A DNA stretch of 40,236 nucleotides from Calditrichota bacterium. GTDB lineage: Bacteria; Electryoneota; AABM5-125-24; Hatepunaeales; Hatepunaeaceae. A program made the position numbers and the translations under genes. Below, one piece after another: positions 1-40,236 of the stretch (its first letter is position 1; every line of letters starts with the position of its first letter). Below the pieces are notes generated by a model. It did no database searches, was not told the origin of the DNA, and saw only the letters and a program-made list of their open reading frames with translations. The stretch spans positions 1 to 40,236 of the forward strand of contig VGIO01000006.1 in NCBI GenBank assembly GCA_016867855.1, given 5' to 3'.

Positions 1-86
1 ATATGCTGCGCGAATCGCCGCTGAAGTTTATCGTGGCGGATGATTTCGAGGATGGGGCGGTGAAGGCGGTGCGGGTGATAGAGTGA
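1..86 (+). CDS. sucC: Succinyl-CoA synthetase beta subunit, C-terminal fragment (left edge)
   Basis: This is the last 27 codons of a gene cut by the window edge (frame beginning at base 3, TGA at 84-86). The tail reads LRESPLKFIVADDFEDGA then VKAVRVIE. From memory it lines up without gaps with the E. coli SucC tail ([20 protein letters not shown]...): the shared L, S, L, I, A, D, A, V and E fall in register. SucC is the ATP-grasp/nucleotide-binding partner of SucD, which lies about 1.1 kb downstream, so context supports the call. Only 27 residues are visible, so another enzyme cannot be excluded. It stops 1 base before the next ATG. Confidence 0.6.
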   Translation, partial: MLRESPLKFIVADDFEDGAVKAVRVIE

Positions 87-87
87 A

Positions 88-927
88 ATGCACTTTCAAT
101 TAGCCTATAACGATATTGCAAACATCGATTGTCTGCAATCAATAAAAGAAGAAGCCTTAGCCAATAATGCAGATGTAATCGAATTCGATTTTGGTGATGT
201 TAGTGATATACTGCCTTTTACAGCCTGCTATTGCGCCGCTTTTGCAGATGAACTAATTCGACTCGGGAAATATCCGCGGTTTCTCTGTGCTGAAAACAAT
301 CAAGCCAAATTTGAGCAAATAGGACTTGATACTCTGCATCTCAATACCGAACTGCGAGAACCATTCTTATTAGAACAGACTTTACGACCTGTGTATTCAT
401 CCAAGATTAAAATTGTAAACGACTATATTTATTTTCTTAAATCAATTTACGCTATTCCGAGTGGTGTGCTTAAAGCGACACACAGCATAATTCACGATTT
501 ATTGATGAATGTAATACAGCATAGCAAATCTAACGATAGGAATTACTTCTGTGCGGATATTATAGATGCTGTTTTGCGTATATGTGTTCTTGATAGTGGA
601 ATAGGCATTAGGAAATCTTTAATTAATAGATATCAAGACCTAAAAAACGACTTGGCTGCTATTGAGAAATGTCTTGAATATGGTGTAACAAACATTCGCG
701 ACTCGCAACGTGGCATCGGTTTGACCGTAATCAAACGGATGGCGCTCGATGCTAACGGCGAGATGGAACTTATTTCAGGAAATGGTAAACTGATTATAAG
801 ACCATCCGAAACAATTAAACAAGATATCGGGGTTACTTATTTTGGGACAATTATATCGGTCAAACTAAAAGTGGACCCACTATACAGACCGCGTTTGGAC
901 AATTTCGAAAATGGAATTGAGGGATAA
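88..927 (+). CDS. GHKL-type ATP-binding protein (HATPase_c) with STAS-like N-terminal region
   Basis: A 279-residue soluble protein. The C-terminal half has the three Bergerat-fold ATP boxes: N-box HDLLMNVIQHS (136-146), G1 box CVLDSGIGI (166-174) and G2 box RGIGLTVIKRM (208-218). There is no HisKA dimerisation/phospho-acceptor segment, no receiver domain and no membrane helix, so it is not an ordinary sensor histidine kinase. The first ~90 residues look like an alternating alpha/beta STAS-like module. The neighbouring gene, separated by one base, encodes a STAS-like protein; such pairs recall anti-sigma-type serine kinase/antagonist switches, but the actual target is unknown. The gene is far richer in A+T than sucD and sits between sucC and sucD, starting 1 base after the sucC stop. 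Confidence 0.75.
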   Translation: MHFQLAYNDIANIDCLQSIKEEALANNADVIEFDFGDVSDILPFTACYCAAFADELIRLGKYPRFLCAENNQAKFEQIGLDTLHLNTELREPFLLEQTLRPVYSSKIKIVNDYIYFLKSIYAIPSGVLKATHSIIHDLLMNVIQHSKSNDRNYFCADIIDAVLRICVLDSGIGIRKSLINRYQDLKNDLAAIEKCLEYGVTNIRDSQRGIGLTVIKRMALDANGEMELISGNGKLIIRPSETIKQDIGVTYFGTIISVKLKVDPLYRPRLDNFENGIEG

Positions 928-928
928 A

Positions 929-1249
929 ATGAAATCAGTTATTATAATAAAATTAAAAGATTTAGATATTCCGGAATTTTCCCGAGATGATGGTAAAGTT
1001 ATTCGTGGACTCATTGAACAATTATGGAGCCAATGTGATGAAATACTATTGGATTTTCAGGATGTCGAATTCCTTGGAATTTCATTTATAGATGAGTTTT
1101 ACGCAAAACTTTTTCTTTCCAGAAGCAAAGAACAGATTTTATCCAAAGTCAAGTTTTTAAACTTAGATGAGGATTATTATTCACAAATGCAGAGTCTCGC
1201 TTCAGCAAGACTGAAGGATAAAAATCGGATCAATGAGCATTCTAATTAA
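929..1249 (+). CDS. STAS-like protein (DUF4325-type)
   Basis: A 106-residue protein with the pattern of a small STAS-like domain: a beta strand ([10 protein letters not shown]), a helix ([10 protein letters not shown]), the strand [13 protein letters not shown], then the [11 protein letters not shown] helix start. In anti-sigma-factor antagonists this helix start carries the regulatory Ser, and here Ser-Phe-Ile-Asp-Glu resembles the DUF4325 signature. The ATG at 929 is preferred over the in-frame ATG at 911 because GAGGG lies just ahead of it and it follows the upstream stop (925-927) by one base. Its last 17 bases overlap the start of sucD in another frame, so translation is probably coupled. 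Role as a partner of the preceding ATPase is inferred from adjacency. Confidence 0.65.
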
Positions 1250-2114
1250 CCAACACTCCCGTGTGGTGGCGCAGGGCATCACCGGCGGGGAAGGGACGTT
1301 TCACACCGAGCAGATGCTGGCTTACGGCACAAAGGTCGTCGCCGGCGTAACGCCCGGCAAGGGCGGCGCCAGCCACCTCGGCGTGCCGATTTACAACACT
1401 GTCGCCGATGCTGTCAAACAACAGGGCGTCGATGTGTCGGTCATTTTTGTGCCACCGCAATTTGCCGCCGATGCTATCTTAGAAGCCACCGAGGCCGGCT
1501 TAAAAGTGGTGGTCTGCATCACCGAAGGTATCCCGACGCGAGATATGATTGAGGTTTATCATTATCTTAAGTCGCGCCCGACTAGATTAGTTGGACCGAA
1601 TTGCCCCGGCGTCATCTCGCCCGGCAAGTGCAAGGTCGGGATTATGCCGGCGTTCATACATAAAGAAGGCAACATCGGCGTCATCTCACGCTCGGGAACA
1701 TTAACTTACGAGGCGGTCAACCAGTTGACCAAGTTAGAACTTGGGCAATCGACCTGCATTGGCATTGGCGGCGACCCGATTGTAGGGTCGTCATTTATCG
1801 ACCTTTTAGCGTTGTTTGAGAAGGATCCGGATACAGAGGGCGTTGTGTTAATCGGAGAAATTGGCGGCAATGCCGAAGAAAAGGCGGCAGCCTTCATCGC
1901 CCAAAATATGACCAAACCGGTCGCCGCCTTTATTGCCGGGCGGACTGCGCCGCCGGGGCGGAGAATGGGGCACGCCGGCGCGATTATCGCCGGCGGCAAA
2001 GGCACCGCGGCAGAGAAAATTGTGGCGCTCGAAGCCGCGGGAATTGCCGTCGCGCAAAGCCCGGCCGATATTGGTAAGACTATGTTGGCAGCGCTTAAGA
2101 AAAAGGCTAAATAG
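1233..2114 (+). CDS. sucD: Succinyl-CoA synthetase (ADP/GDP-forming) alpha subunit
   Basis: A 293-residue protein, the normal length for SucD. The N-terminus [18 protein letters not shown] matches the conserved family start, so the ATG at 1233 is secure although it overlaps the upstream gene by 17 bases. The Rossmann-type CoA-binding domain holds [10 protein letters not shown] (about 18-27) and TPGKGG. The ligase domain ends in [14 protein letters not shown], with His247 as the phospho-histidine equivalent. It interconverts succinyl-CoA and succinate with substrate-level ATP/GTP formation, in complex with SucC. The gene is GC-rich, in contrast to the two genes before it. The following kor genes supply or consume succinyl-CoA, making a compact TCA segment. 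Confidence 0.96.
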
Positions 2115-2135
2115 ACAGGTCTTTATAGCGTATAG

Positions 2136-2215
2136 GGCGGGATAAATCCCGCCTTCCAAGCATACTGACCGAATTAATCTTGGAGGGTGGTTTTAACCCG
2201 CCCTGCTTGCCAAGC
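2136..2215. repeat. Palindromic intergenic repeats between sucD and korD
   Basis: A near-perfect hairpin GGCGGGAT-AA-ATCCCGCC lies at 2136-2153. It is followed by an imperfect related one (GGGTGGTT...AACCCGCCC, about 2185-2203) and a short GCTTG-C-CAAGC palindrome at 2205-2215. No T-run follows the first hairpin, so it is not a convincing terminator. It looks more like REP-type filler inside an otherwise continuous gene cluster. Confidence 0.5.
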
Positions 2216-2250
2216 AATTCTATTTCGAAAGACTATTACAAAATATAAAA

Positions 2251-2592
2251 ATGTCCGATTTAAAAGAAAAGGTTCACCTGACGGCTGCCCACGAAGAGGG
2301 CGAGCAGCGCACACAGGATTCGGTCGTCGCGACGAATTCGGCTGAAGGCATCAGCATTATCGTTCATCGCCATATGTGCAAAGGCTGTGAAATATGCGTG
2401 GAAGTTTGTCCTAAGGCGGCGCTTAAAATGATCGTAACGCCGGACCGCTGGGAAGGCGCGATGGTCGAAGTCGTGGATATTATGGCTTGCAACGCCTGTA
2501 TGCTGTGCGAACATCAATGTCCGGATTTCGCCATCGAAGTCTATAGCCTTAAAAAAGAAGCCAAAGCCAAGGAGAAGAAAGCCGTTGTCTAA
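2251..2592 (+). CDS. korD: 2-oxoacid:ferredoxin oxidoreductase, ferredoxin-like delta subunit
   Basis: A 113-residue 2x[4Fe-4S] ferredoxin-type protein. Two cluster-binding motifs are intact: Cys43-x2-Cys46-x2-Cys49-x3-Cys53-Pro and Cys80-x2-Cys83-x2-Cys86-x3-Cys90-Pro. In KorABCD enzymes this subunit passes electrons between the TPP site on KorB and external ferredoxin. A Lys/Glu-rich C-terminus (KKEAKAKEKK) follows the second motif. The stop overlaps the proposed TTG start of korA by 8 bases. The 2-oxoglutarate assignment, rather than pyruvate or branched-chain substrates, comes from the neighbouring sucD. Confidence 0.9.
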   Translation: MSDLKEKVHLTAAHEEGEQRTQDSVVATNSAEGISIIVHRHMCKGCEICVEVCPKAALKMIVTPDRWEGAMVEVVDIMACNACMLCEHQCPDFAIEVYSLKKEAKAKEKKAVV

Positions 2593-3745
2593 TAGCCAGC
2601 ATTTAGGCCGCCAAATCGAGTTTATGCCCGGCAACGAGGTTGTCGCTGAAGCGGCTTTAGCCGCCGGCTGTCGGTTTTTCGCCGGTTATCCAATCACGCC
2701 GTCATCCGAAATTGCTCATCATATATCTAAGCGTCTGCCGGAGGTCGGCGGCAAGTTCATCCAGATGGAAGATGAAATTGCAGCAATGGGCGCTATCATC
2801 GGGGCTTCGTTGTGTGGTCTCAAGGTGATGACCGCAACTAGCGGCCCGGGCTTCTCGCTCAAACAGGAGAATATCGGCTTTGCCTGTATGGTCGAAGCGC
2901 CTTGTGTCATCGTAAATGTAATGCGCGGCGGACCTTCGACCGGTCTGCCGACGCAGTTAGGGCAGTCCGACATCCAGCAAACCCGCTGGGGAACGCACGG
3001 CGACCGGCCGGTCATCGCCCTGGCGCCGGCTTATTTGGATGAAGTCTATACCGAAACAGTGCGCGCTTTCAATCTAGCTGAGCGCTTCAGGATGCCGGTC
3101 TTCGTTTTAATCGACGAGGTCATCGGACATCTATCCGAACGCCTCGAGATACCGGATCCATCCGAGTTGGAAATCATCGACCGTGTCGGGCCGAATGTGC
3201 CGCCGGAAGAGTATATCCCTTACGACTCCAGCCAGAGTGATGTTCCGCCGATGGCCGCCTATTTCAGCGGCTACCGCTTTCATATGACCGGCTTAAATCA
3301 CGACCGCACCGGTTTTCCGACGACGACTCAATCTATCTGCCACAGCGAAAATGTTCGTTCGATGCGCAAGGTCGAAGACCATATAGCCGAGATTGAGAAA
3401 TTCGAGAATTACTTGACCGACGACGCAGAAATCGGCATAATAACCTTCGGTTCGAGCGCGCGTGCCGCGATTGTGGCTATCGACGACGCTCGTCAGCGCG
3501 GCGTCAAAGTCGGAATGCTGCGCCCTTTGACGCTGTGGCCATTTCCTGAACAAGCCGCCTTTGAACTATCTAAACATTGCAAGACCATCATCGTGCCGGA
3601 AGCCAACTTGGGGCAATTAATTTACGAGGTTCAGCGCGTAACCAAAGGTAATAGTGAAGTCGTCGGTGTCAATAAAGTCGGCGGCGTGCCGATTTATCCC
3701 GGCGAAGTGTTCGATAAAATCGTCGAATGCAGCGGCAAAAAGTAG
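2585..3745 (+). CDS. korA: 2-oxoacid (probably 2-oxoglutarate):ferredoxin oxidoreductase alpha subunit
   Basis: A 386-residue alpha subunit. It contains the TPP pyrimidine-binding region YPITPSSEIAHHIS, the glutamate in MEDEIAAMGAIIGAS, TSGPGFSLKQENIG and GGPSTGLPTQLGQSD, all typical of KorA/PorA. The TTG start at 2585 is chosen because AAGGAG sits about 10 bases ahead and it overlaps the korD stop; an ATG at 2624 is a shorter alternative that would drop 13 residues. KorA pairs with KorB to cleave 2-oxoglutarate to succinyl-CoA (or the reverse) with ferredoxin as electron partner. The gap of about 207 bases to korB is unusually long for this operon. Confidence 0.93.
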   Translation: MSNSQHLGRQIEFMPGNEVVAEAALAAGCRFFAGYPITPSSEIAHHISKRLPEVGGKFIQMEDEIAAMGAIIGASLCGLKVMTATSGPGFSLKQENIGFACMVEAPCVIVNVMRGGPSTGLPTQLGQSDIQQTRWGTHGDRPVIALAPAYLDEVYTETVRAFNLAERFRMPVFVLIDEVIGHLSERLEIPDPSELEIIDRVGPNVPPEEYIPYDSSQSDVPPMAAYFSGYRFHMTGLNHDRTGFPTTTQSICHSENVRSMRKVEDHIAEIEKFENYLTDDAEIGIITFGSSARAAIVAIDDARQRGVKVGMLRPLTLWPFPEQAAFELSKHCKTIIVPEANLGQLIYEVQRVTKGNSEVVGVNKVGGVPIYPGEVFDKIVECSGKK

Positions 3746-3888
3746 CCCTCGTTCACCCAACCGGGCGGGAACGAGACGATATACTAATCTGCATACAGCA
3801 AAATAAGCGCGACAATGCGAAGTGTATTCATAAGCAACGGAATAACTTTCAACTTATAACTCATCCTACAACTCACGCCTAACAAAGG

Positions 3889-3912
3889 AACGGGTTTAAA
3901 ACGCCCGTTTTA
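3889..3912 (+). terminator. Weak hairpin in the korA-korB gap
   Basis: The inverted repeat AACGGG (3889-3894) and CCCGTT (3904-3909) is followed by TTAT. The stem is only 6 bp and the T-run is short. It could attenuate or process the message between the two halves of the kor cluster, or it may be a decayed repeat. The rest of the 207-base gap shows nothing else. Confidence 0.3.
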
Positions 3913-3952
3913 TCATTATACATTTTGAAAGCAAATAGCAGGAGAATATTTC

Positions 3953-4783
3953 GTGCCGGTTAGTTTAAAACTAGAAAACCTGCTGCGGATGGAGCATCTG
4001 CCGCATATGTGGTGTCCGGGCTGCGGCATCGGCATCATAGTGAAGGCAATGCTGCGCGCTATCGATGCGATGGGCTGGGATCCGCGCGATGTCGCGGTAA
4101 TTTCCGGCATCGGATGCACTTCCCGCGCGCCAGGCTATCTTAATATGAATACTTTACATACGACGCACGGACGAGCATTGACTTTCGCCACTGGATTCAA
4201 GTTGGCGCGGCCTGATAAACAGGTCATTGTCATCAGCGGCGACGGCGATGCGACGGCCATCGGCGGCAATCACCTGATTCATTCCTGCCGTCGCAACATC
4301 GATATAACTGAAATCATCGTCAATAACAATATCTATGGGATGACCGGCGGGCAGTATTCCCCTACGACGCCGCTCGGCGCCAAAGCCGCGACTGCGCCCT
4401 GGGGGATGGTCGAACCGTCCTTCGATATAGCCAAACTTTGTATTGGCGCCGGCGCGACTTATGTCGCGCGTGGCCATGTTGGCTCAGGCGTGCAACTCGA
4501 GCGGCTAATCCGCGGCGGTCTCAAGCATAAAGGCTTTGCCATAATAGAAGCCTTATCTAATTGTCATACCCAGTTTGGCCGTCGAAATAAATTATCCGAC
4601 CCAATCGAGTTGATAAATCACATCGCGGCAAAAACCATCAATGTCAAGGAAGCCGCCAAGATATCGCCCGAAGAGATGCGCGGCAAATTCGCCGTCGGCA
4701 TTCTGTTTCAGGAAGAAGGCCGCGAGGAATACTGCGAGGCTTACAACCGCCTCATCCAGCGCGCCCAAGCAACATTACACTGA
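3953..4783 (+). CDS. korB: 2-oxoacid:ferredoxin oxidoreductase beta subunit (TPP-binding)
   Basis: A 276-residue beta subunit. WCPGCGIG near residue 21 and the later ISGIGCTSR give the cluster-ligand and substrate-pocket cysteines. The TPP/Mg motif runs GDGDATAIGGNHLIHSCRRN then IVNNNIYGMTGGQ (the GDG-x(~26)-NN signature). SxTxPLG-like and SNCHTQFG segments also match KorB. The GTG start at 3953 has AGGAG 9-10 bases upstream (GCAGGAGAATATTTC). It acts as the catalytic half with KorA. A 94-base gap holding a decayed repeat separates it from korC. Confidence 0.94.
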   Translation: MPVSLKLENLLRMEHLPHMWCPGCGIGIIVKAMLRAIDAMGWDPRDVAVISGIGCTSRAPGYLNMNTLHTTHGRALTFATGFKLARPDKQVIVISGDGDATAIGGNHLIHSCRRNIDITEIIVNNNIYGMTGGQYSPTTPLGAKAATAPWGMVEPSFDIAKLCIGAGATYVARGHVGSGVQLERLIRGGLKHKGFAIIEALSNCHTQFGRRNKLSDPIELINHIAAKTINVKEAAKISPEEMRGKFAVGILFQEEGREEYCEAYNRLIQRAQATLH

Positions 4784-4785
4784 CA

Positions 4786-4857
4786 AGTATTTTGGATTTT
4801 GGATTTATCAAGCGCTGAATTTAAACTAAAATCCAAACTCTAAAATATCAATTCACA
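4786..4857. repeat. AAATCCAAAA-type degenerate repeat in the korB-korC gap
   Basis: The stretch has TTTTGGATTTTGGATTTA on one side and TAAACTAAAATCCAAACTC on the other, so it forms an imperfect palindrome of the unit AAAATCCAAA. The same unit in direct orientation occurs at 8165-8200, just before the first RND permease. It is low-complexity and non-coding. Confidence 0.55.
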
Positions 4858-4877
4858 GAATAAATTTCGAGACATAA

Positions 4878-5423
4878 ATGCAAGACCATTACGAGGCCCG
4901 CTTTGCAGCTGTCGGAGGGCAGGGAATACTTTTAGCCGGCGACATCCTCGCTGAAGCGGCTATCAACTACGAAGGACTCTATGCGCTTGACAGCCCGACT
5001 TATACAGCGCAGGTGCGCGGCGGTCCAACTAAAGTAGATGTCATCATCGATAAAAACCGCATTCTTTTTACACGCACGACGGCTATAGACTTTATGCTCT
5101 GTCTGGCGCAGCGCTCTTGGGACAGATTTGGCTATGACCTAAAAAGCGATTGCATCGTTCTCATCGACCCGTTCTTAGTGCATACGGTTGACCGCAATTA
5201 CCGTGTCTATGAGTTGCCCTTAATCGAACTGACGAAAAAGGAAATGAAGAAAATGGTCTATACGAGCGCGGTCGCACTAGGCGCGATGGTCGGGCTGACC
5301 GAGATTTTCAAGCCTGAGTCGGTCGTCAAAGCCCTGTTGAAGAAAGCGCCTAAAGGCACGGAAGAAGCCAATGAAAAAGCCTTCAAACTGGGTTATAACA
5401 GCGGTCGAGAATTGCTCAAGTAA
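4878..5423 (+). CDS. korC: 2-oxoacid:ferredoxin oxidoreductase gamma subunit
   Basis: A 181-residue gamma subunit. The N-terminal AAVGGQGILLAGDILAEAA (about 11-29) is the hallmark GGQG motif, followed by DSPTYTAQVRGGPTKVDVII, the standard Y-x-x-x-x-RGG pattern. It binds the CoA part of the substrate in the KorABCD complex. It completes a four-subunit set in the order D-A-B-C, all on the + strand. ndk follows after 42 bases with no terminator between. Confidence 0.93.
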   Translation: MQDHYEARFAAVGGQGILLAGDILAEAAINYEGLYALDSPTYTAQVRGGPTKVDVIIDKNRILFTRTTAIDFMLCLAQRSWDRFGYDLKSDCIVLIDPFLVHTVDRNYRVYELPLIELTKKEMKKMVYTSAVALGAMVGLTEIFKPESVVKALLKKAPKGTEEANEKAFKLGYNSGRELLK

Positions 5424-5465
5424 CAGATACAGTTTAGAATAATAACTTGATTTACAAAACGAGAT

Positions 5466-5897
5466 ATGGAAAAAACTCTTCTCATAATAAAACCCGATGG
5501 CATTCAGAAGCGGCTCATCGGTGAAATCCTGCGCCGCGTCGAAGCAGCCGGGCTGGCCATCAAAGCAATGCGAATGTTGCAGTTAGACCGCCGAACCGCC
5601 GGACGCTTCTATGCTGTGCATAAAGAGAAACCTTTCTATCACAGCCTAGTCGAATATATGACCTCCGGTCCGGTAGTCGTGGCGGCTTTGGAAGGTATAA
5701 ATGCCGTCAGCCGGTTCAGAGCGCTCATCGGCGCGACCGACCCGGATAAAGCCGAAGAAGGTACTATCCGGCGGCTCTTCGCCGACAGCATCGAACGCAA
5801 TGTTGTCCACGGCTCGGATTCGACTGAAAACGGGTGTATCGAAACTTCCTTCTTCTTTGGCACAGCAGACTTGGAAATGGTCGAATCGACCGAATAG
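5466..5897 (+). CDS. ndk: Nucleoside diphosphate kinase
   Basis: A 143-residue protein of the usual family size. The start EKTLLIIKPDGIQKRLIGEI and the active-site NVVHGSDS with phospho-accepting His115 identify it clearly. The C-terminus (CIETSFFF...) is slightly different from the usual EI.FFP ending. It exchanges phosphate between NTPs and is commonly placed beside succinyl-CoA synthetase genes, whose GTP or ATP product it equilibrates. It lies 42 bases after korC and 12 bases before the dehydrogenase gene. Confidence 0.97.
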   Translation: MEKTLLIIKPDGIQKRLIGEILRRVEAAGLAIKAMRMLQLDRRTAGRFYAVHKEKPFYHSLVEYMTSGPVVVAALEGINAVSRFRALIGATDPDKAEEGTIRRLFADSIERNVVHGSDSTENGCIETSFFFGTADLEMVESTE

Positions 5898-5909
5898 GAG
5901 CAAGAAAAT

Positions 5910-6896
5910 ATGACCGAAGATAGTCTAAAAAATTTAGTCGAGAGCACCGGCGGCCGGTCGGAATCCAGTATCGAACGGCTAGTCATCGTTGGCGGCGGCA
6001 CGATGGGGCAGGGAATTGCTCAACTTTCAGCCCGTAAAGGCGTCGAAGTGCTACTCATCGAGCGCGAAGAAGATAGTCTAAGTCGCACGCTTAAAGATAT
6101 CGACGACCTGTTAAGCCGCGAAATTGAAAAATGGGCGCTCACCGAGAGCGAAAAGAAAGCCATCTTAAGCCGCATCAAGGGCAGTGTTGGCTTTACCCAA
6201 ATCAGCGACCAGCAATTTATCATCGAAGCCATCCCCGAGCGGCTCGACCACAAAGAAGAATTGTTTAAACTGTTGGACAAAGTCTGCTCGCCGGAAGCAA
6301 TTTTCATCACCAATACATCGACTCTATCCATTACCGAGTTGGCTTCGACCGTAAGCAAGCCGGAGCGGGTGATAGGTATGCACTTCATATCGCCGGTGCA
6401 TAAGGTCAAGGTCATCGAATTAGTGCGCGGCTTAAAAACTTCTACTGAAACTTTTTGTAAAGCATTGCTTTTGGCTGAGAAATTGGAACGCACAGCCATT
6501 GAGGTCTATGAATCGCCGGGCTATGTTACAACCCGCGTGATGATGCCGTTAGTGAACGAGGCGATTCAGGTCTTGATGGAAGGCGTGGCTTCGGCCCATG
6601 ACATCGACACTGCGATGCGTCTGGGCTATGAACTGCCGCACGGACCGCTCGCGATGGCCGACCATATGGGTTTGGATGTTGTATTGACCTGGCTGGAGGT
6701 GTTATTCCGCGATCTAGGCGATGTGAAATATAAGCCCTGCGCCTTATTGCGTATGATGGTGCGTGCCGGACATCTTGGCGTTAAGAATGGACAAGGCTTT
6801 TTTAAATACGACGACGAGGGCCGGCAGATACCGCATTCGGGACATATTATGTCCGCTTTTCAGAGGTCGATGAAAGAACAAGAAAAAGCATTTTAA
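5910..6896 (+). CDS. 3-hydroxyacyl-CoA (3-hydroxybutyryl-CoA) dehydrogenase
   Basis: A 328-residue NAD-dependent dehydrogenase with a Rossmann start VIVGGGTMGQGIAQLSARKG (about 26-44) after a ~22-residue N-terminal extension. The catalytic segment ITNTSTLSITELAS ... GMHFISPVHKVKVIELV contains the His of the His-Glu pair, here HFISPVHK rather than the common HFFNPVP. The C-terminal domain PGYVTTRVMMPLVNEA and HGPLAMADHMGLDV completes the fold. AGGAG lies 8-9 bases before the ATG. It interconverts 3-hydroxyacyl-CoA and acetoacyl-CoA, in butyrate/beta-oxidation or a CO2-fixation-linked route. The exact substrate cannot be read from sequence. It is the last gene before the terminator. Confidence 0.9.
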   Translation: MTEDSLKNLVESTGGRSESSIERLVIVGGGTMGQGIAQLSARKGVEVLLIEREEDSLSRTLKDIDDLLSREIEKWALTESEKKAILSRIKGSVGFTQISDQQFIIEAIPERLDHKEELFKLLDKVCSPEAIFITNTSTLSITELASTVSKPERVIGMHFISPVHKVKVIELVRGLKTSTETFCKALLLAEKLERTAIEVYESPGYVTTRVMMPLVNEAIQVLMEGVASAHDIDTAMRLGYELPHGPLAMADHMGLDVVLTWLEVLFRDLGDVKYKPCALLRMMVRAGHLGVKNGQGFFKYDDEGRQIPHSGHIMSAFQRSMKEQEKAF

Positions 6897-6914
6897 AACT
6901 TCCCAATTCTCAAT

Positions 6915-6948
6915 AAAGCGCATAGTAATCCCTTACTATGCGCTTTTT
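6915..6948 (+). terminator. Strong intrinsic terminator after the kor-ndk cluster
   Basis: A perfect 14-bp stem, AAAGCGCATAGTAA (6915-6928) and TTACTATGCGCTTT (6933-6946), closes a TCCC loop and runs into TTTTT. It begins 19 bases after the dehydrogenase stop. Confidence 0.92.
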
Positions 6949-7015
6949 ATTGAAACAAAGCCTATGGAATTTAGTCTATATATTTATACGCAAACAACTT
7001 TTTAAGAGTAATTTC

Positions 7016-8074
7016 TTGAATTCTACATTCCTTTATTGCCGTTGGAATCTATTAATCTTAATCGGCTTAATTATATTATCCGCTTGTCAGATGGAATTTG
7101 GCGGGCGGCGCAAGAAAAAAGGCTTGCCTGAAGAGAGCGCCGCGCCTGTAGCAATCCAGAATGTCGCGCGCGGCGATATTTCGACTTATCTTCGCTTCAA
7201 TACAGCGATTGGCCCGCGGCGCGAAGTCGATGTCTATGCACGAACGATTGGGCGTGTAGCACAACTGCCGGTTGAAGAAGGCGATTTCGTCAAAGAAAGT
7301 CAACTCTTAGCCTTGTTAGAGGACGCTGAACAGCGCCTTGCCATCAAACGCGCCAGCGCTGAACTTGACCACCAAAGCGTCGAACTCAAGCGCGCCGAAG
7401 AGTTAAATCAGAAGCAAATGATATCTGAGGAGGATTTGACGCGCGTTCAATTGGCGGTGAAGAATGCCCAAATTACCCTCGAACAAGCCGAACTAGCGTA
7501 TTCTTATACACGCATTACCGCGCCTCTGAGTGGAACAATCTCGGCGCGGCTCATCGACCTCGGCGACCGGGTTGACCAAGCACGGGCCTTGTTTCGCATC
7601 GTCGACCGTTCGGTCTTACAGGTTAATGCTTGGGTTTCCGAAGCGGAAATGGCGCGGATGACGATTGGAATGACCGCTGAAGTCGTTTCGCCCGTTGATT
7701 CGTCCGCTAAAACCGAGGCGCGGTTAGTTCGTTTAGGAGCTGTAGTGGACCCAACTTATGGGAAAATAAAGGCTGCCTTCGAATTCAAAGACAGTGATAT
7801 GAAGTTTAAGCCCGGTCAATACATCGAGCTCAGAATGGTCTTAGAAACCCACCGCAACACAATTATAATTCCAAAACGTGCCATCATCTATGAAAGCGGC
7901 TTGCCATTTGTATTTATTACAAGGGATAGTTTGGCGTTTAAATGCGCCATCCGAACTGGACTGGCTTCCGGTGCAGTCATTGAACTGTTAGATGGCTTAA
8001 GCGAAGGCGATAATATAATCATCGACGGACAGGTAACTCTGCGCGATAGCGCTAAAGTGAAAATAATTAATTGA
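7016..8074 (+). CDS. RND efflux periplasmic adaptor (membrane-fusion lipoprotein)
   Basis: An HlyD/AcrA-type adaptor of about 352 residues. A signal sequence (RWNLLILIGLIILSAC) ends in a lipobox whose Cys would be lipidated. Then come a barrel-sandwich strand (GRVAQLPVEEGDFVKESQLLA), a helical hairpin (EQRLAIKRASAELDHQ to ITLEQAELAYSYTRI), the second lipoyl half (APLSGTISARLIDLGDRV) and a beta-barrel with GQYIELRM. The frame is open back to an ATG at 6938, but that ATG lies inside the right arm of the preceding terminator. The TTG at 7016, which gives a normal lipoprotein leader and has AAGAG ahead, is preferred. It links the following RND permeases to an outer-membrane channel that is not in this window. 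Confidence 0.88.
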   Translation: MNSTFLYCRWNLLILIGLIILSACQMEFGGRRKKKGLPEESAAPVAIQNVARGDISTYLRFNTAIGPRREVDVYARTIGRVAQLPVEEGDFVKESQLLALLEDAEQRLAIKRASAELDHQSVELKRAEELNQKQMISEEDLTRVQLAVKNAQITLEQAELAYSYTRITAPLSGTISARLIDLGDRVDQARALFRIVDRSVLQVNAWVSEAEMARMTIGMTAEVVSPVDSSAKTEARLVRLGAVVDPTYGKIKAAFEFKDSDMKFKPGQYIELRMVLETHRNTIIIPKRAIIYESGLPFVFITRDSLAFKCAIRTGLASGAVIELLDGLSEGDNIIIDGQVTLRDSAKVKIIN

Positions 8075-8103
8075 GTAAGAAAGTGAGAAAGTTCAAAAGT
8101 AAT

Positions 8104-8205
8104 AAGGAAGAGAGTATCCTACTTGTTCGCTTGCTCACTTGCTCACTTGCCTACTTTCTACCTTAACAAATCCAAAATTCAAAATCCAAAATCTAAAATT
8201 CCAGC
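8104..8205. repeat. Low-complexity repeat block before the first RND permease
   Basis: Two repeat types adjoin here: CTTGCTCACTTGCTCACTTG-like units (about 8129-8150) and AAATCCAAAATTCAAAATCC-like units (about 8165-8200). The second matches the unit in the korB-korC gap. The block supplies a spurious in-frame upstream extension (TTG at 8139) to the next gene. Confidence 0.55.
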
Positions 8206-8207
8206 CA

Positions 8208-11200
8208 ATGCCTCTTCCTCTTGATGTTCAGCGCACTCCGTTCTACTTCTCCATCAAAAGACCGGTGACGGCGACGATGGTCGTGTTGACGGTCATCGTG
8301 TTTGGCATATTGTCGCTGCGCCTGCTGCCGATTAATATGATGCCGCCGATTTCGTATCCTTCAGTGACGGTGCGCACTGAATTTCCCGGCTCGGCGCCGG
8401 AAGAAGTGGAAGAGATTGTTACGCGTCCGTTGGAACAATCGCTGGGCATTGTCAGCAATTTGGTCAATATAACATCGTCTTCACGCGCCGGCGTTAGCGA
8501 TATAACGCTTGAATTCGATTGGGACACGGATATGAATAGAGCGACGCAGGATGTTCGGGAGAAAATCGACCTGGTCTATCTACCCGATGATGTCCAACCG
8601 CCGCTCATCTTGCGCTATGACCCCAATCTTGACCCGCTGATGCGCCTTGCGTTAATTTCTGACTCTATCGATCAGCGCGAATTACGGCGCTTGGGCGAGG
8701 ATGTCGTCAAGCGCGAACTTGAGAAATTGACCGGCGTGGCAGCGGTAAAAATCAAGGGTGGGGAAGAGGTGGAGGTGCGGGTCGCGTTAGACGCCCACAA
8801 GTTGGAATTGATGCGTATTCCGTTGGAACTTGTCCAATCTCGCCTAGCGGCGGAGAATATCAACATCGCTGGCGGTCGGCTGCTGGACGGTTCAGCGGAA
8901 TATATTCTCAGAACGCAAAACGAGTTCATCTCGCCGGACGAAATCGGCAGCATTATAATATTCTCCAAAGACAACAACATCCGGTTATCGGATATCGCGG
9001 CGGTAGGACTGTCGTCGAAGGAAGAGACGATTTACACGCAGGCTCAGGGCAAGCCGTCAGTTGAATTGGAAATCTTCCGTGAGAGCGAAGCCAATCCCAT
9101 CACTATCTCCACGGCTGTGCAAAAGCGGCTTTTTGGATTGTCCGCCGGTAAGAAAGACCCGCCAAAGGCGCAGCCTAAAGGCGGCGCTAAAGGCCAGCCG
9201 TCCTCCCGGCGTTTCGGACCACCGCCTATAGCCGAGATGCTGCCTGCTTCGGCGCATATTATCACCGGCGCCGACCAATCCGAATTCATCAAATTAGCCA
9301 TTGGGGAAGTCCAATCTGCGGCAATCATCGGCGGTTTGTTGGCGATATTGGTCTTGTGGGTATTTCTGCGTAAATGGATAGATATATTTATCGTGGCATT
9401 AGTCATACCTGTTTCGTTAGTCTGCGCATTTGCCGCGATGAACCTGTGGGATATAACTCTAAATATGATGTCTTTAGGCGGGCTTGCCCTCGGCGTGGGG
9501 ATGATGGTGGATAATGCGATTGTGGTCGTAGAGTCGATTTACCGGCGACGAGCGATTGGCGAAGAACCCGAAGTCGCCGCAGTGCGTGGAACGCGCATCG
9601 TTGGCAGCGCTGTCACATCTTCGACTCTGACAACCTTGGTCGTGTTCTTTCCGATAGTGTTTGTAACCGGCATTGCCGGACAAATTTTCAGTGATTTAGC
9701 GCTGACGATTGTCATTTCGCTGTCGATGTCGCTCATCGTAGCGCTCTTTTTTGTCCCGATGTTAGCCGCGCGCTGGACGGTTAAAGTGAGTAGTGAGGAG
9801 GCAGTAGGCGAGTTGACTCCGCCACAAGCCACCTTGCGCACGGTCATCGCCCGTCTCAGCCGTGGCTGGCGGTCTATTCTGGGCAATAAATCTCATCTAA
9901 GATGGTTGATATTTCTACCGTTGGCGATGTTCTCAATCATTCGATTTATTACTGGTATATTATTAGTTAGCGTTGTCTGGATCGGCTGGTGGGCGCTTGA
10001 AATAATCATTGCCATTTCAAGAATTACATTAGCCAAATTTAACCGTCTTCCAGCAAAACGGTTGAAAATGGGCGCGTGGTCGCTGCGGGCTATAAACAAA
10101 TCGACTGAGGCTTATGGCAGCCTTTTAGCGCTTTGGATGAAGCGTCCTGTAATCGTGGTGTTTCTAGCGGTAGGATTGATGGGGATATCTTACGGCGTGT
10201 TTGCCCCACGCTTGGGCAGTATTTTAGTGCCGAGTTTTAGCCAGGGCTTATTCGATATTCGATTGACCTTACCAATAGGCACGCCTCTGCAGCGAACCGT
10301 CGAAGTCGCACGGTTGATTGAGTTAGAAGTAAGGAGGCAGCCCGGAATTCGAACAACATCGCTGCGCGCCGGAGAGGATATCGCAGCCGGTTCGGATGTC
10401 CAATCTGGGTCGCATACAGCGGTTGTTACCGTGCGGCTCGCCTCCGGCAAATATTTGGAGGCTCGCGAAGCGGCTGTCGTCGAAAAAGTTCGCGAGAAGG
10501 CTGAAAACATCCCCGGACTGGAGATTTTAATCGCTCATCCGACCCTCTTTACTTTCAAACAGCCATTGGAGATTATCCTCCGTGATGATGATTTAAACAT
10601 ATTGAAAAAACGCAATGAGAGCATACTTTCGATTTTAAATCAAGCGCCATATTTAGCGGATATCGAATCGACCGTTAAGCCGGGGCATCCCGAAATAAAC
10701 ATTCGTTTCGATCGCGATAAGTTGGCGCTGCTGGGCTTGTCCGCAGGCGAGACTGCCCAGCGCGTGAAGACTATGGTGCATGGCGCCATCCCAACTAAAC
10801 TGCGCGAAGCCGACAAACGCATCGATATCCGCGTCAACATCGAGGGCTTCTCCACACTTTCAACAAGTGATACCCCAGCCTCAAACGATACAACTTTTTC
10901 ATCATCATCGTTTAATCCGGCTGTCAAAGCCGATTATGACCGCCTTAAACGGCTGGTTATCAATCCAAATCAGACTATTCCGGTGGCGCTTGAGGACATC
11001 GCTGTTCTAACAGTGCAGGAAGGACCGGCTGAAATCCGACATGTAGGTTCGGTGCGCAGCGCGGTGGTTACCGCTGATGTTAAAGGAATAGACATAAAAC
11101 GCGCGACTGAAAATATAGCGCTTCAACTATCCGAATTAAATTTAACGCCCGGTATCGATTGGACGATTGGCGGGCAGAAGGAAGAGATGGAAAGTTCGCT

Positions 11201-11702
11201 CGCTAGTCTGAAGTTGGCGCTTGGACTAGCCATATTCCTCGTTTATGTCGTGATGGCTTCGCAATTTGAGTCGTTTGGGATGCCGTTTTTAGTGCTGCTC
11301 ACGATTCCTGTATCTTTAGCCGGCGTCATCCCTGTATTGTTCCTGTTCAATATTCCATTATCTGTAATGGTATTTCTCGGTTTAATTGTTTTGGTCGGAA
11401 TCGTAGTCAACAATTCAATCGTCTTGGTCGATTACATTAATCAATTAAGAAAAGACGAGAAATTCGATTCGCTGGATAGTGCGATTATCAACGCTGCTAA
11501 GACGCGGTTGCGTCCTATATTGATGACGACTCTCACGACCATTTTAGGCTTGCTGCCGATGGCGCTCGGCTTGGGCGAAGGCGCCGAAATGCGCAAGCCG
11601 ATGGCGATAACCGTGATGGTCGGACTCGCATTTTCGTTGTTAGTGAGTTTAGTTTTCATCCCGACACTGTATAGAGCCACGGCGAGGAAGAAAGAAAGGT
11701 GA
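8208..11702 (+). CDS. RND family efflux permease (HAE1/AcrB-like), first of two
   Basis: A protein of about 1164 residues, longer than the usual ~1040. TM1 begins FSIKRPVTATMVVLTVIVFG, followed by LLPINMMPPISYPSVTV and EFPGSAPEEVEEIVTRPLE, the canonical RND N-terminus. TM4 carries GLALGVGMMVDNAIVVVESI with the proton-relay Asp, here DN instead of DD, and TM10-12 carry VGIVVNNSIVLVDYIN. Extra material includes a Lys/Pro/Gly-rich loop near residue 320, a segment with two additional hydrophobic stretches near residues 565-600 between TM6 and TM7, and a Ser/Thr-rich loop near residue 890. The ATG at 8208 is chosen because further upstream the frame runs through low-complexity repeat. No clear Shine-Dalgarno sequence precedes it. 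Substrate unknown. Confidence 0.92.
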   Translation: MPLPLDVQRTPFYFSIKRPVTATMVVLTVIVFGILSLRLLPINMMPPISYPSVTVRTEFPGSAPEEVEEIVTRPLEQSLGIVSNLVNITSSSRAGVSDITLEFDWDTDMNRATQDVREKIDLVYLPDDVQPPLILRYDPNLDPLMRLALISDSIDQRELRRLGEDVVKRELEKLTGVAAVKIKGGEEVEVRVALDAHKLELMRIPLELVQSRLAAENINIAGGRLLDGSAEYILRTQNEFISPDEIGSIIIFSKDNNIRLSDIAAVGLSSKEETIYTQAQGKPSVELEIFRESEANPITISTAVQKRLFGLSAGKKDPPKAQPKGGAKGQPSSRRFGPPPIAEMLPASAHIITGADQSEFIKLAIGEVQSAAIIGGLLAILVLWVFLRKWIDIFIVALVIPVSLVCAFAAMNLWDITLNMMSLGGLALGVGMMVDNAIVVVESIYRRRAIGEEPEVAAVRGTRIVGSAVTSSTLTTLVVFFPIVFVTGIAGQIFSDLALTIVISLSMSLIVALFFVPMLAARWTVKVSSEEAVGELTPPQATLRTVIARLSRGWRSILGNKSHLRWLIFLPLAMFSIIRFITGILLVSVVWIGWWALEIIIAISRITLAKFNRLPAKRLKMGAWSLRAINKSTEAYGSLLALWMKRPVIVVFLAVGLMGISYGVFAPRLGSILVPSFSQGLFDIRLTLPIGTPLQRTVEVARLIELEVRRQPGIRTTSLRAGEDIAAGSDVQSGSHTAVVTVRLASGKYLEAREAAVVEKVREKAENIPGLEILIAHPTLFTFKQPLEIILRDDDLNILKKRNESILSILNQAPYLADIESTVKPGHPEINIRFDRDKLALLGLSAGETAQRVKTMVHGAIPTKLREADKRIDIRVNIEGFSTLSTSDTPASNDTTFSSSSFNPAVKADYDRLKRLVINPNQTIPVALEDIAVLTVQEGPAEIRHVGSVRSAVVTADVKGIDIKRATENIALQLSELNLTPGIDWTIGGQKEEMESSLASLKLALGLAIFLVYVVMASQFESFGMPFLVLLTIPVSLAGVIPVLFLFNIPLSVMVFLGLIVLVGIVVNNSIVLVDYINQLRKDEKFDSLDSAIINAAKTRLRPILMTTLTTILGLLPMALGLGEGAEMRKPMAITVMVGLAFSLLVSLVFIPTLYRATARKKER

Positions 11703-11791
11703 GCGAAATGGACAATATGAACAGTATGGACATTCGTTCTAAATCATAATAAATTACAACTTTTTTACTCTCTAACTTTCATACTTTCAAA

Positions 11792-14700
11792 CTGTTATAC
11801 GACGAACGACATAAAGGTCTGCCGCTATTCGGTATAAAACGACCAGTTACGACGCTAATGCTGTTGATATCTTTAGTTGTCGTCGGCTTCGTGTCGTGGT
11901 GGGCGATACCTTTAAGACTGCTGCCGGAAGGTTTAAATCCGCCTTTCTTGTGGCTTTGGATTGGCTATCCGAATGCCTCGCCAGAGGAGAATCAAGAGCA
12001 GATTGCCAGGCCTATCGAGGAATTGCTCTGGACGGTCAAGGGCATCAAGGAAATCAACGCCCGCTGTCACTCCAACGGCGTCAATATGTGGCTGGAATTC
12101 ACCCAATCAGCCGATATGGATGTCGCCTATCTACAAGTGCGCGACCGGATGGAGCGGGCGCGCGCTGAACTACCTTCCGATTTGCGTTATTACCGTATTC
12201 ATCGCTACAGCGAAAACGATGAGCCGATTATTTACTTTGGCATTTCTATTACCGGACACTATGACGATCCTTACCGATTAGTCGAGGAAGAGGTCGTCAA
12301 ACCATTGCAGCGCATCGACGGCGTGGCGGCCGTCGAAATGTGGGGCGGACAGAGTAAGCAGGTTCGGGTTGAACTGCAACTCGATCGATTGAAGGCTTTG
12401 AATGTGAATATCGGTGAAGTTGTCCGGCGTTTGCGGCAGGCTGATTTCGCCGTCTCGGCCGGGTCGATTGAGGATGGTGGAACGCGCTACTTTGTCCGCA
12501 TCGATGAGAGATTGAATAACCTCGAGAAATTGGAACAACTCCCTATTGGAACTGCCAAATCTTACAATCTCAACAGCGCGCAACCGGCGGGTATGAATAT
12601 CGCGGACGAACTCAGCGCTCAGTTCAGCGATGACGCGGGCGTAGAAAACCCGCCGATAGTTATTTATCTGAAAGATATCGCCCGGATCTCATATTCCGCG
12701 CCACCGATGCAGTGGATTCAACGGATAGGACGCCGGGACGCTATTCAAATGGGGATCTTTAAGCAGTCGGAAGCCAACACGGTTGAGTTATGTCAACATT
12801 TAAATGCTGTAATCGATGAAATGGAGGACAATCCCCATCTAAAAGGACTGAAGTTCGAGGTTCTTTTCGACCAGGGTAAGTTCATTCGCAATTCGCTTAA
12901 TAATCTAATAGATTCAGGGCTGTGGGGCGGTCTGTTCGCTATAATTGTGTTGTTTTACTTCCTGCGGCGCGTGCGAATGACAGTGTTTGTGGCGGCAGCG
13001 ATTCCGGTGACGATTTTAGCCACCGTGATTTATCTTTACTTTATCGGCTGGTCGCTGGATGTGATAACGCTCTCCGGTTTGATGATATGTGTCGGAATGG
13101 TCGTGGATAATGCGATTGTCGTGACTGAGAACATACATACACGCAAATCGCACGGCGATGAAGCCCGCACCGCGGCTTTAGTCGGCGCGCAGGAGGTCGC
13201 CCTGGCTATCACCCTTGCTACCGGCACAACGATGGTCGTCTTTCTGCCGATTATGCTGATGAGCGGTGACAGGATATTCTCCTTCTATATGTTGCGCATT
13301 GGAATGCCGGTCATTGTGTCGCTTGCCGCCAGCCTGCTAGTTGCGCTGCTGTTCATCCCATTGGCTGTGCAGCGCTTCAGCGGATTAGATCGATCCCACA
13401 ACGGCAAGAGCAAGAGTTCAGATTTTAATCCACCTACTAAAGTCACCTTCATCGAACGCGTCGGGCAGTCGGTCGAGCATTTAGTCCGCCAAGTTCTTAA
13501 TAATCGCAGCAATACACTGATTATTCTACTCCTTATATTAGGCACGACCGCCCTGCCGATGTCGCAGACTATCCACACCGACGAAGAGGAGGGGAATATA
13601 AACGACTTTCACCTGCGGATGCGGTTTCCAGTCTATTATACCCTGGCGCAAATCGACTCGGTGATGCGCAACTTGGAGCGTCAACTTTATGCTAAAGCCG
13701 ACCGCTACGATGTCCGCACGGTCGTTACCGGTTGCCGTCGCGGATTTGGACGGATGCGCGTCTTCTTAAACGAAGCGCCGGATATGAACTGGATCGAAAC
13801 CGTCGGCTTTAAAATCAAGCGTTTAGCAACATTAAAAAAGAACCGCCCCTTAGAGCGCAAAGATGTCATTAAGGAACTAAAAGACAGCCTGAAAGTTCCA
13901 CCCGGCGTCCAGTTGTTTACTTCCTGGCGGCGCGGCGTAGGAGACGAGAACGCCGAATATGTTTCGGTCTATGGCGAAGACAACCAGCGCTTATTGGAAA
14001 TTGTCAGCGACATCGAAACACGCCTCACCCAAATTCCGAAGGTCATCACCATCGAGCCGGACTTGGAAACCGCCGCCGAAGAGATTCAAATCCGCTTCGA
14101 CCGCGACTTGACCGCCCGCTACGGCATCGACCCGGCCGTTGCGGCCATCGGCGTCAGTTCGCTCATTCGCGGCGTTGATTTTTCGGATATCTGGCTGGAC
14201 GAAGCCGGAGTTCGCGTTCCGCTGCATATCGAACTGCAGGAGTCCGACCGCGCAACTTACGACCAACTGCTCAATCTACCGGTTTCCAGCCGCCGCCGGA
14301 CAAGCGCGCGGCTGGGCGATGTCGCCCAAGTCCAGTTCCAACGCGGACTCGGCGAAATAACCCGTGAAAACCGCCGCACACGCATTAGAATTAAAATCAC
14401 TTCCGCCGAAGACAACCCCAAGCGCTTCGGCGAGCAGCTCGACGCTGCGCTGGCATCGCTAACCTTGCCGACCGGTTATGAATGGTCGAAAGGACGCCGC
14501 TTCCGTGATATAGAAGAGCAGGGCAAGCAGCAGCAACAAGCCTGGCTGCTTGCCGCTGTGTTCGTGATGCTGCTGATGGGCGCGCTGTTCGAGTCGTTCA
14601 TTCTGCCGTGGTCGGTTATTGTCACCGTTCCTTTCTCATTCTTCGGCGTCTGGTGGACATTATGGCTGACTGGCACGCAATTCGGCATAATGTCGGCGGT

Positions 14701-15058
14701 CGGTGTCATCGTCCTCATCGGCGTAGTTGTGAACAACGCCATCGTGTTAGTTGACCACATCAACCGCTTGCGCCGAGCCGGTCTTCAACGCGACGACGCC
14801 CTGGCTGTCGGCGCCCGCGAACGTTTTCGACCCATCGCAATGACCGCCTTGACGACCATCTGCGGCTTACTCCCGATGGCATTCGGCTCCGCCAACCTTG
14901 TCGGCATCCCTTACGCGCCAATGGGCAGAACCATCATCGGCGGTTTGCTCACAGCCACCATCTCCACACCCCTCGTCGTGCCGTTGATTTACAGTTATCT
15001 GGAAGATATGCAGGAATGGGTGAAAAAGGCGAGGGGGAAATTTAGGAAGAAAAGGTGA
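11792..15058 (+). CDS. RND family efflux permease, second of two
   Basis: An RND inner-membrane pump of up to ~1088 residues. The first ATG (11858) lies inside TM1, yet the frame upstream encodes DERHKGLPLFGIKRPVTTLM, which matches the conserved cytoplasmic start and TM1 entry of this family. Translation therefore probably begins earlier. No ATG, GTG or TTG occurs between the in-frame stops at 11747-11752 and 11858; CTG at 11792 is the only near-cognate start I would propose. TM4 has GLMICVGMVVDNAIVVTENI, and the C-terminal half repeats this with VGVIVLIGVVVNNAIVLVDH. Two permeases behind one adaptor suggest either a heteromeric MdtBC-like pump or two alternatives sharing the adaptor. Confidence 0.88.
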   Translation: MLYDERHKGLPLFGIKRPVTTLMLLISLVVVGFVSWWAIPLRLLPEGLNPPFLWLWIGYPNASPEENQEQIARPIEELLWTVKGIKEINARCHSNGVNMWLEFTQSADMDVAYLQVRDRMERARAELPSDLRYYRIHRYSENDEPIIYFGISITGHYDDPYRLVEEEVVKPLQRIDGVAAVEMWGGQSKQVRVELQLDRLKALNVNIGEVVRRLRQADFAVSAGSIEDGGTRYFVRIDERLNNLEKLEQLPIGTAKSYNLNSAQPAGMNIADELSAQFSDDAGVENPPIVIYLKDIARISYSAPPMQWIQRIGRRDAIQMGIFKQSEANTVELCQHLNAVIDEMEDNPHLKGLKFEVLFDQGKFIRNSLNNLIDSGLWGGLFAIIVLFYFLRRVRMTVFVAAAIPVTILATVIYLYFIGWSLDVITLSGLMICVGMVVDNAIVVTENIHTRKSHGDEARTAALVGAQEVALAITLATGTTMVVFLPIMLMSGDRIFSFYMLRIGMPVIVSLAASLLVALLFIPLAVQRFSGLDRSHNGKSKSSDFNPPTKVTFIERVGQSVEHLVRQVLNNRSNTLIILLLILGTTALPMSQTIHTDEEEGNINDFHLRMRFPVYYTLAQIDSVMRNLERQLYAKADRYDVRTVVTGCRRGFGRMRVFLNEAPDMNWIETVGFKIKRLATLKKNRPLERKDVIKELKDSLKVPPGVQLFTSWRRGVGDENAEYVSVYGEDNQRLLEIVSDIETRLTQIPKVITIEPDLETAAEEIQIRFDRDLTARYGIDPAVAAIGVSSLIRGVDFSDIWLDEAGVRVPLHIELQESDRATYDQLLNLPVSSRRRTSARLGDVAQVQFQRGLGEITRENRRTRIRIKITSAEDNPKRFGEQLDAALASLTLPTGYEWSKGRRFRDIEEQGKQQQQAWLLAAVFVMLLMGALFESFILPWSVIVTVPFSFFGVWWTLWLTGTQFGIMSAVGVIVLIGVVVNNAIVLVDHINRLRRAGLQRDDALAVGARERFRPIAMTALTTICGLLPMAFGSANLVGIPYAPMGRTIIGGLLTATISTPLVVPLIYSYLEDMQEWVKKARGKFRKKR

Positions 15059-15169
15059 GGAAAGACTTGCATTACTCAAATAATACATCTATATTAATAT
15101 TGAGCGATCAGATAAAGAATTTGAAAGTAATAATTTACACTTTAAAACTAATATGCCTATGAGGTCATT

Positions 15170-16606
15170 ATGCAAAAAGCCATCATAATTTACATAGCAT
15201 TGCTCGCTCTTAGAACCATTGAACTCCAAGCACAAGTTATTGAAAAAATTTGGGAAAGGTTTTACAGAAGCGCTCCCGACTCTTCAACTATTGATGATTA
15301 CTGTCGTGGATTTGTCCCTTTGTCTGATGGGGGGTATTTAGTTTCAGCAGCATACCAGAATCGATATGGTTGGTATTCCTGGATTTTCCGAGCCGATTTT
15401 GATGGTGAGATAGTTTGGGAAGACCGCTATCCGCCGGAATCGCCTCGTAACCGGGGCTACTTACTTCGATATAATGAAGACGAATGTCTGCTGATGTCTT
15501 CCTGCTTGGTGGATGGCAGAACCCAGGCCCATCTTACCTGCATTTCAAACGAAGGAGATGTTCCTTGGGAAAGAACATATCCTTGCGAAGTAGGCGATGT
15601 GCCGCTTGGAGTATTAGTCTTGCAGGACGGAACCATTTTCCTTGAAACCTATCGAGCAAGCCGTGACTCGTCGGAACGATATGTTATAACTTTAATAGAC
15701 CAAAGCGGATTTGAGTTCGATTCGCGCGCTTATGGCCATTATTTCAGTCTTGGTGGTTGCCAAATTGAACCAGACCGCATTGTTCTGGCATCTACAGTGC
15801 AGGTGGATCGCTATCATAATGCGCCGGCGGTATTCGTAGTAAACTCGCATGGCGATTCGCTGGATTATCGAACCTTCCCGGCTCAATTATATCTGCATAA
15901 TTTCGGAGTCAGTCAATTATACGATGGCAATTTACTTATTTATGGTGTTTATGGAGAAATTCTTTATTCTTATTTTATTAAATTAAATCGAAACTGTCAA
16001 ATGATATGGTCAGCCTATTATGACAATGTGAGATATTCATATTTCAATGATTTAGCAAATTTATCCGATGATAGAATTGTATTTGCGGGTAATAATATTG
16101 GCTCGCGAGCATGGATTGGAGAGATAAATCCGTGGGGTGAATTCGCCTGCGACCAATCTGACTCCGGTTTAGGCTGGGGATATTTCTGTAAAATAAGAGT
16201 TATCGACGATGATAATGTTATTGTATCCGGCATAACCTTACCAAGACCGGATATGCATCAAGATGATTCTTATAACAGAAATATATGGGTAGCACGTTAC
16301 TCAATCCCGCGCTTATCAGTAAGAAATACAATACCGTATTTGACCGAAAATTATATCTTTCGACCATTTCCAAATCCATTTAATTCAAATATTTATATAC
16401 CTATTGAAATATTTTCGGATTGTAATCCGTCACTTCAAATCAGCGATGAGTCTGGCCGAAATATTCTTTTTTTACCGTCAGAGGTTCTACAAACTGGAAA
16501 ATATACATATTATTGGGAATTTTCAGAATTACCAAGCGGGGCTTATTTTTTTCATTATTTCAATGGTCGTTCTATAATCGCTTATAAAATACTAAAAACA
16601 AAATAA
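15170..16606 (+). CDS. Secreted protein with C-terminal T9SS sorting domain
   Basis: A 478-residue exported protein. A signal peptide (MQKAIIIYIALLALRTIELQAQ) precedes repeated blade-like segments such as LSDGGYLVSAAYQ, LVLQDGTIFLETYR, LYDGNLLIYGVYG and LSDDRIVFAGNN, which look like a beta-propeller. From about residue 400 the pattern FRPFPNPFNSNIYIPIEI ... LQISDESGRNI ... LPSGAYFFHYFN ... YKILKTK is a Por/T9SS type A sorting domain, removed or used as anchor during export across the outer membrane. The gene is AT-rich compared with the RND genes. It ends 12 bases before the next T9SS gene, which has AAAAGGATA ahead of its ATG, so both are probably co-transcribed. Function unknown. Confidence 0.8.
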   Translation: MQKAIIIYIALLALRTIELQAQVIEKIWERFYRSAPDSSTIDDYCRGFVPLSDGGYLVSAAYQNRYGWYSWIFRADFDGEIVWEDRYPPESPRNRGYLLRYNEDECLLMSSCLVDGRTQAHLTCISNEGDVPWERTYPCEVGDVPLGVLVLQDGTIFLETYRASRDSSERYVITLIDQSGFEFDSRAYGHYFSLGGCQIEPDRIVLASTVQVDRYHNAPAVFVVNSHGDSLDYRTFPAQLYLHNFGVSQLYDGNLLIYGVYGEILYSYFIKLNRNCQMIWSAYYDNVRYSYFNDLANLSDDRIVFAGNNIGSRAWIGEINPWGEFACDQSDSGLGWGYFCKIRVIDDDNVIVSGITLPRPDMHQDDSYNRNIWVARYSIPRLSVRNTIPYLTENYIFRPFPNPFNSNIYIPIEIFSDCNPSLQISDESGRNILFLPSEVLQTGKYTYYWEFSELPSGAYFFHYFNGRSIIAYKILKTK

Positions 16607-16618
16607 AAGGATACTTAA

Positions 16619-19600
16619 ATGAAAACAAGATTTGGAACTCAAAATGTTATTTTCGCAATCGCTGTGATTGCCCTAAATACCTCACAAGTTGATGCTTATA
16701 CACGTGATGAGGCATATAATTACTTGCGAAATTACATTTTAGGCTCTTCGGTTCAATACTTGGAGAGTTTCGGCTCACAAGCCATACTTTCACCGACAAC
16801 AACCGTCGTATGTATGGATGACACAATCTATGCTCCAAATTATTCAAGTTGGTTATTTTCTATCGACTTGAATTACTCGGCAGGTCTATCGCATCCGATA
16901 GACTTGTATTTCATTAATTCGAACGACTTAAATCAGTGGACTATTGAACCTGTCGTATGGCCGGTCATTAATATCGTTATGGATTTTATCCAATTAGATA
17001 TGCCACCAGGCGATTTAATCAACGCAGATACAAATTTAATGCGTATACCTTATGCTACCCCAGATCCGCATTTAAAAGCGTTAATAATATGCGGTTCTCA
17101 AGGCGGTCATGGAGTAGTCGATAATTTTAATATATATCTTTTAGACTATTACACATATAATAGCACTTGTAGATTCTATATTATGCTTAAGATGTTGGGC
17201 TTTGGAGATGTCCGAGTATGTATGGGAACAAATTATAATAATAATCTTCGGTTGCCAGATGTGCGAATACTTGTTCCGTATTCTTCACAACCTGGAGATT
17301 CTAGTTATTTTTGGATTGCGGATCATAATTTAGATTTAGATCCTGACAGCACCAATGATGTAACAAGTAACGCTACTCGTGCAGATATAAGGCAGGCTTA
17401 TGCAGACCTTGCGGCAGATATTGGACCTCTTGACCGAGTAGTTATTTACAGTGTTGGGCATAGTGATAACAGTGGAAATAATCTCCGATTGGTCACTTGG
17501 GATGGACATAATCCAGGTATTTCAACTGATACACTTTATTCCTGGTTGTTACCGCTTACGGGATGCGCTGAACTGTTTGTTATACTAGACCATTGTTGGG
17601 TTTCGCGGATGTTCACCGAGAAATTAGATGATTATTTTGAAAATTTCAGTCGTACACATATACTTGCCGCATGCAGACCTAGTCAGCAAACTTATGCTGA
17701 GGCTCAATTTACACATATATTGTATTCTATATTTACATATTACTTTACATCATATTTTATAGGCACTTATCCATATTTATTTGATATACATAATGGGCGG
17801 GCATACGGAACTAATGTCTGGGCTTATGGTAGTTCAATTGAATATACGATTTTTACCGGCAATCATTGTTTCCCTGATAGTTCCGGTGGAGCCTGTTATG
17901 ATAATTGGATCCAACCTGATAGAAATAATGATGGTGTCAAAAGTTTTCGCGAGGCCGTCGAATACACCTGGGCGAGGATGCCAGGAATAAGCGAATATAA
18001 CATAAATAAGCGTTTTCCGCGCGGCGCATTAGGCATACAAGAACCTCACTATATTTTTCAGCGTACTCTAGGAACATTCAATCCTGAATACGACAGTTCA
18101 GGCACTGTAACTTTCACCGGTCGAGGCGGCTATGTTAATTGGGCATCTGACGATGTAGATTGTAATTGGACATCGCTTAAAAAATATATCGTAACACATA
18201 CACTTAAATTCACCTCACTTCAAAACCCTCCTTCAACGACAATCGGAAATACAGGGGTCACGCCAGTAGAGTTCTTATTCTATCCAAATACGGGTATAAC
18301 ATTTGCTCGAACTGTCAATCCGATAGTCAATGCTGACTTTAAATCCTTCTATGGCGGCACGTGCGACAGGTGGCTAGGTGTTGCCATTAATAATGATACG
18401 CTTACACTCCAAAACAGCGAAATTGAAAATGCACTAACCGGTCTGGCTGTTTATAACCAAACTTCGAATAATGATGTTCTAATTAAGGATGTTGAAGTCA
18501 ATAACTGCGTTGTTGGCTTTGATTTCTGGAATAGCAATTCTGCTATAGTGATTGATAATTGTCAAATATATGAATGTTTATTTGGTGCAATATTTCAAAA
18601 TAGTATCACAGATATGGCTTCCTGTGATTTTATTACAAATTCCGACGCTGTATCAATTTTTGACAATAGCATTTTATTTTCTTACTATAGCGATATTATC
18701 CATAACGATTATGGAGTAGTCATAGATGGATTGGGTAATTTTGCCGATTTTTCTTCGCCAACGCTTTTAGAGATTACAAATAATCAATTTGTGTTAAATA
18801 ATTTTTATGGTGTTTATGTTTCGAGCAATGCTGCTGGTTCTTTTACTTTGCTTGGCAATCCCGGCTGGAACTGCTTTATCGATAATGGGGTAGGTGCGAT
18901 TTATAATGGTTTAGCAGGCACATTCATCGATGCAGAATATAACTATTGGGGCAGTGATCCGCCCGATCTGAACGAATTCCAGGGGCCAGGCGCGGTGGAC
19001 TATATTCCTTATTGGGACGGGGAAGAAGGTGTAATGCCTCCACGAACTAAAGATAACAGTGAGCATAACACCAATGAGTTCGAAGCCGAGATAGTGGCGA
19101 TTTTCAATCACTTTAAAAACGAGAATTTCGATACTATTCCTGGTCTATGCCGTGATTTTGTTCTACGGCACCCAAACAGCCCGAATGTATTAGCCGCTTT
19201 GAATCTCTGGATTAAAGCCTCGAGGCGTTTGGACCGTGTTGATGGTCTGACTGACGAATTGACTAATTTACTGCAGCGCCGGGAATTCGACCGTGCACCA
19301 GCCAGGCAGTGGCAGGATATTGTCCTTGCTAATTGCGAAATCTCCGCCGGCGATTATGTTCAGGCTCAGTGCCGCCTTGAAAGAAGACTGGACAATGATG
19401 TTGTTTCTGCGGCCGTGAGAATCAATACACTGATTACACTTGCCAATCTTAATCTATTTGGTTTGAACGATACTTTAGCGGCTTTTAACCTTTTTAGACG
19501 GATTATTAACGACTACCCGGACTCACGCTACGCAGACTTGGCTGAAGTAAGATTGAATACTCTTCGGCACTGGATTGATTCGCGTCCACCAATCAGACCT

Positions 19601-19888
19601 GATAATTCTGAAGTTAATTTACCAATGGAATATATTTTGCTGGAAGCCTATCCCAATCCTTTCAACAACCAAACAGTCATTCGTTTCCAGATACCGAAAG
19701 CCGGTGATATTTCGCTGGAATTGTTCGACCTAACCGGCCGCTTATCGCAGATAATATTCAGCGATAGAGTAGAGGCTGGTTCGCACCAAATAGTCTGGAA
19801 TTCAGAGAGTCTGCCGGACGGGCTATATCTTTGCCGTTTGGAAACTGAAAATGCGGTCAAAACGGTGAAGTTAGTCTTGATAAAATAA
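16619..19888 (+). CDS. Large secreted protein: putative clan CD (caspase/legumain-like) peptidase, beta-helix, helical repeats, T9SS sorting domain
   Basis: 1089 residues with a signal peptide ending near VDAYT. Residues ~150-360 show a caspase-fold pattern: the strand LKALIICGSQGG, RADIRQAYADLA, then the strand VVIYSVGHSD with candidate catalytic His281 and the strand LFVILDHCWVS with candidate Cys326, followed by THILAACRPSQQTYAE. This is the His...Cys order of C13/C14/C25 peptidases, although the usual His-Gly is His-Ser here. Residues ~520-800 resemble a right-handed parallel beta-helix ending in the typical NYWGS. A helical-repeat section (about 820-990, with FRRIINDYPDSRYADLAEVRL) follows. 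The end, from YPNPFNNQTVIRFQIP (about 1010) to GLYLCRL, is a T9SS sorting domain. Peptidase activity is an inference. Confidence 0.72.
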   Translation: MKTRFGTQNVIFAIAVIALNTSQVDAYTRDEAYNYLRNYILGSSVQYLESFGSQAILSPTTTVVCMDDTIYAPNYSSWLFSIDLNYSAGLSHPIDLYFINSNDLNQWTIEPVVWPVINIVMDFIQLDMPPGDLINADTNLMRIPYATPDPHLKALIICGSQGGHGVVDNFNIYLLDYYTYNSTCRFYIMLKMLGFGDVRVCMGTNYNNNLRLPDVRILVPYSSQPGDSSYFWIADHNLDLDPDSTNDVTSNATRADIRQAYADLAADIGPLDRVVIYSVGHSDNSGNNLRLVTWDGHNPGISTDTLYSWLLPLTGCAELFVILDHCWVSRMFTEKLDDYFENFSRTHILAACRPSQQTYAEAQFTHILYSIFTYYFTSYFIGTYPYLFDIHNGRAYGTNVWAYGSSIEYTIFTGNHCFPDSSGGACYDNWIQPDRNNDGVKSFREAVEYTWARMPGISEYNINKRFPRGALGIQEPHYIFQRTLGTFNPEYDSSGTVTFTGRGGYVNWASDDVDCNWTSLKKYIVTHTLKFTSLQNPPSTTIGNTGVTPVEFLFYPNTGITFARTVNPIVNADFKSFYGGTCDRWLGVAINNDTLTLQNSEIENALTGLAVYNQTSNNDVLIKDVEVNNCVVGFDFWNSNSAIVIDNCQIYECLFGAIFQNSITDMASCDFITNSDAVSIFDNSILFSYYSDIIHNDYGVVIDGLGNFADFSSPTLLEITNNQFVLNNFYGVYVSSNAAGSFTLLGNPGWNCFIDNGVGAIYNGLAGTFIDAEYNYWGSDPPDLNEFQGPGAVDYIPYWDGEEGVMPPRTKDNSEHNTNEFEAEIVAIFNHFKNENFDTIPGLCRDFVLRHPNSPNVLAALNLWIKASRRLDRVDGLTDELTNLLQRREFDRAPARQWQDIVLANCEISAGDYVQAQCRLERRLDNDVVSAAVRINTLITLANLNLFGLNDTLAAFNLFRRIINDYPDSRYADLAEVRLNTLRHWIDSRPPIRPDNSEVNLPMEYILLEAYPNPFNNQTVIRFQIPKAGDISLELFDLTGRLSQIIFSDRVEAGSHQIVWNSESLPDGLYLCRLETENAVKTVKLVLIK

Positions 19889-19927
19889 TCTCTTCGATGC
19901 TGATGCTGAATCTTAATTAGCATAGTG

Positions 19928-19957
19928 AAAGGAACGGACATTGCCCGTTCCTTTTTA
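19928..19957 (+). terminator. Intrinsic terminator after the T9SS gene pair
   Basis: A perfect 10-bp stem, AAAGGAACGG (19928-19937) and CCGTTCCTTT (19945-19954), with a 7-base loop, is followed by TT and an AT-rich stretch. It lies 40 bases after the stop of the large secreted protein. Confidence 0.9.
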
Positions 19958-20001
19958 TTTCTTAAAACATTCCACTTTCAAAATATAGCGCTTCAATCCG
20001 C

Positions 20002-20030
20002 TTGACATTCAATCTATATGGCATTATTAT
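20002..20030 (+). promoter_or_regulatory. Sigma-70-type promoter for tRNA-Pro (and probably leuS)
   Basis: TTGACA at 20002-20007 and TATTAT at 20025-20030 are separated by exactly 17 bases. The predicted start of transcription falls about 7-8 bases before the tRNA. No separate promoter is visible in the 33 bases between the tRNA and leuS. Confidence 0.75.
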
Positions 20031-20044
20031 TATAAGTTATAAAT

Positions 20045-20118
20045 CGGGGTGTGGCGCAGTTCGGTAGCGCGCATGGTTCGGGACCATGAGGCCGCTGGTT
20101 CAAATCCAGTCGCCCCGA
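20045..20118 (+). tRNA. tRNA-Pro (anticodon CGG)
   Basis: The cloverleaf folds fully. The acceptor arm CGGGGTG (20045-20051) pairs with CGCCCCG (20111-20117), with one G-T pair. The anticodon stem CATGG/CCATG encloses the loop TTCGGGA, giving anticodon CGG, which reads CCG. The T-arm contains GGTTCAAATCC. The discriminator is A20118 and the following bases are CAA, so CCA is not encoded and must be added after transcription. Confidence 0.95.
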
Positions 20119-20151
20119 CAATAAAAGTTCTCAAGTTCTCAAGTTTGCAAG

Positions 20152-22617
20152 TTGGAAGGTTATCCGTTCCGCGAAGTGGAAGCCAGGCAGCGCCAGCGCT
20201 GGGAAGCGTCGGGCGTTGATTGCGTCGATATTTATAAGTTTGAACACAAGTTCTATGTGCTGGTGATGTTCTCCTACCCGTCGGAAAAGAAACTGCATAT
20301 AGGTCACTGGTGGAACTACGGTCCTGCCGACACCTTCGCCCGCTTTAAGCGGCTGCAAGGCTATAATGTGTTCGAGCCGATGGGCTTCGACGCTTTTGGT
20401 CTGCCCGCCGAAAACTACGCCATCAGACACAAGGTTCATCCTGCGGTTACGACGCGCGACAGCGTCAATTTCATCCGCGAACAATTAAAACAAATCGGCG
20501 CGATATATGACTGGAACTTTGAAGTAGATACTTCGCAGCCGATTTACTATAAATGGACGCAATGGCTATTCTTGCAACTCTATAAGCACGGAGCAGCCTA
20601 CCGCAAGCGCGCGCCGGTCAACTGGTGCCCCAGTTGCCAGACTGTCCTTGCCAATGAACAGGTTCTAAGCAACGGGACTTGCGAACGTTGCAAGGAAGCC
20701 GTTACAACCCGCGACCTTGAGCAGTGGTTCTTCCGCATCACCGACTTCGCCAACCGGTTGCTGGAAGGTTTGGAGCGCATCGATTGGCCCGAATCGACCA
20801 AGGCGATGCAACGGCATTGGATTGGCCGCTCGGAAGGCAGTGAAATTATATTTCCTTTGGAAGACGGCTCGGATAATATTCGTTGCTTTACTACCCGCGC
20901 CGATACTTTGTTCGGTGTCACTTATGTCGTATTAGCGCCGGAGAACGAACTCGTTCAGCATATTACAACGAAAGAACAGCGCGCCGAAGTAATGCAATAC
21001 ATTAAGCAGGCTCGTGAAACTTCAGAAATAGAAAGACTTTCGACCGAACGCGTAAAGACCGGCGTCTTTAGCGGGGCTTATGCCCGGCATCCATTGACTG
21101 GCGCCAGACTGCCGATTTGGATAGCCGATTATGTGCTTGGGACTTACGGCACCGGCGCGGTTATGGCTGTGCCGGCGCACGACCAGCGCGACTTTGAATT
21201 CGCCTGCAAATACAATTTACCGGTAAAATGGGTCATTAAGCCTTTAAATCCACACGATGATGTCTTTATTGACCGGGCGTTTGAAGATTATGGGATTATG
21301 GTCGATTCAGCCCGTTTCAATGGAATGACTTCGGAGCAGGGGAGAGGCGCAGTCACCGAATATCTTCATTCTTTAGGTTTGGGCAGTTATGAGGTTTCCT
21401 ATCGTTTGCGGGATTGGCTGATATCGCGGCAGCGCTATTGGGGCGCGCCAATACCGATGATACATTGTGAAAAGTGCAGGATTGTGCCGGTGCTGGAAGC
21501 CGACCTGCCGGTGTTGCTGCCGGAGGATATCGTCGATTTCACGCCGCGTGGCGCATCACCACTCGGCGCGCACAAGGCTTTTATGGATGTCAAATGCCCG
21601 CAATGCGGCGGCGAAGCCCGGCGCGACCCGGATACGATGGACACCTTTGTAGATTCCAGTTGGTATTTTCTGCGCTATCTTTCGGCAAAATCGGATGATA
21701 AGCCATTCGACGCGGAATTAGTGAGCAAGTGGCTGCCGGTGAATGTCTATGTCGGCGGGCCTGAACACGCGACAGGCCATCTGATTTATGCTCGTTTTAT
21801 TACGATGTTCCTCAATTCAATCGGCTTAATTCCTTTCGATGAACCATTTAAGCGGTTAGTGCATCAAGGAATCATTACCTGCAATGGCGCTCGGATGTCC
21901 AAATCGGTAGGGAATGTCGTCAATCCGGATGCCTTCATCGAAAAATACGGCTCGGACTGCTTCAGATTATATCTGATGTTTATGGGCGACTACACAGTCG
22001 GCGGTGATTGGTCGGATGAGGGCATCGTTGGGGTGAAGCGCTTCCAGAATCGCATCTGGCGTTTATTCCAAACCTGGCTGCCGGAACTGCCGTTAAATAG
22101 AGACAAACTGCAGAGCGTTGACCGCAACCTGAATCGAGTTCTGAATTTCACGATTAAAGAGGTAACATCCGACCTGGAACAATTCCAGTTCAACACCGCC
22201 ATCTCGCGCTTAATGGAGTTGACCAATGAATTATATGAATATTGCCGCTATCCGACAAAAATCGACAGGGTATTTCTGAAAGAAACACTGGAAACACTGA
22301 CGATACTATTAGCGCCGTTCGCGCCGCATCTTGCTGAAGAGTTATGGGAGGGCTTCGGACATAAGGATTCGATTATGCAACAGAAATGGCCGGCTTACAA
22401 CGAAGCGGCGTTGATGTTAGATGAGGCGACTGTTGCGTTGCAAATCAACGGCAAATTTATAGATACAATCGTTTTAGAAAAAGATTTGGCGCAGCCGCAG
22501 GCGGTCGAAATTGCGCTAGAGCATCCCAAAATCAAACGCGCTCTGAGGGGAAAGAGCCTTAAAAAGACAATTTATGTGCCTAATAAAATATTGAATTTCG
22601 TAGTTCCAGCGCTATAG
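20152..22617 (+). CDS. leuS: Leucyl-tRNA synthetase
   Basis: An 821-residue class I synthetase charging tRNA-Leu. The start region YPFREVEARQRQRWE, the HIGH motif at 49-52 (KLHIGHWWNYGPADTFARFK), the zinc-knuckle-like CPSCQTVLANEQV...CERC, the CP1 editing domain (TTRADTLFGVTYVVLAPE and GTGAVMAVPAHDQRDFEFA), the WYFLRY and GGPEHATGHLIYARF segments, and the KMSKS loop RMSKS at 581-585 are all present. The length is a little below the ~860 of E. coli. The TTG at 20152 is the only plausible start that keeps the conserved N-terminus. It emerges directly from a CAAGTTCTCAAG low-complexity tract and has no good Shine-Dalgarno sequence. It probably shares the tRNA-Pro promoter. Confidence 0.96.
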   Translation: MEGYPFREVEARQRQRWEASGVDCVDIYKFEHKFYVLVMFSYPSEKKLHIGHWWNYGPADTFARFKRLQGYNVFEPMGFDAFGLPAENYAIRHKVHPAVTTRDSVNFIREQLKQIGAIYDWNFEVDTSQPIYYKWTQWLFLQLYKHGAAYRKRAPVNWCPSCQTVLANEQVLSNGTCERCKEAVTTRDLEQWFFRITDFANRLLEGLERIDWPESTKAMQRHWIGRSEGSEIIFPLEDGSDNIRCFTTRADTLFGVTYVVLAPENELVQHITTKEQRAEVMQYIKQARETSEIERLSTERVKTGVFSGAYARHPLTGARLPIWIADYVLGTYGTGAVMAVPAHDQRDFEFACKYNLPVKWVIKPLNPHDDVFIDRAFEDYGIMVDSARFNGMTSEQGRGAVTEYLHSLGLGSYEVSYRLRDWLISRQRYWGAPIPMIHCEKCRIVPVLEADLPVLLPEDIVDFTPRGASPLGAHKAFMDVKCPQCGGEARRDPDTMDTFVDSSWYFLRYLSAKSDDKPFDAELVSKWLPVNVYVGGPEHATGHLIYARFITMFLNSIGLIPFDEPFKRLVHQGIITCNGARMSKSVGNVVNPDAFIEKYGSDCFRLYLMFMGDYTVGGDWSDEGIVGVKRFQNRIWRLFQTWLPELPLNRDKLQSVDRNLNRVLNFTIKEVTSDLEQFQFNTAISRLMELTNELYEYCRYPTKIDRVFLKETLETLTILLAPFAPHLAEELWEGFGHKDSIMQQKWPAYNEAALMLDEATVALQINGKFIDTIVLEKDLAQPQAVEIALEHPKIKRALRGKSLKKTIYVPNKILNFVVPAL

Positions 22618-22817
22618 CGATATCTAACAAAACTTATATTGTGTTAATCTAAACATCGTTTGAATAGAGAGGAGCATCCGCACAATCGCTAAAAACAGCG
22701 AATTTATAACGCATGGCGTTAGTTAACATAATATAACTTATCGGACATTAATATAAACCAAATAACAGCAGATAATAAAGTCTGCTATTCGAGAATTAGA
22801 CCTTCAGGAGTCGTCTC

Positions 22818-24260
22818 GTGAACATTGAATCACTTTTAAAATTTGCCCGCGAACAAGCGGTCGAGACGGTCGATATTAAATATAGCAACCTATTCGGCGC
22901 CTGGCATCATGTAACCCTGCCGGCGAATCTGCTCAAACCGGAGTTGTTCACTAAAGGCGTCGGCTTTGATGGTTCATCCGTGCCGGGCTATGGACCTACC
23001 AGCGGCAGTAGCGACCTGTTAGTCATCCCGGATATTAATTACCACTGGTTAGACCCATTTTGGGACGCCAAAACTATATCCTTCATCGGCTCGATTCATC
23101 ACACTGACAACCTTGCGCCGTTTGCCAATGACCCGCGGCGCATCGCACAAAGGGCTGAAGAATACCTAATCGAAACTGGCATTGCGGACTTAAGCGTCTG
23201 GGGGCCTGAGTTCGAGTTCTATATCTTCGATGCGATGCGATTTATGGATAACCCGCATCAAGCCGGTTACTCCATAATTTCTAACGAAGCCGAATGGGGA
23301 AACGCCCCAAACTGCGATTGTGGCTGCTCACATCAAAGCACAACACCTATTGCCCACAAAGGCGGCTATCATATCGCTCCACCTCAAGACCGCTACTACA
23401 ATCTGCGTGATGAAATTTGCCGCATAGCCGTTATGCTCGGTTTGGATATAAAATATCATCATCACGAAGTCGGCGCGCCGGGTCAATCTGAAATAGAATG
23501 TAATACCGGGCCGTTGCTGAAAACTGCCGACGATGCGATGTTGTTAAAATATATCTGCAAAATGGCGGCGTTAAAAGCCGGTTGCAGCGTAACTTTTATG
23601 CCCAAACCACTCTACAATGAAGCCGGCAACGGTATGCACTTTCATCAGCACTTGTTTAAAGGCGGCAAGCCGCTCTTTTACGATGCTAATGGTTATGCTC
23701 AGTTATCCGAACTGGCTCTCTACTATATCGGCGGTCTATTGAAGCATGGTCCGGCTTTGGTGGCATTGGTCAGTCCTTCGACCAATAGTTATAAACGGCT
23801 TGTTCCCGGCTTCGAAGCGCCGGTCAAGGCTATTTTCGGACTCGGCAATCGTTCGGCAGCAATACGGATCCCCAAATACGCTGCTGACCCGATGGACAAG
23901 CGCATCGAGTTCCGTCCACCCGACGCTACTGGCAACATCTATCTCTCAATGGCGGCGCAATTGATGGCTGGCATCGATGGCATTCTTAATAAAATCAATC
24001 CATCTGAACACGGCTTTGGCCCTTACGACAGCGATATCACAAAACTGCCCGAAGACCAGAAGTGTGCCATCCCCAACCTGCCGACAGCGCTCGATGCGGC
24101 TTTACGCGCACTCCAAGACGACCACACTTTTCTTTTGGCTGGCAATGTATTTACGACTGAACTCTTAGAGACTTGGGTTAAGTGGAAAATGGAAAAGGAA
24201 TTCATAGCCGTCAATCAGCGTCCGCATCCTTATGAAATGAAATTATACTACGATGTATAG
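22818..24260 (+). CDS. glnA: Glutamine synthetase type I
   Basis: A 480-residue GSI enzyme making glutamine from glutamate, ammonia and ATP. Key segments are GVGFDGSSVPGYG near 48, GPEFEFYIFD, the ATP-site HHHEVGAPGQSEIE, NGMHFHQHLF, the substrate loop PSTNSYKRLVPGFEAP and RIEFRPPDATGNIYLSMAA. The GTG start at 22818 has CAGGAG 7 bases upstream. Two departures are visible. The loop before KGGYH contains Cys166-Asp-Cys168-Gly-Cys170. At the position equivalent to the adenylylated Tyr of enteric GlnA the sequence reads ITKLPED, with Thr408, so classical adenylylation control looks absent; Tyr403 is nearby. The 200 bases upstream hold only short hairpins (for example AGCAGA/TCTGCT) and no clear sigma-54 site. 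Confidence 0.96.
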   Translation: MNIESLLKFAREQAVETVDIKYSNLFGAWHHVTLPANLLKPELFTKGVGFDGSSVPGYGPTSGSSDLLVIPDINYHWLDPFWDAKTISFIGSIHHTDNLAPFANDPRRIAQRAEEYLIETGIADLSVWGPEFEFYIFDAMRFMDNPHQAGYSIISNEAEWGNAPNCDCGCSHQSTTPIAHKGGYHIAPPQDRYYNLRDEICRIAVMLGLDIKYHHHEVGAPGQSEIECNTGPLLKTADDAMLLKYICKMAALKAGCSVTFMPKPLYNEAGNGMHFHQHLFKGGKPLFYDANGYAQLSELALYYIGGLLKHGPALVALVSPSTNSYKRLVPGFEAPVKAIFGLGNRSAAIRIPKYAADPMDKRIEFRPPDATGNIYLSMAAQLMAGIDGILNKINPSEHGFGPYDSDITKLPEDQKCAIPNLPTALDAALRALQDDHTFLLAGNVFTTELLETWVKWKMEKEFIAVNQRPHPYEMKLYYDV

Positions 24261-24301
24261 ATGTGAAATCACAACAGATAATGCAGATTGAGCGAACAAC
24301 T

Positions 24302-24375
24302 CACAGCGGATTGAACAGATGAAACGGTTGCAAAAATATAATCTAATATCCACGCCGTCTGTTTAATCTGCTGTG
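24302..24375. repeat. Inverted repeat between glnA and the next secreted-protein gene
   Basis: CACAGCGGATTGAACAGA (24302-24319) is inverted as TCTGTTTAATCTGCTGTG (24358-24375), with two mismatches over 18 bp and a 38-base AT-rich spacer. There is no T-run, and a related CCACAGCGGATTAAG copy occurs at about 27105, after the next gene. It is a decayed intergenic repeat rather than a clear terminator. Confidence 0.6.
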
Positions 24376-24411
24376 AATAAAACTTTTCTCGTTTCATAAT
24401 AAGAGCTTCCG

Positions 24412-27090
24412 ATGCGACTAATGTCGAACCACTCCATCGCCGCGCTTGTTCGTTTGCGCGTTGTTTTGCTTTTTACATTAGCGGTATCATTTGTTGATTA
24501 TCGACCGGCTTTTGCCACCCTCCCCCCTGCTCCGCCATTCGACCGGACCTGGTCCGATACGACCGAACCTTTCCTGCCTTATTATCAACTTGACTTACAC
24601 CGGCAATTAACTCCCGGTCGTGACATCGGCAATTATATCTGGCAGTTTCAACTGACCTGCGATTTCCTCGATAGTATGCAGGAGCATAACCGGCAGGATG
24701 CCAATTTTGGCGGTCTGCACGAGGGCGAAGGTCCGCAACTTTGGGCAATTGTCGAGACCGACAACACACAGGAAGCCATCCGCGTCTGGTGCCTCTACGC
24801 TGCGGATTTCATGGACCTAAATCGATATCGCGAGAATATCGAGGCGGCTTGGACTTATTGCGATTCGTATCCGGCTTGGGCGGAGAGCGAGCCCGGCGAA
24901 ATGTATGGACTTCACAACGCCGGCTGGGGTTTGATGGCGGAAATGGCTTATCGTCGAGTATATGGCGGCAGCCGACGCGAATATGGTTTGAGATGCGCCC
25001 GGCATTTAGTTGAACACACGCCTGAGATTACGAATGAAATGCAGGATATTCTTATGCCATTAGTTGCCGGTTGGACAGCTGGAACCCTCTATAGATATAG
25101 TGAATTAGAGAATAACGAGTCTTTTCGACAAAACGCTTTAAGGATAGCCAACCAAGTTAAGAATTGGATTGATTTTCGCCCCGCTAGATTGAATAATAAT
25201 GAAATATGGGCGTTATGCGGCGGAACTGCGATGTGGGGAATATTAAATTCATTAGGCCGGGCTGATTCATCTGGGACAGGCGAATGGGCTATCGAACGAT
25301 TACAGCAGATGGATGTCTTTGCCGGACGCGGCAATTGGAATAACTCTTGGAACATCTGGTATGCCCACGCCTGGCACGATGCTTTTCGCTTGATTGGGGA
25401 TGACGACTACCGTATAAATGCCATCGCTATTGTTGACAGCCTGATGCGTCAGGACCGGGACCGTGACGGAGGTATCCCTGCTACCATCGGCGATGGCGAT
25501 AACCGCGATCAGGCCTGGGTATCGGCTTATACGGCTTGGATGGGGCTTTGGAACAATTTCGATGCGTTGCCGGAGGTCAATTTACGAATAGCGCGTTTAG
25601 CAGCGCCGAATATCAATCGTCCCTGGCCGGTCAACATGGATTTCAATTTTATCTTTGAATTACAGCAGCAGGGCGCCTTAATGAATGTGCAGGCGGAATT
25701 CGGGTTAAGTCGCGATTCAACGCATCGTATTGAAATAAACGGCTGGCGTCCTATCGGATATTTCTATTCATTAAGCCAAGACCTGCCGGTTGGAATACAC
25801 CAATTCTCGGCTTTCGTTAATCATCGAGATGAGTTTGACCGCAGCGACGACACGCTGTATTTTGCTCTCGAAATTTTACCGGTATGTCCTATCGTGATTA
25901 TGGCGCGAAATTATCGTGGGGAATATATCGGCTGCCGTTTAGCATTTTATAATACAGCCTTGCCTATAGACGAACCGCCGATAGTCCTTATTTCGACGCC
26001 CCAAGTCGAAGAATTACATTCCAATCTTATGGTCGGCGAATATCGAGTGTTAATAGAACCCGATTTTCCTTATGCTGATAGCGTCATCGCCGCCTATCGC
26101 ATTGAACGTAATTGGGAATATCGAATGGAATTGGTATTCGACCAGCCTCCCGTGCTGTTGGTTGACAATTCAGGCGACACTGCTTTAGCACGTTACTATA
26201 CAACTGCTTTGGAAGCGTTGGACTATCCTTATCATTTATGGAATACTGCCGAATCCGGCGTGCTTAGCCCGCAGATCGGATTGTTCAACACCGTTATATA
26301 CTATTCCGGCATCCGCAGCGACGGCGCCATTCTAAACAGCGACCAGGTCGAATTGAGCCGTTTCAACCGCGCCGGTAAAAATATCTTCATAACCGGGCAA
26401 AATATTTCCGATGAATTTGCCGATACACCATTTTTAAGCGATGTTCTTTACTGCCGACATCTTGCCGATAATGTGCGCCGCTCACAAGCCTTGGGCATAG
26501 CCGGCGACCCGATTTCCGATATGCACAACTACCTTCTCATCGGCAACCGCGGCGCTAACAACCAGACTTCCCCGGCTGGAATTACACCGGTTAACGGCGG
26601 AATTGCCGGTGTGATGTATCCCGACCGGCCGGATACTTTTGCTGGCGTGCGTTGGACACTTCCTGGCGGCGGCAAAGGCATATTCCTCGCTTTCGGCTTC
26701 GAGGGCATAAGCGGGCAGGGCGGCACAACACCCCGCGATACACTATTAGCCTCTATCTTTCGCTGGTTCGATGTCCCGCGCAGGGTCGGTGAATTCGAAC
26801 CTTATCCTCATCCTGTTTCTTATTATATAATAACAGCATTCCCCAATCCTTTCAACAATTACATTAATATAACTATTCCAACTTTAGGTTCGAACAAGAT
26901 AAACAATATCTCTATCATCGATCTGCAAGGCCGCCTGGTGCGGGATTTGGAATTCGATAAATTCGGTCGGATAGTCTGGGACGGGCGTAACTGGCAGGAT
27001 AAAACGGTCGGATCAGGTAGTTATTTCATTATTTTAGCGGATCCAAATAATAACAGAGTTCAAAATAAGCGAATTGTGCATATTAGATAA
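24412..27090 (+). CDS. Secreted protein with helical-toroid-like domain and T9SS sorting domain
   Basis: 892 residues; an ATG at 24421 is an alternative start. A signal peptide (VRLRVVLLFTLAVSFVDYRPAFA) is followed by about 350 residues of repeated helical pairs rich in Trp, Tyr and Gly: IEAAWTYCDSYP, LHNAGWGLMAEMAYRRVYGG, LMPLVAGWTAGTLYRY, IWYAHAWHDAFRLIGDDDYR, DRDRDGGIPATIGDGDN. This resembles an alpha/alpha toroid of the six-hairpin glycosidase type, but no catalytic acid pair can be assigned. A beta-rich middle is followed near residues 590-780 by an alpha/beta section (VLLVDNSGD, VIYYSGIRSDG, IFITGQNISDEF) like a ThuA/GATase-type fold. The C-terminus, from FPNPFNNYINITIP (about 810), is a T9SS sorting domain. 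Probably a cell-surface or secreted enzyme; substrate unknown. Confidence 0.75.
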   Translation: MRLMSNHSIAALVRLRVVLLFTLAVSFVDYRPAFATLPPAPPFDRTWSDTTEPFLPYYQLDLHRQLTPGRDIGNYIWQFQLTCDFLDSMQEHNRQDANFGGLHEGEGPQLWAIVETDNTQEAIRVWCLYAADFMDLNRYRENIEAAWTYCDSYPAWAESEPGEMYGLHNAGWGLMAEMAYRRVYGGSRREYGLRCARHLVEHTPEITNEMQDILMPLVAGWTAGTLYRYSELENNESFRQNALRIANQVKNWIDFRPARLNNNEIWALCGGTAMWGILNSLGRADSSGTGEWAIERLQQMDVFAGRGNWNNSWNIWYAHAWHDAFRLIGDDDYRINAIAIVDSLMRQDRDRDGGIPATIGDGDNRDQAWVSAYTAWMGLWNNFDALPEVNLRIARLAAPNINRPWPVNMDFNFIFELQQQGALMNVQAEFGLSRDSTHRIEINGWRPIGYFYSLSQDLPVGIHQFSAFVNHRDEFDRSDDTLYFALEILPVCPIVIMARNYRGEYIGCRLAFYNTALPIDEPPIVLISTPQVEELHSNLMVGEYRVLIEPDFPYADSVIAAYRIERNWEYRMELVFDQPPVLLVDNSGDTALARYYTTALEALDYPYHLWNTAESGVLSPQIGLFNTVIYYSGIRSDGAILNSDQVELSRFNRAGKNIFITGQNISDEFADTPFLSDVLYCRHLADNVRRSQALGIAGDPISDMHNYLLIGNRGANNQTSPAGITPVNGGIAGVMYPDRPDTFAGVRWTLPGGGKGIFLAFGFEGISGQGGTTPRDTLLASIFRWFDVPRRVGEFEPYPHPVSYYIITAFPNPFNNYINITIPTLGSNKINNISIIDLQGRLVRDLEFDKFGRIVWDGRNWQDKTVGSGSYFIILADPNNNRVQNKRIVHIR

Positions 27091-27205
27091 GTTAATCAAT
27101 CCACAGCGGATTAAGTGGAGTAAACGGATTTTGCCTTTAGTCGATGGCATATTGAAATCTAAAATCGGCTGACGATGGAGGTATATAATCCAAATTCCAA
27201 ATTTA

Positions 27206-27847
27206 TCACTCTTTCCAGCCTTCCTCACCGATGAGCGGCACAAAGAGGCAGCCGCCGCGGCGATGCCTTTGCATCTTGCCATCCGGCATCTTAACCGCCA
27301 AGGTCAATTCCTGCGTGAACCTCCCCCCTATCGGCGCCACCAGCCTCCCCCCTATCGATAACTGCTCAAACAGCGATTTTGGGATTTTCGGCGCGCCGGC
27401 GGTAACCATTATGCCGTCGAATGGCGCCGCTTCCATCCATCCGCTCGAACCATCGCCGATGCGAAAATGTATGTTTTTAACATCCGATTTATTAAGAATA
27501 AGTTGGGCGCGCGTCGAGAGTTCAGGAATGCGTTCGATCGTCCAAACTTCCGCCGCCAGCATCGCCAATAGCGCCGTCTGATAGCCTGAACCGGTGCCGA
27601 TTTCGAGGACTTTCTCGCTGCCGCTTAAAGACAGGGTTTCCGTCATCAGCGCGACAATGAAGGGCTGCGAAATCGTCTGCCCGCAACCGATAAACAACGG
27701 ACGGTCTTCGTAAGCGTAGGGTTCTTCGTCGGGCGGCACAAAGCGGTGTCTTTCCAACCGCAGCATAGCCTCTAAGACCCGCGGGTCAATAATGCCGCGC
27801 TTTTGCAACTGATACCGCACCATCGCGGCGCGGTCGGATTCATACAT
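27206..27847 (-). CDS. pcm: Protein-L-isoaspartate O-methyltransferase
   Basis: A 213-residue SAM-dependent repair methyltransferase of normal length. It has the N-terminal helix (MVRYQLQKRGIIDPRVLEAM), the family motif GCGQTISQPFIVALMTE, SAM motif I VLEIGTGSGYQTALLA, WTIERIPEL, the segment FDGIMVTAGAPKIP and GGRLVAPIGG near the end. It methylates isoaspartyl residues in damaged proteins. Its ATG overlaps the 3' end of the glycosyltransferase gene by 8 bases, and it is the last gene of the - strand cluster. It converges on the T9SS gene ending at 27090. Confidence 0.95.
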   Translation of the reverse strand: MYESDRAAMVRYQLQKRGIIDPRVLEAMLRLERHRFVPPDEEPYAYEDRPLFIGCGQTISQPFIVALMTETLSLSGSEKVLEIGTGSGYQTALLAMLAAEVWTIERIPELSTRAQLILNKSDVKNIHFRIGDGSSGWMEAAPFDGIMVTAGAPKIPKSLFEQLSIGGRLVAPIGGRFTQELTLAVKMPDGKMQRHRRGGCLFVPLIGEEGWKE

Positions 27848-28553
27848 CCGCTGCCTCGCGGTAGAGCCTTCCGGTTAAGTGCATACTTAGCAGCCGCAAA
27901 AAACGCATAGTGTCAACCAATCTGCGGATAGAAGTCGACTCACCGGCATAGAGCGTCGGGATTTCCACCCAGCCTATCCGCGCTCCCTTTCGGATGAGTT
28001 TAAGTAGATATTCAGTCTCAAAATCGAATTTACTTGTAATAAACCTTATATCCCCTATCATCGATGTCCGCAACAATCGAAAACCGCACTGGCTATCTAA
28101 AATCTGTTCGCCGGTTAAAACGCCAAGCGTCTTACTTGTTGACCAATTGGAAAACCGGCGGTCCAACGGCATTTTCCCATTCCGCCAGCGGGCGCCGATG
28201 ATTAAATCGTAATTATCGGTTTGAGCAGCGCTCAGAAATAAAGGAATAGACTCCGGCGGATGTTGTCCATCCGCATCCATCGTTAAAATCCATTTGCCAT
28301 TTTGTCCGAGGATATAATTAAATCCCGTCCTCAGCGCGGCGCCCTTGCCGATATTTCGTATATGACTTACCGCCGCTGCGCCAGCGCGGTGAATAATATC
28401 GATTGTGCCGTCCCGCGAGCCGTCATCGACTACAATCGTTCGCGCGATGGGGATGTATTCACAGGTTTTGCTCAGTAAAGAAGATAATGTCGGCGCGGCA
28501 TTAAAAGCCGGAATGAGCAGCCACACATCATAGGGATTAAAGGCGGCGTTCAT
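27840..28553 (-). CDS. Family 2 glycosyltransferase (dolichyl/polyprenyl-phosphate sugar transferase-like)
   Basis: A 237-residue GT-A-fold protein. The start VWLLIPAFNAAPTLSSLL, the strand TIVVDDGSRDGT, IGKGAALRTGFNYIL and the metal-binding LTMDADGQHPPESIP are diagnostic. CGFRLLRTSMI and FDFETEYLLKLIRKGARIGWVEIPT match DPM1/GtrB-like members. It has no large C-terminal membrane domain, so it would be a soluble or peripheral enzyme moving a sugar to a lipid phosphate or surface glycan. The start overlaps the dctM stop by ATGA. Confidence 0.88.
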   Translation of the reverse strand: MNAAFNPYDVWLLIPAFNAAPTLSSLLSKTCEYIPIARTIVVDDGSRDGTIDIIHRAGAAAVSHIRNIGKGAALRTGFNYILGQNGKWILTMDADGQHPPESIPLFLSAAQTDNYDLIIGARWRNGKMPLDRRFSNWSTSKTLGVLTGEQILDSQCGFRLLRTSMIGDIRFITSKFDFETEYLLKLIRKGARIGWVEIPTLYAGESTSIRRLVDTMRFLRLLSMHLTGRLYREAADV

Positions 28554-29812
28554 TTGCTGGAAAAAAGGGCGACCGACGCAAGCGACAACGCCGGTATATA
28601 AGTGATGGCGAGCAATGCCAACAGTTGAATAAGCAGAAACGGCAGCGCAGCGCGATACAACTGAACGATGGGCTTTTGAAAGCGAAAACTGGCGATGAAG
28701 AGGTTCAATCCGACCGGCGGCGTGCTGTAACCGATTTCCAAATTGGCGAGGAATATGATACCCAAATGCAGAAAATCTACTCCATAAGCCTGCGCTAAAG
28801 GCAATATCAATGGCACAATGACGACCAAAGCCGAAAATATATCCATCAAGCAGCCTACGATTAAAAGAAAGATGTTCAGCGCGATCAAGAACGCCCAGCG
28901 GTTTGGCAGAAAGTTCTTAATCAAATTGAGTATATGCGAGGGGATATCGGTGAAAATAATGTAATTCGTCAACGCCAACGCTGCAGCGAGGATGACCAAT
29001 ATACCGCCGACTAAGACACTGCTCTGAATAAATATACGCGGCAGGTCGACGAGTTTAATATCTCGATATAAAACAACTTCGACAATCAGCAGATAAACAA
29101 CTGTCAAAACCGCGGCTTCACTTACAGTGAACTTGCCGCTGTAAATTCCACCGATTATTATCACTGGCAATATAATTTCACCGAGCGAACCTTTGAGCGC
29201 CGGCCAAAGTTTAGCCGGCTCACTCGGTCGGAATAGAGCGTTTCTACGTCCCTTGAGATATGAAAAGAGCGATATGCAGATAACGAACAAAAGTCCCGGG
29301 ACAATCCCAGCGATGAACAACTTGTCTATAGGCACGCTCGATACCACACCATATAAGATTAGCGGCAGGCTGGGCGGGAAGAGTAAGCCGATACTGCCGG
29401 ACGAGGTTAAAAGTCCCAGACTGAAGCGCTCGCTGAAACCGCTCTTTAACAGCGTTGGCAGCATCAATCCGCCCAATGCTATGATTGTAATCCCGGAAGC
29501 GCCGGTGAAGGCTGTCAATAGCGCCATTACCAAAAGGGTAACTATCGCGATGCCGCCCGGCAGCCAGCCAATTAAGACTTGCACCAGATTGACCAACCGC
29601 CTTGACGCGTTGCTCTCCGCCAAAAGATAACCGCCTAATGTGAACAAGGGTATTGCCATCAAAGTTGGATTATTTGCCAGACGCATCACTTCAGCGAAAT
29701 ACAACGATAACTGCAAACTCTCTTTGGCGAACCCTGCCAACGCCAATCCAGAAATGGCTAAGAATAAAGGCAAGCCGCTAAACGCTAGTAATATGAATAC
29801 AAGCGCTATCAT
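28550..29812 (-). CDS. dctM: TRAP transporter large permease (DctM)
   Basis: A 420-residue membrane protein with about 11-12 hydrophobic helices. FSGLPLFLAISGLALAGF and LMAIPLFTLGGYLLAES at the start, LLTAFTGASGITIIALGGLMLP, LLTSSGSIGLLFPPSLPLILYGV and IIFLANLEIGYSTPPVGLNLFIA are the conserved DctM segments. It couples substrate uptake to the Na+ gradient together with DctQ and DctP. It overlaps dctQ and the glycosyltransferase gene by 4 bases each, so translational coupling is likely. Confidence 0.94.
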   Translation of the reverse strand: MIALVFILLAFSGLPLFLAISGLALAGFAKESLQLSLYFAEVMRLANNPTLMAIPLFTLGGYLLAESNASRRLVNLVQVLIGWLPGGIAIVTLLVMALLTAFTGASGITIIALGGLMLPTLLKSGFSERFSLGLLTSSGSIGLLFPPSLPLILYGVVSSVPIDKLFIAGIVPGLLFVICISLFSYLKGRRNALFRPSEPAKLWPALKGSLGEIILPVIIIGGIYSGKFTVSEAAVLTVVYLLIVEVVLYRDIKLVDLPRIFIQSSVLVGGILVILAAALALTNYIIFTDIPSHILNLIKNFLPNRWAFLIALNIFLLIVGCLMDIFSALVVIVPLILPLAQAYGVDFLHLGIIFLANLEIGYSTPPVGLNLFIASFRFQKPIVQLYRAALPFLLIQLLALLAITYIPALSLASVALFSSK

Positions 29813-30318
29813 TCAGCCTTGCCAGTTCTCGAAAGCGGTCGAAAAGCAGTTAAAAAGTAAAACGACATCAAGCCAAAACTAATCGGTAGAATCATCTCTG
29901 TCAGCCATTCGGAAATCGTCAGCCCGAAAAGAAAACCTTCTAATTGCCGGTCGTAAGATTTCTCAGAATTTACAAAAATAACCGCCAACCAACTTAAAAA
30001 CAGCGAACCAATACCAGCGATGCTATTGATTATAATTTTAACTTTATTTTTCAGCGATTCATTCAGATAATGGTCAAGTATGTCGATACGGATGTGCCGG
30101 TCATTGGCGGCAGCAAGTATCCCACCGAGCAGACCGACCCATAGCACCATCTGCCGCAGTTGCAAATCGAGCCAAACCGGCGGCTGCAGACTCATCCAGC
30201 GCATTAAAAGCGTGGTCATACCCAGGCAAATCATCCACAATAAAAGGATTACGACACACCATCCTACGATGCTCTTTATAATGCGTCGAATTGCATCGAT
30301 TATTTGCATAACTTTCAT
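29809..30318 (-). CDS. dctQ: TRAP transporter small permease (DctQ)
   Basis: 169 residues with four hydrophobic helices (near 15-35, 50-60, 90-110 and 135-155). The segment WLDLQLRQMVLWVGLLGGILAAANDRHIRIDIL is characteristic of DctQ: a Trp-rich amphipathic stretch followed by RHI.ID. It forms the membrane unit with DctM. Its ATG overlaps the dctP stop by 4 bases. Confidence 0.9.
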   Translation of the reverse strand: MKVMQIIDAIRRIIKSIVGWCVVILLLWMICLGMTTLLMRWMSLQPPVWLDLQLRQMVLWVGLLGGILAAANDRHIRIDILDHYLNESLKNKVKIIINSIAGIGSLFLSWLAVIFVNSEKSYDRQLEGFLFGLTISEWLTEMILPISFGLMSFYFLTAFRPLSRTGKAE

Positions 30319-31325
30319 CGATGAGGTCGGGTGCGATATTGTTCAAGAACATTATTCACTTTATCCAAAAGCGTCTGCGGATAAAGTTTGCCGGCTAATT
30401 GGCTGTGGATTTTATATCCGATGGCTTGCATTTCGCACCGCTGCTCAGGACTGGACGGCGCAGGTTTTAAACCTTCCTTCAATAGTTGCGCATAAGCCAG
30501 CCGGTTATCTTCGCGTGTGCGCTCAACTAGCCGGCGAGTCTGTTTCTGAGCAATCTCTAACAACAGGGATTGATTAGTCGGCGAAAGTTCATCGAAGATT
30601 TTTTTATCAAGCAGCACCGCGCCGACAGAATTCGTGAACGGCACATCGGATACATAATCCAACTTAGTGAACCACTGCAGCGCCAGACAAGCCAGAGGTG
30701 AAGCATAGACCGCATCGACCATTTTAGTCTGCAGTGCCATAATGACATCGGTTATTGAAAGAGTTACCGGCGAGCGGCCTAATTCAGCGAAGAAGGCCGC
30801 GGCTAAAGGGTCTCCAGCCCAAGCCCAGGCTTTCACGCCGCTTAAGTCGCGCGGCGTTACCACCGGCTGCTTAGCATAAAAATAAATCCAACCTACATCC
30901 GCCCAACCAAGAAATATAAAGCCTTTTTCAGCAAAAGAGATTCTTATCTCGGCGTCCAGTGCGGTCTTTACGCAATCGATTTCACCTTCGTTTTGAAAAA
31001 GATACGGTAGTTCAAGAATTCTAATCTCAGGCAATATTTCGCCCAATCCGAAGCCGGTGAAACCTGCGCCGTGAAGTTGTCCCAAGCGCATCTTACGGAT
31101 GACATCCTGTTCGTCCCCCATTGCCATATTGGGGTAGAATTTAAATCCGACCTCCCCTCCGCTACGCTCGCGCAGTTCGGCGTCCAAACTGCGCATAGCA
31201 TCCATCCAGGTTGTGCCTTCCGGCGCCAAAGTCGCGAAGCGAATCAGCGTCATCGCCGAGAGATTCGTTACAGCGATTACGAAGCAGGCTGTAATTATTA
31301 AGATATTTTTCCTATTATTATTCAA
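30315..31325 (-). CDS. dctP: TRAP transporter substrate-binding protein (DctP/TatP-like)
   Basis: A 336-residue periplasmic protein with signal peptide NILIITACFVIAVTNLSAM. It has IRFATLAPEGTTWMDAMRSLD, the hinge region MAMGDEQDVIRKMRLGQLHGAG and LELPYLFQNEGEID, all typical of DctP. At the conserved GxKxR position, where the carboxylate-binding Arg normally sits, this protein reads GVKAW (163-167), so Trp167 replaces the Arg. The ligand is therefore probably not a simple organic acid. The adjacent TatT-like lipoprotein gene, 6 bases upstream, supports assignment to the TPAT subtype of TRAP transporter. Confidence 0.9.
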   Translation of the reverse strand: MNNNRKNILIITACFVIAVTNLSAMTLIRFATLAPEGTTWMDAMRSLDAELRERSGGEVGFKFYPNMAMGDEQDVIRKMRLGQLHGAGFTGFGLGEILPEIRILELPYLFQNEGEIDCVKTALDAEIRISFAEKGFIFLGWADVGWIYFYAKQPVVTPRDLSGVKAWAWAGDPLAAAFFAELGRSPVTLSITDVIMALQTKMVDAVYASPLACLALQWFTKLDYVSDVPFTNSVGAVLLDKKIFDELSPTNQSLLLEIAQKQTRRLVERTREDNRLAYAQLLKEGLKPAPSSPEQRCEMQAIGYKIHSQLAGKLYPQTLLDKVNNVLEQYRTRPHR

Positions 31326-31331
31326 TTTTAT

Positions 31332-32219
31332 TTAAAGAAATAGTTCATCTATTTGCGAAAGCAACCATTTGGCTTGGTGGACTGCAACACGATTCACCAG
31401 CCGTAACTCGGCCTGCTCTTCCTTTGAACCTACAATGACTTCATTGAGCAGCATTTCGAATAACTGACGGTCTTGCGCACAAACCGCATAGAATTTGGCA
31501 TACAAAACCTTACCCCATAAAAAGTGCGCGCCGTCGGTGCTGTCGGCTTGTTCAAACAATCGACGGGCAATATCGAGATTACCGCCCAGTATCGGCGGTA
31601 GACATGCGTAATAAGAACCTAACAGCCAACACGGACCTGAATAGTAAAATCCTGCATCTTGAATATAAAGCCAATCCATCAAGACTTTTACCCGTGGAAA
31701 TTGGGCAATAGCCGATGGCTGACGGCGATTTAGATTTATCCAGCCTGTCCAGGCGGCTGTCGCCCAATAAACGGCTGGGATATCCGATTTGCGCAACGAT
31801 TTTTCACTCCGCTCAAATTCACTGAAAGAGATATTTTCTCGTTCGATAACTTTACCTTTTATCGCTAAAGCCCGCAGTCCATAGTCGCAGCCGCGCCGAT
31901 AAAACTCCGTTGCTCGCAGTGGCTGCACAGTCTCAACAAACAACATCGCATAACCTGTCCAACCTTGGGCGGCTAACACGAGCAGTTCACTGTCGTCCGG
32001 CGCGGATATTATCATTCCGTCCAAGAGTTTTAAATTGGCTTCAAGCGCTGTGCGGGCTAATTCCAAGTCTGTTTCCGCTAAAAGCGCCTGTATCGTCCCG
32101 AAGATGAGCGGCCGGCTGGCGCGAACCACGAGTTTATTCATCACCCCGCAGCCTGTAAGCAGCGCCGCAAATTCTATCCCCAGAATCAACAAGCACAAAT
32201 TTCTAAAAAAACTAGACAT
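31332..32219 (-). CDS. TatT-like TRAP-associated helical-repeat lipoprotein
   Basis: About 295 residues from the ATG at 32219. The leader SSFFRNLCLLILGIEFAALLTGCG ends in a lipobox. Use of an upstream in-frame ATG (32312) would overlap the thyX-like gene and lose the lipoprotein leader, so the later start is preferred. The body is alpha-helical with TPR-like pairs: ELARTALEANLKLLDGMIISAPDDSELLVLAAQGWTGYAM carries the DDSELLVLAA signature, then PAVYWATAAWTGWINL and LGGNLDIARRLFEQA. This matches the TatT (T-component) family first described in Treponema, which partners TatP. It is probably a periplasmic lipoprotein delivering a ligand to the TRAP binding protein. Confidence 0.82.
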   Translation of the reverse strand: MSSFFRNLCLLILGIEFAALLTGCGVMNKLVVRASRPLIFGTIQALLAETDLELARTALEANLKLLDGMIISAPDDSELLVLAAQGWTGYAMLFVETVQPLRATEFYRRGCDYGLRALAIKGKVIERENISFSEFERSEKSLRKSDIPAVYWATAAWTGWINLNRRQPSAIAQFPRVKVLMDWLYIQDAGFYYSGPCWLLGSYYACLPPILGGNLDIARRLFEQADSTDGAHFLWGKVLYAKFYAVCAQDRQLFEMLLNEVIVGSKEEQAELRLVNRVAVHQAKWLLSQIDELFL

Positions 32220-32244
32220 AAAGCCATTCAATCTATTTTGTATA

Positions 32245-33753
32245 TTATCTATCTTGTCCACCGCGCTCAATTTTCTCCCTAAAATCATCAAACTTATCCT
32301 TGCCGGCGGCAAATAAAAGCAGCATTGGACATTTTTCGCGCGCCAATTTTATCATATCATCAGCGATATTTCGAATATCCCATTGTGCATCGGCATCCTG
32401 CCGTAGCCGTGAAAAATGAGTCAATTCGCGAGCGTTGAGTTGCAAAAGGACTCGCCGCCGGTGGGCGTTGGTCAAAACATATTGCGCCGCCGGTCTGTTT
32501 TCAGTCGGCAAATTCTTCAGTAGGATGTTATAAAATTCTTGTGATTTATTAGTATAACTTATGAAATGGCTTTTCAAACTAACGGCTTCGATTGACGGCG
32601 GTATAGTTATACTTAATTCGGGTAGATAATCCTGTTTGATGATAGTTGCGATGCGATGTCGTTTTAGTTGTGCGAAGGCTGAAGCGCTCAATTCGACCTC
32701 AAAGAGAAAGACACCTAACTCCATTTCTCTCAAAAGCGGCGAATGAGCATCCAGATAACCGTGGGCGCGCCATAACAAGGTTTGGCGCTTCGCTTCGGAA
32801 AGCGAAGCCACATAGTTTTTCGCATCTTGGAAAGAAGATTTACCGGCGGCGAACAACATCGCAGCCAGGGCTGTCTGTTCGGCTTCAACTGGAAAAGCCA
32901 GCAGTTTGACCGAGCGAATGGAATCAGACTTAGAACTAACGCCGACTTTTTCAGCCGATGCTCCCAGCGCCTGATAGGAAGTATTAATTTTTAGGTTTGG
33001 TTCAGTATGTCGAATGAGAGATGGCGTTGCGCGGCGCAGAATTGTGAGCATTTGCGCGCTCATCTCACGCGCTTCTTTAAGCCTTGAAGTCGCCGATTGC
33101 CGGATAATATGCTCCGCGGTGCGGGCGTTCATAGTTACGCCGACCTGTCCGCGACAGGACAACGGCAGGACATAACGGCTGTCTTCCCGCGCTATCCCGC
33201 TGCGCGCTCTTTCCGGCAGAGAACTATAATATTCATCTAACTTGGTGGACAGCTGCCGGTAGCCGTCGAATAATTCACGGCATAAATTGTGATACTCGGC
33301 TGTATATTTAGAATTTTTAATCTCTTCCGGCGTTATATAATCGCCGCTCTGCGAAATATAGCGCTGGGAAGACTCAGTGTAGGATGCTAGTCGATGCCCT
33401 TCGAGTTCTTCTATAACTAATCTTGAAATATCGGATACATCCAGGTTGAAAACGGCGTGTTCGGCTACTGAAGCGTGTCCGAAGCCGAATACGATGCGCT
33501 CGTTAGACTCCCGCGCGCGGTTGACCGAATCGCGGGCGTCGCATCGCAATTCGTGAACACTCTTTGGGCTGCGGCTAATACGGGCATACGCTGCTGAAAT
33601 AGTCTCCGGCGTCAAAGGCTCGTTCCGCAAACGCTCTAATAATTCCTCCAGCCGGGCTGAAGCCATATCGCCAAAGCGATACTCTTCGACGACCGCATTG
33701 ACCAATTCGATGGTATCGCTGTCGATGTTGAAACCGGCTAATCTTATATGCAA
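32245..33753 (-). CDS. Double-domain ThyX-like (FAD-dependent thymidylate synthase family) protein
   Basis: 502 residues, roughly twice a classical ThyX. The first half has GHASVAEHAVFNLDVSDISR and LEGHRLASYTESSQRYIS (about 117-134): the S-x3-S-x-R-Y side of the ThyX motif with Gly-His-Arg119-121 in place of Arg-His-Arg. The second half has LKRHRIATIIKQDY with intact Arg365-His-Arg367 and later NARELTHFSRLRQDADAQWDIR, the conserved dUMP/FAD-site region, but lacks the Ser/Arg-Tyr part. The two halves thus look complementary. Methylation of dUMP with methylene-tetrahydrofolate is the family reaction, but whether this fused form makes dTMP is not established by sequence. It leads the seven-gene - strand cluster, ending 25 bases before tatT. 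Confidence 0.82.
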   Translation of the reverse strand: MHIRLAGFNIDSDTIELVNAVVEEYRFGDMASARLEELLERLRNEPLTPETISAAYARISRSPKSVHELRCDARDSVNRARESNERIVFGFGHASVAEHAVFNLDVSDISRLVIEELEGHRLASYTESSQRYISQSGDYITPEEIKNSKYTAEYHNLCRELFDGYRQLSTKLDEYYSSLPERARSGIAREDSRYVLPLSCRGQVGVTMNARTAEHIIRQSATSRLKEAREMSAQMLTILRRATPSLIRHTEPNLKINTSYQALGASAEKVGVSSKSDSIRSVKLLAFPVEAEQTALAAMLFAAGKSSFQDAKNYVASLSEAKRQTLLWRAHGYLDAHSPLLREMELGVFLFEVELSASAFAQLKRHRIATIIKQDYLPELSITIPPSIEAVSLKSHFISYTNKSQEFYNILLKNLPTENRPAAQYVLTNAHRRRVLLQLNARELTHFSRLRQDADAQWDIRNIADDMIKLAREKCPMLLLFAAGKDKFDDFREKIERGGQDR

Positions 33754-33874
33754 GAGATTTTCCTTTTTTATTGTGATTTTAATTTAATGAAATCCAGCCA
33801 TAGAAACAAGTCGATATTTGCTATTTGACTTGATTTGACTTGGAGACTGTTCGCAATGTGTCTATATTGCTATT

Positions 33875-34969
33875 ATGATTAACAGATATAAAATAACAGC
33901 GCTTCTTATTAGCGGCGCTTTAAGCCTCGCCGGCTGTCTGGAGCATAACTACGATTTCAAAGTTCATCCCAACGGCGCTATCGATTGTCATATTTTCATC
34001 CGCGGCGATTTAGTCGATATGGATGATGGGATGGATATCTTTCCCGACACATCTGTCTGGCAGGTTTCGCGCCGCATCGAAGAAGGCGAAAAAGAAACCG
34101 TGCATATTATAGAAGCCAATGCGCAATTGGATAATCCTCTCGATTTGTCTTCCTTATTCAACTGGTCTAAGGAACCTGCCGACTCGCTTCATCTTCGTCG
34201 CGCCTTCGATTTAAAAGTGGAAAAGAACATTCTCTTCAGTCGCTGGCGGTTCTCCGGACTCTTTATTTCCCGCAGTTATAATCGCAAATACGGCGATATT
34301 TGGGATTATGTGCCAGCCGAATGCCGGGTTTTGGAAGATGAAGCACAATTAAATCAGATGTCCTCAAGCGATGTTGACCTGTTGGAAAAGAAGTTTGCGC
34401 TTGGCGTGATACAGTGGAATCGCGCTCGGTTTGAGTGCGTCTTTGAGCGTATTTGGATGAATGCCCGTCGAAGCGACAGTTCTTTAGCCGACACATCCAG
34501 TATAGAATATAACATCGCCCGCAGCGGCTGGTTTGACGACCTGCATCGCTATCTCAACCTGTTGGATGTGCCGAAGCCGGAAGTGGTCAATCTCGATTGG
34601 TGGGTTGACCTGCGGCCACAGTTTCTCGGACGGTTCGCTGATTTTCTTCCGATGGAGAAAATCGACCTCATCGCCGATATCGCCGACGCCGTCGAACGGG
34701 AGTATCTCATCACCCGCGATATGCGCGATGACATTTATCGGGTGCGCGTTTCCCTACCCGGTTGGACGCTAAAAACCGACGGTCAAAAAGACAGCGGCGA
34801 CTGTATCTGGGAATTCACCGGCGAATACCTGCATAACGAGGATGGTGTGATTAACGCCGAATCGATTCAATTCGATTTTATCAATATGACCGGCATTATC
34901 CTCATCATAGCCATAGGTCTTAGTTTAATATATTTCTATCGAAAATCCCGCAAGACGGCTGCAAATTGA
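33875..34969 (+). CDS. Lipoprotein with C-terminal membrane helix, unknown function
   Basis: A 364-residue protein. Signal sequence KITALLISGALSLAGC contains a clear lipobox at Cys21. The following VHPNGAIDCHIFIRGD is a short beta-hairpin with a pattern seen in LppM-like (DUF3153-type) envelope lipoproteins, a weak similarity. A long soluble region with many Trp and Arg residues follows, then a C-terminal helix GIILIIAIGLSLIYFY and the basic tail RKSRKTAAN, giving the protein two membrane anchors. No catalytic motif was recognised. No Shine-Dalgarno sequence is visible before the ATG. Its stop overlaps the TTG start of the phosphatase gene (TTGA). Confidence 0.7.
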   Translation: MINRYKITALLISGALSLAGCLEHNYDFKVHPNGAIDCHIFIRGDLVDMDDGMDIFPDTSVWQVSRRIEEGEKETVHIIEANAQLDNPLDLSSLFNWSKEPADSLHLRRAFDLKVEKNILFSRWRFSGLFISRSYNRKYGDIWDYVPAECRVLEDEAQLNQMSSSDVDLLEKKFALGVIQWNRARFECVFERIWMNARRSDSSLADTSSIEYNIARSGWFDDLHRYLNLLDVPKPEVVNLDWWVDLRPQFLGRFADFLPMEKIDLIADIADAVEREYLITRDMRDDIYRVRVSLPGWTLKTDGQKDSGDCIWEFTGEYLHNEDGVINAESIQFDFINMTGIILIIAIGLSLIYFYRKSRKTAAN

Positions 34970-35826
34970 ACGAGGGTTATAGATATATCGATATCGCCTG
35001 TCGAGCCGCCCGTATAGCCAGCGAGAAACTTGCCCAATGGTTTGGTAGATTGGAATCTAACTCCATCGAGAATAAATCAGTGAACGATTGGGTAAGCGCG
35101 GCTGACCACGCTGCCGAAGAGGCTATCATTGGCTTGCTTCAAAGAGAAACGCCTAATTTTGCTATATTGACGGAGGAGACAGGCTATCTGCCGGGGCAAG
35201 GTCAAGGAAGCGCTTATTGTTGGATAGTTGACCCGCTGGACGGCACGACTAATTTCATTCGCGGCTTCCCGCTTTGGGCAGTTTCGGTGGCTTTGGAGCA
35301 TCGACCGGATAGAAATCGGAAGTGGGGCGAGATTATCGCCGGAACGATCGACATTCCGCTGTTCAAAGAGACATTTTTTGCAATTAAAGGCGAAGGCGCT
35401 TATCGCAATAACGATTTAATCCTGCCCAAAGCCCAATCTAGACCGGTCGATGAAGCCTTGCTCTGCACTGGATTTCCGTTTCGGGCGCAGGAATATCGCG
35501 AGCCTTATTTGAAATTGTTCGGCAAGGTGATGGCTGAATGCGCCAATGTGCGTCGTCCCGGCGCGGTAACTATTGACCTCTGCTATACGGCGTTGGGGAC
35601 TTTCGATGGATTTTGGGAATTGGATTTGTCGCCGTGGGATATCGCCGCCGGCGCGCTCATTATTCAAGAAGCCGGTGGAAGAACGGCGAATTTCTTAGAC
35701 AGCATAGATTTTTTATCCAGCGGCGATATTGTGGCTGGCCGGACGCCGGTCTTCGAGCGTCTTTTGGAATTGACCCAGACCTATTTTCCTTCGCCGCGGG
35801 ATGTGAACAAAGCGCCGTTGCGTTAA
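34966..35826 (+). CDS. Inositol monophosphatase family protein
   Basis: A 286-residue Mg-dependent, Li-sensitive-type phosphatase. EET (70-72) and the metal-binding WIVDPLDGTTNFIRGFP (Asp89, Asp92, Gly93, Thr94) form motif A, and LDLSPWDIAAGALIIQEAGG with Asp225 forms motif B. The substrate may be inositol-1-phosphate, fructose-1,6-bisphosphate, histidinol phosphate or PAP; the sequence alone does not decide. The TTG start at 34966 overlaps the previous stop by 4 bases, indicating coupling with the lipoprotein gene. Confidence 0.93.
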   Translation: MNEGYRYIDIACRAARIASEKLAQWFGRLESNSIENKSVNDWVSAADHAAEEAIIGLLQRETPNFAILTEETGYLPGQGQGSAYCWIVDPLDGTTNFIRGFPLWAVSVALEHRPDRNRKWGEIIAGTIDIPLFKETFFAIKGEGAYRNNDLILPKAQSRPVDEALLCTGFPFRAQEYREPYLKLFGKVMAECANVRRPGAVTIDLCYTALGTFDGFWELDLSPWDIAAGALIIQEAGGRTANFLDSIDFLSSGDIVAGRTPVFERLLELTQTYFPSPRDVNKAPLR

Positions 35827-35865
35827 GACTGCGAACATTCCCCATGCGTGGAGTGCGAGATGTAT

Positions 35866-35885
35866 CCCGGCTTCTTGAAGCCGGG
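35866..35885. repeat. Perfect short palindrome between convergent genes
   Basis: CCCGGCTTC-TT-GAAGCCGGG is a 9-bp perfect stem with a 2-base spacer. It sits between the phosphatase gene (+) and tatA (-). No T-run follows on either strand, so it is more like a REP-type intergenic palindrome than a classical bidirectional terminator. Confidence 0.55.
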
Positions 35886-35923
35886 AATAACTGTCAACCG
35901 CGCTGAGTTGACGGCGGAAAATA

Positions 35924-36124
35924 TCAAGGAATCAGCGGCTTATCGTGCGCAGTGTCTTCCGGCTTGGTCTTTGATGACTCATCATCCTCCCCCTCCTGCA
36001 TCCCTTTCTTAAATTCGCGCACGCCAGAGCCGAAGCCGCGCATAATTTCAGGTATTTTTCGTGCGCCGAATAGAACAATAACAAACATCACTATCAGAGC
36101 GATTTCCCAAGGACCTAATCTCAT
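35924..36124 (-). CDS. tatA: Twin-arginine translocase subunit TatA/TatE
   Basis: A 66-residue protein: short N-terminal helix PWEIALIVMFVIVLFGA, the conserved FGARKIPEIMRGFGSGVREFKKGM amphipathic helix, and an acidic/hydrophilic tail. It forms the Tat export pore. Its ATG overlaps the stop of the nine-heme cytochrome gene (ATGA). The operon encodes a Tat-dependent Rieske protein, so a dedicated or co-regulated TatA makes sense. No tatC is in the window. Confidence 0.92.
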   Translation of the reverse strand: MRLGPWEIALIVMFVIVLFGARKIPEIMRGFGSGVREFKKGMQEGEDDESSKTKPEDTAHDKPLIP

Positions 36125-37428
36125 CGACGAATACCTCCCTGTTTGTTGGTCAAAGCGGCTTTACGGTCGTTTTCGACCTGGTGGATTTTAAGAATTAGCA
36201 ACACAATTAGAAGCGCAATAATCAGTGTCATTATGAGAAAGTATTTATAACGGCTGGACAGTTCCTGTGTCGCGTGCAGACCTTGGGCGTTCACTGCATT
36301 CACCAGGCTGTCGGCATAGTCGAAATGCTGTTGCCAGGCTTCCAGATCAAACGAATGGATAGCGGTGCGCAACTCCAGCATCGCACGGTGGATATCGCCA
36401 TTCAACTGCCAGCGCGCATCGGACACCTCAAGTCCCCGTTTCTCAGCCCGTTTAATCAGCGCTTCGGCCGCGGCGAACTTGCCCGCGAGCGAATCACTTC
36501 CGGCGCTGACTTTACCAGCCATCTGCCAACCAGCATCGCCTTGGCTGTGGCATTGCACACAGACCGCTGGTTGGACCGTCCCCGCCAGTTTTGCCATCGG
36601 TTTGACAATAGTATGTATGCGTGCTAATGGAGCGTTCACATCCGGCGAGGCTTGATGACAAAATGCACACTCCATTGTCCCTAACGCGTCGAATCCGTCC
36701 TTATGCGGGCTGGCGCGGAACAATTTGGCGTTGAGCATATGGCAATGCGAGCATACCTGCCCGACCTGACTCACACCCGGCGGCGCTGCGCCGTGATTGC
36801 CGTGGCAATCGTTGCACACCGGCGCTGTGATGTCGTTCTTGACGAACAACGCGTACCCATGAACATTCGAGGAATCAATATACTGGGTATATTGATGCGT
36901 AGGTATGCCGTAGGTTTGCATTAAAGCCGGATCCGAATGGCATTTAGCGCAGGTCGAAGGCACTTTTTTCGGATGCGCCGATGAACGGGTATCGCCAGAC
37001 GGAAAGACGCCGTGAGCTTTGTGGCAACTGTTACAAACAGCGACTTTATAGTCGCCTTTCTTGAATAGTTCCCCGTGCCGGCTGGTCCAATATTTTTCCA
37101 ACTGGTCAACCGGTAGCGCCGGATTGAAGTTGCGCATATAGCCGGCGTCCGAATGGCAGCGGGCGCAGAACCGCGGAATATCTTTCGGCTTGGGCGCGCC
37201 GACGAAGCCATATTTAGGATTCATCGCCTCTTCATCAGCCAACGCGGAGTTGCCGCCGTGGCAGCCGGCGCAGAATACCCTAGCCCGGCTGTGTGCATCC
37301 TCTTTGCAGTCGGATATGATTTGCTCGTGAATCTGGTTGTGGCATTCGATGCAATTATCGACCGCAATGGCTTGGGAGACGATTATTAAAAGGCTGATGA
37401 TGGTCGTCTTAAAATATATATTGTTCAC
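36121..37428 (-). CDS. Nine-heme c-type cytochrome with C-terminal membrane anchor
   Basis: About 435 residues. The GTG at 37428 is chosen over the ATG at 37452: GGGAGG lies 5-6 bases upstream, and it yields a clean signal peptide (VNNIYFKTTIISLLIIVSQAIA) without overlapping the cytochrome b stop. Nine CxxCH heme-binding motifs follow: CIECH, CAGCH, CARCH, CNSCH, CAKCH, CNDCH, CSHCH, CAFCH and CVQCH. A haem-free helical section of about 80 residues comes next, then a transmembrane helix (YFLIMTLIIALLIVLLILKI) and a short basic tail. In this gene order it occupies the place of cytochrome c1/f and probably accepts electrons from the Rieske centre and hands them on in the periplasm. Confidence 0.92.
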   Translation of the reverse strand: MNNIYFKTTIISLLIIVSQAIAVDNCIECHNQIHEQIISDCKEDAHSRARVFCAGCHGGNSALADEEAMNPKYGFVGAPKPKDIPRFCARCHSDAGYMRNFNPALPVDQLEKYWTSRHGELFKKGDYKVAVCNSCHKAHGVFPSGDTRSSAHPKKVPSTCAKCHSDPALMQTYGIPTHQYTQYIDSSNVHGYALFVKNDITAPVCNDCHGNHGAAPPGVSQVGQVCSHCHMLNAKLFRASPHKDGFDALGTMECAFCHQASPDVNAPLARIHTIVKPMAKLAGTVQPAVCVQCHSQGDAGWQMAGKVSAGSDSLAGKFAAAEALIKRAEKRGLEVSDARWQLNGDIHRAMLELRTAIHSFDLEAWQQHFDYADSLVNAVNAQGLHATQELSSRYKYFLIMTLIIALLIVLLILKIHQVENDRKAALTNKQGGIRR

Positions 37429-37438
37429 TTGAGCCTCC

Positions 37439-38509
37439 CTAATCCAGAACATAACCTAGGATGGTGAACACGGCAAAGTAGAGCAGCACGAACACACCAA
37501 TCGCATCGAGCCAGCGGCTGCGTCGCTCCCGACTTGCTGCGCGGTCGAGCCAGGGCAGCAGAATAATTGCCAATCCCACCAAACCTAAAGCCATAATCCC
37601 CACCATCTCGCCTTCAAATGGTCCTATGTGTGCTGGCAGGAACTTCAGCGACTGAAATACAAACAAGAAATACCATTCAGGTTTTATACCCGCTGGGGCT
37701 GGCGAAAACGGGTCGGCTTTCACGCCTAATTCCCAAGGGAAAAATACCGCTAACATCAAGACTATATTAAAAACGACCATCCATACAATCAAATCGCGCA
37801 GGAAGAAATCCGGCACAAAGGGCATCGAACGCTTCTTTCCATCATCTCGGGAGTGCCCCAGCGGTTTGGACATACCCTGTAGTTGCACGAAAAACAGATG
37901 AACACCTAAAACCACTGCGAACACAATCGGCAGGATGGAGATATGCAAGCCGAAGAAACGCGCCAAGGTCGCGCCGGTAACATCGGCGCCACCGCGCATT
38001 AATCTGAGCGCCATATCGCCGATGAATGGCACGGCGCGGGCGCTGTCAGTGCCAACCTTGGTGGCGAAGAAGGCTAACTCGTTCCACGGCAGCAGATAGC
38101 CGGAAAATCCAAAAGTCAATAGCAGACAGAGCATTATCACACCGGTTACCCAACTCAATTCGCGCGGCTTCCGGTAGGACCGATGAAAAAAGACGCTGAA
38201 CATATGAATGATAGCCGATGCGACCATCAAATTCGCCGACCAAGAATGAACAGAACGAATAAGCCAGCCAAACTTGACTTTGGTGATGATGAACTTCACG
38301 CTTTCAAAGGCGGTATCGACACCGGGCCGGTAATAGAGCAGCAGAAATATACCGGTCAACACCTGCACTCCGAAGAGAAATAATGTGATGCCGCCGAAAT
38401 AATACCAGATGGTTGCGCTATGCAAAGGCACCGATTTTTTCTGGGCAAATTCGCGCAAAGAGTCTATTTTATAGCGTTCATTGAACCAGTTCCACATTTT
38501 ATTATTCAT
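37439..38509 (-). CDS. Cytochrome b (b6-type with fused subunit-IV-like C-terminus) of a bc/b6f-like complex
   Basis: 356 residues with about seven to eight membrane helices. Helix B has His88 and His102 (13 residues between); helix D has His189 and His204 (14 residues between, the b6-type spacing). These ligate the two b hemes. The C-terminal part carries the Qo-site motif PEWY (277-280) and three further helices, so petB- and petD-like parts are joined but shorter than mitochondrial cytochrome b. It oxidises quinol with the Rieske protein. Its start overlaps the Rieske stop by 4 bases. Confidence 0.93.
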   Translation of the reverse strand: MNNKMWNWFNERYKIDSLREFAQKKSVPLHSATIWYYFGGITLFLFGVQVLTGIFLLLYYRPGVDTAFESVKFIITKVKFGWLIRSVHSWSANLMVASAIIHMFSVFFHRSYRKPRELSWVTGVIMLCLLLTFGFSGYLLPWNELAFFATKVGTDSARAVPFIGDMALRLMRGGADVTGATLARFFGLHISILPIVFAVVLGVHLFFVQLQGMSKPLGHSRDDGKKRSMPFVPDFFLRDLIVWMVVFNIVLMLAVFFPWELGVKADPFSPAPAGIKPEWYFLFVFQSLKFLPAHIGPFEGEMVGIMALGLVGLAIILLPWLDRAASRERRSRWLDAIGVFVLLYFAVFTILGYVLD

Positions 38510-38979
38510 CCCTGCGCTCCATCTTGCGATGCGATGAGGATTTCCTCAGCGCCGGGCTGGATTTTAACCGCATACGGCGTCAAAGGTCGGGGCGGCGGTC
38601 CGGAAATATTGCGACCATTGATATCGTAGCGTCCGTTATGGCAGGCGCACCAGACGCCTTCGACTTTGGCGTCGTATTGCACAATGCAGTCCAAGTGTGT
38701 GCAGGTCGCGTTGTAGGCGCGAAACTTACCGTCCGAACCGCGGATAATTATTCCGGGTTTATTGCCGAAACGGAATATCTTCCCGCTGTTTAGCGGAAAA
38801 TCCTTTGCCGGACCGAGATTTACCGACGACACTACAGCCTCTTCCTGTTCAGGCGGCGTCAGATAACGGAATATAGGATAAAACAATCCTATCAGCGCCG
38901 CCAGCCCTGTCCCGCCTAACAAAAGGTCTAAAAACCGCCGCCGGCTAACCGAATAGTTGGGTGTATGTTCTATAGGCAT
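38506..38979 (-). CDS. Rieske [2Fe-2S] iron-sulfur protein
   Basis: 157 residues. The N-terminus has a Tat signal SRRRFLDLLLGGTG that continues into the membrane anchor. The cluster ligands are Cys93-Thr-His95 and Cys111-Ala-Cys113-His114; Cys98 and Cys113 would form the usual disulfide (CTHLDC ... CACHNGRYD). It moves electrons from the quinol site on cytochrome b to the multiheme cytochrome. It is the first gene of the Rieske-cytb-cytc-tatA operon. Confidence 0.95.
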   Translation of the reverse strand: MPIEHTPNYSVSRRRFLDLLLGGTGLAALIGLFYPIFRYLTPPEQEEAVVSSVNLGPAKDFPLNSGKIFRFGNKPGIIIRGSDGKFRAYNATCTHLDCIVQYDAKVEGVWCACHNGRYDINGRNISGPPPRPLTPYAVKIQPGAEEILIASQDGAQG

Positions 38980-38998
38980 ATCTCTTTTATCACTTAAA

Positions 38999-39025
38999 AC
39001 CCCCGCGAATTGCCGGCGGGGGTCT
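38999..39025 (-). terminator. Intrinsic terminator reading leftward
   Basis: On the - strand the stem ACCCCCGC/GCGGGGGT (8 bp, loop of about 9) is followed by a TTTT run. It would end transcripts coming from the four-heme cytochrome gene and insulate the Rieske operon, whose first ATG is 20 bases further on. On the + strand there is no T-tract. Confidence 0.7.
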
Positions 39026-39082
39026 TGTATTAGTTCCTTTTATATCAAATCAACCTTGGACGGTAAATTGAAATCTACCCTC

Positions 39083-39219
39083 CTAGTGTTATGTCAAGCG
39101 TAAGATGTCGTCATCTTTAACGAAGTGAAGGACATCGTCCTAAAGACTTACTTAACCAGACGATAGCCTTCACTTCGTTCAGGATGACATACGACATTGC
39201 ACAATTGACATAACACTAG
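39083..39219. repeat. 137-bp palindromic element with terminal inverted repeats (MITE-like)
   Basis: The ends are perfect 15-bp inverted repeats: CTAGTGTTATGTCAA (39083-39097) and TTGACATAACACTAG (39205-39219). The inner arms are also inverted: ACGAAGTGAAGG (39120-39131) with CCTTCACTTCGT (39167-39178), and ATCGTC (39134-39139) with GACGAT (39159-39164). The right arm read in reverse contains TGTCATCCTGAACGAAGTGA, like a TGTCATCCTGAGCGAAG-type repeat that I recall from many bacterial genomes. There is no coding potential. The rest of the 330-base gap holds only the terminator and AT-rich sequence. Confidence 0.8.
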
Positions 39220-39306
39220 TTCGATTATTCACAAAGTTAAGAAAATAAACGTCTTCTGCCTTAATAGTTCTCTTATTAAAACAGATATGAATTGTATTAA
39301 AAGGAC

Positions 39307-39849
39307 TTAGCCTTTCTTCTCGGCTTGACGGTAGCGGTGGTCGATTTTTTTATGGAACTCTTCGTATTTAAAGCCTTTGAAGGTCGGGCTTTTCTTATTG
39401 TGGCATTCGACGCACTTCTCCTCGGTAGGTTTGGGGATAAAACCGACCTTCTTGGCAGCTTCGATATCTTTGTTGTGCAGCGGTCGAAAGTCGCTGCCTG
39501 GACCGTGGCAGGCTTCGCATTGAATACCTTCGAATTCAGCCGCGTTAGCGGCGTCGAGAACATATCCGCCCTTGTTAAAGCCGGTTGTATGGCATTCCAA
39601 GCACTCGGCTTTCTTCTCCGAACCGTCCTTTTTATCGACTAAGACCTTGTAAGCATTGGCATGCTCGGTCGCCAGCCACTTCTCGTGAACATTGCCCTTG
39701 GCTTCGCCCTTATGACAGATGGAACACTTTTTAATGCCTATATATGCTGGCGCGGCAGCGCTGTCCTTCTTTTCAGCCGGTTTGTCTTGGGCGACGATAT
39801 AACCGGCGGTGAGCATCAGTGTAAATAAACTGATTAAATATTTTCGCAT
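39307..39849 (-). CDS. Four-heme cytochrome c (cytochrome c554-like family)
   Basis: A 180-residue periplasmic protein. The ATG at 39849 has AAGGAAG upstream and opens directly into a signal peptide (MRKYLISLFTLMLTAGYIVAQ); an ATG 11 codons earlier only adds a hydrophilic leader. The heme motifs are CSICH, CLECH, CEACH and CVECH. The spacing pattern GIKKCSICH ... WLATEHANAYKVL ... CLECHTTGFNKGGY ... FEGIQCEACHGPGS ... CVECH is typical of the cytochrome c554 family. It is separated from the Rieske operon by a terminator and the palindromic element. It may be an electron acceptor or shuttle for that complex. Confidence 0.9.
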   Translation of the reverse strand: MRKYLISLFTLMLTAGYIVAQDKPAEKKDSAAAPAYIGIKKCSICHKGEAKGNVHEKWLATEHANAYKVLVDKKDGSEKKAECLECHTTGFNKGGYVLDAANAAEFEGIQCEACHGPGSDFRPLHNKDIEAAKKVGFIPKPTEEKCVECHNKKSPTFKGFKYEEFHKKIDHRYRQAEKKG

Positions 39850-40132
39850 TGGTTTTCTTCCTTGATGTGTGTGGTTGAACAAATGACTATGACAGAGAGT
39901 AATAATCGCTGCCCGACAAGACGGACGCCATGATGTGTTACAGATAATTATGTATTATTAGGTTTTGTTGAGAAATGTCTAAACTGGCAAGGCGCGCGCC
40001 CCCGTGCGCTAACAATTCAACTTGACAAACGGCGGACGAGGGCGTCCACCTTGACGCAAAGTGAATTATCCAGTATATCCTTATTATATGTGGAAGAGAA
40101 TGTCCGCTTTACTTTTATTAGATTCTAAAGTT
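39850..40132. other. Gene-free stretch upstream of the four-heme cytochrome
   Basis: About 280 bases without a credible gene. It holds an imperfect hairpin GGCGGACG-AGGG-CGTCCACC near 40031-40050 and a promoter-like pair on the + strand (TTGACG 40051, TATATC 40074, 17-base spacing) that has no + strand gene behind it inside the window. No clear - strand promoter for the cytochrome gene was identified. Confidence 0.4.
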
Positions 40133-40236
40133 TTATTCTTCGAGCATTGCGGATAATTTAGTTAGAAGACTTGTTTCGAGATAGTCGAAATCGATGGGTT
40201 TGGGGATAAAATCCACCGCGCCGTATCGCAAGGCTT
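40133..40236 (-). CDS. Response regulator receiver domain, C-terminal fragment (right edge)
   Basis: The last 34 codons of a - strand gene. They read ALRYGAVDFIPKPIDFDYLE followed by TSLLTKLSAMLEE and a TAA stop. The A-x2-x-GA-x-DFI-x-KP pattern is the beta5 region of a CheY-like receiver, with the conserved Lys-Pro. The stop comes about 20 residues after the KP, so nothing follows the receiver; any output domain would have to be N-terminal. The phospho-acceptor Asp lies outside the window. Confidence 0.8.
   Translation of the reverse strand, partial: ALRYGAVDFIPKPIDFDYLETSLLTKLSAMLEE

Follow-up and report, generated by a model that had tools for sequence, protein, structure and literature searches.

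A legumain-related clan CD protein with an altered active site, a beta-helix and a type IX sorting domain in Electryoneota

The window, by which we mean the whole stretch of 40,236 nucleotides analysed, carries on its forward strand a gene for a multidomain protein of 1089 amino acids, preceded by a shorter open reading frame (ORF) with a tail of the type IX secretion system (T9SS). The features to which the text refers are as follows:

15170..16606, + strand: upstream ORF, 478 aa, with a T9SS-type tail just below both curated cut-offs (Pfam, NCBIfam)
16619..19888, + strand: whole gene, 1089 aa, ATG start, with a full-length relative at 37% identity
16619..16696, + strand: signal-peptide-like N-terminus, residues 1-26, as judged by eye
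16697..17059, + strand: N-terminal domain, residues 27-147, common to T9SS C13 relatives
17060..17773, + strand: clan CD (C13-like) catalytic core, residues 148-385, from profile, profile-profile and model matches
17333..17359, + strand: D-x-D-x-D-x3-D loop, residues 239-247 (Asp239/241/243/247), of calcium type and putatively metal binding
17459..17461, + strand: His281 (codon cat), the catalytic His position by alignment
17462..17464, + strand: Ser282 (codon agt), replacing the Gly of the other 22 of 23 sequences
17594..17596, + strand: Cys326 (codon tgt), the catalytic Cys position by alignment
17918..17953, + strand: EF-hand-like loop, residues 434-445 (Asp434, Asn436, Asp438, Gly439, Glu445), putatively calcium binding
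18377..18835, + strand: right-handed beta-helix, residues 587-739 (Pfam PF13229)
19061..19588, + strand: helical/TPR-like section, about residues 815-990, with approximate boundaries (sub-threshold YfiO/TPR)
19649..19876, + strand: T9SS type A sorting domain, residues 1011-1086 (Pfam, NCBIfam)

The same domain order is found in a sister protein of 1138 aa (L014:6085-9501, contig JAVCDD010000036.1) from Ca. Hatepunaea meridiana (Candidatus Electryoneota in NCBI), and the 37% identity between the two extends over their full length. The beta-helix scores 35.3 bits against PF13229 (cut-off 25.9) and is followed by the motif NYWGS at residues 775-779; sub-threshold YfiO/TPR matches of Pfam and NCBIfam lie at about residues 946-984 of the helical section; and the tail exceeds both cut-offs, with 36.6 bits for PF18962 (cut-off 27) and 41.8 bits for TIGR04183 (cut-off 23). 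An earlier sequence-only reading of this DNA had proposed a beta-helix, a terminal NYWGS, a helical section and a T9SS tail in that order, and Pfam, NCBIfam and the sequence bear it out. Upstream of the beta-helix, no convincing Pfam or NCBIfam family was found in the 1089-aa protein. Two elements go beyond that reading, namely the conserved N-terminal domain (residues 27-147), which is possibly a pro-domain, and the two Asp-rich loops of calcium type.

The upstream ORF ends 12 bp before the gene and is a possible operon partner. It is the only neighbor to recur in Hatepunaea, with 31% identity over 159 residues, much of which is the tail, and the link is weak because ORFs with T9SS tails are common in this genome. 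The genes nearby are unremarkable and comprise an oxoacid:ferredoxin oxidoreductase cluster, two RND permeases, leucyl-tRNA synthetase, glutamine synthetase and a TRAP transporter. Elsewhere in the window lie (i) a gene (24412-27090, + strand) whose 892-aa product matches no family apart from its T9SS sorting tail; (ii) an ORF of 502 aa (32248-33753, - strand) that Thy1 (ThyX) matches twice at separate places, which points to a possible duplicated flavin-dependent thymidylate synthase; and (iii) an ORF of 364 aa (33875-34969, + strand) that is Pfam-negative at E 0.001.

Export by the T9SS, as proposed earlier, is upheld both by the tail, which is the C-terminal sorting domain of T9SS type A cargo (PF18962, TIGR04183), and by the presence of the T9SS machinery in this genome, where SprA is over its cut-off with 660 bits (819 with its neighbor). 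PorU-type matches occur in all 39 genomes of the phylum, 37 of them over the cut-off, and PorU of this genome is found as two pieces on two contigs (363.8 and 224.3 bits, each below the cut-off). Within its genome, which comprises 294 contigs and is 94% complete, the 1089-aa protein matches 143 further places at E<=0.001, in every case from residue 960 on; with 144 matching places, nearly all through the T9SS tail, the set of T9SS cargo appears to be very large. Leaving the sister aside, 14 Electryoneota proteins are related at the level of the domain, and a full-length scan covered 10 of these: Por_Secre_tail was matched by all 10 at E<=0.001, in eight over the curated cut-off, and the beta-helix by none. 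Two T9SS C13 genes stand in tandem in each of two further genomes, G024 and G021 (L060, L063).

The alpha/beta domain upstream of the beta-helix belongs to clan CD (caspase-haemoglobinase), and its nearest kin are T9SS-exported proteins of family C13 (legumain type), not the gingipains (C25). The Pfam models for C13, C14, C25 and C11 matched neither the 1089-aa protein nor its sister, and a phmmer search of the PDB with the 1089-aa protein alone returned no solved structure. The relationship emerges from profiles. A profile of 19 relatives (A7), built without either member of the pair, found the 1089-aa protein as its sole match in its own genome (E 2.6e-12), and in the Hatepunaea genome (G006) it found the sister, a second protein (L059) and one weak further place. 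Thus, of the check by family models suggested in the sequence-only reading, the direct match to C13, C14, C25 or C11 failed and the assignment to clan CD through the relatives succeeded. A profile of the pair (A3), compared with one of 13 Electryoneota C13 proteins (A4, families f6 and f7), gave a probability of 98.2% and E 4.6e-14 over an alignment that stops at the His strand. Against solved structures, a 16-sequence profile (A5) matched metacaspase 4 best (E 4.5e-11), and also a plant asparaginyl ligase (3.6e-10), human legumain and GPI transamidase (7w72_K, E 3.9e-6), while the pair alone matched a yeast metacaspase (E 0.0012) in an alignment that pairs His with His and Cys with Cys. PF01650 (C13) was matched at E<=0.01 by all 19 members of A7, and its gathering score was reached by neither the 1089-aa protein nor the sister; the Pfam C13 cut-off was exceeded in 10 of the 39 phylum genomes, in many cases by the same proteins that a second profile of the pair (A2) matched, and by no protein of the genome studied here. 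The catalytic domain thus adjoins C13 but misses its cut-off, and we stop short of assigning it to C13 itself.

Structure prediction is in agreement with the profiles. A model of 453 residues had a mean pLDDT of 37, too poor to be used alone, and even so its best Foldseek rows were legumains. In a model of the 238-residue core, which is of low confidence (mean pLDDT 56, pTM 0.65), strands and helices follow in caspase order, with a predicted alternating alpha/beta sheet in which strand 126-132 precedes His281 and strand 171-177 precedes Cys326 (model numbering); the caspase-like sheet on which the earlier proposal depended is accordingly present in the model at that confidence. The best 18 Foldseek rows for the core were legumains and peptide asparaginyl ligases (top E 1.2e-3, probability 1.00; none at E<=0.001), and VIA-align gave Z 10.8-12.6 over 139-185 residues, at an rmsd of 2.9-4.5, to metacaspases, legumains, GPI8 and MALT1, where Z differences below 1 are ties. 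The 50 structural matches listed by VIA-align include no C25 chain, which is no proof against a C25 fold, and these matches do not decide between C25 and C13/C14. In place of the gingipains suggested earlier, C13/legumain is the nearest family; membership of C25 was rejected on the grounds that no C25 family appears among the Pfam and NCBIfam matches outside the sorting tail, and legumain and metacaspase fit by profile and fold. That the domain is not of clan CD at all, and that His and Cys correspond by chance, is barely credible: the lack of a direct family match would allow it, but the A7, A3-A4 and A5 profiles, Foldseek, VIA-align and the conservation of both residues in 23 of 23 sequences oppose it.

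Residue counts were taken from 23 aligned sequences, including two (L081 and L087) that are absent from A7 (19 rows) and from the tree (21 rows); eight of 22 ORFs (L071 to L078), which encode other caspase-like proteins or ones further removed, were excluded from the alignments, and further weak matches (e.g., L030, L048 to L052 and L058) lie outside them. Among the excluded ORFs, L072 and L073, of genomes G001 and G016, have the caspase-like domain at the C-terminus of long proteins, the one in G016 lying behind what by eye are WD40-type repeats. His281 and Cys326, 45 residues apart, are invariant (23/23) and form a conserved His-Cys dyad; their positions and clan CD order, called correctly in the sequence-only reading, are confirmed by the ORF, the A7 profile and the alignment, and neither this survey of homologues nor the predicted fold gave a result against them. 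His is followed by Gly in 22 of the 23 sequences and by Ser only in the 1089-aa protein; Gly is usual at this place in clan CD and no universal requirement (for clan CD motifs, see PMC12445089). The sister reads Gly-His-Gly in place of Gly-His-Ser and keeps Leu-Asp-His-Cys, and so His-Ser is a peculiarity of a single protein and does not define a new type of surface protease, one of the two options of the sequence-only reading; the other, a catalytically altered relative, suits the evidence better. Both members of the pair lack the C-x-S-G motif that the 21 other rows have. An Arg at the S1-pocket position, defined by HMMER alignment with the Arg of plant legumain-type proteins, is present in 20 of 23 and missing from the 1089-aa protein, the sister and L059; the position two before Cys is Asp in these same three, Ser in L086 and Glu elsewhere. 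The S1 residues of legumain are Arg44, His45, Ser216 and Asp231, according to PMC4357240. With no counterpart of the legumain Arg and with Asp for Glu two before Cys, a preference for Asn at P1 is not expected.

In the two Asp-rich loops, Asp239, 241, 243 and 247 are shared by 23 of 23 sequences, and Asn436 and Glu445 by all 22 rows that extend that far, L086 being cut short and without the EF-like loop. Both loops (239-247 and 434-445) resemble calcium loops and may bind the metal; calcium is an activator of metacaspases and of RgpB, as stated in PMC4357240.

Close relatives are few, and the sister is the sole full-length one known. With residues 27-527 as query, 2 of 99 genomes matched, the genome itself and one of the same family; a scan of genome contigs found no relative with the 1089-aa protein alone and only the Hatepunaea contig with the pair profile, and none was found in viral contigs. 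The A2 profile reached L059 at E 2.1e-10 and, more weakly, proteins of other families inside and outside the phylum; at E<=1 it matched 15 of 99 genomes, and the A3 profile matched 11 of 386 genomes at E<=1e-4. The 21-row tree unites the pair in a single clade (100/100) and separates it from all other rows by 4.3 changes per column, a branch so long that the exact place of the pair is uncertain. Within the pair, identity is 42.7% in the core, 41.3% in the N-terminal domain, 35.1% in the beta-helix, 30.6% in the helical section and 33.0% in the tail; for residues 246-340, around His and Cys, it is 36.2%, below that of the whole core.

These figures bear on whether the enzyme is weakened or dead, its fold retained as a binding or scaffold domain before the beta-helix and His-Ser a sign of relaxed selection along its lineage. 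We consider this, the main competing reading, somewhat unlikely. The serine that replaces glycine next to the catalytic His of the 1089-aa protein alone, the loss of C-x-S-G and of the S1 arginine in both members of the pair, and the branch of 4.3 changes per column all argue for it, but His and Cys are retained in both proteins at 37% overall identity, and a serine can supply a backbone amide too. Moreover, identity in the core is not below that of the other domains, which speaks against free decay without being proof of activity.

We favor, at a probability of roughly 0.6, a surface cysteine endopeptidase related to legumain, with a presumed change of P1 specificity and presumed calcium loops. 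Such a protein would be exported in two steps, through Sec and next through the type IX system, its C-terminal sorting domain being removed and the protein anchored at the cell surface or released. His281 would activate Cys326 to attack the substrate, and the backbone amides of residue 282 and of Cys326 would stabilize the intermediate. Outside the cell, the two Asp-rich loops would probably bind calcium, which would stabilize the enzyme or switch it on, while the beta-helix and the helical section would probably hold a surface glycan or a partner protein. A transpeptidase or ligase, like GPI8 or PorU, that joins surface proteins to a carrier is very unlikely in place of a hydrolase: GPI transamidase chains rank high in the structural comparison (8imy_K, Z 12.4; 8imx_K, Z 12.1) and are matched by the profile named above (7w72_K), and the Asp two before Cys together with a Met-Phe a few residues after it presumably recall GPI8, but C13 and C14 peptidases match equally, the Z differences under 1 being ties, and PorU is a separate gene. 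Returning to the endopeptidase, its boldest extension would be a small subfamily, within Electryoneota, of legumain-derived enzymes that the T9SS exports and that work without the S1 arginine and the Cys-x-Ser-Gly loop, with an oxyanion hole built here with Ser, switched by calcium outside the cell, aimed by the beta-helix and possibly acting as surface transpeptidases; we regard it as quite unlikely.

To conclude, His-Ser, the lost S1 Arg, the lost C-x-S-G and the fusion to a beta-helix are real but modest differences, drawn from two proteins only. In the literature searched we found no description of legumain-type (C13) peptidases as T9SS cargo, and a term search of the accessible part of the Electryoneota paper (PMC10439189) gave no mention of peptidase, protease, secretion or T9SS. 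Among known systems, the T9SS C13 proteins (PF01650) of Electryoneota and other phyla share with the 1089-aa protein the N-terminal domain, the D-x-D-x-D-x3-D loop, His and Cys, the EF-like loop and the T9SS tail; they differ in having His-Gly, C-x-S-G, mostly the S1 Arg, a Pfam C13 match and no beta-helix, at 20-23% domain identity. The Hatepunaea sister agrees in domain order and in the absence of both the S1 Arg and C-x-S-G, but has His-Gly and is without an 11-residue insert before the first core helix. Gingipains and PorU (C25) have clan CD and T9SS export in common with the 1089-aa protein, whose sequence matches theirs nowhere outside the sorting tail. Legumain, or asparaginyl endopeptidase (C13), has the same fold and His-Cys order, whereas the 1089-aa protein has no Arg44 counterpart, no Gly after His and is exported to a bacterial surface. 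The relatives, drawn from several bacterial families, offer natural variants of the S1 pocket and the oxyanion hole for comparison with legumain, GPI8 and the peptide ligases.
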